A DNA stretch of 64,000 bases from Micromonospora parathelypteridis. Its GTDB lineage: Bacteria; Actinomycetota; Actinomycetes; Mycobacteriales; Micromonosporaceae. Position numbers and translations under genes: made by a program. The notes beneath the pieces were generated by a model. The model was not told where the DNA came from and made no database searches. It saw nothing but the letters and a program-made list of their open reading frames with translations. Shown one piece after another: positions 1 through 64,000 of the stretch; the stretch's first letter is position 1; the number at the start of each line of letters is the position of its first letter. The DNA lies in NCBI RefSeq assembly GCF_014201145.1, contig NZ_JACHDP010000001.1, positions 4,464,001 to 4,528,000 of the forward strand. The letters run 5' to 3'.

Positions 1-558
1 CTCCTTGAGCTTGGGCAGCTCATCGATCAGGTGGATCGCCGCGCTGATCTCCTCATGGCTCAGCTCCTCGACGAACCGCCCGGCCATCGGCGCGGCCCGG
101 CGCAACGCCGGCTCGTACGCCGCCAGCAGCTCGGCCGCCGTGGCGGCGGCCTCCGCCGCACTGCCCACGGTGACGGCGGCCCGACCGGCCACCCCGTCGG
201 CCTCGGCGACCACCGTGCCGGCGGCCCGGGCCACCCGGTCGGCCTCGGTCACCACCACGGCAGCGGTGGCCGCCACCTCGGTGGCGGTGTCGATGGCGGT
301 GGTCGCGGCGGCGCTGATGACGGCCACCTCGCGGACCGCCGTCTCGGCGTCGGTGAGCACCTGATCGGTCCGGTCCAGGGTGGTCTCGATCCGGTCCACC
401 ACCTTGTTGATTCGGGCCAGCAGCGCCTCCACCCCGTCCAGCACCGCGAACGCGCGGGCGGGCACGGCGGCGAACGAGGCGGCCGAGCCGAGTGCCTGGT
501 CGAGAGCGGAGCGGGTCAGGCCGACCACCGCGGTCGGTGTGGGGAGGGGAATCGCCAT
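1..558 (-). CDS. Alanine-rich helical hypothetical protein (3' end outside window)
   Basis: An open minus-strand frame starts at an ATG read from 558 and runs off the left edge, giving 186 codons. The product is rich in Ala, Val, Thr and Glu. From about residue 45 to 130 it has a regular pattern of small hydrophobic and charged residues (repeated TEAD, AAAT, EAD blocks), which suggests a long amphipathic helix or coiled coil. No signal peptide or catalytic motif is visible. The overlapping plus-strand frames are arginine/glycine-rich shadows. I do not recognise a characterised family. Similar alanine-rich proteins in actinomycetes are annotated as hypothetical. Coding status is supported by the strong GC3 bias and the lack of stops. 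Confidence 0.7.
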   Translation of the reverse strand, partial: MAIPLPTPTAVVGLTRSALDQALGSAASFAAVPARAFAVLDGVEALLARINKVVDRIETTLDRTDQVLTDAETAVREVAVISAAATTAIDTATEVAATAAVVVTEADRVARAAGTVVAEADGVAGRAAVTVGSAAEAAATAAELLAAYEPALRRAAPMAGRFVEELSHEEISAAIHLIDELPKLKE

Positions 559-616
559 GGGATCAAGTGTGCGTCGGCCGCGCCGCAACCGCTCGACGGC
601 GACGCGGCGGTGATGG

Positions 617-1102
617 TCATCGATGGTCCCCGTGCTGCTCGACGGCGCGCTGCACGGCCCGGTAGATCTGCCCAAACCGTAGCGCGTCCGGGGTGCGCAC
701 CAGCAGATCCTCCCGGCCGTGGTGCTGCACCCACAGCTCGTGCACGTGGCTGCCGCGCTCGTAGGAGCGGTCCAGCCAGCCGAGGGGGATCTCCAGAAAC
801 GGCAGCATCACCAACGTCCCCACCGCGCAGGCGGCGAGGATGATCAGCGCCAGCTGCCAGTTGCCCCGGTCCTGTGCCGACCAGGCCAGGGACAGCACGC
901 AGACCACCGCGACCAGCGGCGGCAGCGACAGCAGCAGGACCAGGACGCCGCGACCCAGCACCCGGCCGCGGACGGCGAGGGTCTTCTGCCCCCGCGCGTG
1001 CCAGACGAATGCCACGTCGGACAGGGCGATCACGTGACCGCCCGCCCGGATCGACTCGGAGGTCACCTGCACCGCGTCGTCCCGGTAATAGAGGGTCATC
1101 AC
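617..1102 (-). CDS. DUF6232 family membrane protein
   Basis: A 161-residue protein. The N-terminal part (YYRDDAVQVTSESIRAGG) is a short beta-rich segment. It is followed by two hydrophobic segments at about residues 50-70 and 82-105, then a C-terminal cytoplasmic tail ending in ALRFGQIYRAVQRAVE. The downstream gene at 1167-1646 has the same layout and the same C-terminal motif, so the two are tandem paralogues of the actinobacterial DUF6232 family. Function is unknown; the arrangement suggests a small two-pass inner-membrane protein. Two ATG codons open the frame, and the second would shorten the protein by one residue. Confidence 0.85.
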   Translation of the reverse strand: MMTLYYRDDAVQVTSESIRAGGHVIALSDVAFVWHARGQKTLAVRGRVLGRGVLVLLLSLPPLVAVVCVLSLAWSAQDRGNWQLALIILAACAVGTLVMLPFLEIPLGWLDRSYERGSHVHELWVQHHGREDLLVRTPDALRFGQIYRAVQRAVEQHGDHR

Positions 1103-1166
1103 TAAGCCTAACCACCGGCAGGCAACCCTCGCCCCGCCCGACTCCCGTCAGGCCGAAACCCGACGC

Positions 1167-1646
1167 TCAGCGGCGGGTGCCGGGGCGGGCCGGTTGGCTG
1201 TGCTCGACCGCGCGTTGCACGGCGCGGTAGATCTGACCGAAGCGCAGCGCGTCGCCGGTGCGCAGCAACCGCACCGGCTGGCCCCGCCAACGGGCCCAGA
1301 TCTCCAGTTGGCGGCTGCCCCGGGCGTACGAGCGGTCCAGGTGTTCGAAGAGGAAGTCGGCGACCGGCCCGACGGCCAGCCCGACCAGCACCGAAGCGCC
1401 GACGATCGCGATCGTCACGGTGGGCGAGCGGTGCAGCCAGACGGCCAGGCCGATGCCGAGCACCGCCGCGACCAGCGGACCGGCGAGTGCGGCGCCGATC
1501 GCGCCCCGGCCCACGAGCACGCGCCAGGAACGGGTGCCACGGCGGTGCCAGATCATGGTGATGTCCCTCAGCGCGTAGCTGCGGCCGTCGACTCGGAAGG
1601 CGGTGGAGGTGACCTGCACCGACTTGTCGTCGTAATACGTGATCAT
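1167..1646 (-). CDS. DUF6232 family membrane protein (paralogue)
   Basis: A 159-residue paralogue of the neighbour at 617-1102. It has the same opening pattern (MITYYDDKSVQVTS), two transmembrane segments at about residues 48-70 and 76-98, and the shared ending ALRFGQIYRAVQRAVE. The gap to the paralogue is about 65 bp on the same strand, so the two probably arose by tandem duplication and may be co-transcribed. The molecular role is unknown. The divergent gene to the right is an enoyl-CoA hydratase, which gives no functional hint. Confidence 0.85.
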   Translation of the reverse strand: MITYYDDKSVQVTSTAFRVDGRSYALRDITMIWHRRGTRSWRVLVGRGAIGAALAGPLVAAVLGIGLAVWLHRSPTVTIAIVGASVLVGLAVGPVADFLFEHLDRSYARGSRQLEIWARWRGQPVRLLRTGDALRFGQIYRAVQRAVEHSQPARPGTRR

Positions 1647-1744
1647 GGCTGGACTCCCGCCCGGGGGGCTGACACCACACTACTTACCCAAACGAGCCGG
1701 GTCGTAAGGTTGGCACGCGACTTCGACGAGGAAGTGAGGGCAGC

Positions 1745-2518
1745 GTGGGCGAGTTCGTTCGGCTGGAGACCAAGGACGGCATCGGCACGATCCGGCTGGA
1801 GCGGCCGCCGATGAACGCGCTCAACACCCAGGTGCAGGAGGAGTTGCGCGCCGCCGCCGCCGCGGCCACCGCCGACCCTGAGGTCCGCGCCGTCATCCTG
1901 TACGGCGGGGAGAAGGTCTTCGCCGCCGGCGCCGACATCAAGCAGATGGCCGAAATGTCCTACGTGGACATGGTCGACCGGGCCCCGAACCTGTCCACCG
2001 CGCTCGGCGCGATCGCCCGAATCCCCAAGCCGGTGGTCGCCGCGATCACCGGTTACGCCCTCGGCGGCGGCTGCGAGCTGGCGTTGGCGTGCGACTGGCG
2101 AGTGGTCGCCGAGGACGCCAAGCTCGGCCAGCCGGAGATCAAGCTGGGCATCATCCCCGGTGCGGGCGGCACCCAGCGGCTGGCCCGCCTGGTCGGCCCG
2201 GCCCGCGCCAAGGACCTGATCATGTCGGGGCGGATGGTGGACGCGCAGGAGGCGCTGCGGATCGGTCTCGCCGACCGGGTCGCACCGGCCGCCGAGGTGT
2301 ACGACACGGCCGTCGCGCTGATCACCCCGTACCTGACCGGGCCCGCGCAGGCGCTGCGCGCGGCGAAGCTGGCGGTCGACGGCGGCCTGGACATGGACCT
2401 GAACTCGGGCCTGGCCTGGGAGACGCAGCTCTTCGCGGCGCTGTTCGCCACCGACGACCGGCGTGAGGGCATGGTGGCCTTCGTCGAGAAGCGCAAGCCG
2501 GACTTCACCGGCCGCTGA
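1745..2518 (+). CDS. Enoyl-CoA hydratase/isomerase (crotonase) family protein
   Basis: A 257-residue crotonase-fold protein, the usual length for the family, starting at GTG. The oxyanion-hole segment AGADIKQM lies at about residues 63-70, and the GGGCELALACD segment at about 105-115. LGQPEIKLGIIPGAGGTQRL carries the first catalytic glutamate (QPE). The second catalytic glutamate of mitochondrial enoyl-CoA hydratase aligns by eye with Asp in RAKDLIMSG, so the exact reaction (hydration or isomerisation) is open. It probably acts in fatty-acid beta-oxidation or CoA-thioester catabolism in the cytoplasm. No pathway partner is adjacent; the etfBA genes 4 kb downstream would fit acyl-CoA oxidation. 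Confidence 0.9.
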   Translation: MGEFVRLETKDGIGTIRLERPPMNALNTQVQEELRAAAAAATADPEVRAVILYGGEKVFAAGADIKQMAEMSYVDMVDRAPNLSTALGAIARIPKPVVAAITGYALGGGCELALACDWRVVAEDAKLGQPEIKLGIIPGAGGTQRLARLVGPARAKDLIMSGRMVDAQEALRIGLADRVAPAAEVYDTAVALITPYLTGPAQALRAAKLAVDGGLDMDLNSGLAWETQLFAALFATDDRREGMVAFVEKRKPDFTGR

Positions 2519-2642
2519 CACCCGTGGGCCCTGCGCCCCAACTGCCCCTGACCTCGGCGGCGTCCACCGGCCGGGACCACGGTCGGACGGTCAAGTGACT
2601 GGCCGGTAACCTGTGATCCCGGCCACGGACGATGGGAGCGAC

Positions 2643-4265
2643 ATGACGGAGCGGATCGAGGGTCACGGCGGCGAGTTGGCGCTCGCGGCACTACGCGCGC
2701 ACGGCGTACGGGAGATGTTCACACTCTCCGGCGGGCATGTCTTTCCGCTCTACGACGCCGCGTACAAGACCGACTTCCCGATCTACGACGTCCGGCACGA
2801 GCAGTCCGCGGTCTTCGCCGCCGAGGCGGTGGCCAAGCTGCAGCGCCGCCCCGGCCTCGCCGTGCTCACCGCCGGCCCCGGTGTCACGAACGGCATCTCC
2901 GGCATGACCAGCGCGTTCTTCAACGCCTCCCCGGTGCTGGTGCTCGGGGGTCGCGCGCCCGCGTTCCGCTGGGGCTCGGGCAGCCTGCAGGAGATGGACC
3001 ACCTGCCACTGGTCTCCCCGGTCACCAAGCACGCCGAGACGGTGTTCAGCACCGACGACATCCCGCGCGCGGTGGGCGCCGCCCTCACCGCCGCGCTCAG
3101 CCCGCACCGTGGTCCGGCCTTCCTCGACTTCCCGCTCGAGACGGTCTTCTCGGTCGCCGAGGTCGAGCTGCCCGCCGTGACGGGCGTCGATCCGGTCGTG
3201 CCGGACCCGGAGGAGGTCGGCCGCGCCGCGATGCTCATCGCCGGGGCGCAGCGACCGGTCATCATCGCCGGCTCCGACGTGTACGCGGGCGACGCCGTCG
3301 CCGCACTGCGCGAGGCGGCCGAAGCGTTGCAGGTGCCGGTCTTCACCAACGGCATGGGTCGCGGCTCGCTCCCGCCGGAGCACCCGCTCGCGTTCGCCAA
3401 GGCCCGCCGGGCCGCGCTCTCCGGCGCCGACGTGGTCGTGGTCGTGGGCACCCCGCTGGACTTCCGGCTCAGCTTCGGCGACTTCGGTGACGCCAAGGTG
3501 GTGCACATCGTCGATGCGCCCAGCCAGCGGGCGACGCACGTGCAGCCGACCGCCGCCCCCGCCGGTGACCTGCGCCTGATCCTCTCCGCGCTGGCCGACC
3601 ACTCCGGCGACCGGGCCGACCACACCGACTGGATCGCCGACCTGCGCGTCGCCGAGGACGCGGCGAAGGCCCGGGACGCTGCCGAGATGGCCGCCGAGAC
3701 CGACCCGATCCGCCCGGCCCGGATCTACGGCGAGTTGCGTCGGGTGCTGGCCCGTGACGCGATCACCATCGGCGACGGCGGCGACTTCGTGTCGTACGCC
3801 GGGCGCTACCTGGAGCCGGCCCAGCCCGGCACCTGGCTGGACCCGGGCCCGTACGGCTGCCTCGGCACCGGCATGGGTTACGCGATGGGCGCCCGGGTCA
3901 GCCACCCCGACCGGCAGATCTGCGTGCTCATGGGCGACGGTGCCGCCGGCTTCTCGCTGATGGACGTCGAGTCGCTGGTCCGCCAGAAGCTGCCGGTGGT
4001 GATCGTCGTCGGCAACAACGGCATCTGGGGGCTGGAGAAGCACCCGATGCAGGCCATGTACGGCTATGACGTGGCCGCCGACCTCCAGCCGGAGCTGCGC
4101 TACGACACGGTGGTCAGCGCGCTCGGCGGGGCGGGGGAGACGGTCGCCAAGGCGGCCGATCTGGGCCCGGCCCTGCAGCGGGCGTTCGACGCCGGAGTGC
4201 CGTACCTGGTCAACGTGCTCACCGACCCGACCGACGCGTACCCCCGCTCGTCGAACCTGGCCTGA
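2643..4265 (+). CDS. Thiamine-diphosphate enzyme, acetolactate synthase-like
   Basis: A 540-residue ThDP enzyme with the three domains of the acetohydroxyacid synthase/oxalyl-CoA decarboxylase superfamily. The N-terminal Pyr domain has the catalytic glutamate in RHEQSAVFAAEA (about residue 50), with TAGPGVTNG nearby. The central domain spans about 190-330. The C-terminal PP domain has GDGAAGFSLMDVESL, then about 26 residues on VVGNNGIWG, the ThDP/Mg motif. The ATG at 2643 follows a GGGAG and is preferred to an in-frame ATG 30 bp upstream. It is not paired with a regulatory subunit gene, so it is probably not the main IlvB. Substrate is undetermined. Confidence 0.85.
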   Translation: MTERIEGHGGELALAALRAHGVREMFTLSGGHVFPLYDAAYKTDFPIYDVRHEQSAVFAAEAVAKLQRRPGLAVLTAGPGVTNGISGMTSAFFNASPVLVLGGRAPAFRWGSGSLQEMDHLPLVSPVTKHAETVFSTDDIPRAVGAALTAALSPHRGPAFLDFPLETVFSVAEVELPAVTGVDPVVPDPEEVGRAAMLIAGAQRPVIIAGSDVYAGDAVAALREAAEALQVPVFTNGMGRGSLPPEHPLAFAKARRAALSGADVVVVVGTPLDFRLSFGDFGDAKVVHIVDAPSQRATHVQPTAAPAGDLRLILSALADHSGDRADHTDWIADLRVAEDAAKARDAAEMAAETDPIRPARIYGELRRVLARDAITIGDGGDFVSYAGRYLEPAQPGTWLDPGPYGCLGTGMGYAMGARVSHPDRQICVLMGDGAAGFSLMDVESLVRQKLPVVIVVGNNGIWGLEKHPMQAMYGYDVAADLQPELRYDTVVSALGGAGETVAKAADLGPALQRAFDAGVPYLVNVLTDPTDAYPRSSNLA

Positions 4266-4277
4266 GTCGCACCCGCC

Positions 4278-4309
4278 GCCGCCGTCGCCCCTCAGCGGGC
4301 GGCGGCGGT
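4278..4309. terminator. Hairpin terminator between convergent genes
   Basis: A 13-bp GC-rich stem with a 6-nt loop (left arm 4278-4290, right arm 4297-4309, one G:T closing pair) sits 12 bp after the ThDP enzyme stop. It lies just before the 3' end of the convergent minus-strand gene. It is followed only by a short T-containing stretch, as is usual in high-GC actinomycetes. It probably serves both converging transcripts. Confidence 0.7.
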
Positions 4310-4315
4310 TGCGTT

Positions 4316-4732
4316 TCACACCTCCGGCCGGTCCTCCTCGCGCGGAGGCTCACCGTCGCGGCGGCGCAGGTCGTCCTCGCGTCGGCGCAGGTCCTCCTCC
4401 CAGCGCTGGAAGAGCTCCTGGTCCTGCTGCTTGGCGCGGTCCTGCATCGAGCTGAGGAACTCCGGGTCGTCGTCGGGGGCGACCGGCCGGGGCTGCTGCC
4501 GCTGCGCGGTGCCGGTGCCCCCCGGCCAGCCCTTGCGCTCGCCGGAGTTGGGCTTCCGGCCGGCGACGAACCAGGCGATCGAGCCGACCAGCGGGAAGAA
4601 CAAGATGATCAGCACCCAGGCGATCCGGGGCAGGGAGCGGATCTGGTCCTCCTCGGCGGAGAGACAGCTGATCAGCGCGCAGACCGCGAGGACGATCTGC
4701 ACCAGGAAGAGGAGTACGCCAAGCCGGGCCAT
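4316..4732 (-). CDS. PLDc_N domain small membrane protein
   Basis: A 138-residue protein with an N-terminal hydrophobic helix (about residues 4-24), a short loop and a second helix (IAWVLIILFFPLVGSIAWFVAG, about 37-58). This is the signature of the phospholipase-D nuclease N-terminal (PLDc_N) domain. The remaining 80 residues are charged and helical (EDLRRREDDLRRRDGEPPR) and likely cytoplasmic. No HKD phospholipase motif is present, so it is only the membrane module. I prefer the ATG at 4732 because it opens directly on the family's MARLG start; an in-frame ATG lies 18 bp further upstream. Confidence 0.85.
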   Translation of the reverse strand: MARLGVLLFLVQIVLAVCALISCLSAEEDQIRSLPRIAWVLIILFFPLVGSIAWFVAGRKPNSGERKGWPGGTGTAQRQQPRPVAPDDDPEFLSSMQDRAKQQDQELFQRWEEDLRRREDDLRRRDGEPPREEDRPEV

Positions 4733-4759
4733 GCACCCATCATGGCTCACCGAATCCCG

Positions 4760-5065
4760 TCACCACAGTCCGCGAAGCACCAGCAGCACTCCCAGTAACG
4801 CGAGCACCACGGTGCCCACCGTGACCAGGGGCAGTGTCCGACCGCCGGTGCGGGCCGGACCGGTGCCGGTGCCACGGGGCCAGCAGAGCACCAGCACGGC
4901 GCCCCACACCAGCACGGTGAGGCCGGCGATCAGCGCCCCGGTCGTGCCGCCCGTCGAGGCCAGCCGGACGGCGAGCGCGGCCACCACGGTCACCGTGAGC
5001 AGGGTTCGCCGCCAGGCCAGCCGGGTCCGCTCCGGTTGCAGCCCCGGGTCGCGCGCGGTGCTCAC
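4760..5065 (-). CDS. DUF202 domain small membrane protein
   Basis: A 101-residue protein beginning RDPGLQPERTRLAWRRTLL, the DUF202 opening with the conserved ERTxLAWxRT pattern, followed by three hydrophobic helices. Its GTG start overlaps the stop of the upstream DUF202/YidH gene by 4 bp (GTGA), so the two are translationally coupled and probably form a heteromeric membrane complex. Function is unknown. Confidence 0.85.
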   Translation of the reverse strand: MSTARDPGLQPERTRLAWRRTLLTVTVVAALAVRLASTGGTTGALIAGLTVLVWGAVLVLCWPRGTGTGPARTGGRTLPLVTVGTVVLALLGVLLVLRGLW

Positions 5066-5454
5066 CGCCCGCCGATCGCTCGGACCAGGACGGCGACCAC
5101 CAGCAGTACCGCCCCGGCGCCGACGGCGAGAGCGAGGATGGCGGGGAACCGGGACGCGGGCAGCTCCTGACCGAGCCGGATGGCCCGTTCGGTACGCGCC
5201 CAGTGGTCCACCGCGCGGATCGCCACGGCGCCGCCGAGCAGCAGCAGCGCGACCGCGATCACCTCGCGTAGGTGGCTCATCGGCAGGGGCGGCAGGAACT
5301 GCGCGGCAGCCAACCCGCCGCCGACCAGCGCCAGCCCGGTGCGTAGCCAGGCGAGGAAGGTGCGTTCGTTGGCCAGCGAGAACCGGTAGTCCGGCGGTTC
5401 ACCGACCGAGCGCATCTCCGCCGGGTCGAACCATTGCCTGATCGCCGCCCACAC
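5062..5454 (-). CDS. YidH family / DUF202 membrane protein
   Basis: A 130-residue protein with the DUF202 signature LANERTFLAWLRTGLALVGGG at about residues 27-47, followed by two more hydrophobic segments at about 65-83 and 104-126. It matches YidH-type proteins in length and order. It is the first gene of a two-gene operon with the overlapping DUF202 gene at 4760-5065. The GTG start lies about 40 bp from the divergent GNAT gene, so the two share a very short promoter region. The biochemical role is unknown. Confidence 0.88.
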   Translation of the reverse strand: MWAAIRQWFDPAEMRSVGEPPDYRFSLANERTFLAWLRTGLALVGGGLAAAQFLPPLPMSHLREVIAVALLLLGGAVAIRAVDHWARTERAIRLGQELPASRFPAILALAVGAGAVLLVVAVLVRAIGGR

Positions 5455-5496
5455 GCTGGGAGATTATCCGCTTCCCATGCCGCTTAGCCTGACTCG

Positions 5497-6294
5497 GTGA
5501 CTGATCTCGACGTACTGACGCTGCGTGCCGCCTACGACAACCAACTCCGCCCGGAGATCCCCGACCCGGTCCCGGCCGGGGTGACGGTGGAGCGGGACGG
5601 ACCGTTGGTCCGGATCGTCGGGCTCGACGCCGGCGGGTTCCTCACCTACCGCGACCTCGGCGGCCTCACCGGCGACGCGCTGGACGAGTTGATCGCCCGG
5701 CAGGTGGAGCTGTTCCGCGAGTGCGGCCAGTCGGTCGAGTGGAAGCTCAACGGGCACGACGAGCCGGCGGACCTGGCGGACCGCCTGCGCGCCGCCGGCT
5801 TCGTGCCCGAGGACCGGGAGACCGTCGTGGTCGGGCCGGTCGCGCCGCTGGCGGCCGCGCTGCCGGTCACCCCCGAGGGGGTACGCCTGCGTGAGGTGAC
5901 CTCCCGGGCCGACCTGGAGCGGATCGCCGCCATGGAGGAGGAGGTCTGGCAGGAGGATCGCTCGCACCTCGTCTGGGGGTTGGCCAAGGAGATCGACGCC
6001 GACCCGCACTCAATCACCGTGGTGGTGGCCGAGGCGGACGGGACGGTGGTGAGCGCCGGCTGGGTCCGCTTCCCGGCGAACACCGGCTTCGCCACCCTCT
6101 GGGGCGGTTCCACCCTGCCGCAGTGGCGTCGTAAGGGCATCTACCGGGCGTTGGTCACCTACCGGGCGCGGCTGGCCGAGCAGCGCGACCGAACGCTGTT
6201 GCAGGTCGACGCCTCCGAGGACAGCCGACCGATCCTGCAGCGGCTCGGCCTCGTCGCGGTCACCACCACCACCCCGTACGTCTACACTCCGTGA
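5497..6294 (+). CDS. GNAT family N-acetyltransferase
   Basis: A 265-residue protein with a C-terminal GNAT fold. The acetyl-CoA-binding segment is the QWRRKGIYRALV stretch at about residues 209-220 (the Q/RxxGxG/A-like motif), preceded by GFATLWGGSTL. The first 120 residues form a second, more divergent GNAT-like half. Such double-domain proteins are common in actinomycetes. Acceptor substrate unknown. The GTG start lacks a strong Shine-Dalgarno sequence. The stop overlaps the next gene's GTG by 4 bp, so the two genes are co-translated. Confidence 0.85.
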   Translation: MTDLDVLTLRAAYDNQLRPEIPDPVPAGVTVERDGPLVRIVGLDAGGFLTYRDLGGLTGDALDELIARQVELFRECGQSVEWKLNGHDEPADLADRLRAAGFVPEDRETVVVGPVAPLAAALPVTPEGVRLREVTSRADLERIAAMEEEVWQEDRSHLVWGLAKEIDADPHSITVVVAEADGTVVSAGWVRFPANTGFATLWGGSTLPQWRRKGIYRALVTYRARLAEQRDRTLLQVDASEDSRPILQRLGLVAVTTTTPYVYTP

Positions 6295-6704
6295 TCATGG
6301 AGCAGCGGTTGACGGACGAGGAGCGGCTGACCCTCAAGACGGGTGCCTTCGGTGCCGTCTTCCTGGTCTCCAACGCCGACCCGGGGGTGCTGGGGGTGAT
6401 CCGGGAGAGCCTGGCCGCGTCCGGCGCGCTCGCCGACGCCAGCGGCACCGTCAAGGAGGCGCTGACCACCGGCCCGCTGCCTCGGCTTCCCCGGGACTCG
6501 CAGCTGGAGATCGAGTCGGTGGTGCTGCCGGCACTGCGGCAGTCGGTGCGCATCCTGCACGAGAAGTCGCCGCAGGACGTGGAGGCGTACCGCTCGGTGG
6601 TGCTGACCGCGGCGGACCGGGTGGCCCGGGCGCACGACGGGGTCGCTCCTGCCGAAGCGGCGGCCATCGACCAGATCCGGGGCGCGTTGGCCGAGCCGGC
6701 CTGA
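6291..6704 (+). CDS. Conserved hypothetical protein coupled to GNAT gene
   Basis: A 137-residue, mainly helical, soluble acidic protein. A GTG at 6291 overlaps the upstream stop (GTGA); an ATG at 6297 would drop two residues and is equally possible. The segments FGAVFLVSNADPGVLGVIRESLA and LPRLPRDSQLEIESVVLPALRQS look like conserved blocks, but I do not recognise a named family. No signal peptide, membrane segment or metal motif is visible. The tight coupling suggests work with the acetyltransferase, perhaps as its partner or target. Confidence 0.75.
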   Translation: MIMEQRLTDEERLTLKTGAFGAVFLVSNADPGVLGVIRESLAASGALADASGTVKEALTTGPLPRLPRDSQLEIESVVLPALRQSVRILHEKSPQDVEAYRSVVLTAADRVARAHDGVAPAEAAAIDQIRGALAEPA

Positions 6705-6891
6705 CCGGCCGCCGGTCGGTGAGCTGTGTCACCCTGAGTGCCCCGGGAGCGCAAGCTACCGACAGGTAACATTGCGCCGTGGGCAACTGCACAGCAGCCC
6801 GCGGTTGACCTGGCGTCGACCGACGCGCGACGCTGCGGCCCATACCGGGCGAGCGAATCGCATCACCACACAGGAGGGTCGTCGAAGCGCG

Positions 6892-7671
6892 ATGAATATC
6901 GTCGTACTCGTCAAGCAGGTGCCTGATTCGGGCGCGGACCGCAACCTGCGCAATGACGACAACACCGTCGACCGCGGTTCGGCGAACAACGTGATCAACG
7001 AGATGGACGAGTACGCCATCGAGGAGGCGCTGAAGATCAAGGAGGCGCACGGCGGCGAGGTCACCATCCTGACCATGGGTCCGGACCGGGCGACCGAGTC
7101 GATCCGCAAGGCGCTCTCCATGGGCCCGGACAAGGCCGTCCACGTGGTGGACGACGCCCTGCACGGTTCCTGCGCCGTCGCCACCTCGAAGGTGCTCGCC
7201 GCCGCTCTCGGCCAGCTCGGTGCCGACCTGGTGATCTGCGGTGCGGAGTCCACCGACGGTCGGGTCCAGGTCCTGCCGCACATGATCGCCGAGCGGCTGG
7301 GCGTCGCGGCGCTCACCGGCGCCCGCAAGCTCACCGTCGACGGCGCCACGCTGACCGTCGAGCGGCAGACCGAGGAGGGCTACGAGGTGATCACCGCCTC
7401 CACCCCGGCCGTGGTCTCCGTCTGGGACACCATCAACGAGCCGCGCTACCCCTCCTTCAAGGGCATCATGGCCGCCAAGAAGAAGCCGGTGCAGACGCTG
7501 TCCCTGGCCGACCTCGGCGTCGCGCCCGCCGAGGTGGGCTTCGACGGTGCCACCAGCGCCGTCGTCGAGCACACCAAGCGCCCGCCGCGCTCCGGCGGCG
7601 CCAAGATCACCGATGAGGGCGAGGGCGGCGTCAAGCTGGTCGAGTTCCTCGCCACCGAAAAGTTCGTGTGA
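6892..7671 (+). CDS. etfB: Electron transfer flavoprotein beta subunit
   Basis: A 259-residue protein opening NIVVLVKQVPDSGADRNLR, the standard EtfB start. It has AMP/FAD-domain landmarks VTILTMGPDRATESIRKALSM and GADLVICGAESTDGRVQVLPHMIAERL. ETF passes electrons from acyl-CoA and other flavin dehydrogenases to the quinone pool. The ATG at 6892 is chosen because the text upstream is not conserved and AGGAGG lies at 6871-6877; the spacing of about 14 nt is a little long. etfA follows after a 14-bp gap, so the subunits form one operon. There is no adjacent fixX-like or ETF:quinone oxidoreductase gene. Confidence 0.95.
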   Translation: MNIVVLVKQVPDSGADRNLRNDDNTVDRGSANNVINEMDEYAIEEALKIKEAHGGEVTILTMGPDRATESIRKALSMGPDKAVHVVDDALHGSCAVATSKVLAAALGQLGADLVICGAESTDGRVQVLPHMIAERLGVAALTGARKLTVDGATLTVERQTEEGYEVITASTPAVVSVWDTINEPRYPSFKGIMAAKKKPVQTLSLADLGVAPAEVGFDGATSAVVEHTKRPPRSGGAKITDEGEGGVKLVEFLATEKFV

Positions 7672-7685
7672 GAGCGGGTCTGGAC

Positions 7686-8645
7686 ATGTCTGAGGTTCTC
7701 GTCGTCGTCGAAGCCACCAAGGAATTCGGCGTCAAGAAGGTCACCCTGGAGATGCTCACCCTCGCCCGCGAGCTGGGCACCCCGAGCGCGGTGGTGCTCG
7801 GCGGCGCCGGCGCCGCCGAGGCGCTGAGCGGCAAGCTGGGCGAGTACGGCGCGGAGAAGATCTACGCCGCCGAGGGTGACGAGATCGACGGTTACCTGGT
7901 GGCCCCCAAGGCCACCGTGCTGGCCGAGCTGGTCAAGCGGGTGCAGCCGGCCGCCGTGCTGCTGGCCTCGGCCCAGGAGGGCAAGGAGATCGCCGCCCGG
8001 CTCGCCGTCAAGCTGGACAACGGCATCCTGACCGACGTGGTCGGTCTCGACGCCGACGGCACCGCGACGCAGATCGCCTTCGCCGGCTCCACCATCGTCA
8101 AGTCCAAGGTCACCAAGGGCCTGCCGCTGGTCACCGTCCGGCCCAACTCGGTCACCCCCGCCCCGGCGGCGGCCACCCCGACGATCGAGCAGCTCACCGT
8201 GTCGGTCACCGACACCGACAAGCTGGCCAAGGTCGTCGAGCGGGTCGCCGAGCAGAAGGGCTCCCGCCCCGAGCTCACCGAGGCCGGCGTGGTCGTCTCC
8301 GGCGGTCGCGGTGTCGGCAACGCCGACAACTTCAAGCTGGTCGAGGAGCTCGCCGACCTGCTCGGCGGTGCTGTCGGCGCGTCCCGCGCGGCCGTCGACT
8401 CCGGCTTCTACCCGCACCAGTTCCAGGTGGGCCAGACCGGTAAGACGGTCTCCCCGCAGCTCTACGTCGCGCTCGGCATCTCCGGTGCCATCCAGCACCG
8501 GGCCGGCATGCAGACCTCGAAGACCATCGTCGCGGTCAACAAGGACGGCGAGGCGCCGATCTTCGAGCTGGCCGACTTCGGCGTGGTGGGCGACCTGTTC
8601 AAGATCGTCCCGCAGGCCGCCGAGGAGATCCGCAAGCGCAAGTGA
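7686..8645 (+). CDS. etfA: Electron transfer flavoprotein alpha subunit
   Basis: A 319-residue partner of EtfB. The N-terminal domain begins [20 protein letters not shown]. The C-terminal FAD domain has the canonical runs [37 protein letters not shown] (FAD pyrophosphate contacts) and [13 protein letters not shown], and it ends in the family's [15 protein letters not shown]. The ATG at 7686 replaces an in-frame GTG-rich extension upstream. The heterodimer binds FAD and links cytoplasmic flavin dehydrogenases to the respiratory chain. A strong hairpin terminator follows. Confidence 0.95.
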
Positions 8646-8675
8646 CCCGCCGGTGCCCCCGGGCACCGCACGACG

Positions 8676-8715
8676 AGAGAGTGGCCGCCCATCGGATGGG
8701 CGGCCACTCTCTTTC
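8676..8715 (+). terminator. Rho-independent terminator of etfBA
   Basis: A perfect 17-bp stem (8676-8692 with 8696-8712) with a 3-nt loop, directly followed by a short T run (TTTCG). It lies 30 bp after the etfA stop and before the convergent anti-sigma gene, so it can end both transcripts. Confidence 0.88.
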
Positions 8716-8759
8716 GTGGGAGCTGACCGGCGGGCCGGGGAGCTGAGCCGGCCCGCCGA

Positions 8760-9566
8760 TCAGCCCGTCAGGGTGCCCCTCAGCAGGCTGTCGCCGGAGT
8801 GAGCGGGCTTGTTGTCGTACTGCTCGGCAGAGACGTCGACCACCGAGTAGCTCTTGAGGTCGACGTTCGGGGGCAGGGGCAGTAGCGCGTCCGGGCCGCC
8901 ACCGAGGGTGCCGACCGAGAGCATCTTCATCGTCGTCGGATTAATCAGCCACACCTCGTAGTACCCCGGGACGCGCGGGAGATTCGCCACATGCAGATGA
9001 AGTTGGTGATTCTGCAGAACCCGCGCATCCCCCTGGGCTTCCGGCGGAGTCGATCCATACGCCGCCAACGGCGCGCTCGCCACCACCGCCTGGGTCGGGG
9101 TTGGCGTCGGGTCGTCCGGCTGCAGCACGGCTACCGTGCCCACCACGCCCACCGCCGCGGCGGCAGCCGCGGTCACCGCGGTCGCCGCCCAGAGGGACCA
9201 GCCACGGCCCTGGCGGGACCGGCGCACCGAATCCAGCCGGACAACCGCCGGCTCGGCGATCGTGCCGGCGGTCGGCTCCGTCGTGGAGCCGCTGGCCTGC
9301 TCGGGCACCTGCCGCCGGGTCTCGTCCAGCGCCGACCGGGACTCCGCCGCTCTGACCTGGGCAGCGATGCCCTGCCAGACGTGCTCCGGCGGGTCGGGCA
9401 GGTCAGACAGCCCGCGCGTCTCGGTGCCGAGCCCGGCCACCCGCTGGAGGGTCGCCATCTCCGTACGGCAGGGCGCGCAGGTGTCGAGGTGGGTGCTCTC
9501 CCCGTCGTCCACCTCGCTCTCACCGAGCGCCAGAAAGACCAGCCGGTCGTGGTCCAGGTGCTGCAC
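8760..9566 (-). CDS. Anti-sigma factor, RskA-like
   Basis: A 268-residue protein. The N-terminal cytoplasmic anti-sigma domain has a zinc-type HxxxCxxC motif ([14 protein letters not shown], about residues 24-37). A single transmembrane helix (about 125-150, [19 protein letters not shown]) separates it from an extracytoplasmic RskA domain. That domain contains [19 protein letters not shown] and a [23 protein letters not shown] end. It would hold the upstream-encoded ECF sigma factor at the membrane and release it on a signal, probably by regulated proteolysis. It starts at GTG and overlaps the sigma gene by 47 bp. The C-terminal part reads like the anti-sigma-K domain. Confidence 0.9.
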
Positions 9567-10122
9567 CGTCCACCTCCCATCTGCGTTTCAAGCTCGCCAT
9601 GCCGCGCCGGATGTGGCTCTTCACGGTGCCCAACGGCACTCCGGTCACCGTGGCTATCTGCTGGTGTGTCAGGTCGTCGTAGAAGGCCAGCTCCAGCATG
9701 CGTCGCTGGTCGTCCGGGAGGCGAGCCAGCTCGTCGGCGATCACCAGGCGGTCCACCACGCGGTCTGGGCTCGGGTCGGACTGCGTCGGCTCGGGCAGCT
9801 GCCGGACCGACTCCACCACCCGGGTCTCCCGGGCCGAGGCGCGCATCCGGTCGATCACCTTCCGCCGTCCAATGCCGAGCAGCCAACCGATCAGCGATCC
9901 CTTGGCCGGGTCGAAGGTGTCGCGACCCAGCCACGCGGCGACGAACGTCGCCTGGGTGACGTCCTCCGCGTCGCTGCGGTTGGCCAGCATGGAGGTGGCC
10001 AGGTGGAGCACGGCGCGGCCGTACCGGTCGTACGCCTCGCGGAGCGCCACGTCGTCGCCCGCGCAGAACCGAAGATCCAGGTCGTCAGCCGGAGGATCCG
10101 GATCCTGTCGCAGCGCCGTCAT
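9520..10122 (-). CDS. ECF RNA polymerase sigma factor (SigK-like)
   Basis: A 200-residue sigma-70 family protein. Region 2 (about residues 15-85) includes SDAEDVTQATFVAAW and LIGWLLGIGRRKVIDRMR. Region 4 (about 130-185) includes LPDDQRRMLELAFYDDLTHQQIA and VPLGTVKSHIRRGMASL. The ATG at 10122 is chosen; an in-frame start 45 bp upstream would add a non-conserved segment. It is co-transcribed and overlapping with a zinc-type anti-sigma gene, the arrangement of SigK/RskA in mycobacteria. A DUF4397-sortase operon is divergent and is a plausible regulon member, but no promoter motif was convincingly found. Confidence 0.9.
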   Translation of the reverse strand: MTALRQDPDPPADDLDLRFCAGDDVALREAYDRYGRAVLHLATSMLANRSDAEDVTQATFVAAWLGRDTFDPAKGSLIGWLLGIGRRKVIDRMRASARETRVVESVRQLPEPTQSDPSPDRVVDRLVIADELARLPDDQRRMLELAFYDDLTHQQIATVTGVPLGTVKSHIRRGMASLKRRWEVDGAAPGPRPAGLSGAR

Positions 10123-10352
10123 CGGGCGGCTCGCCTTCGATGGGGCATGCCCGACTGTAGCTGCCACAGCCTCCGCCCCACTCTCCCCGTCGATCTCATC
10201 TCACCTGCTCTTCGTCCTCCGACCCTGATCCGGATGCAGCCGGCGGCGGAAAAGAAAAGTGCCTCCGGCGCGCATCCGCCCGTCGGGAAGCCGGCGTAAC
10301 CCGTTCTGCAAGCCAGGCCTGACGAATCAGCACCAATCAGCAGGAGGCAGAC

Positions 10353-11183
10353 ATGCAGCTTTCGTACTTGCGTCGGGTCGCCGCGGGCGGCGCCGTAGCC
10401 ACGCTGGCCTTCGCCGGCGTCGGCGCACTCACCGCCACCCCCGCGTACGCCGCCACGTCGAAGGTCTCCGTCGTGCACGGCATCCCGGACACCCCGGTCG
10501 ACGTCTACGTCAACGGCAAGAAGACGCTGGACAACTTCAAGCCCGGGGACGTGGCCGGCCCGCTGAACCTGGAGGAGGGTGACTACGACATCGCCCTCAC
10601 CAAGCCGGGCGAGGCGATCGACAAGGCGATCCTCAAGGTCGACGACGCGGCGGTGCCGGGCGGTGCGAACATCAGCATCGCGGCACACCTCGACGCCGCC
10701 GGCCAGCCGAAGATCACCCCGTTCGTCAACGACGTCTCGAAGGTCGACGCCGGCAAGGCCCGGCTGATCGTCCGGCACACCGCCGCCGCCCCGGCGGTGG
10801 ACGTCCGAGCCGGTGGCACCCCGGTGTTCGAGGGCCTGACCAACCCGAACGAAGCCAAGGGCGACGTCGACGCGGGCAGCGTGAAGGCGGACGTGGTGCT
10901 CGCCGGCACCGACACCGTGGCCATCGGCCCGGCGGACCTCAACCTGAAGGAGGGCACCGCGACGATCGTCTACGCGATCGGCTCCGCCGAGGGCAAGAGC
11001 CTCGGCGTGGTGGCCCAGACCATCACCGGCCTGCACTCCGCCCCGGGCGGCGTGCCCAGCGGTGACGGCGGTCAGGCCGGTACGGGCGTTGGGACGTGGT
11101 GGTACGTGCTCACCGGTGCCGGCGTACTCCTGCTTCTGGGTGGTGGGGTGCGGATGGCGACCGCGCGGACCGGTCGCAAGTGA
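10353..11183 (+). CDS. DUF4397 domain cell-surface protein
   Basis: A 276-residue exported protein. It has a signal peptide (about residues 1-33, ending TATPAYAA) and two DUF4397 beta-rich repeats. KVSVVHGIPDTPVDVYVNGK (about 36-55) and ARLIVRHTAAAPAVDVRAGG (about 134-153) mark the repeat starts. A Gly/Ser-rich linker follows, then a C-terminal transmembrane helix (YVLTGAGVLLLLGGGVRM) and a short basic tail. An AGGAGG lies about 8 bp before the ATG. There is no clear LPxTG motif, so it probably stays membrane-anchored. The sortase gene follows immediately, which suggests a joint role at the cell surface. Confidence 0.9.
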   Translation: MQLSYLRRVAAGGAVATLAFAGVGALTATPAYAATSKVSVVHGIPDTPVDVYVNGKKTLDNFKPGDVAGPLNLEEGDYDIALTKPGEAIDKAILKVDDAAVPGGANISIAAHLDAAGQPKITPFVNDVSKVDAGKARLIVRHTAAAPAVDVRAGGTPVFEGLTNPNEAKGDVDAGSVKADVVLAGTDTVAIGPADLNLKEGTATIVYAIGSAEGKSLGVVAQTITGLHSAPGGVPSGDGGQAGTGVGTWWYVLTGAGVLLLLGGGVRMATARTGRK

Positions 11184-11185
11184 CG

Positions 11186-11845
11186 ATGCGCAACCGCGGC
11201 GCGCTGGCGGCCCTGGCCGCCGGCGTCGCCGCGCTCACCGTGGCCACCGTGGTGGCGTGCGCCTCCCAGCCGGCCGGGAACGTGGGCGCCGAGGAGGCGA
11301 GCACGTTGGCCACCACCCCGGCAACCCCGTCGGCCAGCGCCGCTGACGGCCCGTCGGTGCCGGTGACCGCCGGGGAACTGCCGGCCGGCACGAAGACCGT
11401 CCCGCCGGTACGGCTGGTGATCCCGGAGATCGACGTCACGGCCACCGTCAACGCGGTCGGCATCAACGAGCGGACCAACGAGTTCGAGGTGCCGCCGAGC
11501 GTCGACCAGATCGGTTGGTACCGCTACGGACCCGGCCTGGAAGCGACCAGCGGCTCGGTGGTCGTCGCCGGTCACGTGGACAGCGCCAGGCAGGGCAAAG
11601 GCGCGTTCTTCCGGCTGCGGGAGCTGAACCAGGGCGACACCCTGACCGCGACCGGCAGCGACGGCACGGCACGGCAGTACCGGGTCGTCGCCCGGGAGGA
11701 GTACGCGAAGACCAGGATCCCGTTGGACCGGTACTTCGCCCGGGACGGCAAGCCGCGGCTGACCCTGATCACCTGTGGTGGGCCGTTCGACGCCAAGGCC
11801 CGCAGGTACCGCGACAACATCGTCGTCACCGCGGTGCCCGCCTGA
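11186..11845 (+). CDS. Class F sortase
   Basis: A 219-residue exported protein. Its N-terminus has a hydrophobic segment ending TVATVVACASQ, which could be either a lipobox or a signal anchor. The sortase catalytic triad is visible: His in SVVVAGHVDSA, Cys in LTLITCGGPFD and Arg in RRYRDNIVV. Spacing and the TLITCGG form fit the actinobacterial class F sortases. A GTG at 11180 overlapping the upstream stop (GTGA) is an alternative start two codons earlier. The gene is coupled to the DUF4397 gene, whose product is the obvious candidate substrate or partner despite lacking a recognisable sorting signal. Confidence 0.9.
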   Translation: MRNRGALAALAAGVAALTVATVVACASQPAGNVGAEEASTLATTPATPSASAADGPSVPVTAGELPAGTKTVPPVRLVIPEIDVTATVNAVGINERTNEFEVPPSVDQIGWYRYGPGLEATSGSVVVAGHVDSARQGKGAFFRLRELNQGDTLTATGSDGTARQYRVVAREEYAKTRIPLDRYFARDGKPRLTLITCGGPFDAKARRYRDNIVVTAVPA

Positions 11846-11863
11846 CCGGGGCCGTCGGCACGA

Positions 11864-11889
11864 GCCGGGGTGGGGAAACCCACCCCGGC
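11864..11889 (+). terminator. Hairpin with GAAA tetraloop after sortase gene
   Basis: An 11-bp perfect GC stem (11864-11874 with 11879-11889) closed by a GAAA tetraloop lies 18 bp after the sortase stop. There is no U tract, as in many actinomycete terminators. It ends the DUF4397-sortase transcript before the cysteine desulfurase gene. Confidence 0.72.
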
Positions 11890-11950
11890 CGTCGCGCGGA
11901 GTCCCCTCCGGCATCCGGTCCCCGAGGTGTCAGCCGTAGGCTGAACGGTG

Positions 11951-13126
11951 ATGGCATACCTGGATCACGCGGCGACGACTCCGATGCTCGATGAGGCACT
12001 GGAGGCGTACGTCGCTACCGCCCGCGAGGTCGGCAACGCGTCCTCCCTGCACGCGGCGGGTCGCCGTGCCCGTCGCCGGGTCGAAGAGTCCCGCGAGCGG
12101 GTGGCCGCGGTGCTGGGCGCCCGGCCGTCCGAGGTGATCTTCACCGGCGGTGGTACCGAGAGCGACAACCTCGCCGTCAAGGGCATCTTCTGGGCCCGCG
12201 GGGCAGCCGCCCCGGACCGCCGTCGGGTCGTCTCCAGCGCCGTCGAGCACCACGCGGTGCTGGACTCGGTCGACTGGCTCGTCGAGCACGAGGGTGCCGA
12301 GGTCGGCTGGCTGCCGGCCGACGCCGCCGGTCGCCTCGACCCGGAGGACCTGCGCGCCGAGTTGTCCGCGCACGCCGACCGGGTGGCCCTGGTCACCGCG
12401 ATGTGGGCCAACAACGAGGTGGGCACCATCCAGCCGATCGCCGAGCTGGCCGCCGTCGCAGCCGAACACGGCGTGCCGTTCCACACCGACGCCATCCAGG
12501 CCGTCGGCCAGGCACCCGTCGACTTCGGCGCGAGCGGGGTCGCCGCGCTGACCGTCACCGGACACAAGCTCGGCGGCCCGACCGGAGTGGGCGCGTTGCT
12601 GCTCGCCCGGGACGTGGCGGCCACGCCGCTCCTGCACGGCGGCGGCCAGGAACGCGACGTCCGCTCCGGCACCCTGGACACCGCCGGCATCGTCGCCTTC
12701 GCGGTCGCCGTCGAGACGGCGGTGAAGGGCCAACAGGAGTACGCGACCCGAGTGGCCGCACTCCGCGACGACCTGATCGAACGGGTACGGCAGGCGGTGC
12801 CCGAGGTGATCTACAACGGTGACCCGGCCGACCGACTGCCCGGCAACGCGCACTTCTCCTTCCCCGGCTGCGAGGGCGACGCCCTGCTGCTGCTGCTCGA
12901 CGCCCAGGGAATCGCCTGCTCGACCGGGTCCGCCTGCTCCGCAGGAGTGGCCCAGCCGTCGCACGTGCTGCTGGCGATGGGCGCCGACAACGACCGCGCC
13001 CGCTCCTCGCTGCGCTTCTCCCTGGGCCACACGAGCACCCAGGCCGACGTCGACGCGCTGATCGCAGCCCTCCCCGCAGCAGTGGACCGAGCCCGCCGAG
13101 CCGCCGCCCTCCGCACCCCCCGCTAA
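11951..13126 (+). CDS. Cysteine desulfurase (NifS/IscS family)
   Basis: A 391-residue PLP enzyme that moves sulfur from cysteine for Fe-S clusters and tRNA thiolation. Visible are the start [27 protein letters not shown] (about residues 63-77), SAVEHHAVL, and the PLP lysine in [16 protein letters not shown] (about 201-216). The mobile-loop catalytic cysteine is in [11 protein letters not shown] (about 322-332). The ATG at 11951 directly follows an in-frame GTG at 11948. It lies just upstream of mnmA, the tRNA 2-thiouridylase, so the two probably work together in tRNA wobble-uridine thiolation. Confidence 0.93.
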
Positions 13127-13183
13127 AACCCCCACCCCGCACACCCCGCCCCGCCGCGCGCCCTGTCACGCCGCGCCCCCCTT

Positions 13184-13266
13184 CCCGCGCCGATCTTGCA
13201 CTTTCGGACTGCTGTTCGTGGCTTTTGCGGCCTTTGCCGGGACAGAAACTGCAAGATCGGCGCGGG
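13184..13266. repeat. Intergenic inverted repeat (17-bp perfect arms)
   Basis: Arms 13184-13200 and 13250-13266 are perfect 17-bp inverted repeats (arm core CGCCGATCTTGCA). Pairing continues inward with mismatches for several more positions around an irregular loop. The DNA lies in the 383-bp gap between the cysteine desulfurase and mnmA genes and codes for nothing convincing. It is too far apart and too AT-mixed for a simple terminator. It resembles a miniature palindromic element. Confidence 0.7.
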
Positions 13267-13314
13267 GGAGGGGCGCGCTCGGGGTGTGGTGTTCGCGGCC
13301 CGGCGCGTTGCCTG

Positions 13315-13390
13315 CGTCGATCATGGAGTTGTGGTGGGGACAAAAGGTGCCTTCGCCCTCTCTTCGGGCACCACAACTCCATGATCGACG
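13315..13390. repeat. Intergenic inverted repeat (22-bp perfect arms)
   Basis: Arms 13315-13336 and 13369-13390 pair perfectly over 22 bp; the arm reads CGTCGATCATGGAGTTGTGG plus two more bases. The loop is 32 nt. It sits 49 bp after the inverted repeat at 13184-13266 in the same gap. Its arm is related to the arm of the hairpin at 40321-40390 (shared pattern TCGATC-CATG-AGT-GTGG), so the two probably belong to one dispersed palindromic family. Apart from the two repeats, I see only the mnmA leader in this gap. Confidence 0.75.
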
Positions 13391-13509
13391 GCGACGGGGG
13401 CGGGGGCGGCGACGGGGGGTGGGAGGGGTGGTGGCGGGTTTGGGGGTGGGGTGGGCTGGGTGGATAGGGTTGTGTGGGGGACGAGCGCGCGGGGGAAGGG
13501 AGTGGGCTG

Positions 13510-14583
13510 GTGAGGGTTCTGGCGGCGATGTCGGGTGGGGTTGACTCGGCGGTGGCGGCGGCACGGGCGGTGGCGGCCGGGCACGACGTGACCGGCGTGC
13601 ACCTGGCGCTGGCCCGCAATCCACAGACCTATCGGACCGGGGCGCGCGGCTGCTGCACCCTGGAGGACTCCCGGGACGCGCGACGGGCAGCCGACGTGAT
13701 CGGGATCCCGTTCTACGTGTGGGACATGGCCGACCGCTTCCACGAGGACGTGGTGGACGACTTCGTCGCCGAGTACGCGGCCGGCCGTACGCCGAACCCC
13801 TGCCTGCGCTGCAACGAGAAGATCAAGTTTGCCGCGGTGCTGGACCGGGCGGTTGCCCTGGGCTTCGACGCGGTGGTGACCGGGCACCACGCCCGGCTGG
13901 GCGCGGACGGGCTGCTGCGGCGCAGTGTCGACGTGGCCAAGGACCAGTCGTACGTGCTGGCCGTGCTCACCCGCGAGCAGTTGGACCGGTCGATCTTCCC
14001 GCTGGGCGACTCGACCAAGGCGCAGGTCCGCGAGGAGGCCGCCGAGCGCGGCCTGGCGGTGGCCGACAAGCCCGACTCCCACGACATCTGCTTCATCGCC
14101 GACGGTGACACCCGCGGCTTCCTGGCCGGCCGGCTCGGCGAGGCCCCCGGCGACGTGGTGGACGCGAGCACCGGCGCGGTGGTCGGCAGTCACAGCGGCG
14201 CGTACGCGTACACCGTGGGGCAGCGTCGTGGTCTGCACCTGGACCGGCCTGCCGCGGACGGGCGGCCGCGCTACGTGCTCTCCATCACGCCGAAGACCAA
14301 CACGGTGACCGTGGGCCCCGCTGAGGCACTGGAGGTGTCCGAGGTGCGCGCCGTTCGTCCGGTCTGGACTGGCAGTGCCCGTCCGGACGCGCCGGTCGAG
14401 TGCGAGGTGCAGTTGCGCGCACACGGTGCCGTGGTGCCGGCGACCGTCGCCCTCGACGGCGACAGGCTGCACGCCGAGCTGCGTCGGCCGGTACGTGGCG
14501 TCGCCGCCGGTCAGGCAGTGGTGGCGTACCGGCCGGATCCGGCCGGCGACGTGGTCCTCGGCTCCGCGACCATCACCGGCTGA
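13510..14583 (+). CDS. mnmA: tRNA-specific 2-thiouridylase
   Basis: A 357-residue MnmA. It has the PP-loop [13 protein letters not shown] (about residues 5-17), the first catalytic cysteine in [14 protein letters not shown] (about 96-109), [10 protein letters not shown], and the second catalytic cysteine in [12 protein letters not shown] (about 192-203). The C-terminal beta-barrel contains [11 protein letters not shown]. It thiolates U34 of tRNA Lys, Glu and Gln using sulfur relayed from a cysteine desulfurase, which is encoded just upstream. The GTG at 13510 starts the conserved [10 protein letters not shown]; a longer frame from 13474 adds non-conserved residues. Confidence 0.95.
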
Positions 14584-14620
14584 CGGCGCGGCCTGGGTGT
14601 TCGCGGGATAGCCTTCGGCC

Positions 14621-15625
14621 GTGACAGATCAGGCATGGCCCTGGCCGGCCGGCGCGGCGACCGGAATTGGTTCGCTGCCCGGCACCGACATCGCCGAGGC
14701 CCAGCGGGTGGTCCTTGGTGAGCTTCCCGACCTGCCCCACCTGCCCGAGTTGCCGGCCCGGGGCCCCGGCGCGGACCTGATCGGTCGCGGCGCCGGGCTG
14801 CTGGTCGAGTTGCCTGTCGAGGTGTACGCCGGGCGGTGGCGGGTGGCCCCGCGCGCGGGCCGCGACCTGCGCCGGGCCCGTGACCTGATGGAACGCGACC
14901 TGGACCAGCTCGCCGAGCAGGCCGAGGAGTACGCCGGGCCGATCAAGGTGCAGGCCGCTGGCCCGCTCACGCTGGCCGCTTCACTGGAGTTGCCGATCGG
15001 TGGCCGCCTGTTGCGGGACCCCGGTGCGGTCCGCGATCTGACCGGCTCCCTCGCGGAGGGGCTGCGCGCGCACGTGGCGGCGGTGGCCCGGCGGTTGCCC
15101 CGGGCGTCGGTGCTGCTCCAGTTGGACGAGCCGTCACTGCCGACCGTGCTGGCCGGGAGGGTGCCGACCGAGAGTGGGTTGGGCGCGTACCGGGCGGTCG
15201 AGTCGGTGGACGCGGCCGCGCTGCTGCGCACGGTCGTCGAGGCGGTCGGTGTGCCGACGGTGGTGCACTGCTGCGCCCCGGACGTGCCGCTGGAGCTGAT
15301 CCGCTCCACCGGCGCCGTCGGGGTCGCCCTCGACCTGGATCTTGTCACCGAGCTGGACCCGCTCGGCGAGGCGATCGACGCCGGCCTCGGGTTGCTGGCC
15401 GGGGCCGCACCGACCCGACCGCCGTCGGCCGGTGGCGCGCCGACCTCCGCGCAGGTCGCCGACCGGGTACGTCAGCTCTGGGACCGCCTCGGGTTTCCTC
15501 GTCGGCAGCTCGCCGAGCAGGTGGTGGTCACTCCGGCCTGCGGTCTCGCCGGCGCCAGCGAGCAGTACGCGCGGGCGGTGCTCGCCGCGTGCCGGGACGC
15601 CGGCCGGCGGTTCGCCGAGGACTGA
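14621..15625 (+). CDS. Cobalamin-independent methionine synthase-like (MetE C-terminal domain) protein
   Basis: A 334-residue protein corresponding to the C-terminal catalytic barrel of MetE only. It begins ATGIGSLPGTDIAEA. It retains zinc-ligand positions of the family: HxC in VVHCCAPDV (about residues 213-221) and Cys in VTPACGLAGAS (about 303-313). A full MetE is about 750 residues with two barrels, so this is the short form common in actinobacteria and archaea. It may use a methyl donor other than methyl-tetrahydrofolate triglutamate. Physiological reaction unproven. GTG start; it is 37 bp after mnmA and probably in the same transcript. Confidence 0.85.
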   Translation: MTDQAWPWPAGAATGIGSLPGTDIAEAQRVVLGELPDLPHLPELPARGPGADLIGRGAGLLVELPVEVYAGRWRVAPRAGRDLRRARDLMERDLDQLAEQAEEYAGPIKVQAAGPLTLAASLELPIGGRLLRDPGAVRDLTGSLAEGLRAHVAAVARRLPRASVLLQLDEPSLPTVLAGRVPTESGLGAYRAVESVDAAALLRTVVEAVGVPTVVHCCAPDVPLELIRSTGAVGVALDLDLVTELDPLGEAIDAGLGLLAGAAPTRPPSAGGAPTSAQVADRVRQLWDRLGFPRRQLAEQVVVTPACGLAGASEQYARAVLAACRDAGRRFAED

Positions 15626-15661
15626 GGTTTGGTGTCGTACCCGCTGGGCAGAATGGCCGTC

Positions 15662-16027
15662 ATGATTGGACAGCTGCGTTCAGTGGTGATCGACTGCCCG
15701 GATCCGCGGGCGTTGGCGGCGTTCTACGCCGAGCTGCTCGGCGTGCCTCTGGCCGAGGGCGACTCCAACGACGACTGGGTGGTGCTGGGCGGCCCGCCCG
15801 GGCACCAGCCGCGCCTCGCCTTCCAGCGGGCGCTCAATCTGCGGCCACCAGCCTGGCCCGACCCGGAACGCCCTCAGCAGTTCCACCTGGATGTGACGGT
15901 GGACGACATCGAGGCCGCCGAGAAGGCGGCGCTGGCGCTTGGTGCGCGGCGGCTGCCCGGTGAGGGCGAGGGGTTCCGGGTCTACGCGGATCCGGCCGGC
16001 CACCCGTTCTGCCTCTGCTGGGACTGA
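15662..16027 (+). CDS. VOC family (glyoxalase/bleomycin-resistance fold) protein
   Basis: A 121-residue single-domain VOC protein. It has the betaalphabetabetabeta opening LRSVVIDCPDPRALAAFYAELLG and the second half FHLDVTVDDIEAAEKAALALGA, ending VYADPAGHPFCLCW. Metal-binding positions (His in FHLD, Glu in GEGF) are partly recognisable. It could be a lyase, dioxygenase-like or binding protein; the substrate is unknown. ATG at 15662 is preferred; an in-frame ATG lies 9 bp upstream. Confidence 0.85.
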   Translation: MIGQLRSVVIDCPDPRALAAFYAELLGVPLAEGDSNDDWVVLGGPPGHQPRLAFQRALNLRPPAWPDPERPQQFHLDVTVDDIEAAEKAALALGARRLPGEGEGFRVYADPAGHPFCLCWD

Positions 16028-16172
16028 GCCTGGCGTGGGTCGCGCCGGCCGGGCATCATGGCCGCCTGGCCGGCCGGGTCGACCGCATCGCGCACGCGGA
16101 CCAGCTCGTCACGCTCGGCGCTGCCGGGGACCGACGCTCCCGGCCGACCCGACCTGGCGGCCGCGAGCGCGG

Positions 16173-19167
<2,995 letters not shown>

Positions 19168-19282
19168 TCTCGTTGGTGGCTCGATGCGCCGACTGACCGC
19201 GTATACCAACTTAATTACGACTACGACCGATTCGTGACTGTCATACCGGGAAATCGGGGGCTGAGGGCGTTTCATTGGGTCA

Positions 19283-19304
19283 CGGCGTGCGCATCGGCAC
19301 GCCG
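19283..19304 (+). other. Hairpin in leader of GGDEF-EAL gene
   Basis: A perfect 8-bp stem (19283-19290 with 19297-19304) with a 6-nt loop lies 20 bp upstream of the GTG start at 19325 and 116 bp after ligA. It could end the ligA transcript or shape the leader of the downstream gene. It has no recognisable c-di-GMP riboswitch features. Confidence 0.4.
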
Positions 19305-19324
19305 ACGATCGGTCGGGAGGTGTC

Positions 19325-21955
19325 GTGGAGGTCGCCGACCCACGCAACTCGCTCCCCCCGGGACGGGTGACACCGTTCGCCGCCTTCGTCGTCGGCATCC
19401 TGGTGGTCGCCGCGCTGACCGCCGCTGGTCCACTCGCGACGCTCCCCGGTGAGGTGTCCCGGCTGCCGGTGGCGTTCTGGACGATGGCTGCGCTCGCCGT
19501 GGTCTGCGACGCCCGCCCGTTCGTCCCGCCCGGGCGTCGGCAGACCTCCGCGGTGTTCCCGTCCACCTGCTTCACCTTCGCGATCCTGCTCGGTTGGGGG
19601 CTGGGCCCGGCGGTGGTGGTGCAGGCGGTGGGGGTGGTCGTGTCGGGCTGGCGGATGCGGCACGCGGCGTGGCGGACGGCGTTCAACGTCGGCCAGTACG
19701 CGTGTGCCCTCGCCGCCGCGTACGGGGTCATCCAGCTCGGGCCGGGCGCCATCTTCTCCGGTGACCGGTTGCACTGGACGGACGTGGCCGCCGTCGGGGG
19801 TGCCACGCTCGCCTGGTTCGTCGTCAACTACGGGCTGGTCAGCTGGGCGGTGCGGCTGCGCTTCGGAGACCGGTGGTGGCCCACCCTCCGCCAGGGCCTC
19901 GGCTTCGAGTTGCTCTCCACCGGCTCGTTGCTGCTGCTCGCCCCGGTGCTGGTCGCCGCCGCACGGGTCAGCGCGGCGCTGATCCCGCTGGTGCTGGTGC
20001 CGCTCTTCGCCGTCTACCGGATGGCCCGGCTGACCGTCGAGCAGCAGCACCTCGCCGCCGCCGACCCGCTGACCGGGCTGCCCAACCGCAAGGCCCTGCT
20101 GGCCGAGGTGGCGGAGCAGGTGCACCTTCATGCCGAGCGGACGGCCCGCGGTGAACCCGACGGGCAGTTGGCGCTGCTGCTGATCGACCTGGACCGCTTC
20201 AAGAACGTCAACGACGCCCTCGGGCACGCCGTGGGCGACCGGCTGCTGGTCGAGGTCAGTGCGCGGCTCACCGACGTGTGGCCCCGGCCACAGATGATCG
20301 CCCGGCTCGGCGGCGACGAGTTCGCCATCGTGATGACCGGGCTGACCGACGTCGGTCAGGCACGTGAACTGGCCGACCGGGTGGTCCAGGCGCTGGCCGA
20401 GCCGGTGCCGCTCGACGGGCTGCCGTTGGACGTCGGCGGGTCGATCGGGATCGCCCTCTTCCCCGAGCACGGCGAGGACTTCGCCACCCTCATGCGCCAC
20501 GCCGACGTGGCGATGTACGACGCCAAGCACCGCAACGACACGGTGGCCGTCTACGCCCCCGAATCCGACCACAACTCCGCGGAGCGACTCGGCCTCCTCG
20601 CCGACCTGCGCCGGGTGCTCGAATCCAGCCCGTCGGCCGACGGCCCGTTCGACGCCGAGCCGGCGGGACAGGGGCACGTCGAGCAGGCCGACGGGGTCGG
20701 CCCGGTCGGAGTGCCGGACGGCACGGAGCGGATGGACGTACCCCTCGCCGTGTCGGCGGAGGTGCGCGGCGGTGACGGGGCGGCGCTGCCCACCGGGGCC
20801 CCGGCCGAGGCCCCGCCACCCGCGGACCCGGCGCCGGCGATCGCCACGCCGACACCGACCGCCGGCCGGTGGTGGGGACGCCGCCGGCGCGGCGACGCGG
20901 AGCTGGCGCACGCCGATGAGCTGATCAACCGCATCGCCACCGGCGCCGACCCGATCCGGGGCCGCAGCACCCGTGCCACCGTCACCCGCCCGAGCCCGGC
21001 CCGGGAACGACGCGCCGGGCTCGGCAACGGCCGGCGGTCGCCGAGCGCGGGCACGGTCGCCGCGATGGGTATCGGTGGCCCCGGGCCGCGCCCTGACGGC
21101 GGGTCGGGCACGTCGCCGCAACCGCTCGAATCGACCGAGTGGGCGCACGCGGCCGGCGCGCTGGCTGACGACCCCGGCGAGATCACCATGTACTACCAGC
21201 CGCAGATCGCCATCGCGACCGGCGAGGTGATCGGCGTCGAGGCTCTCCTGCGCTGGCGGCACCCGCGGCGGGGCATGGTCGACCCGGAGGAACTCATCCG
21301 GGTCGCCGAGCAGAGCGCGGTGATGCGGCTGCTCACCCGGCGGGTCGTCGACGACGTGGTGGAGCAGATCGCCAAGTGGTCGGCGGCCGGCATCCGGCTG
21401 CGCGCGGCGTTGAACGTGAGCGTGCGCGACCTGCACACCGGTGAGATCGCCGACCAGATCGCCGACCGGCTGGCCCGCTACGAGGTGCCGGCCGAGCGGC
21501 TGCAGGTGGAGATCACCGAAGGCGCCCTGATGGCCGACCCACGCCGGGTGCTGGCCACCATCTCCCGGCTGCACCGGATCGGGGTGGCCATCGCGCTGGA
21601 CGATTTCGGCACCGGATATTCGTCTCTGCAGCACCTGCGCCGGTTGCCCCTGTCCGAGGTGAAGGTGGACCGGTCGTTCGTGCTCGGCATGGCCGAGGAC
21701 ACCGACGACGCGGCGATCGTCCGGTCGATGATCGACCTGGCCGGCGCTCTGGGGCTGCGGGTGGTGGCCGAGGGCGTGGAGGACGAGCGGACCTGGCGAC
21801 TGTTGCACGCGGCCGGTTGCGACGCTGCTCAGGGCTGGTTCTACGCCCGGCCCATGCCCGCCGAGGAGTTGGTCACCTGGCTGGCCCGTTACCGGCCGGT
21901 CCGGCCGAGCGGCGGGCACCCGGAGCCGGACGCCGGTCGCCGCCCCACCCGCTGA
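19325..21955 (+). CDS. Bifunctional GGDEF-EAL c-di-GMP signalling membrane protein
   Basis: An 876-residue protein. Residues about 15-235 form a six-to-eight-helix MASE-like membrane region. GGDEF (about 245-410) has [16 protein letters not shown] and an intact [12 protein letters not shown] 200-residue Pro/Ala-rich linker (about 430-615) is followed by EAL (about 620-865). The EAL part has intact catalytic text: [55 protein letters not shown] and AEGVEDERT. Both synthase and phosphodiesterase sites look competent, so it can make or degrade c-di-GMP at the membrane. The linker is unusually long. GTG start after GGGAGGT. Confidence 0.93.
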
Positions 21956-22111
21956 CCGACCGTCGACACGACATCAGGGCCGGCGGAGGGGGAGTCGGGG
22001 ACGCGGCACCGGAGCGGAACAATAGACTCGCTCCGGTCACCGCGCGTCACTCTCCACCCGCCGCGCGACCGGCACACCGCCCGACCAGCAGGACATCAGA
22101 AGGGGGCACGG

Positions 22112-22417
22112 ATGGCCGCCATCTCCCGCGAGGAGGTCGCGCACCTGGCGCGCCTGTCGCGGCTCGCCGTCACGGAGGAGGAGCTGGACATGTTCGCCGG
22201 CCAGCTCGACGTGATTCTCCAGGCGGTCGCCCAGGTTGGCGAGGTCGCCGCCGCGGACATTCCGCCGACCTCGCACTCGGTGCCGCTGACCAACATCTTC
22301 CGCGAGGACGTGGTCACGCCGTGCCTGACCCCGCAGGAGGCGCTGTCGGGCGCGCCGGACGCCGAGGACCAGCGGTTCCGCGTACCGCGGATCCTGACCG
22401 AGGATGTGGCTTCATGA
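22112..22417 (+). CDS. gatC: Asp-tRNA(Asn)/Glu-tRNA(Gln) amidotransferase subunit C
   Basis: A 101-residue GatC, beginning [25 protein letters not shown], with the belt-forming C-terminal part [18 protein letters not shown]. It stabilises GatA-GatB in the complex that converts misacylated Glu-tRNA(Gln) and Asp-tRNA(Asn). AAGGGGG lies about 8 bp upstream of the ATG. The stop overlaps the gatA start by 4 bp (ATGA). Confidence 0.95.
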
Positions 22418-23889
22418 GTGATCTGACCAGAATGACCGCGACCGAGATCGCGGCCCTGGTCGCCGGCGGCGAGACCTCCGCCGTCGAGGTGACCCAGGCG
22501 CATCTGGACCGGATCACCGCGGTCGACGACCGGGTGCACGCCTTCCTGCACGTGGACACCGACGGCGCGCTCGCCGCGGCCCGCGCGGTCGACGAGCGTC
22601 GCGCCGCCGGCGAGGAGCTTGGCCCGCTGGCCGGCGTGCCGGTCGCGGTCAAGGACGTGCTCGCCACCCGGGGCGTGCCGACCACCGTGGGGTCGAAGAT
22701 CCTGGAGGGCTGGCGCCCGCCGTACGACGCGACGATCGTGCAGCGTCTGCGCGACGCCGGCACGGTGATGCTCGGCAAGACCAACATGGACGAGTTCGCG
22801 ATGGGCTCCTCCACCGAATACTCGGCGTACGGACCCACGCACAACCCGTGGGACCTGAGCCGGATCCCGGGCGGCTCGGGTGGTGGCAGTGCCGCCGCGC
22901 TGGCCGCGTACGAGGCGCCGCTGGCGATCGGCTCGGACACCGGCGGCTCGATCCGTCAGCCCGGTGCGGTCACCGGCACCGTGGGCGCGAAGCCCACCTA
23001 CGGCGGCACCTCCCGCTACGGGCTGGTCGCCTTCTCCTCGTCGCTGGACACTCCCGGCCCGTGCGCGCGTACGGTGCTCGACGCGGCCCTGCTGCACCAG
23101 GTGATCGGCGGGCACGACCCGCGTGACTCCACCTCGATCCCGCAGCCGATGCCGGACGTGGTGGCGGCGGCGAAGCTCGGCGCGACCGGCGACCTGACCG
23201 GTGTGCGGCTCGGCATCGTGAGCGAGTTCGTCGGCGAGGGCTCGGAGCCGGGCGTGATGGCGGCGTTCCGGGAATCGGTGGACGCCCTCGCGAAGCTGGG
23301 TGCGGAGATCGTCGAGGTGTCCTGCCCGACGTTCGCGTACGCGCTGCCGGCCTACTACCTGATCGCCCCGAGCGAGTGCTCCTCCAACCTGGCCCGGTTC
23401 GACGGCGTCCGGTTCGGCCTGCGGGTCGGCGACGACGGCAACCGGTCGCTGGAGGAGGTCATGTCGCTGACCCGCGAGGCCGGGTTCGGTCCGGAGGTCA
23501 AGCGCCGGATCATGATCGGCACGTACGCGCTGTCGTCGGGTTACTACGACGCGTACTACGGGCAGGCGCAGAAGGTCCGGACGCTGATCACCCGGGACTT
23601 CACCGCCGCGTTCGAGCGGGTCGACGCGTTGATCTCGCCGACCACCCCGTCGGTGGCGTTCCCGATGGGCGCGCGGACCGCCGACCCGTACCAGATGTAC
23701 CTGGCTGACCTGTTCACCATCCCGACCAACCTGTACGGCGGGCCGGGCATCTCGGTGCCCTGCGGTCTCTCCGAGGGGCTGCCCGTCGGCCTGCAGGTGA
23801 TGGCCCCGACGATGGCCGACGATCGGATGTACCGGGTCGCCGCCGCGCTGGAGTCCGCGGTCGGCACGTTCACCCCACCGGCGCTGTGA
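22414..23889 (+). CDS. gatA: Asp-tRNA(Asn)/Glu-tRNA(Gln) amidotransferase subunit A
   Basis: A 491-residue amidase-signature enzyme that frees ammonia from glutamine for the GatCAB complex. The Ser-cisSer-Lys triad is visible: Lys in [14 protein letters not shown] (about residue 78), the cis-Ser in [19 protein letters not shown] (about 152), and the nucleophile Ser in [17 protein letters not shown] (about 176). [19 protein letters not shown] precedes the triad centre. The start overlaps gatC by 4 bp, and gatB follows 13 bp later. Confidence 0.97.
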
Positions 23890-23902
23890 GGCAGGAGCCC
23901 AG

Positions 23903-25402
23903 ATGACGACGACACTGCCCGCGTACGACGAGGTCGTTGCGCGCTACGAACCGGTGATCGGCCTGGAGACCCACGTCGAGCTGGGCACGAACACCAAGAT
24001 GTTCTGTGGTTGCCCGACCGACTTCGGTGGCGAGCCGAACACCCGGGTCTGCCCGGTGTGCCTTGGCCTGCCCGGCTCGTTGCCGGTGGCCAACAAGGCC
24101 GCCATCGAGGCGATCATCCGGATCGGTCTGGCGCTGAACTGCTCGATCGCCGAGTGGTGCCGGTTCGCCCGGAAGAACTACTTCTACCCAGACATGCCGA
24201 AGAACTTCCAGATCAGCCAGTACGACGAGCCGATCTGCGTCGACGGTTACCTGGACGTCGAGGTCAACGGCGAGACGGTGCGGATCGAGATCGAGCGGGT
24301 GCACCTCGAGGAGGACACCGGCAAGACGCTGCACGTCGGCGGTGCCACCGGCCGCATCCACGGTGCGACCGAGTCGCTTGTCGACTACAACCGGGCCGGC
24401 ATTCCGCTGGTCGAGATCGTCACCAAGCCCATCCCCGGCACCGGTGCGCTCGCCCCCGACGTGGCCAAGGCGTACGTCGCCGAGCTGCGGGACGTGATCC
24501 GCACCCTCGGCGTCTCCGACGTGCGGATGGAGGAGGGCTCGCTGCGCTGCGACGTGAACACCTCCCTCAACCTGCCGGGTGCGGAGTGGGGCACCCGCAC
24601 CGAGACGAAGAACGTCAACTCGCTGCGCTCGGTGGAGCGGGCGGTCCGTTCGGAGATGCTGCGGCAGGCGTCGGTGCTGGACGCGGGCGGCCGGATCACC
24701 CAGGAGACCCGGCACTTCCACGAGGACACCGGCGACACCACCCCGGGTCGCTCGAAGGAGACCGCCACCGACTACCGGTACTTCCCGGAGCCGGATCTGG
24801 TGCCGATCGCCCCGGACCCGGCGTGGGTTGCCGAGCTGAAGGCCGCCCTGCCGGAGCTGCCCCGGGTGCACCGGCGTCGGCTGCAGCAGCAGTGGGGTCT
24901 GTCCGACCTGGACATGCAGTCGGTGCTGAACGCGGGCGCGGTCGAGCTGATCGAGGCCACCGTAGCGGCCGGCACCACCCCGGCGGCGGCCCGCAAGTGG
25001 TGGTTGGGTGAGCTGTCCCGCCGGGCCAACGAGAGCGGCGTGGAGCTGGCCGAGATCGGTGCCACCCCCGCCCAGGTCGCCGAGCTGCAGGGGCTGGTCG
25101 ACGCAGGCAAGCTCAACGACAAGATGGCCCGTACGGTGCTGGAGGGCGTGGTCGACGGTGAGGGCTCACCCACCGAGATCATGACCAACCGGGGCCTGGA
25201 GGTCGTCTCGGACACCGGCGCGCTCACCGCGGCCGTGGACGAGGCCATCGCCGCGAACCCCGGCATCGCCGACAAGATCCGCAGCGGCAAGGTCGCGGCG
25301 GTCGGCGCTCTGGTCGGCGCGGTCATGAAGACCACCCGGGGCCAGGCCGACGCGAAGACCCTGCGTGAGCTGATCCTGGAGCGCCTCGGCGTCGAGGGCT
25401 GA
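23903..25402 (+). CDS. gatB: Asp-tRNA(Asn)/Glu-tRNA(Gln) amidotransferase subunit B
   Basis: A 499-residue GatB with the kinase-like cradle domain. It has [20 protein letters not shown] (about residues 20-39), [35 protein letters not shown], and [11 protein letters not shown] with the activating acidic residues. The C-terminal YqeY-like tail (about 350-499) ends [14 protein letters not shown]. It phosphorylates misacylated tRNA before amidation. A CAGGAG sits 6-11 bp before the ATG. Last gene of gatCAB. Confidence 0.97.
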
Positions 25403-25456
25403 CCCGGCACACGTCACCCCCGCCGCCTCGCGCGGCGCGATCCGCACCCCTCACGA

Positions 25457-25476
25457 GGGCGTCAACGGCGACGCCC
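25457..25476 (+). other. Hairpin between gatB and the AceE-like gene
   Basis: A perfect 7-bp GC stem (25457-25463 with 25470-25476) with a 6-nt loop lies 54 bp after gatB and 13 bp before the next GTG. It could be a weak gatCAB terminator or a leader hairpin of the AceE-like gene. No T run follows. Confidence 0.4.
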
Positions 25477-25489
25477 GAATGGAGCCACC

Positions 25490-27847
25490 GTGACCAAGCA
25501 CGACCTCGATGTCCTCGACGAGATCCAGCGGCGGGTGCTCTGGCTCGCCACCCGGATCGTGGACGCCGCCAACCACGACCGGGCCACCGGGGACGGTGTG
25601 AAGGTCGGCGGCCACCAGGCGTCCAGCGCCTCCCTGGTCACGGCGATGACCGCGCTGTGGTTCGCGCACCTGGACGCGGAGGACCGGGTAGCCGTCAAGC
25701 CGCACGCCTCGCCGGTGTTCCACGCCATCCAGTACCTGCTCGGCAACCTGGACCGCTCCTACCTGCCCCGGCTGCGGGCCCGTGGCGGCCTCCAGTCGTA
25801 CCCGTCGCGGACGAAGGACCCGGACGAGGTGGACTTCTCCACCGGTTCGGTCGGGCTGGGCGCGGCGGCGCCGCTCTTCGCCGCCGCCACCCGGCGGTAC
25901 GTCGACGCGCACTTCGGGGCCCGCCCGCACTCGCGGTTCGTGGCGCTGATCGGCGACGCCGAGCTGGACGAGGGCAACATCTGGGAGGCGGTCGCCGACC
26001 CCGCCACCACCGGGCTGGGCAACGTCATGTGGCTTGTCGACTTCAACCGCCAGTCGCTGGACCGCGTGGTGCCGGGCATCCGGATCAACCAGTGGCGGGG
26101 TCAGTTCGAGGCGGCCGGCTGGCACGTCGTGGAGGTCAAGTACGGCCGTCGGCTCGCCGAGGCGTACGCCCGGCCGGGCGGCGAGAAACTGCGCGACTGG
26201 ATCGACGCGATGCCCAACGAGCAGTACCAGTCGCTGTTCGGGCTGGACGGCCCGTTGCTGCGCAAGCAGTTCCTGGACGGTGCGCCGGCCGAGGTGGAGG
26301 CCTTCGTGGCGGGCATCGCCGACGAGGAGTTGCGCCCGCTCGTCACCGACCTGGGCGGGCACGACCTGCAGGCGATGCTCGACGCGTACGCCCAGTGTGA
26401 CGCCGTCACCGACCGGCCGAGCGTCGTCTTCGCGTACACCGTCAAGGGGTGGGGTCTGCCCATCGCCGGCAACCCGCGCAACCATTCCGCGCTGCTCAGC
26501 TCGGAGCAGGTCGACACGTTGCGCGCCGCGCAGGGGTTGACCCGGGAGACCGAGTGGGACCGCCTCGACCCGGCGTCACCGGCCGGCATCCAGGCCGGCG
26601 CCCGCCGCGAGGCGCTGTCCCGCGCGCCCCGCGAGCGCGCGCTGGGGGTCACCGTCCCGGAGAGCACAGGAGTACGCGCCAACAAGCCGATCTCCACCCA
26701 GGAGGTGTTCGGTCGGGTGCTGGTGGACCTGGCTCGGGACCGGGAGGTGGGCCGCTACCTGGTGACCACCGCCCCGGACGTGGCCACCTCCACCAACCTG
26801 GCCGGGTTCATCAACAAGACCGGCGTGTTCGCACCCACCGAGCAGCGTTCCTGGACCGAGGACCGGATGCTGCGCTGGACGGAGAGCCCCGCTGGGCAGC
26901 ACATCGAGCTGGGCATCTCGGAGATGAACCTGTTCCTGCTGCTCGGCCAGCTCGGCCTGTCCTGGGACCTGTCCGGGCAGCCGCTGCTGCCGGTGGGCAC
27001 GGTCTACGACCCGTTCGTGCTGCGGGGCCTCGACGCGTTCCTCTACGGCACGTACTCCGGCTCCCGGTTCGTGGTGGCCGGCACCCCGTCCGGCATCACC
27101 CTCGCCCCGGAGGGTGGCGCCCACCAGTCCACCATCACCGCATCGGTCGGCCTGGAACTGCCCGGGGTGACCTTCGTCGAGCCGGCGTACGCGGCCAGCC
27201 TGGACTGGCTGCTCTGCGACGCGCTCGGGCAGATCGCCGGTGGGTCGGCTCCCGCCGCGACCGCGGCACCCGCCGAGGATGGCGCGTACTACTTCCGGTT
27301 GAGCACCCGTCCGCTGGACCAGGCGCCCTTCGAGGCGGCTCGGGCCCGGCTCGGCGACGCGGTGCTGCGCCGGCAGGTGGTCGCCGGGGCGTACCGGCTG
27401 GTCGACGCCCACCAGACGTACCCGCACCTGGTCGACGCCCCGGTGGTGCAGCTGGCCGCCTCCGGCGCGGTGCTGCCCGAGGTGCTGACCGCCGCGGCGG
27501 AGCTGGCCGAGGAGGGCATCGCCGCGCACGTGGTGGACGTGACCTCGCTGGACCGGCTCTACCGGGCCTGGCAGCGCACCCTGCGTCAGGGCGTACGCAC
27601 GGCCACGGTGCCGAGCGTGCCGGGCGCGCTGCGGTCCGCGTTCGCCGACCGGGTGCCGGTGGTGACCGTGCACGACGCCGCGTCGCACGCGATGGCCTGG
27701 CTCGGGTCGGCGCTCGGCGCGCCGGCGGTGCCGCTCGGCGTGGACGAGTTCGGCCAGTCCGGCAGCGTCACGGAGCTGTACGAACTGCACGACCTGCTGC
27801 CCGGCAGCATCGTCAACGCGGCCCTGGCCGCCATCGCCCTGCGCTGA
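25490..27847 (+). CDS. AceE/transketolase-like ThDP enzyme
   Basis: A 785-residue protein of the homodimeric pyruvate dehydrogenase E1 (AceE) and transketolase superfamily. The ThDP/Mg motif is represented by LIGDAELDEGNIWEA and then VDFNRQSLDRVVPG (about residues 145-190), where AceE has GDGEMDE and NLQRLDG. The pyrimidine domain has HIELGISEMNLFLLLGQLG with the catalytic glutamate, followed by SGITLAPEGGAHQS. A transketolase C-terminal domain ends the protein. It is about 100 residues shorter than AceE, and the motif's second Gly is Ala, so the true substrate is uncertain. No E2 or E3 gene is adjacent. GTG start. Confidence 0.8.
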   Translation: MTKHDLDVLDEIQRRVLWLATRIVDAANHDRATGDGVKVGGHQASSASLVTAMTALWFAHLDAEDRVAVKPHASPVFHAIQYLLGNLDRSYLPRLRARGGLQSYPSRTKDPDEVDFSTGSVGLGAAAPLFAAATRRYVDAHFGARPHSRFVALIGDAELDEGNIWEAVADPATTGLGNVMWLVDFNRQSLDRVVPGIRINQWRGQFEAAGWHVVEVKYGRRLAEAYARPGGEKLRDWIDAMPNEQYQSLFGLDGPLLRKQFLDGAPAEVEAFVAGIADEELRPLVTDLGGHDLQAMLDAYAQCDAVTDRPSVVFAYTVKGWGLPIAGNPRNHSALLSSEQVDTLRAAQGLTRETEWDRLDPASPAGIQAGARREALSRAPRERALGVTVPESTGVRANKPISTQEVFGRVLVDLARDREVGRYLVTTAPDVATSTNLAGFINKTGVFAPTEQRSWTEDRMLRWTESPAGQHIELGISEMNLFLLLGQLGLSWDLSGQPLLPVGTVYDPFVLRGLDAFLYGTYSGSRFVVAGTPSGITLAPEGGAHQSTITASVGLELPGVTFVEPAYAASLDWLLCDALGQIAGGSAPAATAAPAEDGAYYFRLSTRPLDQAPFEAARARLGDAVLRRQVVAGAYRLVDAHQTYPHLVDAPVVQLAASGAVLPEVLTAAAELAEEGIAAHVVDVTSLDRLYRAWQRTLRQGVRTATVPSVPGALRSAFADRVPVVTVHDAASHAMAWLGSALGAPAVPLGVDEFGQSGSVTELYELHDLLPGSIVNAALAAIALR

Positions 27848-27868
27848 CCTCCGACTCCCGGCCCGCGT

Positions 27869-29449
27869 TCAGCGGGTCGGGGTCGGCGTCGGGGTTGGGG
27901 TGGCCGAGGCGGGGGTGCCGGCGGTCGGGTTCTCCACCAGGCGTCGTTCCAGGTTGACCTGGGCCTGCCCGGTGCCGCCGACGGTGATGGTGTCGTACGC
28001 CTGGAGCATCTTCTGCTGGTCGAAGTAGAGCACGCTCATCGACAGCGGGGTGGGCTTCTCGCCCTCCAGGCCACGCAGCCCGGCGCCGCCGGTGGAGCCC
28101 TCCACCATCAACGTGGTGGGCTGCTGCCCCGGCGCCTGCGGCAGTTTGGAGACCTGCCGGGCGTGGGTGTGCCCGGCCAGCACCAGCGGGCAGGTGCCGG
28201 CGAGCGGCCCGGCCGACGCCGGGTCGTGCACGAGGGCGATGTTGACCGGTCGCGGTGAGTTGCGGACCGTCTCGGCGAGCTGGTTGCCGACCCCGATCAC
28301 CTGGTCGGCCACCTGCTGGGTCAACCCGCTGCCGGCGGGGGAGGTGTTCTTGTCCGGGGTGAAGCGCGGGTCGCCGATCCCGGCGATGGTGAGCCCCGCG
28401 ACGGTCGTCGTCGAGTTGTTCAGCACGATCGCGTTCGGTTGGCGGGCCACCGCGGCGGCGGTCTTGCCGGAGTCGTGGTTGCCCCGGATGAAGACGTACG
28501 GCTTCTTGAGCAGACTGATCGAACCGACGAAGGACGCCTCCGGCTCGCTGCCCCAGTCGGTGATGTCCCCGGTGTCGATCACCACGTCGATGCCGAACTG
28601 CTCCACCACCGTCCGGATCAGCTGCCAGCCGGTCGGGTTGAGGTGCATGTCGGAGACGTGCAGAACCCGGGTGGTGCCCGGGGTCGGCTCCAACAGCGGA
28701 AGCGCCGAGACGGTGGTGTAGAGCTGGCTGACGTTGCCGACCAGGCGCTGCAACTGTTCCGCGTACTTCGTGTAGTCGTTGGCGATCCGGCGGGCGTCAC
28801 CGACGATGGCCGGCGCGTTGACCAGCAGCCCTTCGTAGCGTGGTTCCTCGATCGCCTGCGGGCGAAGGGTGGCCGCCGCCGTGCCGAGGCTGCCGGCGGT
28901 GACCAGCAGCGCCAACCCGCCCGCCCAGGCGGTCCGTCGGGCGTTACGGAAGATCAGCCCGGCCAGGACCAGGGTGACCAGCACCGACGCGCCGAGGGTC
29001 CGCAGGCCGAGCCGCATCACCCCGGAGCGGACGTCCTCCACGGCGCTCTGGCTGGCCCTGCTGATGCTGGCCGGGTCGTCGATCAGCGCCTCGGTGCGCC
29101 CCTGGTCGAGTGCGCCCAGCCGGACGGTGAGGTGGGTCGGCCCGTCGTGGCTGTCGAGCAGCAGCGCGCCGAGCGGCGGTATGTCGACGGTGGTGCCGCC
29201 CTCACGGGCGGGGGAGATGCTGAGGTTGGCCCGGAACGGCCCGATGTCGGTGTCCACCTGACCGCCGGCCAGCACCCCGAGCACCGCCCCGGCCAGGGCC
29301 ACGGCGAGGACGGCGACGATCAGCCCGACGCGGCGCAGCGGGCCGGCCAGGTCGCCCCGAGAGCGCGTCGCGCGCGGCAGATCGCCGCCGGTCACCGGGT
29401 CGTCCCGGTCACCGGCGTCGTCGTGCTGCTCGTCGCGCTGCCCGTCCAT
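27869..29449 (-). CDS. Membrane-anchored metallophosphoesterase
   Basis: A 526-residue calcineurin-like phosphoesterase. An Asp/Arg-rich cytoplasmic start leads to a transmembrane helix at about residues 42-65, and a further hydrophobic segment pair lies at about 150-205. The metallophosphoesterase domain (about 265-480) has all signature blocks: VLHVSDMHLN, VIDTGDITDWG, FIRGNHDSG, NIALVHDP and VLAGHTHARQ. The C-terminus is a Thr/Pro repeat tail. It presumably acts outside the membrane on a phosphomonoester or diester; the substrate is unknown. It is convergent with the AceE-like gene, 22 bp away. Confidence 0.9.
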   Translation of the reverse strand: MDGQRDEQHDDAGDRDDPVTGGDLPRATRSRGDLAGPLRRVGLIVAVLAVALAGAVLGVLAGGQVDTDIGPFRANLSISPAREGGTTVDIPPLGALLLDSHDGPTHLTVRLGALDQGRTEALIDDPASISRASQSAVEDVRSGVMRLGLRTLGASVLVTLVLAGLIFRNARRTAWAGGLALLVTAGSLGTAAATLRPQAIEEPRYEGLLVNAPAIVGDARRIANDYTKYAEQLQRLVGNVSQLYTTVSALPLLEPTPGTTRVLHVSDMHLNPTGWQLIRTVVEQFGIDVVIDTGDITDWGSEPEASFVGSISLLKKPYVFIRGNHDSGKTAAAVARQPNAIVLNNSTTTVAGLTIAGIGDPRFTPDKNTSPAGSGLTQQVADQVIGVGNQLAETVRNSPRPVNIALVHDPASAGPLAGTCPLVLAGHTHARQVSKLPQAPGQQPTTLMVEGSTGGAGLRGLEGEKPTPLSMSVLYFDQQKMLQAYDTITVGGTGQAQVNLERRLVENPTAGTPASATPTPTPTPTR

Positions 29450-29510
29450 GCTGAAATTCTCACCTGCCCGTCGGCGGATCTTGGCAAACCTGAACGGATG
29501 GTGACGAACG

Positions 29511-30683
29511 TCAGCTTCGGCCGCCGTCGCCGCCCGCGAAGACCACCCGCAGGAGCCGGTCGTCGTCGCCCGCCGGGTTGCCCCGCCCGTCGTGGTTGGA
29601 GGTGCTCACCCAGAGCGATCCGTCCGGCGCCGCGGCCACCGCGCGCAGCCGGCCGTACCGGTTGGTGAGCAGTTCGCTGGGCTGCCCGAGCAGCGTGCCG
29701 GTGTCGGTCAGCTCCATCACCCAGAGACGCTTGCCGCGCAGGCAGCCGGTGACCAACAGCCGGTCCGTGGAGGCCAGCCCGGAGCAGGACGCGTCCGCGG
29801 TCCCCCACTGCGTGATCGGGTCGGTGAACCGCCTGTCGTTGGCCTGCCCCTCGACGTCCGGCCAGCCGTAGTTGCCGCCCTTGGTGATCTGGTTGATCTC
29901 GTCCCAGGTGTTCTGGCCGAACTCGACGGCGTACATCCGCTTGGCGGCGTCCCAGGTGAAGCCCTGGACGTTGCGGTGGCCCAGCGACCAGACCGGAGAA
30001 CCGGGGTACGGGTTGCCCGCGGCGGGCTTGCCGTCCGGGGTGATCCGCAGGATCTTGCCGCCGAGGCTCTTCACGTCCTGGGAGAGGGGGCGCTGGCCCG
30101 CGTCACCCGTGCTGACGTAGAGCTGCCCGTCCGGGCCGAAACCCAGCCCGCCGCCGTTGTGCACGTTGGCCTTGGGAATGCCGGTGAGGATCGGGGTGGG
30201 CTGCCCGCCGAGTTGCAGCCGGGCGACCCGGTTGTCCCGCTCGGCGGTGTAGTAGACGAAGACCGTCTTGTCTCGGGCGTAGTCGGGGGAGACGGCGATG
30301 CCGAGCAGGCCGCCCTCGCCGGCAGCCGCCACGTCGGGGATCGTCTGCACCGGGCGAACCCGCAGCCCGTCCGGCCCGGACTCGGGGCCGACCTGCAGGA
30401 TCCGGCCGTTGTCCCGTTCGGTGACCAGCGCGCCGCCGTCCGGCAGGAAGGCGATGCCCCAGGGCACCCGTAGACCCTTGGCGAGCACCGTCGCCACCGC
30501 CTGCTGGCCAGCGCCACCGGGTCTCGCCGAGGCGGACGGGGTCGGCAGGTTGGGCGGCTCGCCGGCCGGGTCGGGCTCCGGTTCGCCGAAGCTGCAACCA
30601 GCGGTGAACAACAGCGCCGCGCAGGACGCCGCGAGGGCCACCCGGAGGCGAGGGATGCGAGGGTACGGGGGACGGGCTCTCAC
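29511..30683 (-). CDS. PQQ-dependent sugar dehydrogenase-like lipoprotein
   Basis: A 390-residue exported beta-propeller of the soluble glucose dehydrogenase (GSDH) family. The signal peptide ends in the lipobox FTAGC (about residue 28). Landmarks follow in order: LRVPWGIAFLPDGGALVTERD, EGGLLGIAVSPDY, NVHNGGGLGFGPDGQLYVSTGD, GHRNVQGFTWD, and GGNYGWPDVEG near the C-terminal half. Members bind PQQ and calcium and oxidise sugars, but many actinobacterial ones are untested. The GTG at 30683 is chosen because it opens directly on the signal peptide; a longer frame reaches further upstream without conserved sequence. Confidence 0.88.
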   Translation of the reverse strand: MRARPPYPRIPRLRVALAASCAALLFTAGCSFGEPEPDPAGEPPNLPTPSASARPGGAGQQAVATVLAKGLRVPWGIAFLPDGGALVTERDNGRILQVGPESGPDGLRVRPVQTIPDVAAAGEGGLLGIAVSPDYARDKTVFVYYTAERDNRVARLQLGGQPTPILTGIPKANVHNGGGLGFGPDGQLYVSTGDAGQRPLSQDVKSLGGKILRITPDGKPAAGNPYPGSPVWSLGHRNVQGFTWDAAKRMYAVEFGQNTWDEINQITKGGNYGWPDVEGQANDRRFTDPITQWGTADASCSGLASTDRLLVTGCLRGKRLWVMELTDTGTLLGQPSELLTNRYGRLRAVAAAPDGSLWVSTSNHDGRGNPAGDDDRLLRVVFAGGDGGRS

Positions 30684-30775
30684 CCGGCCCAGGGTATCCC
30701 GCCGGACGGCCCGGCCGGGCCCGTCGGAACTGACCGGTGCCGGTGACCCACGGCGGGTGGTCCCCGGTGGACCGC

Positions 30776-32593
30776 TCACCGTGCCCGTACGGCCAGCAGC
30801 GCGGTGTCGTCCTCCCGGTGGCGGATCGAGGCGAGCAGCAGGTCGCACAGCTCGTCGAGGGGCAGCTTGTCGGCACCGGTCAGCCGGCCGACCAGCTCGG
30901 CGAACCCCTCGTCGATGGACCGGTCCCGCCGCTCGATCAGCCCGTCGGTGTAGAGCAGCAGGGTGTCACCGGTGGCCAGGCTGGTCGACTGGCTGGTCCG
31001 CGGTGACGGCCGGGTCAGGCCGAGCAGTGGCTCCGGCGTCGCGTTGAGGGCCTCCACCGCCCCGCCGACGCGGACCACCAGGGCCGGCGGGTGCCCGGCG
31101 TTGGACCAGGTCACCTCGTGGACGCCGGCGACCTGCGGACAGATCCGGACCAGCGTCGCGGTGGCGGCGATCGGCAGCCGCAGGCCACGGATCGCGCCAT
31201 CCAGGTTGCTCATCAGCGCCCCGACCGTGTCCGGCCGACCGAAGGCGTTGCCCCGCACGAGGTTGCGCAACTGGCCCATGGTGGCCGCGGCCTCGATGTC
31301 GTGCCCGGCCACGTCCCCGATCGCCACGATCACGTCGCCGTCGGGCTGGACGAAGGCGTCATACCAGTCGCCGCCCACCTCCACCCGGTCGGCGGCCGGT
31401 TGGTAACGGGCCGCCAGCTCCAACTGCCCCACGACCGGCAGCCTCGGCAACATGCTGTGTTGCAGGACCTCGGCGACGTGCCGCTGCTCGCCGTACATCG
31501 AGCTGTTGCCGACGGCCTGGCCGGCCCGGCGGCCGATCTCGACAGCGGTGAGCAGGTCGCGGTCGTCGAACTGCTGACGCTGAGCGCCGTTGACCAGGGT
31601 GATCGCGCCCAGCACGGTGCCACCGACACCCCGCACGGGCACGCACAGGTAGGAGGCGATGCCCAGACGGCCGGCGATCGACGTCATCTCCGGGATCGTG
31701 GTGCCCCTCGTCACGTCGGCCAGGGACGCGACGCCGCCGAGCCGGGGCTGGCCGGTCCGGAGCACCGTCCGGATGATCGACTCCGGGCGCAGCCCAGTGC
31801 GCAGCAGCTCACCGAAGCGGCCGACGTCCGCTGTCCGGGCCGGGTCACGGTGCACCGAGACCACCTCCCGGGGCAGGCCGGTCGGCCCGATCAGAGTGAG
31901 CAGGCACCAGTCCGCGAGCAGCGGCACCATGGCGGCAGCGAGCCGGTGCAGCGCGGTGCCCACGTCCAGGGTGCCGGCCAACGTCTCACTCACCCCGGCC
32001 AGCAGTTCCAGCCGCTCGTGCGCCTGCACGACCCGCCGCCGTGCCTCCTGCGCGCCGTCGAGCGCGATCCGCAGTCGCAGCTCCGACGAGCAGGCGGCCG
32101 CCAGGTCGGCAAGTGTCCGCAGCTGCGCGGCGGTCCACGCGCGAGGTTTGCTGTCGATGGCGCAGAGCGCGCCGAGCACCCGGCCGGAGAGGTCGGTCAG
32201 TGGCACCCCGGCGTACGCGACCACGCCGAGGTCCTCGATGGCCGGGTTGTGTCGTACGCGGGGATAGAGCCGGGCGTCGGGCAGCACCATCGGCGCCTCG
32301 ACGTCCACCACGTGCTGGCAGAACGAGTGGCTCAGCGGGGTCTGCCGGCGCTCCGACCAGGGCTCCGGCAACCCGACCGCGCCCGGAAAGAACTGCCGGT
32401 CGGCGGAGACCAGGGAGACCAGCGCGACCGGCACGTCCAGCAGGTCGCTGACCAGCCGGGCGAACCGATCGAACGCCTCGTCCGGGGCCGCCTCCAGCCC
32501 GGTGTCGGCGAGCGCGCGCAGCCGCTCCGGGTCGGCGAGCGCCGCAGGTGGGGCGACCGGAGGCCGGGCGGTGGCGGGGGAGCCGTCGGTCAT
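30776..32593 (-). CDS. GAF-GAF-PP2C (SpoIIE-type) phosphatase
   Basis: A 605-residue cytoplasmic signalling protein. GAF 1 spans about residues 35-175 (LSHSFCQHVVDVEAPMVLPD, AYAGVPL). A short coiled segment leads to GAF 2 at about 195-355. The C-terminal PP2C/SpoIIE phosphatase (about 375-600) has metal-site motifs VGGDWYDAF, IGDVAGHDIEAAATM, WSNAGHPPALV, LLLYTDGLIERR and EDDTALL. Such proteins typically dephosphorylate an anti-sigma-factor antagonist in response to a ligand or redox cue sensed by GAF. No anti-sigma or STAS gene is adjacent, so the target is unknown. Confidence 0.92.
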   Translation of the reverse strand: MTDGSPATARPPVAPPAALADPERLRALADTGLEAAPDEAFDRFARLVSDLLDVPVALVSLVSADRQFFPGAVGLPEPWSERRQTPLSHSFCQHVVDVEAPMVLPDARLYPRVRHNPAIEDLGVVAYAGVPLTDLSGRVLGALCAIDSKPRAWTAAQLRTLADLAAACSSELRLRIALDGAQEARRRVVQAHERLELLAGVSETLAGTLDVGTALHRLAAAMVPLLADWCLLTLIGPTGLPREVVSVHRDPARTADVGRFGELLRTGLRPESIIRTVLRTGQPRLGGVASLADVTRGTTIPEMTSIAGRLGIASYLCVPVRGVGGTVLGAITLVNGAQRQQFDDRDLLTAVEIGRRAGQAVGNSSMYGEQRHVAEVLQHSMLPRLPVVGQLELAARYQPAADRVEVGGDWYDAFVQPDGDVIVAIGDVAGHDIEAAATMGQLRNLVRGNAFGRPDTVGALMSNLDGAIRGLRLPIAATATLVRICPQVAGVHEVTWSNAGHPPALVVRVGGAVEALNATPEPLLGLTRPSPRTSQSTSLATGDTLLLYTDGLIERRDRSIDEGFAELVGRLTGADKLPLDELCDLLLASIRHREDDTALLAVRAR

Positions 32594-32779
32594 CGAGCAC
32601 CTGTCTGCTGGGGCGGAGGCCGACCGGCCCTCCGACCCTTCGTTATACCTCGTCCAGGCCCGGGTCGAACATCGGTGTGCTGAGTCTCGCCCGCCCCGGC
32701 TCCGCGCGCCATCCCCCGGGACGCCGGTTCGCGGCCGTGCCTGCGCCGGCCTCGGCGGCGGGGACTATCGTCGGCTGAC

Positions 32780-33706
32780 GTGAAGGTATGGATTCCGCAC
32801 CAGGCCGGCCTGAACCTCATGGGGGAGCTGCCCCCGGACGTGACGGTGGAGGTGTTCGAGCACGCCGACCGGATGCCCTCGGAGGTCGCCGACGTCCGCG
32901 TCTGGGTGCCACCGTTCCTGGGCGGCACGGACGCGACGGCCCTCCTGCGTGAGCTGCCCGACCTTTCGGTGGTGCAGTTGCTCTCCGCCGGAGCGGATGC
33001 CTGGGCCGGCCGGACGCCGCCGAGTGTCACGCTCTGCGACGCACGCGGCGTGCACGACCCGTCCACCGCCGAGTGGGTCGTCACCGCGATCCTCGCTCAG
33101 CTGCGGGCGTTCCCGACGTTCGTCCGCGCGCAGGCCGAACGGCGCTGGGCGAACGAGGGGAACACCCCGACCGGCGAGCTGACCGGCAAACGGGTGCTCA
33201 TCGTCGGCGCGGGTGCGATCGGCACCGCGGTGCGTGACCGACTCGCCCCGTTCGAGGTGAGCTTCACCCTGGTCGCGAGGACGGCCCGCCCGGAGCAGGG
33301 GGTGCACGCCGTCGAGGAGTTGCCCCGGCTGCTGCCCGAGGCGGACGTGGTGGTGGTGCTGGTGCCGCTCACCGACCAGACCCGTGGCCTGATCGACAAG
33401 GAGTTCCTGGCCGCGATGCCGGACGGGGCGCTGCTGGTCAACGCGGCCCGGGGGCCGGTGGCCCACACCGAGGCGCTCGTCGCCGAGCTGGGCACCGGTC
33501 GGATCTCGGCCGCGCTGGACGTCACCGACCCGGAGCCACTGCCTGCCGACTCTCCGCTCTGGGCGATGCCGAACGTGCTGCTCACCCCGCACGTGGCCGG
33601 GGCGGTGCGGGGCTTGCTGCCGCGGGCCTACCGACTGGTCGGTGACCAGGTTCGCCGGTTCGCCGCCGGGCAGCCACTGATCAACACGGTGGTCGACGGC
33701 TACTGA
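32780..33706 (+). CDS. D-isomer specific 2-hydroxyacid dehydrogenase
   Basis: A 308-residue NAD(P)-dependent dehydrogenase. The substrate domain comes first. The Rossmann motif GKRVLIVGAGAIGTAV lies at about residues 136-151. Catalytic residues are Arg in LVNAARGPVAHTEAL (about 226), Glu in DVTDPEPLP (about 255) and His in VLLTPHVAGAV (about 273), the canonical triad. It reduces 2-keto acids or oxidises D-2-hydroxy acids; the substrate is not determinable. The GTG start is at 32780. Its 3' end overlaps the convergent PH-like gene by 7 bp. Confidence 0.92.
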   Translation: MKVWIPHQAGLNLMGELPPDVTVEVFEHADRMPSEVADVRVWVPPFLGGTDATALLRELPDLSVVQLLSAGADAWAGRTPPSVTLCDARGVHDPSTAEWVVTAILAQLRAFPTFVRAQAERRWANEGNTPTGELTGKRVLIVGAGAIGTAVRDRLAPFEVSFTLVARTARPEQGVHAVEELPRLLPEADVVVVLVPLTDQTRGLIDKEFLAAMPDGALLVNAARGPVAHTEALVAELGTGRISAALDVTDPEPLPADSPLWAMPNVLLTPHVAGAVRGLLPRAYRLVGDQVRRFAAGQPLINTVVDGY

Positions 33707-34092
33707 CCGGGCGCCTCGGCCGCGTTGTCCGGCAGCGCCTGGCCGGTGGCCGACACCAGGCGGGGCAGGTCCACGCCGCGGACGGCCGGCAGGGAGACCT
33801 GCTGGCCGTCGTCGAGCCGGGCGACCGCCCGTCCGCGCTGGTCGGTGGTCAGCTCGAGGACCTGGTCCCAGTTGATCCGGCGTTGCCCGACCAACGCCCG
33901 TACGCGCAGCTCCCGCGCGTCGGCGTCGGTGCCGGCACGCCAGGCCCACAGCCCGACGGCGAGCGGGACGAGCAGCACCGGCAGCAGGTAGCCCCGGGCG
34001 TTGGCCAGCGGCAGGGCACCGATGAAGGCGATGACCGCGGCGACCAGGATGGCTTGGTTGTACCGGAAGCGGACCGTGTCGGGCTTACTCAC
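33700..34092 (-). CDS. PH-domain-like membrane protein
   Basis: A 130-residue protein with two closely spaced hydrophobic helices (about residues 13-30 and 33-50). They are followed by a beta-rich cytoplasmic part with ELRVRALVGQRRINWDQVLEL and RGRAVARLDDGQQVSLPAVRG. That is the pattern of the small actinobacterial bacterial-PH (bPH) proteins. GTG start. Function unknown. It is convergent with, and overlaps by 7 bp, the hydroxyacid dehydrogenase gene. Confidence 0.82.
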   Translation of the reverse strand: MSKPDTVRFRYNQAILVAAVIAFIGALPLANARGYLLPVLLVPLAVGLWAWRAGTDADARELRVRALVGQRRINWDQVLELTTDQRGRAVARLDDGQQVSLPAVRGVDLPRLVSATGQALPDNAAEAPGQ

Positions 34093-34259
34093 CCTCCGAT
34101 GATCCCACCCTCGGCCGGTCCGGCTCGCGGCGGGCGGTGCCGGCAGGGTGCGGTGCGTCGTACAGTGACACGGGTCGTTGTCTCCACCGGGTGACCGGCA
34201 CGTAACCGATCTGGCCGTCGATCGTTGTCAGTAATTGGACAGCGGATCAACAAACTCCG

Positions 34260-36710
34260 ATGTCCTGCACCGTCGCACCGCCCCCGTGCCCCCTCACGAA
34301 GGCGACCGCTGTGCTCCTCGCGTACCCGTTCCGCGTCCTCGTCCCCCGCCGGGTGGCACCGGAGACCGCCACGTCCACGGCGGTGGCGCTGCTCCTCCTC
34401 GCCGGTGCCGCCGACCTGGTCCCCGCCCCGGTGGTGATCGCGCTGGCAGCTGGCGCCGGCGCCACCCTCGCCGGGGTGCGGCTGGCCCGGCTGGCCTCCC
34501 GGCGCCGCACCGATCCGTCACCGCGTGCGGCGGGCGTGCTGCTCGACGCGGCGGTGGTGGCGGCTGGCCTGACCGCCGTCGTGCTGCCCCTGGTCGACGG
34601 CGGGCACACCTCGGCCGTGCTGGTCGGGTCGCTGGTCGTGGCGGCCCTCTCCGTGACCGGGCTGTGTCGGCTTCCCGGCCGGACGCGACCGTCGGCCGGG
34701 GTCGGGCTGCGCTGGCTGGTCGAGTCGACCAGCCCGGCCGTCGGGATGGCCCTCGCCGGTTGGCTGCTGCTGCCCCATGACGGCCTGCCGGTTTCGGTCC
34801 GGCTGGTCGCCGCGTTGGCGCTCGGCGGGCTGGGCATGGCCGTGCTCAACGCGTTCGCCGGGCCACGGCGACGTTCTCCAGCGGCGGTGTGTCGGGGCGG
34901 CGTCCTGCTCACCCTGGGCGGGCTGGTGCTGCTGGCCGCGCTGCCGTCGCCGGCCGGGCGGGTGACCCTGCTGGCCGTACCCCCGCTGGTGCTCGGGATG
35001 CTGCTCGTCGCGGTGGGTGCGGCCGACGCGGCGGACGCCGGTGATCCCGGGCCGGCGGATCCGATCGCTCCGGCCTGGCCCCGGTCGGTGCTCCCGGCTG
35101 CGGTCCTGCTGCTGGCGGCGGGTCTGCACCTGAGCGCCGGCCGCGCGACGGACCGGACGAGCGTGTTGTTGGCCCTGGCGGCGGTGCCGCCCCTGGTGCT
35201 GCGCGAACTGCTTCGGGCCGGTGACGCGCCCACCGCCGAACGCCGCGCCGCACATCGCCGACCCGCCGGCAGCGCCGTCCGGCACCGCTTCGCGGCGCAA
35301 CCACGCTCGCTGGGCACGTCGGATCTCCCACCTGGGCAGCCCGCGCACGGCCAGCCCGGCCGCCCCGGTGACTCGGATGGTCCGGTCACCGCAAACGGTG
35401 CCGGCTCGGCCTGGTCGCCGGATGACGGCGCCGGCTGGCCGACGTTCGACCGGCGGCCCGTTGCGGCGGGCGGCGGTCCTCCGGGCGACCGAGCCGCCCT
35501 GCTGGACGCCCTCGCCGCGATCGGTGACGTGCCGGCGCCGTCCGGCGCGCTGCTCCTGGTGGACCTGCACGGCACCGACGGGATCGGCCCGACCGCGCGG
35601 GAGGACGTGCTGGCCGAGGCGGTGCACCGGGCCCGCGCGGTCGTCGCCTCCGACGACCTGATCACCGGGTGCACGGGTGCCGGCTTCGCCGTGGTCACCG
35701 GTGCCGGCCCGGTGCTGGCGTACGCGCTGGGCAACCGGCTGCTGACCGCGCTCGCCCCGCCCTACCAGCTGGCCGGTTCGGTGCTGCGCGTGCAGACCAG
35801 CATCGGGTTGGCCGAGGTGAGCGGTGACCGGCCGGCGGACGTGCTCCGGCAGGCCGAGCTGGCCCGACGACGGGCCGTGCAGCTGGGCCGGGACCGGGTC
35901 GAGTGGTACGACGCGTTCCTGGAGGAACAGCTGGTTCGCCGGCTCGACCTGGAACGGGAACTGCCCGGTGCGGTGGCGCGTGGCGAGCTGGATCTCGTGT
36001 ACCAGCCGGTGCTCGACCTGGCGGACGGGCAGCCGGTCGGCGCGGAGGCGTTGCTGCGTTGGCGGAGCCCGGTGCTCGGCACGGTGCTCCCGGCCGAGTT
36101 GCTGCCGGTCGCCGAGGATCTGGACCTGGTCGGCGAGCTGGAATGGTGGGTACTGGACCGGGCCTGCCGGCAGTTGTCCAATTGGTCGGCGGGCGTCCGG
36201 GAGCTGTGGATGGCGGTCAACGTCACGACCCGGGAGCTGACCACCCCCGACTTCGTCCAGCGGGCCGCGGCCGTGCTGGCCGCGTACGGGGTGCCGCCGG
36301 AGCGGTTGGTGGTGGAGGTGAGCGAGCCGAGGGTCGCGGGTGACCTGCCGACCGTGGTGGCGCGGCTGGCCGGGCTGCGGTCGCTGGGCGTACGCACCGC
36401 GTTGGACGACTTCCGGCCCGAGCACGCCTCGCTGGCGCAGCTCCGCCGCCTGCCGATCGACCTGCTCAAGGTTGGCCCGGAGCTGGTGGGCGCACGGCCG
36501 GACGGGCAGCCACCGCTGATCGACGTGGTGGTCAACGTCGGCGAGCGGCTGGGCGTCGAGATCGTTGCCGAGGAGCTGGAGTCGTCGACCCAGGTCGAGG
36601 GGGCGCGCCGGGGCGGCTGCCGGTACGGGCAGGGATTCGCGCTGGCCCGCCCGGCGACGGCCGAGCGGGTCGAGGCGTACTTCGAGGAGTTTCCGTCGGC
36701 GTCCCGCTGA
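34260..36710 (+). CDS. EAL-domain membrane protein with degenerate GGDEF
   Basis: An 816-residue protein. About ten hydrophobic helices span residues 15-320, followed by a disordered linker (about 330-410). A GGDEF-like domain follows (about 415-555), whose active site reads GCTGAGFAVV instead of GGDEF. The EAL domain (about 560-805) keeps GAEALLRWRSP, NVTTRELTT and ALDDF. The loop-6 FGTGYSS is replaced by FRPEHAS, and the KxDxxxV segment by KVGPELV. It probably senses through the membrane and binds GTP or c-di-GMP; phosphodiesterase activity is doubtful. The start is uncertain: ATG at 34260 or a GTG near 34311. Confidence 0.82.
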   Translation: MSCTVAPPPCPLTKATAVLLAYPFRVLVPRRVAPETATSTAVALLLLAGAADLVPAPVVIALAAGAGATLAGVRLARLASRRRTDPSPRAAGVLLDAAVVAAGLTAVVLPLVDGGHTSAVLVGSLVVAALSVTGLCRLPGRTRPSAGVGLRWLVESTSPAVGMALAGWLLLPHDGLPVSVRLVAALALGGLGMAVLNAFAGPRRRSPAAVCRGGVLLTLGGLVLLAALPSPAGRVTLLAVPPLVLGMLLVAVGAADAADAGDPGPADPIAPAWPRSVLPAAVLLLAAGLHLSAGRATDRTSVLLALAAVPPLVLRELLRAGDAPTAERRAAHRRPAGSAVRHRFAAQPRSLGTSDLPPGQPAHGQPGRPGDSDGPVTANGAGSAWSPDDGAGWPTFDRRPVAAGGGPPGDRAALLDALAAIGDVPAPSGALLLVDLHGTDGIGPTAREDVLAEAVHRARAVVASDDLITGCTGAGFAVVTGAGPVLAYALGNRLLTALAPPYQLAGSVLRVQTSIGLAEVSGDRPADVLRQAELARRRAVQLGRDRVEWYDAFLEEQLVRRLDLERELPGAVARGELDLVYQPVLDLADGQPVGAEALLRWRSPVLGTVLPAELLPVAEDLDLVGELEWWVLDRACRQLSNWSAGVRELWMAVNVTTRELTTPDFVQRAAAVLAAYGVPPERLVVEVSEPRVAGDLPTVVARLAGLRSLGVRTALDDFRPEHASLAQLRRLPIDLLKVGPELVGARPDGQPPLIDVVVNVGERLGVEIVAEELESSTQVEGARRGGCRYGQGFALARPATAERVEAYFEEFPSASR

Positions 36711-36718
36711 GCCTTCGC

Positions 36719-36730
36719 TGAACCGGTTCA
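36719..36730. promoter_or_regulatory. Candidate LacI-type operator palindrome
   Basis: TGAACCGGTTCA is a perfect 12-bp palindrome with the central CG typical of LacI-family operators. It overlaps the stop of the LacI gene. Its half-site CCGGTTCA recurs at 37813-37820 in the LacI/beta-mannosidase promoter region. A 3'-end location is unusual, so it may be an auxiliary operator or coincidence. Confidence 0.4.
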
Positions 36731-37747
36731 TCTCTCCCGGGGTGGCGCGGTGCTGCCACGAGGGGTGAGCTGCGGCGTCTCGTCCTGCACCCGGCTCGCC
36801 GGCTGTCCGGCGATGACGGCGAGCAGTTGCCGGGCGGCGTGCGCTCCGTACGCCGGGATGTCCCGGCCCAGCGCGGTCAGCGGCGGGTGCACCAGTCGGC
36901 ACAACGGCGAGTCGTCCCAGGCCACGATGGACAGATCGCCGGGCACCGTGAGCCCCATCTCCTGGGCGACGGACAGCCCGGCGATGGCCATCACGTCGTT
37001 GTCGTAGATGACCGCGGTGGGCCGGTGGGCGGAGCTGAGCAGCCGGCGGGTGGCCCGGCCGCCCTCCTCCCCGGTGTAGTCGGACCAGACGGTGACCGCG
37101 TCGACCAGGTCGAGCCGCTGGCACAGCGCGGCGAAGGCGTCGGTACGGATCTCGGTGTGCCGCAGGTCGGGCAGGCCCGCGACCCGGGCGATCCGCCGGT
37201 GTCCGAGCGCGACCAGATATTCCACCGTCTCGGTCAAGGCGGCCTCGTCATCGGACCAGAGGCTGCCCAGGTCGCCGGTGCCACCGGGCCCGCCGATCAC
37301 CACCGCCGGCAGTTGCAGCTGCTCGAGTGCGGGGATGCGCCGGTCGTCGGTGCGCAGGTCGCAGACGAGCACCCCGTCCACCCGACGCTCGCCCCACCAG
37401 CGCCGGTAGACCGCGATCTCGGCCTCGGGGTCGGCCACCACCTGGAGGGTCAGCGCGTACGAGCGGGCGGAGAGTTCGGCCTCGACGCCACTGATCAGCG
37501 CCATGAAGAACGGCTCGACGCCGAGTGTCCGGGCCGGCCGGCACAGGGCCAGACCGACCGCCCCGGCGGTGGCTGCGGAGAGTGCGCGGGCAGCGCTGCT
37601 GCGGCTGAACCCGATCTCCGTGGCGATGGCCAGGATGCGCTGCCGGGTGGCCTCGGAGACGCCGGGCTGCCCGTTCAACGCGTACGAGACGGCACCCTTG
37701 GACACCCCGGCGTACCGGGCGACGTCGGCGATGGTCGGCCGCTTCAC
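36728..37747 (-). CDS. LacI family transcriptional regulator
   Basis: A 339-residue repressor. The N-terminal LacI helix-turn-helix reads TIADVARYAGVSKGAVSYALNG (about residues 5-26), followed by the hinge-helix text RSSAARALSA. A periplasmic-binding-protein-like sensor domain follows (about 60-325) with GVLVCDLRTDD, LGHRRIARVAG and DLSIVAWDDSPLC. The GTG at 37747 has AAGGAG about 9 bp upstream; a longer frame upstream is not conserved. It is divergent from a beta-mannosidase gene, so it likely represses that gene in the absence of a mannoside-type inducer. Confidence 0.92.
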   Translation of the reverse strand: MKRPTIADVARYAGVSKGAVSYALNGQPGVSEATRQRILAIATEIGFSRSSAARALSAATAGAVGLALCRPARTLGVEPFFMALISGVEAELSARSYALTLQVVADPEAEIAVYRRWWGERRVDGVLVCDLRTDDRRIPALEQLQLPAVVIGGPGGTGDLGSLWSDDEAALTETVEYLVALGHRRIARVAGLPDLRHTEIRTDAFAALCQRLDLVDAVTVWSDYTGEEGGRATRRLLSSAHRPTAVIYDNDVMAIAGLSVAQEMGLTVPGDLSIVAWDDSPLCRLVHPPLTALGRDIPAYGAHAARQLLAVIAGQPASRVQDETPQLTPRGSTAPPRER

Positions 37748-37790
37748 CGGCGTGCTCCTTCGCTCTGGCCGTTGACCGTCCGGATTCCGA

Positions 37791-37820
37791 ACCGTACGGT
37801 GGCTTAGCTTATCCGGTTCA
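37791..37820. promoter_or_regulatory. Candidate operators in LacI/beta-mannosidase divergent region
   Basis: The 106-bp region between the divergent starts contains ACCGTACGGT (37791-37800), a perfect 10-bp palindrome. It also has CCGGTTCA (37813-37820), which repeats the half-site of the 12-bp palindrome at 36719-36730. LacI proteins usually bind such CG-centred palindromes. These are candidates only. Confidence 0.4.
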
Positions 37821-37853
37821 GTCAACGTCTTTCGATGCAGAAGGTGCGGTGAA

Positions 37854-40307
37854 GTGTTGAGCCGACAGGCACTCTACGACGGTTGGACCCTGCGGGCGGC
37901 ACCCGGAGCGCACGTGCCGGCCGAAATTGCCGGGCAGACCGTGCCGGCGACCGTGCCCGGTTGTGTGCACACCGACCTGCTCGACGCCGGGCTGATCCCC
38001 GATCCCTACCTCGACGACAACGAGGTGGCGCTGGCCTGGATCGGGCGCACCGACTGGCACTACCGGACGAGCTTCCGGCGCCCGACCGAACACCACGACC
38101 GGGTCGACCTGGTCTGCGCCGGCCTGGACACCGTGGCCACGCTCACCGTCAACGGTGTCGAGGTCGGTCGCACCGAGAACATGCACCGCGGCTATCGGTT
38201 CGACGTCCGGTCGTTGCTGCGCGACGGCGACAACGACCTGGCCATCACGTTCGACTCCGCGTACCGCTACGCCGAGGCGCAGCAGGAACGGCTCGGCGAC
38301 CGGCCCAACGCCTACCCGGAGCCCTTCCACTTCATCCGCAAGATGGCCTGCAACTTCGGCTGGGACTGGGGGCCGACCCTGGTCACCGCCGGCATCTGGC
38401 AGGAGATCAGCCTGCACGCCTGGTCCACCGCCCGGTTGGCCACCGTCCGCCCACTGGTCACGATGGACGGCCGCGACGGCCAGGTCGAGCTGCACGTCGA
38501 CGTCGAGCGGGTCGCGGACGTCCCGCTGACCGTCCGGGCGGCCGTCGCCGGCGTCAGCGCCGACGTGGTCATCCCGGCTGGCCAGCGCACGGCCGTGCTG
38601 ACCCTCACCGTCCGCGAGCCCGCGCTCTGGTGGCCCCGGGGGTACGGCGAACAGGTGCGCCACCCGATCGAGGTGACCCTGCACGGACCGCACGGAGACG
38701 TCCTCGACAACTGGTCCCACCGGATCGGCTTCCGTTCCGTGCGACTGGACACCACCGCGGACGACCACGGGACCCCGTTCGCGTTGTCGGTCAACGACGT
38801 CCCCGTCTTCGTACGCGGGGTCAACTGGATCCCGGACGACGTGTTCCCCACCCGGATCACCCGGGACCGGCTGGCCGAGCGGTTCGACCAGGCCATCGCG
38901 GCCAACATCAACCTGCTGCGCGTCTGGGGCGGCGGCCGGTACGAGTCGGCGGACTTCTACGACCTCGCCGACGAACGCGGGCTGCTCGTCCAGCAGGACT
39001 TCCTCTTCGCCTGCGCGGCCTACCCGGAGGAGGAGCCGTTCGGCACTGAGGTGGCTGCCGAGGCCGCCGAGCAGGTGACCCGGCTTTCGCCGTACCCGTC
39101 GTTGGTGCTCTGGACCGGCAACAACGAGAACATCTGGGGCTGGCACGACTGGGACTGGCAGCAGGACCTCGCCGGGCGTACCTGGGGGCGCGGTTACTAC
39201 CTCGACGTGCTGCCCCGGATCGTCGGTGAGCTCGACCCGACCCGTCCGTACTGGCCGGGCAGCCCCTGGTCGGGCACCGAGGCGATCCACCCCAATGACC
39301 CGGCGCACGGCACCACCCACATCTGGGACGTGTGGAACACCGACGACTACACCAAGTACCGGGAGTACGTGCCGCGCTTCGTCGCCGAGTTCGGCTACCA
39401 GGGCCCACCGGCGTACGCCACCCTCCGCCGGGCGCTCAGCGACGAACCCCTGGCGCACGACTCACCGGGCATGGCGCACCACCAGAAGGCGGCCGACGGG
39501 GACGCCAAGCTCCAGCGTGGCCTCGACGCGCACCTGCCCGCCCCGGCGGACTTCGACGACTGGCACTACCTGACGCAGCTCAACCAGGCACGAGCGATCC
39601 AGCTCGGGGTCGAGCACTTCCGCTCACACCGGGGCGTCTGCGCGGGCACCATCGTCTGGCAGCTCAACGACTGCTGGCCGGTCACGTCCTGGTCCGCCGT
39701 CGACGGCGACGGCCGTCGCAAACCCCTGTGGTACGCGCTGCGCCACGCGTACGCCGATCGACTGCTCACCGTGCAGCCCCGCGACGGGGGCCTCGCCCTG
39801 GTCGCGGTCAACGACGGCGGCACGACCTGGCGGGCGTCGGCCTCGGTGACCCGGCTGACCCTCGCCGGTGAGCCCCGGGCGAAGACGACGTTCGAGCTGG
39901 ACGTCCCCGCGTACGCCTCGGTCGTGGTTGCGCTGCCGGCGGAGCTGGCCCGGCCGGACGAGACCCGGCGTGAGCTACTGGTCGCCGAGGCGGGTCAGAG
40001 CGCCGAGCGGGCGCTGTGGTTCTTCGCCGAGGACCGGGACGTGGACTGGCCGTCGGCGGTGTGGAACGCCACGGTCGAGCCGTTCGACGGCGGTCAGCGG
40101 GTCCGGGTCACCACCGGCACGGTGTTGCGCGACCTGACGCTCTTCGCGGACCGGCTCGACCCGTCGGCGTCCGTCGACCAGGCCCTGGTCACTCTGCTGC
40201 CGGGCGAGTCTGTCACCTTCACCGTGCGGGCCGATGGGTTGCTCGACGCTGCGGCCCTGACCGCCCGACCGGTGCTGCGCTGCGTCAACGACATCGAACG
40301 GAGCTAG
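37854..40307 (+). CDS. Beta-mannosidase, glycoside hydrolase family 2
   Basis: An 817-residue GH2 enzyme. A sugar-binding jelly-roll comes first (TVPGCVHTDLLDAGLIPDPY, HYRTSF), then an Ig-like domain (about residues 190-300). The barrel has FVRGVNWIPDDVFPTRI, the acid/base Glu in LWTGNNENIWGWHDWD (about 425) and the nucleophile Glu in FVAEFGYQGPP (about 510). GTIVWQLNDCWPVTSWSAVD follows the active site. The pattern matches beta-mannosidases rather than beta-galactosidases. No signal peptide is visible, so it probably cleaves imported manno-oligosaccharides in the cytoplasm. GTG start after AAGGTG. Likely controlled by the divergent LacI regulator. Confidence 0.92.
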   Translation: MLSRQALYDGWTLRAAPGAHVPAEIAGQTVPATVPGCVHTDLLDAGLIPDPYLDDNEVALAWIGRTDWHYRTSFRRPTEHHDRVDLVCAGLDTVATLTVNGVEVGRTENMHRGYRFDVRSLLRDGDNDLAITFDSAYRYAEAQQERLGDRPNAYPEPFHFIRKMACNFGWDWGPTLVTAGIWQEISLHAWSTARLATVRPLVTMDGRDGQVELHVDVERVADVPLTVRAAVAGVSADVVIPAGQRTAVLTLTVREPALWWPRGYGEQVRHPIEVTLHGPHGDVLDNWSHRIGFRSVRLDTTADDHGTPFALSVNDVPVFVRGVNWIPDDVFPTRITRDRLAERFDQAIAANINLLRVWGGGRYESADFYDLADERGLLVQQDFLFACAAYPEEEPFGTEVAAEAAEQVTRLSPYPSLVLWTGNNENIWGWHDWDWQQDLAGRTWGRGYYLDVLPRIVGELDPTRPYWPGSPWSGTEAIHPNDPAHGTTHIWDVWNTDDYTKYREYVPRFVAEFGYQGPPAYATLRRALSDEPLAHDSPGMAHHQKAADGDAKLQRGLDAHLPAPADFDDWHYLTQLNQARAIQLGVEHFRSHRGVCAGTIVWQLNDCWPVTSWSAVDGDGRRKPLWYALRHAYADRLLTVQPRDGGLALVAVNDGGTTWRASASVTRLTLAGEPRAKTTFELDVPAYASVVVALPAELARPDETRRELLVAEAGQSAERALWFFAEDRDVDWPSAVWNATVEPFDGGQRVRVTTGTVLRDLTLFADRLDPSASVDQALVTLLPGESVTFTVRADGLLDAAALTARPVLRCVNDIERS

Positions 40308-40320
40308 CTTCCCTCCCAAG

Positions 40321-40390
40321 ATCGTGCTCGATCCATGAAGTAGTGGCCTCCCTCGACGATGAGGCCACTACTTCCACGTTCGAGCACGAT
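40321..40390. repeat. Intergenic inverted repeat (30-bp arms)
   Basis: Arms 40321-40350 and 40361-40390 are inverted repeats. They match perfectly over the outer 11 and inner 14 positions, with a 5-nt mismatched block between and a 10-nt loop. The hairpin begins 13 bp after the beta-mannosidase stop and could serve as its terminator. The arm (TCGATCCATGAAGTAGTGG) resembles the arm at 13315-13336, suggesting a repeat family. The hairpin also marks the boundary between core genes and the defence island. Confidence 0.75.
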
Positions 40391-40471
40391 CATCACGCCG
40401 GGGACGATGCTGACCTTGTTCAGTTCAGGCGACAACGAGAAGGTCGAACTCGGCCAGTGAGGATCTGAGGT

Positions 40472-40855
40472 ATGGGCAGCCGTTCGGAAGCGGGATCCGC
40501 TGCAGGCAGTGTCACCCAGCTCGCCGATCAGCTCCGGTCTTTCGCGGAGGAGCGCGAGTGGCAGCAGTTCCACACGCCGAAGAACCTGGCGATGGCGCTC
40601 TCCGGCGAGGTCGGCGAACTCCTGGCCGAGTTGCAGTGGCTGACACCAGATCAGGCGGCCCAGGTGATGGCGGACCCGCAGGCGGGTGCGCGAGTACGCG
40701 CTGAGATCGGCGACGTCATGATTTATCTGGTCCGGCTCGCCGACGTCCTCGACATCGACCTGGTGGGCGCGGCGACCGACAAGCTGGCCGACTCAGCCCG
40801 GCGGTACCCGGTGGAAATCGCCAGGGGGTCCGCGGCGAAGGCGCCACGGTCGTAG
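40472..40855 (+). CDS. MazG-like nucleotide pyrophosphohydrolase
   Basis: A 127-residue all-alpha NTP pyrophosphohydrolase of the dCTPase/RS21-C6 type. It has the metal-site motif LSGEVGELLAELQW (about residues 43-56, ExxE) and AEIGDVMIYLVRLADVL (about 76-92, ExxD). WQQFHTPKNLAMAL is also typical. It would hydrolyse a (d)NTP to the monophosphate and pyrophosphate. Such enzymes clean nucleotide pools and also occur in defence islands. It directly precedes the leader of the first nuclease-helicase gene. Confidence 0.88.
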   Translation: MGSRSEAGSAAGSVTQLADQLRSFAEEREWQQFHTPKNLAMALSGEVGELLAELQWLTPDQAAQVMADPQAGARVRAEIGDVMIYLVRLADVLDIDLVGAATDKLADSARRYPVEIARGSAAKAPRS

Positions 40856-40886
40856 TCCTTGGTTGATCTTCTCGCTACAGTCATCG

Positions 40887-40970
40887 CAGTAAGGCGGTCC
40901 GACGGGCTTCCAGTGCACGGATATGCCCCCATCCGCACGATCGTTTCGTGCTGCCCGGGAGCACCTGTCG
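40887..40970 (+). promoter_or_regulatory. Conserved structured leader A upstream of nuclease-helicase gene
   Basis: This 84-nt stretch ending at the ATG is closely related to 42908-42985 before the next gene. It can fold as an inner 6-bp stem GCACGA/TCGTGC (40935-40940 with 40946-40951, loop TCGTT). An outer stem GCCCCC/GGGAGC (40925-40930 with 40957-40962) has one mismatch. The right arm contains the GGGAG ribosome binding site, so the fold would mask translation initiation. The upstream conserved part is CGACGGGCTTCC. Confidence 0.6.
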
Positions 40971-42875
40971 ATGTCGGCGTACCGTACGTCCGCTGCTGGT
41001 CTGTCGCGTCTCGCCACTGATGGCACCCTCGTCGAGGTGCTGACCGAGCGGGCTCGCTTCGGCGGTCATGGAGTGAGCCCCGCTGAGAAGCGCTCTTGGG
41101 CGCGTAGTCTGCCGGTACTCGCGCAGGATCTCGTCGACACGGGCTTGGCCGAGGTCGAGGTGTTGGTCGAGTACCAACTCCCGTTGACCAGCCGCCGCGT
41201 CGACGCGGTACTGGCCGGTGTCGACCCGCGTACCGGAGATGACTCCTACCTCGTCGTCGAACTCAAGCAATGGTCCTACGCCACGGCCTTCGAGGACTCC
41301 GACACTCTCGTCGCGGTCGAGCAGGTCCGTGGGCCACGCCTGCATCCCGGTGTGCAGGTGCAGGATTACTGCCGCTATCTCACTGACTTCCTCGGTGTGC
41401 TCGGCCGCGATCAGAAGCTGTTATGGGGTGCCGCTTACCTGCACAACGCGGTGGACCGTGACGTTGCGGACCTGTTCGACCGGCCAGCCACGGAGCAGAG
41501 CCGGATCTTCACCGGGCAGCGTCGGGGGCAGTGGCTCGATCACCTGCGTAGCCGATTCGCACCCGTTTCGGGAGCAGACCCGGCGGACCGGTTCCTGACC
41601 AGCACCGTGCGCCCCAGCCGGCATCTGTTGGCGTACGCCGCCGCTGAGCTGAAGGAACGCTCGCACTTCATCCTGCTCGACGAGCAGCATGTGGCGTACG
41701 AGTTGGTCATGCACGCGATCGAGCGGGCCCGGACGGCGAACCACAAGCGCGCGGTCGTGGTGGCGGGCGGGCCGGGCAGCGGCAAGAGCGTCATCGCCCT
41801 CTCGGTCCTCGGGGAGTTGGCCCGGCAGAACCGGTCGGTGCTGCACGCCACCGGCTCGCGGTCGTTCACCCAGACGCTGCGTCGCTACGCCGGCCGGGGA
41901 TCGACCCGGCTGCAGAGCCTCTTCAAGTACTTCAACAGCTTCATGGACGCCGAGCCGAACGACATCGAGGTGCTGATCTGCGACGAGGCGCATCGGGTGC
42001 GGGAGAACTCGGCCAACCGCTACACACCTAAGGCCCGGCGGGATGTCGCCCGCCCGCAGTTGGAGGAACTCATCTCGCTCGCCCGGGTGCCGGTCTTCCT
42101 GCTCGATGAGCATCAGGTGGTAAAGCCGGGTGAGCTGGGCAGCGTTGAGGTCATTTCCGCCTTCGCGGAGAAGCTCGGCGTGGACGTCGACGTGGTCTCC
42201 CTGCACGACCAGTTCCGCTGCGGCGGCAGCGAAGCGTACGAGGAATGGGTTCTTGACCTGCTCGGCCTCGATGGGGGCGAGCCGTCCGTCTGGAGCGGCG
42301 ACGGCAGGTTCGACGTGCGGGTCGCCGAGTCGCCGGAGGAGATGGAGGCATACCTCGCCGAACGGCAGGGAACCAGCGGCACGGCTAGGATGTCGGCCGG
42401 CTACTGCTGGCCGTGGAGCGACCCGAGGCCCGACGGCACGTTGGTGCCGGACGTCACGATCGGTGACTGGGCGCGACCGTGGAATGTCCGGAGCGAACGC
42501 AGTGTTGGCGAGGCGCCGGGGAGTGCGTTCTGGGCCACCGACCCGAATGGCTTCGGCCAGGTCGGCTGCGTATATACCGCCCAGGGCTTCGAGTACGACT
42601 GGTCGGGGGTCATCATCGGCCCGGACCTGGTGGCGAGGGACGGCCGGCTGGTGACCCGCCGCGAGGAGTCGAAGGACTCGTCGATCCGCAGCCGCAAGTC
42701 CGTCGGCGACGGGGAAGTTGACCGTTTGATCCGCAACACCTACAAGGTGTTGCTGACCCGGGGCATGCGCGGCACGGTGCTGTACGCGACCGACCCGGAG
42801 ACGCGGGAGTTCCTGCGCGATCTTGTGCGGGTCCGACGGGCACCGGAGATCAGGTTCGAGGTCGAAGCCGGGTAG
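40971..42875 (+). CDS. DUF2075 nuclease-helicase fusion (copy 1)
   Basis: A 634-residue protein. Its N-terminal domain (about residues 1-230) carries a PD-(D/E)XK-like pattern: SRRVDAVLAG, then YLVVELKQW. The C-terminal superfamily-1-type ATPase/helicase (DUF2075) follows. Its Walker A is GGPGSGKSV (about 262-270), Walker B is VLICDEAHR (about 333), with LHDQFRCGG and VYTAQGFEYDWSGVIIG. The motif-VI-like NTYKVLLTRGMRG is near 590. It likely binds and unwinds or cuts nucleic acid. The tandem paralogue downstream, the BREX genes and the MazG neighbour point to anti-phage defence. ATG at 40971 has GGGAG 9 bp upstream. Confidence 0.85.
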   Translation: MSAYRTSAAGLSRLATDGTLVEVLTERARFGGHGVSPAEKRSWARSLPVLAQDLVDTGLAEVEVLVEYQLPLTSRRVDAVLAGVDPRTGDDSYLVVELKQWSYATAFEDSDTLVAVEQVRGPRLHPGVQVQDYCRYLTDFLGVLGRDQKLLWGAAYLHNAVDRDVADLFDRPATEQSRIFTGQRRGQWLDHLRSRFAPVSGADPADRFLTSTVRPSRHLLAYAAAELKERSHFILLDEQHVAYELVMHAIERARTANHKRAVVVAGGPGSGKSVIALSVLGELARQNRSVLHATGSRSFTQTLRRYAGRGSTRLQSLFKYFNSFMDAEPNDIEVLICDEAHRVRENSANRYTPKARRDVARPQLEELISLARVPVFLLDEHQVVKPGELGSVEVISAFAEKLGVDVDVVSLHDQFRCGGSEAYEEWVLDLLGLDGGEPSVWSGDGRFDVRVAESPEEMEAYLAERQGTSGTARMSAGYCWPWSDPRPDGTLVPDVTIGDWARPWNVRSERSVGEAPGSAFWATDPNGFGQVGCVYTAQGFEYDWSGVIIGPDLVARDGRLVTRREESKDSSIRSRKSVGDGEVDRLIRNTYKVLLTRGMRGTVLYATDPETREFLRDLVRVRRAPEIRFEVEAG

Positions 42876-42907
42876 CGGCAGCCACACAGTGTCGATACTG
42901 TGACCGT

Positions 42908-42985
42908 CAGTTCAGCGGATCGACGGGCTTCCTGCGGAGGACACGCCCCCACCGCACGAGATCTTCGTGCCTCGGGGGCCTGTCA
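42908..42985 (+). promoter_or_regulatory. Conserved structured leader B upstream of nuclease-helicase gene
   Basis: A 78-nt leader matching leader A (40887-40970). It shares CGACGGGCTTCC, CGCCCCCA and the inner stem GCACGA/TCGTGC (42954-42959 with 42965-42970). The inner loop differs (GATCT instead of TCGTT). The outer stem GCCCCC/GGGGGC (42945-42950 with 42974-42979) is perfect here. The right arm is the GGGGG ribosome binding site, 6 bp before the GTG. Loop divergence with stem conservation supports a functional RNA or single-stranded DNA hairpin. Confidence 0.62.
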
Positions 42986-45019
42986 GTGCTGGCGTTCCAA
43001 ACCACACCAGCTCAGATCGTCGCGCTGCATGACGACGAACGACTCGACGACGAGTTGGCGGCCTATCTGACCGCCTCCGGATACAAGGTGAACGGGCCTG
43101 AGCGACGCTCCTGGCGAAACAGCCTGCCAGCCCTTGCGCGACACCTGTGTGCGCTGGGATACGGCGATCTCGACGCGCTCGTGGAGTACCAACTTCCTCG
43201 CAGTAGCCGGCGGATCGACGTCATCCTCGCCGGAGCCGAACCCTTGACGATGCGGGCGACGTACCTCGTGGTGGAACTGAAGCAGTGGAGCGAGGCTTCG
43301 CGGTACGACGACGACGGGAGCGTTCTGCGCGTCAATTACCTCGAACAACCGCAGCTGCATCCCGCCCTGCAGGTGCAGGCGTACTGCGCGTACCTCGTGG
43401 ACTATGTCGAGAAGGTAAGGGAGTGGCCCAACGCCGTGCACGGCATGGCCTACCTGCACAACGCCAAGCGCGACCACATCCCGGACCTGCTGCGTGAGCG
43501 CAGCTACCAGAGCATGGTGTGGACCCCGGACAAGGCTGAACAGTTCCCTGTCTATCTCGAGCGTAAGTTTCATCGAGTGCGGCACCCGCAGGCTGCGTAT
43601 CGGCTGCTGACCAGCCCAATTCGGCAGAGCAGGCAACTGCTGTCCCTCGCGGCGGATGAGGTGACCAACCGGGCGCTCTTCCCCCTGCTGGACGAGCAGC
43701 GGGCGGCATACGAGCTGGTGCTGCGAGGGGTGCGTTGGGCCGAGGAGGGGCGCGGCAAGCGAGTCGTGATCATTTCGGGAGGACCGGGCAGCGGCAAGAG
43801 CGCGATCGGGCTCAACCTGCTCGCCGAACTGGCCCGCGAGGAACGGCAGATTGCCCACGCTACCGGTTCGCGGGCATTTACCCGGACCCTCCAGCAGTAT
43901 GCGCGGCGTCAACCCGCGGACCCTGCGCAGCGGACCAGACCGTTGTTCAGCTACTTCATGGACTTCATGGATGCCACTCCCGATAAGCTCGACGTGCTCA
44001 TCTGCGACGAGGCGCACCGGATTCGTGCACGGTCGACCAAGGGGTCGCGGCAGGGCAGCAAGCCCCAGGTGCAGGAGCTGATTGAGGCCGCCAAGGTGCC
44101 GGTCTTCCTGCTCGATGACAACCAGGTCGTACGCCCAGACGAGGTGGGCAGCGTAGACACGATCACGGAGGCAGCAGGCCAGTTGGATCTGGAGGTCGAC
44201 CGGATCGAGCTAGGCGCGCAGTTCCGCTGCGGCGGTAGCCCACGCTACGAACGGTGGGTGCTGCACCTGTTGGGATTGGCCCGCGCGGCTCCGTACCGCT
44301 GGAAGGGCGACGAACGGTTCCGGCTCGCCCTGGTGGATTCTCCCGAGGAAATGGAGACGATCCTGCGGGGATGCCAAGATCGGGGGGAGAGCGCGAGGAT
44401 CTCGGCCGGATTCTGCTGGCCGTGGACCCATCGGGCGCAGAACGGCCGGCTCGTGCCCGACGTCCGCATCGAGAGCTGGGCAAGGCCGTGGAACGCGTAC
44501 GACGACTATCCGCCCAAAGGAATTCCGACCAGCGCCTACTGGGCCACGGATCCGCGCGGGTTCGGGCAGATTGGCTGCATCTACACCGCCCAGGGGTTCG
44601 AGTACGACTGGTCCGGCGTGATCATCGGCAAGGACCTCGTCGTGCGCGATGGCCGATTCGTCTCCGATCCGAGAAAGTCGTGCGACCCGGCAATCGTGAA
44701 TGGCGAGGGCAGGGTCATCGCCAGGAACGCGGACCGGCTGATCCGAAACACGTACAAGGTCCTGCTCACCAGAGGGCTTCGAGGCACGCTTCTGTTCGCG
44801 GATGATCCGGAGACTCAGGCTTTCCTGTCGCAGCTTATCCCGGCACCGCATAGGCCAGGTCGACTGATTGCTCCGGGCGTAAGGCGGATCGATGCGGTCA
44901 GAGCCGACCGCCCAGCGGGTTCGCATACCGGCACCCCGGCCACCCCTAGCGAGCGCTCGGACACCGGTTCGATGCCCGCCCGTTCGGGCGCTGCCGATGG
45001 TGAGCTTGACGAGCGCTGA
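42986..45019 (+). CDS. DUF2075 nuclease-helicase fusion (copy 2)
   Basis: A 677-residue paralogue of the preceding protein, about half identical by eye. The N-terminal nuclease-like domain has SRRIDVILAG and YLVVELKQW. Walker A is GGPGSGKSA (about residue 264), Walker B VLICDEAHR (about 337), then LGAQFRCGG, YTAQGFEYDWSGVIIG and NTYKVLLTRGLRG. It carries a 50-residue disordered C-terminal tail that the first copy lacks. Starts at GTG. Tandem duplication followed by divergence is the simplest origin; each copy kept its own leader. The 237 bp to pglW contain a small 6-bp hairpin (45176-45191) but no gene. Confidence 0.85.
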   Translation: MLAFQTTPAQIVALHDDERLDDELAAYLTASGYKVNGPERRSWRNSLPALARHLCALGYGDLDALVEYQLPRSSRRIDVILAGAEPLTMRATYLVVELKQWSEASRYDDDGSVLRVNYLEQPQLHPALQVQAYCAYLVDYVEKVREWPNAVHGMAYLHNAKRDHIPDLLRERSYQSMVWTPDKAEQFPVYLERKFHRVRHPQAAYRLLTSPIRQSRQLLSLAADEVTNRALFPLLDEQRAAYELVLRGVRWAEEGRGKRVVIISGGPGSGKSAIGLNLLAELAREERQIAHATGSRAFTRTLQQYARRQPADPAQRTRPLFSYFMDFMDATPDKLDVLICDEAHRIRARSTKGSRQGSKPQVQELIEAAKVPVFLLDDNQVVRPDEVGSVDTITEAAGQLDLEVDRIELGAQFRCGGSPRYERWVLHLLGLARAAPYRWKGDERFRLALVDSPEEMETILRGCQDRGESARISAGFCWPWTHRAQNGRLVPDVRIESWARPWNAYDDYPPKGIPTSAYWATDPRGFGQIGCIYTAQGFEYDWSGVIIGKDLVVRDGRFVSDPRKSCDPAIVNGEGRVIARNADRLIRNTYKVLLTRGLRGTLLFADDPETQAFLSQLIPAPHRPGRLIAPGVRRIDAVRADRPAGSHTGTPATPSERSDTGSMPARSGAADGELDER

Positions 45020-45256
45020 GCGTCGGTGCCGGATCCCGGACTCTGTCGGGCTCCCGAGTCGTGCTGCCCAACCCAGGGGTTTGCAGGTCGCATGCCGGTA
45101 TGGACGTCAATGGGCCGGATGGACCGGAAAGCCGCCTCATTTAACCGCCGAATGGAGACTGGGCACTGTCCGATAGGGACGGTAGCGTCCCCGAGACCGG
45201 CACAGGGCATTCGTGGGGAGTGGTTGTCATGACTACGCGGGCGCGCACGGTGCCGT

Positions 45257-48200
45257 ATGCGTGAGGATTCGCCGCGCTGGGAGCAGATCAATTCGAGCGC
45301 GTTCCCGCACGAGCAGGACGGTCTGCGCGAGCTGGCGTCGTACCTGCCGGATGCCGAGCCGTACCACGTCTGGGCGAACGTCGAGTTTGTCGGCACCGAC
45401 GGTTCGATCAACGAGGTCGACGCGCTGGTGCTCACCTCGCGCGGCCTCTATGTGCTGGAATTGAAGCACTGGCAGGGCGTGATCGCCGGAGACGGCCAGC
45501 AGTGGCGACGCAAGATGCCGGGCGGCAGTCGCCGGACGTTGGACAGCCCGCTCATCCTCGCCAACCGCAAGGCCAAGCGGCTGCGCAGCGTGCTGCAGCA
45601 GTACGCCCCGCATGGCGCCCGGGTCCCCTACGTCAACGCGGCGGTGTTTCTGCACGCGCGGAACATGCGCTCCGAGCTGGATGACATCGGCCGCCAGCAC
45701 GTCTACGGGCTCGACGGCAACTCGTCCCAGCTGCCAGGTTTGAAGGAGATGCTGCTCGCCCGCCCAGTCGACGCCAAGCACCATGTCGACGCGGTGCGCG
45801 GGCGGCAGATCGTCGAGCTGGTCCGCGGCGCGAAGATCCGCCCTTCGGTGGCCGACCGGCGGGTCAACCAGTTGGTCCTGCGCCAGCGGCCCTTCGCCGA
45901 GGGCCTCGGCTGGCAGGACTTCCTGGCCGACCACACCGTCGATACCTCCCTGCTGCGCCGGGTGCGGTTCTATCTGACCAGCCGTGCGGCTGAGGAGGAC
46001 GTGCCGGCGATCCGGCGGGCCGCTGAACGCGAGTTTCGCCTGTTGCAGGGCATCCACCATCCGGGGATCGCGCGGGCGTTGGATCTGGTGGAACACCCGT
46101 GGGGGCCAGCCGTCATCTTCGACCACCGGCCGGAATGGGTCCGCCTGGACCAGTGGCTGGGCGAGCGGGACGGCAAGCTGCAACTGGCCCAACGGCTCCA
46201 GCTCGTGCAGGATCTCGCCGAGATCGTCGACCACGCACACTCCCGGAGGCTGTCGCACCGTTCGTTGAATCCCCGGGCGATCTACGTCTGTGACCCGGAG
46301 AGTGCCCGTCCGACCCTGGTGATGACGGACTGGCAGACCGGGGGGCGATTGCCGGGGACCAGGCTTACCTCCTTCGGCTCACCGACCGACCCGGCCAGTC
46401 TGGAACTTTTCTTCGACGATGCGGTCCGCCGCTACCAGGCACCGGAAGCGGCCAGCCTGGACGAGTTGCCGGGGCATCAGCTCGACATCTTCTCGCTCGG
46501 CGCCCTCGCGTACCGGATCTTCGCGGGAGCGGAACCGGCGACCTCGGCGGAGGAGTTGCTCGCGGCGGTCGCTGACGGCGGCCTGCACCTCGACTCGGTC
46601 GCCGACGGCATGCCGTACGCGCTGGTGGAGGCGGTCTACGACGCCACCCGGGGTGACCCGGCGCAGCGGATGAAGCGGATCGGTGACTTCCGGGCCTGCA
46701 TCGACCTGGTCTGGGAGGAGCTGACCGCCCCGGAGCCGGTGCCGGTGGTCGACCCGCTGCAGGCGCATCGCGGCGATGTGCTCGACGGCGGTCTGACGGT
46801 GCTCCGCAATATGGGCAGCGGTGCCACGGCCATTGCCCTGTTGGTCAGCCAGGACGGGCCGGAGGGCAGCCCGGAACTGGTGCTCAAAGTGGCGCGTGAC
46901 GAGCAGTTCGCTGACCGTTTCGCCGCCGAGGCTCGCACGGTCGAGCAGCTCCGCGACTCCCGCGTGGCGGCCCTGGTCCAAGGCCCGATCAAGGTCGGCG
47001 GCCGGACGGCCCTGTTGTTGGAGAACGCCGGGCAACGCACCCTCGCCGAGGATCTGCGGGGTGGTCGGCTGGCGCTGGATCTGCTGGAGCGCTACGGCCG
47101 CGACCTGCTGGAGATCGTCGCATTCCTCGACGGGCAGGGAGTGTGGCACCGGGACATCAAGCCGGCCAACCTGGCGTCCCGGCCCCGACCGAAGGACAAG
47201 CAGCCGCACCTGTGCGTCTTCGACTTCTCGCTCGCCGCGGTGCCGGCCGATCAGCTCACCGCCGGCACCACCGCCTATCTGGACCCGTTCCTCGGGCCGC
47301 CGCGCCGGCTGCGCTTCGACGCCGCCGCAGAGCGGTTCGCCGCGGCGGTGACCCTCTACGAGATGGCCACCGGCACCCTGCCCCGGTGGGGCGAGGGCGC
47401 CAACCCGTTGGCCATCACCGACGAGGTCACCCTCGATCCGGCCGCCTTCGATGTCTCCGTCGCGGACCGCCTGGTCGCCTTCTTCGCCAAGGCGCTGGCT
47501 CGGGACACGGCGAACCGCTTCGACACGCTCGACGAGATGACCGACGCCTGGCGGGCGGTGTTCCGGGAGATCCCGGAGCCGGAGGCGGGCACCGACGACA
47601 CCGGCACGCTGGCGCCCCTGGACCGGATGTCGCCGTTGGAGGCCACCGAGTTGACCGCCCGTGCGCGGTCGGCGCTGGAACGGCTCGGCATCCTCACCGT
47701 CGGGGAGCTGTTGGACGCCGAGCCGTCGGCGCTGACCCGGGCCCGGGGGGTGCCGGACGCCACGCGCAAGGAGATCCTGGCGCGCACTCGTGAGCTGCGT
47801 GACCTGCTCGGGCCAGACCCCGAGCCGACTCCGGCCCGGCCGCACGTCCAGGGCATCGAGGCGCTCTGCGCCAGCCTGCTGCCGGCGGAGACCACCCGCA
47901 ACGCCGGGCAGCGGCCCATGCTGCAGGTGCTGCTCGGGCAGACCGCCGTCGACGGCAGCTTTCTGCGTTGGCCGTCGCAGGCGGAGGCGGCCCGCGCCAC
48001 CGGCAAGCAGCAGCCGCAGTTCTCCAACCTGCTCAAGCGGGTGATCGCCCGGGACTGGCAGCCGAACGCCGCGCTGAGCCTGGTCCGCGACGAGATCGTC
48101 GCGCTGCTGGACGCGCGCGGCGGGGCGATGTCCGCCGAGGAGGTGGCCGAGGCGCTGATCGCCACCCGTGGCTCGTACTCGGCCGAACCGAGGCGTACCG

Positions 48201-49378
48201 CGCAGGCCATCGGCCTGGTCCGGGCGGCGGTGGAGACCGAACTGGCCCGGGGCGGCGACGCCCGGTTGGCCGAGCAGCGGCTGCGCGGCAGTCGCGGCGT
48301 ACTCATCGGTCGGGAGCCGGACGACCCCGGCACCGTGCGGACGGCTGCGGACCTGCTCGGGTACGTGGTCCGGCTGGGTCGCCGCGCGGTCGCGCTGGCC
48401 GGCGCGGACCCGCTGCCCACCCGGGCCCGGGCCGTCGAGGAACTGCGGGCGTTGGAGCCGCCGCCGACCGGCATGCCAGCGCTCAGTGACGCCCGGCTGT
48501 TGCAGCTCGCCGCCGCCGGCAGCGGCGGCGAGGCCGCCGTCAACGCGCAGGGTCAGCTCTACCCGGCGGGGATGTCCGCCGAGCGCGCGGTGCGACTCGC
48601 GGCGGGCGCGCTGGTCGGTCAGAAGCTCGACCCCGAGACGGTACGCGCCAGAGTCCGTACCCGATTCCCGCACGCCGTGCCGTTGCCGGCCCGGCCGACG
48701 CTGGACGCGTTGCTCCGCGAGATACCTCTGGTCTGGGATCCGGTGGCGGGCCATTACCTGCCGCCGGACCGCTCCTCATCGGTCACCGGGACCCGGGTGT
48801 TGAGCACGGTCGGGCCGCTCCTGGAACCCGACGCCGCGGCACAGGCAGCGGCCCGGCTGGCCGGAGTGATCGACCGACGCGGGTTCGTGGTGCTGCTCGC
48901 CTCCATCCGGCGGCTCGGCCGGGCCCGGCGAGCGCTGCTGGACCGGCTTGACCTGGTGGAGGTCGACGTCACCGCGATCCTGCTGCGGGAGCTGCGCACG
49001 CTCGGCTTCCCATGGGAGGCGATCGTCGCCGCCGACAACGGCTCGCCCACCGACCCCGATTTCCGTTCGCTGGTCGAGCTGGTGCGCCACGAGGTGGTCC
49101 CGGCGATCGAGCGCGCGCTCGCCGAGACCGACCGCCCGGTGCTGATCACTGAGGCCGCGCCGCTGGCCCGCTACCAGCAGTTGCGGCTGATCCAGGAACT
49201 GGCCGATCCGACCCGAACTCGCCCGGCCGCCCGGCTGCTGCTGGTGCCGGCCCGCCGCACCGAGCCGGTGCTGCTCGACGGGCAGCAACTGCCGCTGACC
49301 TCACCGGCCGGCCAGTCACTGTGGCTGCCCGAGGACTGGCCCCCCACCCCCGCCCTGGAGAGGACCACCCCCCGATGA
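45257..49378 (+). CDS. pglW: BREX type 2 (Pgl) protein kinase PglW
   Basis: A 1373-residue protein matching PglW. An N-terminal NERD nuclease-related domain has NEVDALVLTSRGLYVLELKHW (about residues 52-72, D and ExK). Two kinase-like domains follow. The first (about 230-490) is degenerate, with SHRSLNPRAIY and TDWQTG in place of HRD and DFG. The second (about 515-770) has LRNMGSGATAIAL, the lysine in LVLKVA (about 543), VWHRDIKPANL (about 629) and FDFSLA for DFG. A helix-hairpin-helix-like stretch lies near 795-845, then a long helical tail. In Streptomyces, PglW is a Ser/Thr kinase needed for phage growth limitation. The stop overlaps the pglX start by 4 bp. Confidence 0.93.
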   Translation: MREDSPRWEQINSSAFPHEQDGLRELASYLPDAEPYHVWANVEFVGTDGSINEVDALVLTSRGLYVLELKHWQGVIAGDGQQWRRKMPGGSRRTLDSPLILANRKAKRLRSVLQQYAPHGARVPYVNAAVFLHARNMRSELDDIGRQHVYGLDGNSSQLPGLKEMLLARPVDAKHHVDAVRGRQIVELVRGAKIRPSVADRRVNQLVLRQRPFAEGLGWQDFLADHTVDTSLLRRVRFYLTSRAAEEDVPAIRRAAEREFRLLQGIHHPGIARALDLVEHPWGPAVIFDHRPEWVRLDQWLGERDGKLQLAQRLQLVQDLAEIVDHAHSRRLSHRSLNPRAIYVCDPESARPTLVMTDWQTGGRLPGTRLTSFGSPTDPASLELFFDDAVRRYQAPEAASLDELPGHQLDIFSLGALAYRIFAGAEPATSAEELLAAVADGGLHLDSVADGMPYALVEAVYDATRGDPAQRMKRIGDFRACIDLVWEELTAPEPVPVVDPLQAHRGDVLDGGLTVLRNMGSGATAIALLVSQDGPEGSPELVLKVARDEQFADRFAAEARTVEQLRDSRVAALVQGPIKVGGRTALLLENAGQRTLAEDLRGGRLALDLLERYGRDLLEIVAFLDGQGVWHRDIKPANLASRPRPKDKQPHLCVFDFSLAAVPADQLTAGTTAYLDPFLGPPRRLRFDAAAERFAAAVTLYEMATGTLPRWGEGANPLAITDEVTLDPAAFDVSVADRLVAFFAKALARDTANRFDTLDEMTDAWRAVFREIPEPEAGTDDTGTLAPLDRMSPLEATELTARARSALERLGILTVGELLDAEPSALTRARGVPDATRKEILARTRELRDLLGPDPEPTPARPHVQGIEALCASLLPAETTRNAGQRPMLQVLLGQTAVDGSFLRWPSQAEAARATGKQQPQFSNLLKRVIARDWQPNAALSLVRDEIVALLDARGGAMSAEEVAEALIATRGSYSAEPRRTAQAIGLVRAAVETELARGGDARLAEQRLRGSRGVLIGREPDDPGTVRTAADLLGYVVRLGRRAVALAGADPLPTRARAVEELRALEPPPTGMPALSDARLLQLAAAGSGGEAAVNAQGQLYPAGMSAERAVRLAAGALVGQKLDPETVRARVRTRFPHAVPLPARPTLDALLREIPLVWDPVAGHYLPPDRSSSVTGTRVLSTVGPLLEPDAAAQAAARLAGVIDRRGFVVLLASIRRLGRARRALLDRLDLVEVDVTAILLRELRTLGFPWEAIVAADNGSPTDPDFRSLVELVRHEVVPAIERALAETDRPVLITEAAPLARYQQLRLIQELADPTRTRPAARLLLVPARRTEPVLLDGQQLPLTSPAGQSLWLPEDWPPTPALERTTPR

Positions 49379-52300
49379 TCGCGCTCAAGGCGCTACAAGG
49401 CCAGGTCACCGCCCTCACCGATGACCTGCGCGACCAGGTGGCCCGGGATTCCGAGCTGGAGTCGTCACTGCGCAAGGAGCACGCCCAGGCAACCGAGGCG
49501 CGGCGTACGGCGGGGACCTTCGAGACCTGGCTGGAGGACGTCCTCGACCAGGCGACCGTGGCCTGGGTGCTCGGCTGCGTCTTCGTCCGTTTCTGCGAGG
49601 ACAACGCGCTGGTCGAGCCGCTGTGGATCGGTGGCCCGGAGCCGGTGGCGCCGGTGGAACGGGCGGTGCAGCACCGCCAGCAGTACCTGATCGACAACCC
49701 CCGGCACAACGACCGGGAGTGGCTGCGGGAGGCGTTCGGCTACCTGGCGACGCTGAAGGCCACTGGCAAGATCTTCGACGAGCACAACCCGGTGTGGCGG
49801 TTCGGCATCTCCGGTGAGGCGGCCGAGAAACTGTCGGAGTTCTTCCGGCGCGGGCCGGGGCTGGTGTCGCTGCGGGTCGCGGACCTCGACACCCGCTTCC
49901 TCGGCGACCTCTACCAGGACCTGTCGACCCACGCGAAGAAGACGTACGCGCTGCTCCAAACGCCGGACTTCGTCGAGGAGTTCATCCTGGACCGGACGTT
50001 CGAGCCGGCGGTCAAGGAGTTCGGCCTGTCGGAGACGTCGGTCATCGACCCGACGTGCGGGTCAGGGCACTTCCTGCTCGGGGCGTTCGGTCGACTGGTG
50101 GCGAAGTGGTGGCAGCGGGAACCGGCTACCGACATCCGAGTGCTGACGGAACGGGCGCTCGGGCAGGTCACCGGGGTGGACATCAACCCGTTCGCGGTGG
50201 CGATCGCGCGGTTTCGGCTGCTGATCGCCGCGATGAAGGTGTGCGGCCTGACGTCCCTGGAACGCACACCGGCCTGGCCGGTCCGGGTGGCGACGGGCGA
50301 CTCGTTGCTCGACTGGGGCCGTAAGTCGCGGCACCAAGGGGATCTGTTGGCGGTGCTCGGAGGTCGGGACGCCTTCGCGTACGCGACCGAGGACGCCGAC
50401 GTGCTCGGTGACTACCTGCGCAAGGGGCAGTACACGGTGGTAGTCGGCAACCCGCCCTACATCACGGTGAAGGACAAGGCGCTCAACGATCGCTATCGCG
50501 AGGAATACTCGTCGGTTTGCCACCGGCAGTACGCGCTGACGGTGCCGTTCGCGAAGCGCTTCTTCGATCTGGCCAAGCGGTCGGACGAGCATGGCGACGG
50601 CGCGGGTCACGTCGGCCAGATCACCGGCAACGCCTTCATGAAGCGCGAGTTCGGCAAGAAACTCATCGAGGACTACTTCGCGCACACCGTCGAGCTGACC
50701 GAGGTCATCGACACCTCGGGAGCTTATATCCCCGGCCACGGCACGCCCACGGTCATTCTTGTCGGTAGGGCAAAGGATCGCCGGCACTCTCGAAAAGTCT
50801 TGGCAGTTCTCGGGGTTCGCGGAGAGCCCTCCCAGCCTGCTGACCCGGCAGCAGGATTGGTGTGGTCTGCGATCAAGGCAGGCGTCACTCGGTCGGAAGG
50901 CAACTCAGAGTGGGTGACCGCGGTTGACTTGGACCGCGGGCGGTTGGAGACGCATCCCTGGAGTCTGAGTGGCGGCGGCGCGAGCAATTTGGTGGCTTCG
51001 CTGGAAGCCGAGGCCAGACGGATGTCGCAGGTTGTGGATCTGCCAGTGGGCCGAGCGATCCGCGCGGGCGCTGACGAAGCTTTCATGCGGCCGCTGGGCC
51101 GGAAGATGCGGGTAGCAGCCGACGCCCGAGCGTTGCGTCCGTTGATAATTGGTGAAGCTGTCAGAGACTGGGCCTCCTCGCCCGAAGACGCAATCTGGTA
51201 CCCCTACGATTCGAGTCTGGGTCAGGCTGGTCTGTCGGTTGAGCTATGGCCGTGGCGAACCATGCTTGCCGCTAGGCGGACCTTCCAGGGCAGTATGGCT
51301 GATGCCGGATTGCGCTGGTGGGAATATCATCAGCACACTGCGTCTGCGTATCGCACTCCGCTCTCCATTCCCTTTGCGTTTGTGTCGACGCATAACCATT
51401 TTGTGTTGGATCGGGGAGGGAAGGTCTTCAATAGGTCGGCACCAGTGATTAAGTTGCCGGAGGGGGCAGCGGAGGACGATCACATGCGGCTGCTCGGGGT
51501 GCTGAACAGCTCGACCGCCTGCTTCTGGCTCAAGCAGGTGAGCCAGAATAAGGGCAACGGTGGGATTGGTGGCGGGATCGGCGATGAGGCGTGGGAGCCC
51601 CGCTACGAATTCACCGGGACCAAGTTACAGGAGTTTCCGCTGCCAGGGGCTTACCCGTTGGAGCGGGCGCGACTGCTCGATTTGCTGGCGCAGCGGCTCG
51701 CCAGCCTGACGCCGGCGGCGGTCGCAAAGTCTGGCGTGCCGACGAGGGAGCGGCTGCGGACGGCGCAGGTCGACTACGACACGACCCGAGCCCGCATGAT
51801 CGCGGTGCAGGAGGAGGTGGACTGGGAGGTCTATCGCCTCTACGGGCTGCTCGATGACGACCTGACCTGTGCCGAGCCACCGGGTCTTGCGCTGGGGGAG
51901 CGAGCGTTCGAGATCGTGCTGGCGCGGAAGATGGCCGCCGGCGAGGTGGAGACGCAGTGGTTCGCGCGGCACGGGTCGATGCCGATCACCGAGGTGCCGG
52001 CGCATTGGCCGGATGACTATCGGGCGCTGGTGCAGCGGCGGATCGAGGTCATCGAGTCGGATCGCAACATCGCGTTGGTCGAGCGGCCGGAGTGCAAGCG
52101 CCGCTGGGCTACCAACGGCTGGGACGCGATGCAGACCAAGGCGTTGCGGGACTGGTTGCTCGACCGGTTGGAGTCGCCCGAGCTGTGGGGGGACCGGCCG
52201 ATGCCACAGTCGGTGGCGCAGCTCGCCGACCGGGTACGCCATGACGAGGACTTCCGTTCGGTGCTGGAGCTGTGGGTCGGCCGCGACGACCACGACCAGA

Positions 52301-52848
52301 CGAAGACCCTTGCAAAGCTGGTCGCCGACGAGCATGTGCCCTACCTGCCGGCCCACCGCTACAAGCCGTCCGGGCTGCGCAAGCGGGCACAGTGGGAGCG
52401 CACCTGGGCGCAGCAGCGCCTGGAGGACGCGGGCGAGGATGTGGACATCAAGGTGCCGCCGAAGTACACCTCGGCGGACTTCACCCAACCGTCGTACTGG
52501 CGGGCGCGGGGCAAGCTCGACGTGCCGAAGGAGCGCTTTATCTCGTACCCGAAGGCGGGCCGGGATGGCGACGGCACGGAGCTGCTCGGCTGGGCCGGGT
52601 GGGACCACCTCGCCCAGGCCCAGGCGCTGGCGACCGTCTACCTGGACCGGAAGTTGCAGGCGGCGTGGCCGGCGGATCGGCTGCTGCCGCTGCTGGCGGG
52701 CATCGCCGAGCTGGAGCCGTGGCTGCACCAGTGGTACGCCGACGAGCGACCGGGCTTTCCCGGCTCGCCGGCCCAGTTCTTCACTGAGCTGGTCGACGCG
52801 GAGCTGTCGCAATTAGGGGCGGATCGCTCGAGTCTCGTTCCGGCGTGA
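49375..52848 (+). CDS. pglX: BREX type 2 adenine-specific DNA methyltransferase PglX
   Basis: A 1157-residue gamma-type N6-adenine methyltransferase. The N-terminal helical part includes VAWVLGCVFVRFCEDNALV. The SAM motif is DPTCGSGHFLLGAF (about residues 224-237) and the catalytic motif VVGNPPYITVKD (about 356-367). A target-recognition region and a large helical C-terminus (about 850-1157) follow, with VPPKYTSADFTQPSYW. In Pgl/BREX-2 it marks host DNA, and in Streptomyces it may mark progeny phage. The ATG overlaps the pglW stop (ATGA), so the two are coupled. The stretch at about 50,760-51,480 uses less GC-biased codons, consistent with a variable target-recognition domain. Confidence 0.95.
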   Translation: MIALKALQGQVTALTDDLRDQVARDSELESSLRKEHAQATEARRTAGTFETWLEDVLDQATVAWVLGCVFVRFCEDNALVEPLWIGGPEPVAPVERAVQHRQQYLIDNPRHNDREWLREAFGYLATLKATGKIFDEHNPVWRFGISGEAAEKLSEFFRRGPGLVSLRVADLDTRFLGDLYQDLSTHAKKTYALLQTPDFVEEFILDRTFEPAVKEFGLSETSVIDPTCGSGHFLLGAFGRLVAKWWQREPATDIRVLTERALGQVTGVDINPFAVAIARFRLLIAAMKVCGLTSLERTPAWPVRVATGDSLLDWGRKSRHQGDLLAVLGGRDAFAYATEDADVLGDYLRKGQYTVVVGNPPYITVKDKALNDRYREEYSSVCHRQYALTVPFAKRFFDLAKRSDEHGDGAGHVGQITGNAFMKREFGKKLIEDYFAHTVELTEVIDTSGAYIPGHGTPTVILVGRAKDRRHSRKVLAVLGVRGEPSQPADPAAGLVWSAIKAGVTRSEGNSEWVTAVDLDRGRLETHPWSLSGGGASNLVASLEAEARRMSQVVDLPVGRAIRAGADEAFMRPLGRKMRVAADARALRPLIIGEAVRDWASSPEDAIWYPYDSSLGQAGLSVELWPWRTMLAARRTFQGSMADAGLRWWEYHQHTASAYRTPLSIPFAFVSTHNHFVLDRGGKVFNRSAPVIKLPEGAAEDDHMRLLGVLNSSTACFWLKQVSQNKGNGGIGGGIGDEAWEPRYEFTGTKLQEFPLPGAYPLERARLLDLLAQRLASLTPAAVAKSGVPTRERLRTAQVDYDTTRARMIAVQEEVDWEVYRLYGLLDDDLTCAEPPGLALGERAFEIVLARKMAAGEVETQWFARHGSMPITEVPAHWPDDYRALVQRRIEVIESDRNIALVERPECKRRWATNGWDAMQTKALRDWLLDRLESPELWGDRPMPQSVAQLADRVRHDEDFRSVLELWVGRDDHDQTKTLAKLVADEHVPYLPAHRYKPSGLRKRAQWERTWAQQRLEDAGEDVDIKVPPKYTSADFTQPSYWRARGKLDVPKERFISYPKAGRDGDGTELLGWAGWDHLAQAQALATVYLDRKLQAAWPADRLLPLLAGIAELEPWLHQWYADERPGFPGSPAQFFTELVDAELSQLGADRSSLVPA

Positions 52849-52915
52849 GGGCAAGGAAGGACCAGGAGCGGCTTGTTGTCGCACCGGTCGATGGTGCTGA
52901 GGTAAACGGGACACC

Positions 52916-54445
52916 GTGACTGAGAGTGTGGATCGCATGGAGAACGCCAGCGGAGTAGCGCAACTGATCCTGCAGTTGCGCGGTGGTGCCAATATCCGGG
53001 GGCCGCAAAACTACGCCCACTCCGTCGAGCACGGAATCCGGCTGGGAGACGTCGCGGCGGAGCTTGGTCCCGACCTGGCGGCACTCACCGCGCTCTACCC
53101 GGACGGTGTTGCTCGCTTCTGGGGGTCGACGCCGACGAACCAGATGAACAACTACAAGGCGCGAGCACTGCGCGACCGGCGCGTCGGCGATGACGTCCTC
53201 TTCTACGCCGACACGGCGTTTTTCGCACGTGCTCGGATCCTGCACCTGCTGCACAACCCTGCCGCGGCCAAGCGGATCTGGGGAACCGATGACGACGGGC
53301 GGACCTGGGAGCACATGATGGCGCTCGGCGACGTCGAGCGCCTTGAGCGGCCAGTTCCGGCCGCTCCGATCCTACGTCGGCTCGGGCTGAGCGTCCCGTT
53401 GCGGAGCCTCACCCTGGCCACTGCGGCTGACTACGCCACGATCCAGCCCCTGCTGGCCGCGGCAGGGGTCACGCCCCGCGAACCCACATTCACCGCTCCT
53501 CGCAAGATGACCCGCAAGCGGCTGTTCAAGGCGTTGAAACGAGTCGTCGATGCCTGTCATGGGCAAGACGTTGACCCGTCCGCAAGGCGCCTGCCGCTGA
53601 CTGTGCTCTGGAACATCGGGCAGATCGCCTCAGCTGACGGTCACCCTGCAGAGCCACAGCACCTCAGGTCCGACCTTGAGTCGATCCTTCAGCGGTACGA
53701 CGCGACGGACAGCCGACCGGGCGATGCGGAGCTGTCCGGGAAGCTGCGTGATAGCGGGCTGTGGGAGATCGCCAGCAGCAGCGAACTCTGGGAGGTCGAT
53801 CGTTCCGGCTTACATGGGAGGCAGCGCTCCGATCGCCGTGCCATGGATGCGGATGTCCCGTTGATTGGTTTCGCCTCGGCAGTGACGGCTCTGCTCGGTG
53901 ACCCGGAGACTCAGGGCCGCGCGGTGGCCGTCCTGTCGCCTGCGCTGCCGGTCGACATCGACAAGGCGGCGTTTCTGGCGGACGTCGGTCTTGCCGGCTA
54001 CGACTCCGCATCGGGGGTGCTGGACGCAGAGGAGGTTGCCGGATCCGAGGCCGGTGATCAGGGTCCGGCAAGGCGAAAGACGGTGCAGATCGAGCGCATC
54101 GTCCGTAGTTCGGCCGTCGCCGAAGAGGTCAAGCGACTCCACGGGCACCGCTGCCAAATCTGCGATACCCGGCTGGCGACTCGCTTTGGCTTCTACAGCG
54201 AGGCGGCCCACATCAAGGGGCTGGGTAGACCTCACGTGGGCTCGGATCAAATCGACAACGTGCTCTGTCTATGCCCGAATCACCACGTCCAGTTCGACGC
54301 CTTTGCCATCTTCATCGACAGCGACCTCGTCGTGCGGTGGGCAGTTAGTGGCGAGAAGATCGGCAAGCTGCGGCTACACCCGAAGCATCCGATCGGAGTG
54401 GACAATCTTCAACACCACCGCCGGTTCTGCGGAAAGGCGGACTAA
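52916..54445 (+). CDS. HNH endonuclease, candidate type IV restriction enzyme
   Basis: A 509-residue protein. The C-terminal HNH domain (about residues 405-470) has CQICDTRL, YSEAAHIKGLGRPHVG and NVLCLCPNHHVQFDAFA. It therefore keeps the paired zinc cysteines plus the His, Asn and His catalytic residues. Actinobacterial type IV enzymes that cut modified DNA carry this HNH form. The N-terminal 130 residues (VARFWGSTPTNQMNNYKAR, GDDVLFYADTAFFARARI, DDGRTWEHMMAL) look like an EVE/ASCH-like modified-base reader, which is inference only. It starts 67 bp after pglX on the same strand and may be a co-transcribed partner. Several GTG/ATG starts are possible near 52916-52937. Confidence 0.82.
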   Translation: MTESVDRMENASGVAQLILQLRGGANIRGPQNYAHSVEHGIRLGDVAAELGPDLAALTALYPDGVARFWGSTPTNQMNNYKARALRDRRVGDDVLFYADTAFFARARILHLLHNPAAAKRIWGTDDDGRTWEHMMALGDVERLERPVPAAPILRRLGLSVPLRSLTLATAADYATIQPLLAAAGVTPREPTFTAPRKMTRKRLFKALKRVVDACHGQDVDPSARRLPLTVLWNIGQIASADGHPAEPQHLRSDLESILQRYDATDSRPGDAELSGKLRDSGLWEIASSSELWEVDRSGLHGRQRSDRRAMDADVPLIGFASAVTALLGDPETQGRAVAVLSPALPVDIDKAAFLADVGLAGYDSASGVLDAEEVAGSEAGDQGPARRKTVQIERIVRSSAVAEEVKRLHGHRCQICDTRLATRFGFYSEAAHIKGLGRPHVGSDQIDNVLCLCPNHHVQFDAFAIFIDSDLVVRWAVSGEKIGKLRLHPKHPIGVDNLQHHRRFCGKAD

Positions 54446-54931
54446 CAGCCAACGCAGTGCGGCGATGAATTGCTTGACTGAGGTGGACGGTTCGCTCTTT
54501 TGAGGGCGGGCCGAGCCGATCAGCCATGGGGTCTTCGCCTTCCTTCCTAGGCTCGATCTCGGTCTACAGTGCGGCGAGGATGCGCCCTCGTCCTTCTCCA
54601 CGAACTAGATCTCGTCGCGGCGCGCGATTTCCTCGGCGTTAACGGTGTCGAGCAGGGCGGCGTGGTAAATGATGAAATTCACTTGACGGATAGCCGACAG
54701 AACTGGGCATCGATTAGATGTTCTTAGTCGCCCTCGAATGTGGCCTTGCAGGCCTATGCTTCGGCCTAATGTCTGACGGTTGGGTCATCGGAACGGGTGC
54801 CTTCTCAGCAAACCCGTCGTACGGGTCGAGCCGGCTGGACGACCATTGCCTCGGATAACTGTGGCACCGTGGGGAGCGCGTTGCGCATCACGCGGCAGCA
54901 TCAATCAAAAAGACCCGGGAGAAGCCAGTCA
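54446..54931. other. Gene-poor, AT-richer interval
   Basis: These 486 bp follow the HNH gene and lack any convincing intact gene. Base composition is visibly less GC-rich than the surroundings, especially at 54660-54730. The interval contains a short coding-like remnant on the minus strand (54605-54700). The last 30 bp hold the ribosome binding site (GGGAGAA) of the DUF4352 gene. It may be a scar of past gene turnover. Confidence 0.5.
54605..54700 (-). pseudogene. Possible 3' remnant of a lost gene
   Basis: A minus-strand frame ending in a TAG at 54605-54607 reads FIIYHAALLDTVNAEEIARR shortly before its stop. It has a normal high-GC third-position bias in an otherwise AT-richer gap. Further upstream the frame loses its coding look and has no plausible start. 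It is most easily explained as the surviving C-terminus of a deleted gene. The family is not recognised; it could also be chance. Confidence 0.3.
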
Positions 54932-55753
54932 ATGACGGCCCCTTACGAGCCTGTTCCAAATCAGCCGCCCGCCGGCCAGCAGCCGACCCCACCGAGCGCC
55001 CAGTTCTCGCAGGTGCCCGCCGGACAGTTCGCGCCGTCGCACGGGGGCCAGCTTCCTCCGCCGACGCCCGGCCAGTTTCCTCCGCCGCCCGTCACCAAGA
55101 AGCGTGCCCCTTGGCTGCTGCCTACCCTCATCGGTGTCGGCGCGTTCGTGGTGCTGTGCTGTGGCGGCACGATGGTGATTGGCCTGGCCAGCGATGACAA
55201 AAAGACCGAGGCTACGTCCGTCAGCAGCGGCGCGCCCGCTGCCGGCAGCAGCAGCGCCGCCTCGGCGAGCGCAGCGGCACCGGTGGCGAGTGCGGTGGCG
55301 GAAGCGCCAGCTAAGACGACGGCGGCTCCCGCGCCTGCGAAGCCGAAGACCTCCGGCATCGGCGACAAGGTCCGAGGCGGTGACTTCGAGTTCACCGTCA
55401 AGAGCGTGAAATGCGGGATCTCCAAGGTTGGCACCGAAATCCTCAACACCAAGGCACAGGGTGCCTTCTGCAAGGTCAGCGTGACCGTCAAGAACGTCAC
55501 CAAAGGCGCGCAGAACTTCCATGCCGACGGCAGTCTCACTGCCCAGGACGCCAGTGGTCGAGAGTACGAGGTCGACGGGGAAGCCGGAATCTACGGCAAC
55601 AGCGACGGGCAGGGATTCCTCGACGAAATCAACCCGGGTAACTCAGTGACCGCAAACGTCTACTTCGACGTGCCGAAGAACACCAAGCTCAAAACCATCA
55701 CGCTCGACGCTGGCCTGTTCACCCTCGCCGAGGATGCCGTCGTCGCCCTGTAG
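54932..55753 (+). CDS. DUF4352-like membrane-anchored protein
   Basis: A 273-residue protein. The N-terminal 60 residues are a Pro/Gln-rich cytoplasmic stretch with repeated GQFPPP/GQLPPP units. One transmembrane helix follows (about 64-88, WLLPTLIGVGAFVVLCCGG). An Ala/Ser-rich linker (about 95-140) leads to an extracellular immunoglobulin-like DUF4352 domain. That domain has VRGGDFEFTVKSVKCG, AFCKVSVTVKNVTK and NVYFDVPKNTKL. Two cysteines (in VKCG and AFCK) may form a disulfide. Function unknown; the family includes telomeric-repeat-binding-factor-like secreted proteins. The ATG at 54932 follows GGGAGAA. No clear link to BREX function. Confidence 0.85.
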   Translation: MTAPYEPVPNQPPAGQQPTPPSAQFSQVPAGQFAPSHGGQLPPPTPGQFPPPPVTKKRAPWLLPTLIGVGAFVVLCCGGTMVIGLASDDKKTEATSVSSGAPAAGSSSAASASAAAPVASAVAEAPAKTTAAPAPAKPKTSGIGDKVRGGDFEFTVKSVKCGISKVGTEILNTKAQGAFCKVSVTVKNVTKGAQNFHADGSLTAQDASGREYEVDGEAGIYGNSDGQGFLDEINPGNSVTANVYFDVPKNTKLKTITLDAGLFTLAEDAVVAL

Positions 55754-55809
55754 CGGCGTGCGAAGTAATGCGGTTCGACAATGGCTGACCATGAGGTCGT
55801 GCCTCGTAG

Positions 55810-56073
55810 TCAGCCGAGGACGCTGATGTAGCGGCGTGCCGCCTCCGAGCTGCCCTGCACGAGGGCCATGGCTTCGGCCAGGCGCTGCTTGCTCTGCTCG
55901 CCGCGGGCGATGGCTTCGGCGATCGTCGGATGACCGGTGCCGGCGGAGATGGCGCGTAGTCGGGTCAGCATTTGTTCGGTGTTCTCGGCGGCGGCCCGGA
56001 TCTGGTTGATAGTGGCGTTGCCCTGCTCGGCGGCCTGCATCAGTGCAGCCTTGACTTCCTCGATGCTGGCCAT
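55810..56073 (-). CDS. Small helical hypothetical protein
   Basis: An 87-residue all-helical, acidic protein (opening ASIEEVKAALMQAAEQGNA, ending SSEAARRYISVLG). It shares length, helical periodicity and the end pattern AxxYhxxh (h = hydrophobic) with the product of 57253-57513 and the first 90 residues of 56546-57256. The three look like members of one small family. It is last in a minus-strand cluster. It resembles, in size only, WXG100-type helical hairpins, but no WxG is present. Function unknown. Confidence 0.75.
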   Translation of the reverse strand: MASIEEVKAALMQAAEQGNATINQIRAAAENTEQMLTRLRAISAGTGHPTIAEAIARGEQSKQRLAEAMALVQGSSEAARRYISVLG

Positions 56074-56166
56074 GCCACCCTCCGTCTGCCGATCGCGCGA
56101 ACAAGTTCACGTTTGCGTGGTCGGACGGACACTATCGGAGATGAGGGTGGCACGCAGTCCCGCTGG

Positions 56167-56598
56167 CTACAGGTACTCGGCGGCCGTTCGTTCCACGTCG
56201 GCGATGAACACTTCAAGCTGCGTCTCGGTGAGGTCGCGGTCCTGAAGCAGTTTGCCGAGGAAGACGATCTGCATCTGAAGAGCGGTCTCGGGGCTGAGAT
56301 TGTCGATCAGCCCGACCTCACCGAGGGCCGCGCGGACGAGCCCTTCCATCTCCAGGGTGGGCAGCGACTCGGCGCCGGGGAACTGCGAGCGCGTCTCGGT
56401 GACGAAGCGGGCGACGTCGGTGGGGGAGTGGGCGGCGGCGAAGCGATCGTTGATCGCGATGGCGAACGCCGCACCGATCACCTGGTTACCGCCGTGCCAC
56501 CCGGAAGCCTCCAACCCGTCCAGGAGTCGGTCCACGGTGCCCCAGTCACGCCGTGCCATCGCGCGGATCAGGTCGCTGAACTCGGTCCGTACGCTCAC
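56167..56598 (-). CDS. Hypothetical helical protein
   Basis: A 143-residue soluble, mainly helical protein (RRDWGTVDRLLDGLEASGW near the start; TETQLEVFIADVERTAAEYL at the end). Its start lies within the 3' end of the neighbouring gene, overlapping by 53 bp in another frame, so the two are co-translated. No known motif or membrane segment is visible. Neighbourhood: between small helical proteins in a minus-strand operon. Confidence 0.75.
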   Translation of the reverse strand: MSVRTEFSDLIRAMARRDWGTVDRLLDGLEASGWHGGNQVIGAAFAIAINDRFAAAHSPTDVARFVTETRSQFPGAESLPTLEMEGLVRAALGEVGLIDNLSPETALQMQIVFLGKLLQDRDLTETQLEVFIADVERTAAEYL

Positions 56599-57256
56599 GA
56601 TCTCGTAACCTCGCTATTCCCTTGCGAATCGACTGAACAGAGCGCTGGACGGCGATGCTTGCCACCAGCCCCACCACGACGAGGTGCCCCGCCGCGTCCG
56701 GTGCTTCGTTGAGAAGACGTTGTCCGAGCGAAGGGCCGGCCGTCGGGGCTGCGGTGCCGGCTTGCTGAGCCCCGGATGGACCTTTTGGGCCGCGGATGAT
56801 CGTGAACGCTTCCCTGGCCGCCGCCACCGACTTCTGGGTGTTGTCCTGGACGTCCTCGACCTTCCTGGTCATCGTACTCAGGAAGGAAGCGACATTTTTT
56901 CGTGCGGATTCGCGCTCGACGGTCTCGGTGAGCAGATCCTCGCCCGACGGTGCGGCCGAATCGGTCGGTTGTCGGGTCGGGGCGGAGCCGGGAGCGACTG
57001 CGTTCAAGTAGTTGCCGATTCGGTCAGCCGCCTCGCTGATCAGGCGGGCGAGCTTGCCGGCCTTCTCGCCAGCGGTCTTGCTCTCTGTCACAGCGCCGCT
57101 GAGATGGGGATGACTGCTGCCCTGCGCTGCCTGGCTGTAATGCGCGTGGGCCTCTTCCGCGTCAGCCTGAGCGCGTCGCGCGACAACCGCAGCGTTGTGG
57201 AGAGTGTCGATGGCGCTCCGGAGTTGGGCGACGACTTGCCCGAGGCTTCCGCTCAT
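56546..57256 (-). CDS. Hypothetical two-part helical protein with hydrophobic C-terminus
   Basis: A 236-residue protein. Residues 1-90 form a helical hairpin like the 86- and 87-residue neighbours (GQVVAQLRSAIDTLHNAA, then ISEAADRIGNYLNAV). A Ser/Pro linker follows, then a second coiled segment (about 110-150, VEDVQDNTQKSVAAAREAF). A weakly hydrophobic stretch (about 195-212, LVVVGLVASIAVQRSV) and a basic tail complete it. The ATG overlaps the stop of the upstream gene by 4 bp. Function unknown; the tail may associate with the membrane. Confidence 0.75.
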   Translation of the reverse strand: MSGSLGQVVAQLRSAIDTLHNAAVVARRAQADAEEAHAHYSQAAQGSSHPHLSGAVTESKTAGEKAGKLARLISEAADRIGNYLNAVAPGSAPTRQPTDSAAPSGEDLLTETVERESARKNVASFLSTMTRKVEDVQDNTQKSVAAAREAFTIIRGPKGPSGAQQAGTAAPTAGPSLGQRLLNEAPDAAGHLVVVGLVASIAVQRSVQSIRKGIARLRDRERTDRVQRPDPRDGTA

Positions 57257-57513
57257 CGAATGATGGCGAGGTAGGAGGCAGCGTGGTCCTTGGCCGCCTC
57301 TAACCGGCGAAGCACCAACTCAACCTCGTCCGCAGCCTTACGGAGTGCCTTGCGCGACTGCTGAGCGTCGTCGCCCTTGCTGTCGTGCAGGGTGGCGATT
57401 GCCAGCGCCGACGCCTCGGCGAGTTTGGCGTTGGCCTTCTCGATGCTCATCCGGGCGTCGTCGAGGGCTTGGCTGCCCTTTCGGATCGTCACCTTGACAT
57501 CGCCGATGGTCAC
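57253..57513 (-). CDS. Small helical hypothetical protein
   Basis: An 86-residue all-helical protein (ALDDARMSIEKANAKLAEAS, ending AAKDHAASYLAIIR). It is the first of the helical-protein genes on the minus strand. It starts at GTG and overlaps the next gene by 4 bp (ATGA). The paired helices and the end motif match 55810-56073 and the N-terminus of 56546-57256. No membrane segment or motif of known function. It is 88 bp downstream of the DUF397 gene. Confidence 0.78.
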   Translation of the reverse strand: MTIGDVKVTIRKGSQALDDARMSIEKANAKLAEASALAIATLHDSKGDDAQQSRKALRKAADEVELVLRRLEAAKDHAASYLAIIR

Positions 57514-57601
57514 GGCCGCACGTTAGTCGAACCCGGCCGCCGAGCGCAGCCCCGGCGATGGGCGGGGTTTCCCAGGCGGCCCTGAGACACCCACCGATCC
57601 G

Positions 57602-57796
57602 TCAGCGGAAGGTGCGGGCCGTTCGCACGAAGGTGATCCAGGCGGTGGGGGTGAAGGCGAGGGCGGGCCCGTGCGGGTCCTTGCTGTCGCGTACAGCGAT
57701 GATGCCGGGCAGGTTGTCGGCAACCTCGACACACTCACCGCCGTTCCCGCCGCTGCGGGTGCTCTTGCGCCAACGAGCGCCGGTCAGATCAGTCAT
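57602..57796 (-). CDS. DUF397 domain protein
   Basis: A 64-residue DUF397 protein: WRKSTRSGGNGGECVEVAD at the start, then IIAVRDSKDPHGPALAFTPTAW, the full family signature. In actinomycetes DUF397 genes sit next to XRE/DUF5753 regulators and act with them, sometimes as toxin-antitoxin-like or developmental switches (BldB/WhiJ-type systems). Its ATG overlaps the end of the XRE gene by 8 bp. Here the partner regulator has an in-frame stop. Confidence 0.92.
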   Translation of the reverse strand: MTDLTGARWRKSTRSGGNGGECVEVADNLPGIIAVRDSKDPHGPALAFTPTAWITFVRTARTFR

Positions 57797-58673
57797 GGTG
57801 GACCTCCCCGATGATCTTGTGGATCAGTTGCTTTGATTGTTCCTCATCAAGGGCGAGCGAGAGCAGTCCCGACCAGACCCTTTCGTAGGCGGCCACCTCG
57901 GTGGGCCTGTCGAGGTACAGCGACCCTGTCCACGACTCGCTGTAGACCACATCCGGCTCCGGGGTGCTCCTGTTGCCGGGCGGGAAGCCAAGCAAAACAA
58001 ACTCACCTCCGACAGCACCATGATGCGGACCAGCGGCGAGAGGTAAGATCTGAATCGATACGTTCGGGAGGTTGGACATCGTCAGCAGATGGGCCAGTTG
58101 CCCCGCCATGGTCCCGGCAACGCCTACCGGCCGAAGGAGCACGGACTCGCAGAGCACCACCTGCACCTGCGGCGCCTTTGGCAGGCGGCGGGTCAGCAGG
58201 GACTGTCGCTGCAGGCGAAGCTCGACAGCGCGTTCCCGGTCGTCCTCGCTCATGTCGGGCTGGTCGATGCGGTAGATGCCTCAGGCGTAGTCGCGGCTCT
58301 GCAGAATGCCCGGCACGAGGCTGTTCTTGTAGAAGCGGAGTCTCGACGCTGCGGATTCGAGGCCGACGTACAGCTCGAACCATTCGGGGACGGCATCGCC
58401 GTACGCGTGCCACCAGCCTTTCGCTCTGGTCTCGCCAGCCAGGGAGGTCAGCGCTCGGGCCAGCTCGCCCGTCGCCCCGTACAGCTCGCACATGGCGCGG
58501 ACGTCGACGCCGCGCATCGACCCGAGCCCGCTCTCGATCCGCCACACCTTCTGCCGGCTGCACTCCAGCGCCTCGGCGGCGGCGTCGAGGGTTATCCCCG
58601 CCTCGGTGCGCAGGTCACGCAGCGCTCTGCCGAGCTGTCGTCGGGGCACCGTCGAGCCCATGTCGTCGGCCAC
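57789..58673 (-). pseudogene. XRE family regulator with DUF5753 domain, interrupted by in-frame stop
   Basis: From the GTG at 58673 the frame encodes an XRE helix-turn-helix (LRDLRTEAGITLDAAAEAL, CSRQKVWRIESG). It then enters the DUF5753 domain and reaches a TGA at 58281-58283, just after VPGILQSRDYA. The same frame continues without a shift as GIYRIDQPDMSEDDRER and on to a normal C-terminus (LSLALDEEQSKQLIHKIIG). Intact relatives read straight through this point, so one nonsense substitution splits the gene. The first piece keeps the DNA-binding domain and might still act. An internal ATG (58253) could express the second piece. Sequencing error is an alternative. Confidence 0.82.
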
Positions 58674-58688
58674 GCGGGCTCTCCTTCC

Positions 58689-58739
58689 TGTTGAATTTTG
58701 CAACATCCCGACGGCGGTTTTGCAACAGGGGAATGTTGC
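58689..58739. promoter_or_regulatory. Cluster of TTGCAACA-type sites, candidate operator
   Basis: The promoter region between the XRE pseudogene and the plus-strand operon has TTTTGCAACA twice (58696-58705 and 58718-58727). The motif also appears in inverted orientation (TGTTGC, 58734-58739). The first copy lies inside the imperfect palindrome TGTTGAATTTTGCAACA (58689-58705). Repeated half-sites next to an XRE gene suggest an autoregulatory operator. Confidence 0.45.
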
Positions 58740-58888
58740 CCACAAATAACGGAACAGCGTGAGTCGACATTCATTGCGATAGTGCCTCTGACCTTACAAG
58801 ATAGGTCCGACAAAGGCGACGACCGTGCAATTCCCGTCGCCTGTCAATTGTCGACCGAATCCGTCACCGAAGAAAAGGTGGTGCTGCC

Positions 58889-58951
58889 GTGCGCGCGTTT
58901 CCCCGAGCCGAGCCTTCCCGGCCGGAGTCCTGGCGAGGAGCCCGCCGGTGA
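58889..58951 (+). CDS. Possible 20-residue leader or small protein
   Basis: A short frame from a GTG at 58889 (preceded by AAGGTGG) encodes 20 residues, MRAFPRAEPSRPESWRGARR. Its TGA overlaps the next gene's GTG by 4 bp (GTGA), as the next two genes also do. This suggests translational coupling. It has no composition evidence beyond that and may be chance. Confidence 0.35.
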   Translation: MRAFPRAEPSRPESWRGARR

Positions 58952-59199
58952 GCGCCCGTTGGGTGGCGCACCTGCCGTTCACCGCCGTCGATCTGCCGGC
59001 CGCTCGGCAGTTCGCCGGCACCCTGGCCCGATCCCTGACTTTCTTGCCCGAGGTGGACGCGGGCGAGACCACCGTGTCCGCCGAGGACGCCCAGGGCGTA
59101 CGCCATCGGGTCTTCTGCGACCTGCCCCTCGACGGCGGTTGGCGGTGCGTGCGCCGCGTCGAGCACGACGGTGAGTGCACTGTCCGGCGGTGTCGGTGA
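58948..59199 (+). CDS. Small hypothetical protein
   Basis: An 83-residue protein (start MSARWVAHLPFTAVDLPAARQ, end CVRRVEHDGECTVRRCR) with three cysteines in the last third. The GTG at 58948 has GAGGAG 7 bp upstream. Its stop overlaps the GTG of the following zinc-ribbon gene by 4 bp (GTGA). It is probably the lead gene of an operon with the frame-shifted gene downstream. No family recognised. Confidence 0.6.
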   Translation: MSARWVAHLPFTAVDLPAARQFAGTLARSLTFLPEVDAGETTVSAEDAQGVRHRVFCDLPLDGGWRCVRRVEHDGECTVRRCR

Positions 59200-61213
59200 C
59201 CCCCCACACCCGCTGTCGTCACCTGTCCCGACTGCGACGGGATGACCTTCACGCTGGACCCGTGCCGGTGCACCGCCTACGGCGACCGGTTCCTCGCCGA
59301 CGCCGACCTCCCCGGCCCGAGCCGGGAAGCGTACCGGGGCTGCGAGCAGTGTCGGGGCGCGGGCAGCGTCGCGTACCCCTGCTATCGCTGTGGACGGCGC
59401 GGCCGGCGGCGGGCGCAGCTCGTGGCCAGCGTCGCCAACCTGGACACCGGCGCGGTCGCGTCCCACCAGGTCGTGCCCGGCGGCCTCGACCCCCACCGCG
59501 ACCCGGCGGGCCACTGGGTGGTCGACCTTGCCTCCCGGGTACGCGAACTCGCCGCCTGCGTCGGCGCGGTCGTAGCCGACACCGACGCGCCGTCACTGTG
59601 GCTGTCACAGCAGTGGCGACCCGACCTGCCCGCCGCGCAGCGGTACGAGTTGGAGGCCCATGCCATCCTGCGGGCCGATCACGCCCCCTGGCGGCTGCTG
59701 CTGGGCCGATCCACGGCCACGCCGATTGTCGACCCGGCCGCCCGGCTCTGCGCGCTGGCCGACCTGCTGCTGCTTGACCTGGTCGTCGAGGCACGCCGGC
59801 AGGGCGCGGGGTTCGGCTGGGCCATCCGGTACGAGGTGCCCGGCTCCCCGGTGCCCTCTGGGCCGCCCGGCGGGTGTCCGGACCTGCCGGAGGCGCTGAT
59901 CCACACCGACGTCGACAGCGCGCTCGCCGGCCTCGCCGAGCGCGGCCTCGCCGCCCCTGCCCGGCTGCTGCGCCCCGACTCGCCGCGCCCACCCGTCGCC
60001 CCGGCCGAGGACGTCGACCAGCTCGAACGGCGTGTCCTCGCCGACTGCGTCGACGCTGTCGACGGCGACGAGCTGCCCGGAGCGCAGGCGGTCTGGCGGG
60101 ACGGCCGCTGGTGGCACACCACCCTGCGTGTCGGCGAGCCGGTGGAGATCCTCGCCGAGCAGCCCACCGGCCAGGTGGTCCGCCGCGTGCAGGTGCCACT
60201 GGGTCGCGGCTACGAACCGCCCGACGCGTCCTGGCTGGGTGAACACGTCGAGTGGCGGCCCTGCCCGGACTGCCGGCCGCACTGCCGGTTGCGCGCCTGC
60301 GACTGCCGGCTCGGCGGTCGCCCTGCCGACTCCGATTGTCCGCAAAGCTCCGGCGCTGGGCTGTGCCCGTCCGCGCTGCACTGCTTCACCTGCGGTGACA
60401 ACCACCGCCTGCATCGGACCGTGCTGGTCACCGTCACCGATCTGCGGCACCGGGTGGTGCACCTGGCCTGGCAGGCCGGCACGCCCGAGGTCGCCCCGCT
60501 GGTCGCCACCCAACCCAACGGCGGGCCCGTCGTGCAACTGCCCGACCGCTACCGGCTCGGCTCCTGGGCGGCCATCCTCGGCGCGCAGCCCGAGGACCTC
60601 GCCGACGCGGACGGCAGGCACGAAATCGGCAAGGACCTGCGCGACGGGTACCTCACGCTGCCCTGGGCCGGGGCTGACCCGGTCGGGGAGTACGTGCGCA
60701 GTGCCGAGCGGGGCACGGCAGCCGGCCGCCTGATCGTGGTGGCGGCCCCCCGCCGCGCCGCCGCTGCCCGAGCTGCTGCGGCTCGCCCTCGGCCTCGACC
60801 TGGCCCTCGTGGTGGCCGTGTGCGACCGGCGGCATCACGCCGGTGACCCGTTGCTGGCCGACGGACTGCGCTGGTCTGTCGAGGTGAAACCGCGTGACGC
60901 ACCCGTCCTCCCCGACGACCTGCCCTACCGGCCGAGCCTGGCCGCCGCCCGCGCCTGGTGTCGGGAGTGCCTGACCGACGCCATCGCCGGGGCCGCTCCA
61001 ACCGACCCGGCAGCGCGCCCATCCCGGTGCCCTGGTCGGGGCCTCGGGACGTCGTCGCCGATCCCGCGCCGGATCTGCTGCGGCTCGCTGCCCCGGCACG
61101 CCGGACAGGCGGTCACCGTGCGGTTCACCCGCGCCGGCTGCGCGGTGCACCGACACGACGACGACGGCGTGCGCCTCCTCGCCGAAGGCCCCGACCTGCG
61201 CGGCGTCCGGTAG
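59196..61213 (+). pseudogene. Cys-rich zinc-ribbon hypothetical gene with multiple frameshifts
   Basis: The GTG at 59196 overlaps the upstream stop (GTGA) but is out of frame with the main body. Removing one C from the C6 run at 59200-59205 gives a continuous TCPDCDGMTFTLDPCRC ribbon. The body (to about 60745) has more Cys pairs (CEQCRGAG, CYRCGRRG, CPDCRPHCRLRACDC, CFTCGDNH). At a second C6 run (60746-60751) the sensible frame shifts, continuing PELLRLALGLDLALVVAVCD. Two further compensating shifts near 61010-61100 lead to QAVTVRFTRAGCAVHRHDDD and the stop. About 650 residues if repaired. Function unknown. Either decay or homopolymer sequencing error. Confidence 0.65.
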
Positions 61214-61265
61214 CTGAGGCTGCCGAGATGCGTGTGGGACAGCGCGGGTGGTGCTATGGGTCGCC

Positions 61266-62564
61266 TCAGACTGACGGCGACACTCCGGGAGACCGTCCAC
61301 CGCGACCGGCGAAAAGATCCCGCAATTCGTCCCGCCCTCGCAGGAGGGTCTGCAGCAGGTTGGCGGTGTTCGTGTTAGGCGGGAGGGGTAGATCCGTGGC
61401 CAGATCCCGAATGCCGAACTCTCCCGTCAGCCAGGCGCGGAGGGCGCGGAGGTGCTGCGTCTTCCTGTCGGTCGCCGGCAGGGCCCAGACATCTGTCTCG
61501 TACGGTGTGTCGTCGTGCCCCAAGCCGGCCAGCAGACCGGACTGGCGGATCAGGCACGGGAAGCAGTGCCCGCAGTGGTGCGACCTGCTCGCGCCACCGA
61601 ACTTGCAGGGCGACTGGCCGCAGCTCACGGTCTTCATGAGGGCGGTGAGTGGCAACCCGGCTTCCGTCGCCCGGCGGCAGACCTCACCCTTGGTGGCTGG
61701 CAGCAGCGGGTTCACCACCTGAACACCTCCGCCGGCGGCGCCGATGAGTTGATTGACCAGGTGCAGCGTGCGTGGATGGACGGATCGCGTGGAGCAGGCG
61801 GCCACCCGTGCGCCGGTCAGCGGCGGATTCACCGCCAGTTGCCCGTTTTCAGGCACAGCGACGTGGCGGGCCTGATGAGCGGCGGCCGCGAAGACCGCAG
61901 TGGCCAGGAAGAGCAACCCGCGCGACCGTGAACTTCGATCCAGGCGTACGCCGTTGGCCCGCGACTGCAGCAGCACCGCCCGGTGCTCGACGGGACGTGC
62001 ACTCAGGCGGCTCACATGGGCGAGGATCTGCTCCTGGCGGCGTTTGAGCGTGGGGTCGTAGTAGGACACCAACAGCAGCGGGCCCGCGGTCTGTTGGACC
62101 CGTTCGGCTGCGTAGGCAGTGGAGTCGAGACCTCCGGAGAAGAGCGCAACCTCTTCGACCTGTGCGTCGTCCAGCAGTCGTCCCTGCACGCCGGGGTGCC
62201 TGCTTGCGCCGGCGTGAAACCGGATACTCCACCGATCGGCCGTGAGTAGTTCCAGCAGCGTGGTGAACATCGGCTCGCCATGTTGCCACCGATCCGGGTC
62301 GATCACCTGAACGGACAACTCGATGGTCCGGGTCCAGCGGTCCGCTGCGCGCTCACGCCCGGAGAGCTTGTCGGCCAGATACACGGCCTTTGCGACACGG
62401 AGAAAATCCTGCGCCCAGTCCGGTGGTGGTGGTGCGGGAGACAGGGTGCGTTCGATGGCACTGCCTTTGGCCCGGAAAAGCCGATCGCCGAGAGGTTGGT
62501 GAGAAGGGGGAAATGTGACCCTGCCGTCGGTGGTGTAGTGGTAGGCGTACTGGCCCTCGTTCAC
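61266..62564 (-). CDS. QatC-like QueC-family ATPase
   Basis: A 432-residue protein. A 135-residue N-terminal extension is followed by a QueC-like PP-loop ATPase: VALFSGGLDSTAYA (about residues 139-152), LLLVSYYDP and PENGQLAVNPPLTGAR. A C-terminal zinc site reads SCGQSPCKFGG and then HHCGHCFPC (about 345-370). Free-standing QueC is about 230 residues; this length and layout fit QatC of the Qat anti-phage system. QueC makes 7-cyano-7-deazaguanine, and defence homologues are thought to use related adenylation chemistry on proteins. The GTG at 62564 overlaps the upstream QatB-like stop by 4 bp. No qatA or qatD gene is visible. Confidence 0.8.
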   Translation of the reverse strand: MNEGQYAYHYTTDGRVTFPPSHQPLGDRLFRAKGSAIERTLSPAPPPPDWAQDFLRVAKAVYLADKLSGRERAADRWTRTIELSVQVIDPDRWQHGEPMFTTLLELLTADRWSIRFHAGASRHPGVQGRLLDDAQVEEVALFSGGLDSTAYAAERVQQTAGPLLLVSYYDPTLKRRQEQILAHVSRLSARPVEHRAVLLQSRANGVRLDRSSRSRGLLFLATAVFAAAAHQARHVAVPENGQLAVNPPLTGARVAACSTRSVHPRTLHLVNQLIGAAGGGVQVVNPLLPATKGEVCRRATEAGLPLTALMKTVSCGQSPCKFGGASRSHHCGHCFPCLIRQSGLLAGLGHDDTPYETDVWALPATDRKTQHLRALRAWLTGEFGIRDLATDLPLPPNTNTANLLQTLLRGRDELRDLFAGRGGRSPGVSPSV

Positions 62565-63313
62565 GGCTGTACCTCCCGTATGCCGAGTGCTGTATCCACC
62601 GTTTGCGTCAGCAGTTCGCGGGCGGTCTCGACGAGCAGACCCTGGCTGGGGGTCCGACTGGCAGCGTCGGTGCAGGGGTCGGGCAGAGCACCGAGAACCT
62701 GGGCGGTGACCCTGCTGGCGACCAGCCCGGTCGGATCGAACGGAACCGCGAGCGCCATCGCCAGCGGAAGGCCCTCGGCTATGACGGTGCCGACGTAGCC
62801 GCCCACGAGTTCGCCGAAGAAGAACCGGTAGATGCTGCAAAAGAGGTCGCCGGGGAGGCGTACAGAGCCGTCGCCTGCACGCAGCGCAGTGTCCACTGGT
62901 GAGTCGGCGTCCAACAGTTTCTCGGCTGTTCGTCGGGCTGCGCGACGCGCGACGGCGTCCCCGACCAGCCCGCCGTCTCCACCCACACTGGCGACGAACC
63001 GGGCTACGAATTGGTCCTGACGTTCCGCGGTGGTCGCACCCGGGACGTCGACCAGCCTGGACCTGCCGTGCAGCAGATCCCCGAGAACGTCCACCAGATG
63101 GTTGCCCGCGCGGAACGCCGCGGGGCGGAGACCTGACATGTCAGGGTCGTCATCGATTGACTCGGCCAGCGCCCGGCGGTACTGCCGGGCAACCTGTTCC
63201 GCCCAGTCGCGATTCGCTGCGGAGGGGCTGTCAGCCGCCCACTGCCCCAACCGGGTGTGGGCGGGGCTCCAGGGCCCACCGCGGGGCCCAGGCAACTTCG
63301 TGGACGTGCCCAT
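62561..63313 (-). CDS. QatB-like protein of a Qat-type defence module
   Basis: A 250-residue protein starting MGTSTKLPGPRGGPWSPAH. The MGTS-Gly/Pro-rich opening is what I recall for QatB. The rest is helical (VARQYRRALAESI, AFRAGNHLVDVLGDLL, FFFGELVGGYVGTVIAEGL). The ATG at 63313 has GAGGTGA a few bases upstream. An in-frame GTG-type extension upstream is rejected because it hides the Gly-2 N-terminus. It precedes and overlaps the QatC-like gene. If QatC conjugates a deazaguanine-type group to the partner's N-terminal glycine, as reported for a related QueC-like defence enzyme, this N-terminus would be the acceptor (inference). Confidence 0.72.
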   Translation of the reverse strand: MGTSTKLPGPRGGPWSPAHTRLGQWAADSPSAANRDWAEQVARQYRRALAESIDDDPDMSGLRPAAFRAGNHLVDVLGDLLHGRSRLVDVPGATTAERQDQFVARFVASVGGDGGLVGDAVARRAARRTAEKLLDADSPVDTALRAGDGSVRLPGDLFCSIYRFFFGELVGGYVGTVIAEGLPLAMALAVPFDPTGLVASRVTAQVLGALPDPCTDAASRTPSQGLLVETARELLTQTVDTALGIREVQP

Positions 63314-63669
63314 CGTCACCTCGCAGGGCGTAGGCGGCAACGATCAAAGCTTATGGGTACGCACGGTATCCGTCCATGTCCTATCGGTTACATCAGTAGC
63401 CGGTGATCGCGCGTGAACTGGGGACGAGTGTCTGTTCATCTGTCAGGAAGCCGACTCTCGGCTGCCGGGCGTCCGGTCCGGCCGGCCACCTGAGCCTCTG
63501 GTAAAGCCTCCTGACCTGGGTCGCCTCGACTTTCCGGCCACTGTGGTCAGTGAAGGAGGTTGGGTCGAGGGCTCATTCAGCCCGCACGGCGGTCATCCAA
63601 GCCGGTATCCGGACATCGGGGCCGATGGGTAGCGTGTCGGGCACCCTGGGGGAGGCTGGAGGAACACCG
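63314..63669. other. Divergent promoter region between qatB-like gene and pglY
   Basis: 356 bp without a gene separate two divergent starts. Local AT enrichment around 63340-63400 (including AAGCTTATGGG and TATCGGTTACATCAG) probably holds promoter elements, but I cannot assign -10/-35 boxes with confidence. Only weak short inverted repeats are visible. Regulation shared between BREX and Qat-like genes from this region is possible. Confidence 0.5.
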
Positions 63670-64000
63670 GTGACGCTGCTGCGCGACCTGATCGACATCC
63701 CGACGTCGGTTGGTGAGGGCGACTTCGTGGTCAAGGCGGCCGAAGGCGCCGACCTGGACCGGTACGTCGTCACCGACCAACTTCGGGAAAACTTCAGCAG
63801 CGCGCTGCAGAAGATCGGGCATGCCGTCACCACCGGCCGCTCGCAGGCGATGTTCCTGCACGGCTCGTTCGGTTCCGGCAAGTCGCACTTCATGGCTGTG
63901 CTGCGGGAGATCCTGGCGCACAACTCGCGGGCCCGGCAGATCCGCGGGCTGGAAGGGCCTGTTGTCGCCGCCGACGCGTGGCTGCCGCAGCGGACATTCC
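63670..64000 (+). CDS. pglY: BREX type 2 ATPase PglY (5' part, continues beyond window)
   Basis: The frame opens at GTG 63670 and has no stop before the window edge (110 codons). The visible part reads LLRDLIDIPTSVGEGDFVVK, then RYVVTDQLRENFSSAL. It has a P-loop in MFLHGSFGSGKSHFMAVL (about residues 62-79). This is the characteristic N-terminus of PglY, the large AAA-type ATPase of Pgl/BREX-2 (normally about 1200-1300 residues). pglZ is expected downstream. It is separated from pglX by 10.8 kb of other genes and is divergent from the QatB-like gene. Confidence 0.9.
   Translation, partial: MTLLRDLIDIPTSVGEGDFVVKAAEGADLDRYVVTDQLRENFSSALQKIGHAVTTGRSQAMFLHGSFGSGKSHFMAVLREILAHNSRARQIRGLEGPVVAADAWLPQRTF

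Follow-up and report, generated by a model that had tools for sequence, protein, structure and literature searches.

A two-gene QatB-QatC-like pair as a putative defence cassette recurring in actinobacterial BREX type 2 loci

The DNA analysed here (the window) is a stretch of 64,000 nucleotides, positions 4464001-4528000 of the 7.01 Mb single-contig genome of Micromonospora parathelypteridis (G000). Towards its end, genes of a BREX type 2 locus are found together with two overlapping genes on the minus strand, which we name qatB* and qatC* (QatBC* for the pair and its relatives). The features of this region are, in window coordinates:

45257-49378, plus strand: pglW, BREX type 2 kinase (PglW, 1567.7 bits)
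49321-52848, plus strand: pglX, BREX type 2 methyltransferase (PglX, 1678.7 bits)
52916-54445, plus strand: HNH_2 endonuclease gene in the pglX-pglY gap, a candidate auxiliary effector (HNH_2, E 1.2e-9)
57789-58745, minus strand: gene for an HTH_31/DUF5753 regulator, also in this gap, interrupted by an in-frame stop and read as two pieces (58281-58745 and 57789-58253) that were scanned separately
61266-62564, minus strand: qatC*, 432 aa, GTG start; QueC-like ATP-PPase with the QatC N-terminal extension and the motifs SGGLDS, CSTRSVHP and CGHCFPC
62561-63313, minus strand: qatB*, 250 aa, ATG at 63313, protein start MGTSTKLPGPRGGPW; predicted QatB fold with an MGTS start
63314-63669, no strand: divergent intergenic region between qatB* and pglY, 356 bp, a candidate bidirectional promoter
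63670-64000, plus strand: 5' end of pglY (BrxC-type ATPase), GTG start after GGAGG, placed by eye

The initial annotation of this DNA had described two overlapping genes, and this is confirmed: on the minus strand, the GTG start of qatC* and the stop of qatB* share four bases (GTGA), and each gene is preceded by a Shine-Dalgarno-like sequence (GAGG ahead of qatB*, GGGAGG ahead of qatC*). When compared with relatives from two other genomes (L115 and L116), dN/dS was 0.29 and 0.32 for qatB* and 0.17 and 0.27 for qatC*, and both therefore look like real, selected genes.

The pglY gene runs past the end of the window to base 8449 of L003 and is followed by pglZ, brxD and brxHI. Since pglW and pglX lie before the pair and pglY, pglZ, brxD and brxHI after it, and all six match BREX type 2 models almost from end to end, the pair is enclosed by a BREX type 2 locus. 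The pair had already been recognised as divergent from pglY, the start of which is 356 bp from qatB*; this neighbour was named correctly, but the surrounding BREX type 2 locus had not been described. Within the intergenic region, the ~50-60 bases ahead of pglY (63620-63700), which include a GGGTA...CACCC inverted element, hardly vary between the window and L115-L117, and the remainder drifts across these four Micromonospora loci; the near-invariant pglY-proximal stretch may be a leader or operator. A 534-residue protein encoded at 59242-60846 (plus strand) adjoins qatC*, has no Pfam match and has relatives beside qatC* in L115-L117 (cluster c44). No CD-NTase match was obtained among the nine scanned proteins of the pglX-pglY gap of the window.

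Neither qatA nor qatD was found near the pair: the operon holds neither the KAP NTPase nor the TatD nuclease of qatABCD, and across the whole genome a KAP NTPase was matched solely at 70316 and TatD at 1715093 and 3926046, the window being at 4464001-4528000; the absence of both genes noted earlier is confirmed. The lone KAP NTPase was rejected as a distant QatA: it is ~20-27% identical to QatA-type proteins, chiefly across its first 340 residues, scores about equally as QatA and PifA (104.6 and 91.7 bits), has no adjoining QatB or QatC and lies megabases from the pair. For comparison we assembled 89 loci (80 relatives and 17 Micromonospora loci, less nine duplicates, plus the window); the relatives were the best 80 of 162 from a scan of named genomes and were ranked by closeness to this QatC, and counts drawn from them are therefore not prevalences. 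The KAP-QatB-QatC-TatD plan or part of it, some genes having been missed by the gene caller or at contig ends, was seen in 21 loci (canonical), whilst 68 hold QatB*-QatC* or its remains, including L091, which was placed in this set on inspection. No KAP or TatD cluster member occurs in the fetched DNA of any of these 68 loci, a search that very divergent KAP or TatD proteins would escape.

The split between QatBC* and canonical loci has an SH-aLRT of 99 on an 88-row tree (L129 being too short to include) and stays, with an SH-aLRT of 100, on a tree with ten further qatABCD-like QatC and 32 hand-chosen QatBC* rows, both trees being quick searches without bootstrap. Judged from these sequences, QatBC* forms a separate branch, found in actinobacteria, and is not a decaying Qat system. 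That the pair is the decaying remnant of a full qatABCD operon, as the absence of qatA and qatD might suggest, is exceedingly improbable, given that both frames are intact under dN/dS of 0.17-0.32 and that the whole branch is without both genes in the fetched DNA. An 'incomplete Qat', one option of the initial annotation, thus fits poorly with a separate branch of many two-gene pairs, and its 'distinct minimal protein-modification system' is the best fit amongst the options given there. An analysis of the QatC cluster found qatA beside only 34.3% of its members (PMC13329287), such that pairs without qatA are implicit in these earlier data, if not described as such in the available part of that report. 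Four Streptomyces loci (L179, L182, L184 and L188, from G488, G572, G602 and G666) are qatABCD-like, with QatB starting MGTSGSYGGSG and QatC carrying STRSTHP, and cluster tightly amongst the qatABCD-like rows. In a search for mobile carriage, no phage record matched; seven plasmid records did, six of them annotated qatC, at 27-34% identity.

The similarity of QatC* to QatC covers both extension and core. The PADLOC QatC model matched it in a profile search (E 1.5e-69), and the solved QatC chains 9vlk and 9zee did so in a search of PDB sequences (E 3.1e-41 and 2.9e-40), the 9zee alignment spanning residues 31-377 with the extension included; the NCBIfam QatC model gave 245 bits, which is below its curated cut-off of 280. 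The earlier description of a ~135-residue N-terminal extension on a QueC-like protein was right: the SGGLDS core starts near residue 139-142, and both the SGGLDS loop and the CGHCFPC motif are kept. At the substrate-site threonine pair (Pa T278/T280), the first Thr is kept and the second is Ser. The corresponding motif ST-[RK]-S-[VAT]-HP was found in 65 of the 68 QatBC* rows (L038, L045 and L084 having no motif match), and STRT[TM]HP in 20 of 21 canonical rows; the second-position Ser is nevertheless not diagnostic of QatBC*, because STRSTHP is also present in the qatABCD-like locus L090 and in five later qatABCD-like genomes (G488, G572, G602, G666 and G371). The QueC motifs YPDC and VPxRN are absent, with CSTRSVHP and VPENG in their places in an alignment in which the correspondence was drawn by eye. 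Public names of relatives ('7-cyano-7-deazaguanine synthase', 'hypothetical protein') are misleading.

In case of QatB*, searches with PADLOC, NCBIfam, Pfam and PDB sequences gave no QatB match, and its relationship to QatB is seen by profile-profile comparison and by fold, at ~12-13% identity to canonical QatB. The PADLOC QatB models matched 5/5 canonical QatB proteins, 0/5 other QatB* and not the QatB* of the window, which means that surveys requiring QatB will overlook the QatBC* branch. The assignment of the pair as QatB- and QatC-like therefore stands, for QatC* by profiles and for QatB* by profile-profile comparison and fold; the profile check proposed for QatB failed with PADLOC, NCBIfam and Pfam. 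The MGTS start with Gly2 is real and near-universal across the family: 59 of 68 QatBC* loci (the window and 58 fetched loci, the latter all with MGTS) and 19 of 21 canonical loci (18 MGTS, one MGSS) have a frame that ends close to qatC and opens with G-[TS]-S directly after the start codon. One of the nine misses, L129, also has a G-[TS]-S start but fell outside the distance rule; the other eight are L035, L039, L047, L056, L074, L085, L089 and L091, some of which are contig ends or fragments. Gao and co-workers describe MGTS as the conserved motif of QatB and report that the exchange G2D abolishes defence (PMC13279940). They also report that QatB and QatC alone protect against phage lambda, with QatA and QatD affecting the range (PMC13279940). 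By analogy, Gly2 of QatB* is presumed to be the acceptor after removal of Met1.

The arrangement next to pglY recurs: the pair is divergent beside pglY in 13 of the 68 QatBC* loci, and pglX lies on the far side in 12 of these 13 (in L042 the contig ends first). The pglY-adjacent label requires four changes on the tree, and Micromonospora and Streptomycetaceae groups share this plan though their PglY proteins are only 31-34% identical. In nine loci, the QatB start and the closest aligned base of PglY are 240-374 bp apart. Elsewhere, QatBC* pairs are divergent from pglW, follow brxHI or precede pglW. A BREX-2 core gene was present in the fetched flank of 24 of the 68 QatBC* loci vs 0 of 21 canonical loci, a comparison that is confounded by taxonomy. 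This spacing, the shared plan and the 24 flanks speak for QatBC* as a working part of BREX-2, which would share its expression with pglYZ-brxD-brxHI through the divergent region and be wired into BREX as sensor, regulator or back-up effector. Such wiring is possible but, in our assessment, somewhat unlikely: in 44 of the 68 loci the flank, cut short by a contig end in some of them, is devoid of BREX-2 core genes, and QatBC* does not occur in most type 2 loci as a BREX type 2 core gene would. In Micromonospora, QatBC* was also seen beside an M50 peptidase gene (cluster c2; L031-L035, L044, L047, L049, L087, L123 and L125), the other side of these loci varying between PglW, an SNF2 helicase, a WD40 protein and an S9 peptidase.

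Two genus surveys bear on the same question. In 160 Micromonospora genomes, the QatC model gave 23 matches, of which five are weak (~1e-4), two canonical-like (G159 and G041) and 16 QatBC*, the latter classed by examining the loci. PglY is present in 45 of the 160 genomes, a few matches being fragmentary or weak, and is commoner in QatBC* genomes (10/16 vs 35/144 others; Fisher p 0.0026, kinship ignored). The pair is beside pglY in 4/16 and beside pglW in 5/16, that is, 9/16 lie beside a BREX-2 core gene. In 333 Streptomyces genomes, 17 QatC matches divide by locus into eight QatBC* (G177, G516, G578, G627, G634, G730, G745 and G777) and nine with KAP and/or TatD nearby. Here PglY is found in 73 genomes, in 6/8 QatBC* genomes vs 67/325 others (Fisher p 0.0018, kinship ignored), and in 4/9 of the qatABCD-like genomes vs 69/324 others (Fisher p 0.11, kinship ignored). 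The pair lies beside pglY in four of the eight QatBC* genomes (G177, G578, G634 and G730) vs none of the nine qatABCD-like genomes (Fisher p 0.029, kinship ignored). In a sample of 325 genomes of the class, nine have QatC and 39 have PglY. Taken over both genera, 13 of 24 QatBC* carriers have the pair beside pglY or pglW, and this repeated place favours a link to BREX; its frequency within BREX-2 (9/16 Micromonospora and 4/8 Streptomyces carriers) could indicate a working link rather than cargo. Against this, most BREX-2 genomes are without QatBC*, as the PglY counts show, no PglY match was obtained in 8/24 carriers (6/16 Micromonospora, 2/8 Streptomyces), and defence genes cluster anyway. The same eight genomes argue against PglY as an obligatory replacement for the QatA ATPase: this idea, raised in the initial annotation as a borrowed ATPase, can appeal to pglY as the divergent neighbour in 13/68 loci, but it is unsupported as a rule and very improbable, given also that lambda, if not every phage, is stopped by canonical QatBC in the absence of QatA (PMC13279940).

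The gap between pglX and pglY in BREX type 2 loci carries variable cargo. We compared 40 BREX-2 loci (L138-L177), comprising 20 from Micromonospora without QatBC* beside pglY and 20 from Streptomyces, two of which were picked for having the pair there. The apparent gap was measurable in 39 of the 40 and ranges from 21 bp to 15 kb, being at least 800 bp in 33, of which 25 hold a relative of the DUF5753 regulator. Amongst ten representatives of recurrent gap genes, six gave Pfam matches (HATPase, GmrSD, PIN_8, Schlafen helicase, NB-ARC/TPR and OLD-TOPRIM) and four gave none; recurrent large gap proteins without Pfam match are of 462, 991, 659 and 556 aa. A separation is on record for S. coelicolor, in which pglWX and pglYZ are 6 kb apart (PMC4365076). 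Because the gap also carries many other defence genes, which counts against wiring to BREX, the best reading of QatBC* is that of interchangeable BREX-2 cargo; together with the QatBC* loci without BREX, this favours a pair that acts alone. A BREX survey describes nuclease back-up effectors, and its main text contains neither 'QueC' nor 'Qat' (PMC12839542). The filter of this survey demands the same orientation and ~100 nt spacing, such that a divergent pair would be passed over (PMC12839542). No report of QatBC in BREX-2 was found in the literature searched, the coverage of which leaves out most subscription papers and preprints.

The nature of the donor is a further question. QueC and Cap9 act on 7-carboxy-7-deazaguanine (CDG), which is made by QueE. 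The initial annotation had proposed a deazaguanine-type conjugation, and a QueC-type core and conserved Gly2 would suit a QatC* that is a deazaguanylase like CBASS Cap9, coupling CDG to Gly2 of QatB*. Genes queD and queE are present in this genome at 4.28 Mb, next to dpdA/dpdB, and CDG can thus probably be made here. The dpd-like cluster in question (G000:C1 ~4281495-4286788, L131; DpdA 610 bits, DpdB 426, QueD, QueE 350) lies ~177 kb before the window and, by its models, would give this genome a second deazaguanine system, one that modifies DNA. QueE was sought with TIGR04508 (E 1e-3) in 41 genomes classed by locus, with weak matches counted as present; TIGR03365 scores the QueE of this genome poorly and was not used for the count for that reason, and PF01242 is too broad. 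The search matched 8/14 control genomes. In 19 of 26 QatBC* genomes no QueE match was found (11/16 Micromonospora; 8/10 Streptomyces, these ten being the eight of the genus survey with G391 and G409 of the class sample). Matches were limited to G000, G002, G050 and G069 (strong) and G065 (weak) in Micromonospora, and to G516 and G745 (both weak) in Streptomyces. In the qatABCD-like genomes, 2/12 gave weak matches (G691 and G762) and 10/12 none, so that the doubt about the donor reaches actinobacterial qatABCD too; three further QatC carriers with loci not classed (G306, G339 and G428) also gave no QueE match. Moreover, the Tyr/Asp pair with which QueC and Cap9 recognise the nucleobase (PMC13279940) is Thr/Ser in the CSTRSVHP of QatC* in our own alignment, and the available text of the QatBC study states that QatC activity was not reconstituted and that no CDG was seen in a structure determined in its presence (PMC13279940). 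Thus the proposal is weakened by the QueE-less carriers and the exchanged Tyr/Asp pair, whilst the QueE of this genome speaks for it. We consider CDG coupling by QatC* unlikely, as a sub-question of the reading preferred below with odds that overlap those of the other readings. For most QatBC* carriers it is doubtful that the host makes a deazaguanine donor, and salvage or some other route may serve those without QueE.

The reading we prefer, with about even confidence and by analogy to the published system, is that qatB*-qatC* would be a Qat module of two genes, minimal by nature, which occupies the pglX-pglY gap of BREX-2 as an exchangeable defence cassette and works as published QatBC does. 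Its basis here is formed by the genes themselves, their fold and profile relation, motifs, selection, place and recurrence, and the absence of QatA and QatD. Complex formation, dependence on Gly2 and sufficiency of the pair are borrowed from the published QatBC work and would apply by analogy; we infer the same working mode for QatBC*, acting on its own beside BREX. In such a mechanism QatB* and QatC* would form a complex, Met1 would be removed and the flexible MGTS tail of QatB* would enter the QatC* active site, where an acid donor, activated with ATP by means of the PP-loop SGGLDS, would be joined to the amine of Gly2. The donor probably does not come from the host queD-queE route in most carriers. 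The modification may then license QatB* to stop phage once the pair is triggered. The low identity of QatB* to canonical QatB, the QatC score below cut-off and the failure of the PADLOC QatB models count against the minimal Qat module. QatBC* offers a natural minimal pair for asking what QatC attaches to QatB (PMC13279940), and most of the searched carriers, being without QueE, should lack CDG and are therefore suitable for tracing the donor.

When compared to known systems, QatBC* is closest in its features to the QatB-QatC complex of qatABCD (PMC13279940; PDB 9y01, 9y02, 9vlk and 9zee): both have the QatB fold, MGTS, a Trp near residue 15, the order qatB-qatC, the QatC extension, an SGGxDS loop, Zn-type cysteines and ST-x-[ST]-x-HP. 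Unlike qatABCD, QatBC* has no qatA or qatD, forms a separate actinobacterial branch that often lies inside BREX-2, has Ser for the second motif Thr (as do some qatABCD-like actinobacterial loci), falls below the NCBIfam QatC cut-off and is unseen by the PADLOC QatB models. BREX type 2 loci with auxiliary effectors share pglW, pglX, pglY, pglZ, brxD and brxHI with the present locus, as well as a defence cassette within the core locus (PMC12839542); whilst the effectors described there are nucleases (PMC12839542), QatBC* would add a putative protein-modifying cassette, on the opposite strand, to those reported inside BREX loci. Type IV CBASS Cap9 resembles QatC* as a QueC-like enzyme with an N-terminal-glycine protein partner (PMC13279940), but the partner of QatC* has the QatB fold and is no CD-NTase, the enzyme is extended and the base-recognition residues are not kept. 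Finally, QueC, the preQ0 synthase, shares the PF06508 core in a partial match, whereas QatC* differs in its N-terminal extension and in having VPENG and CSTRSVHP, matched by eye, for the VPxRN and YPDC of QueC (PMC13329287).
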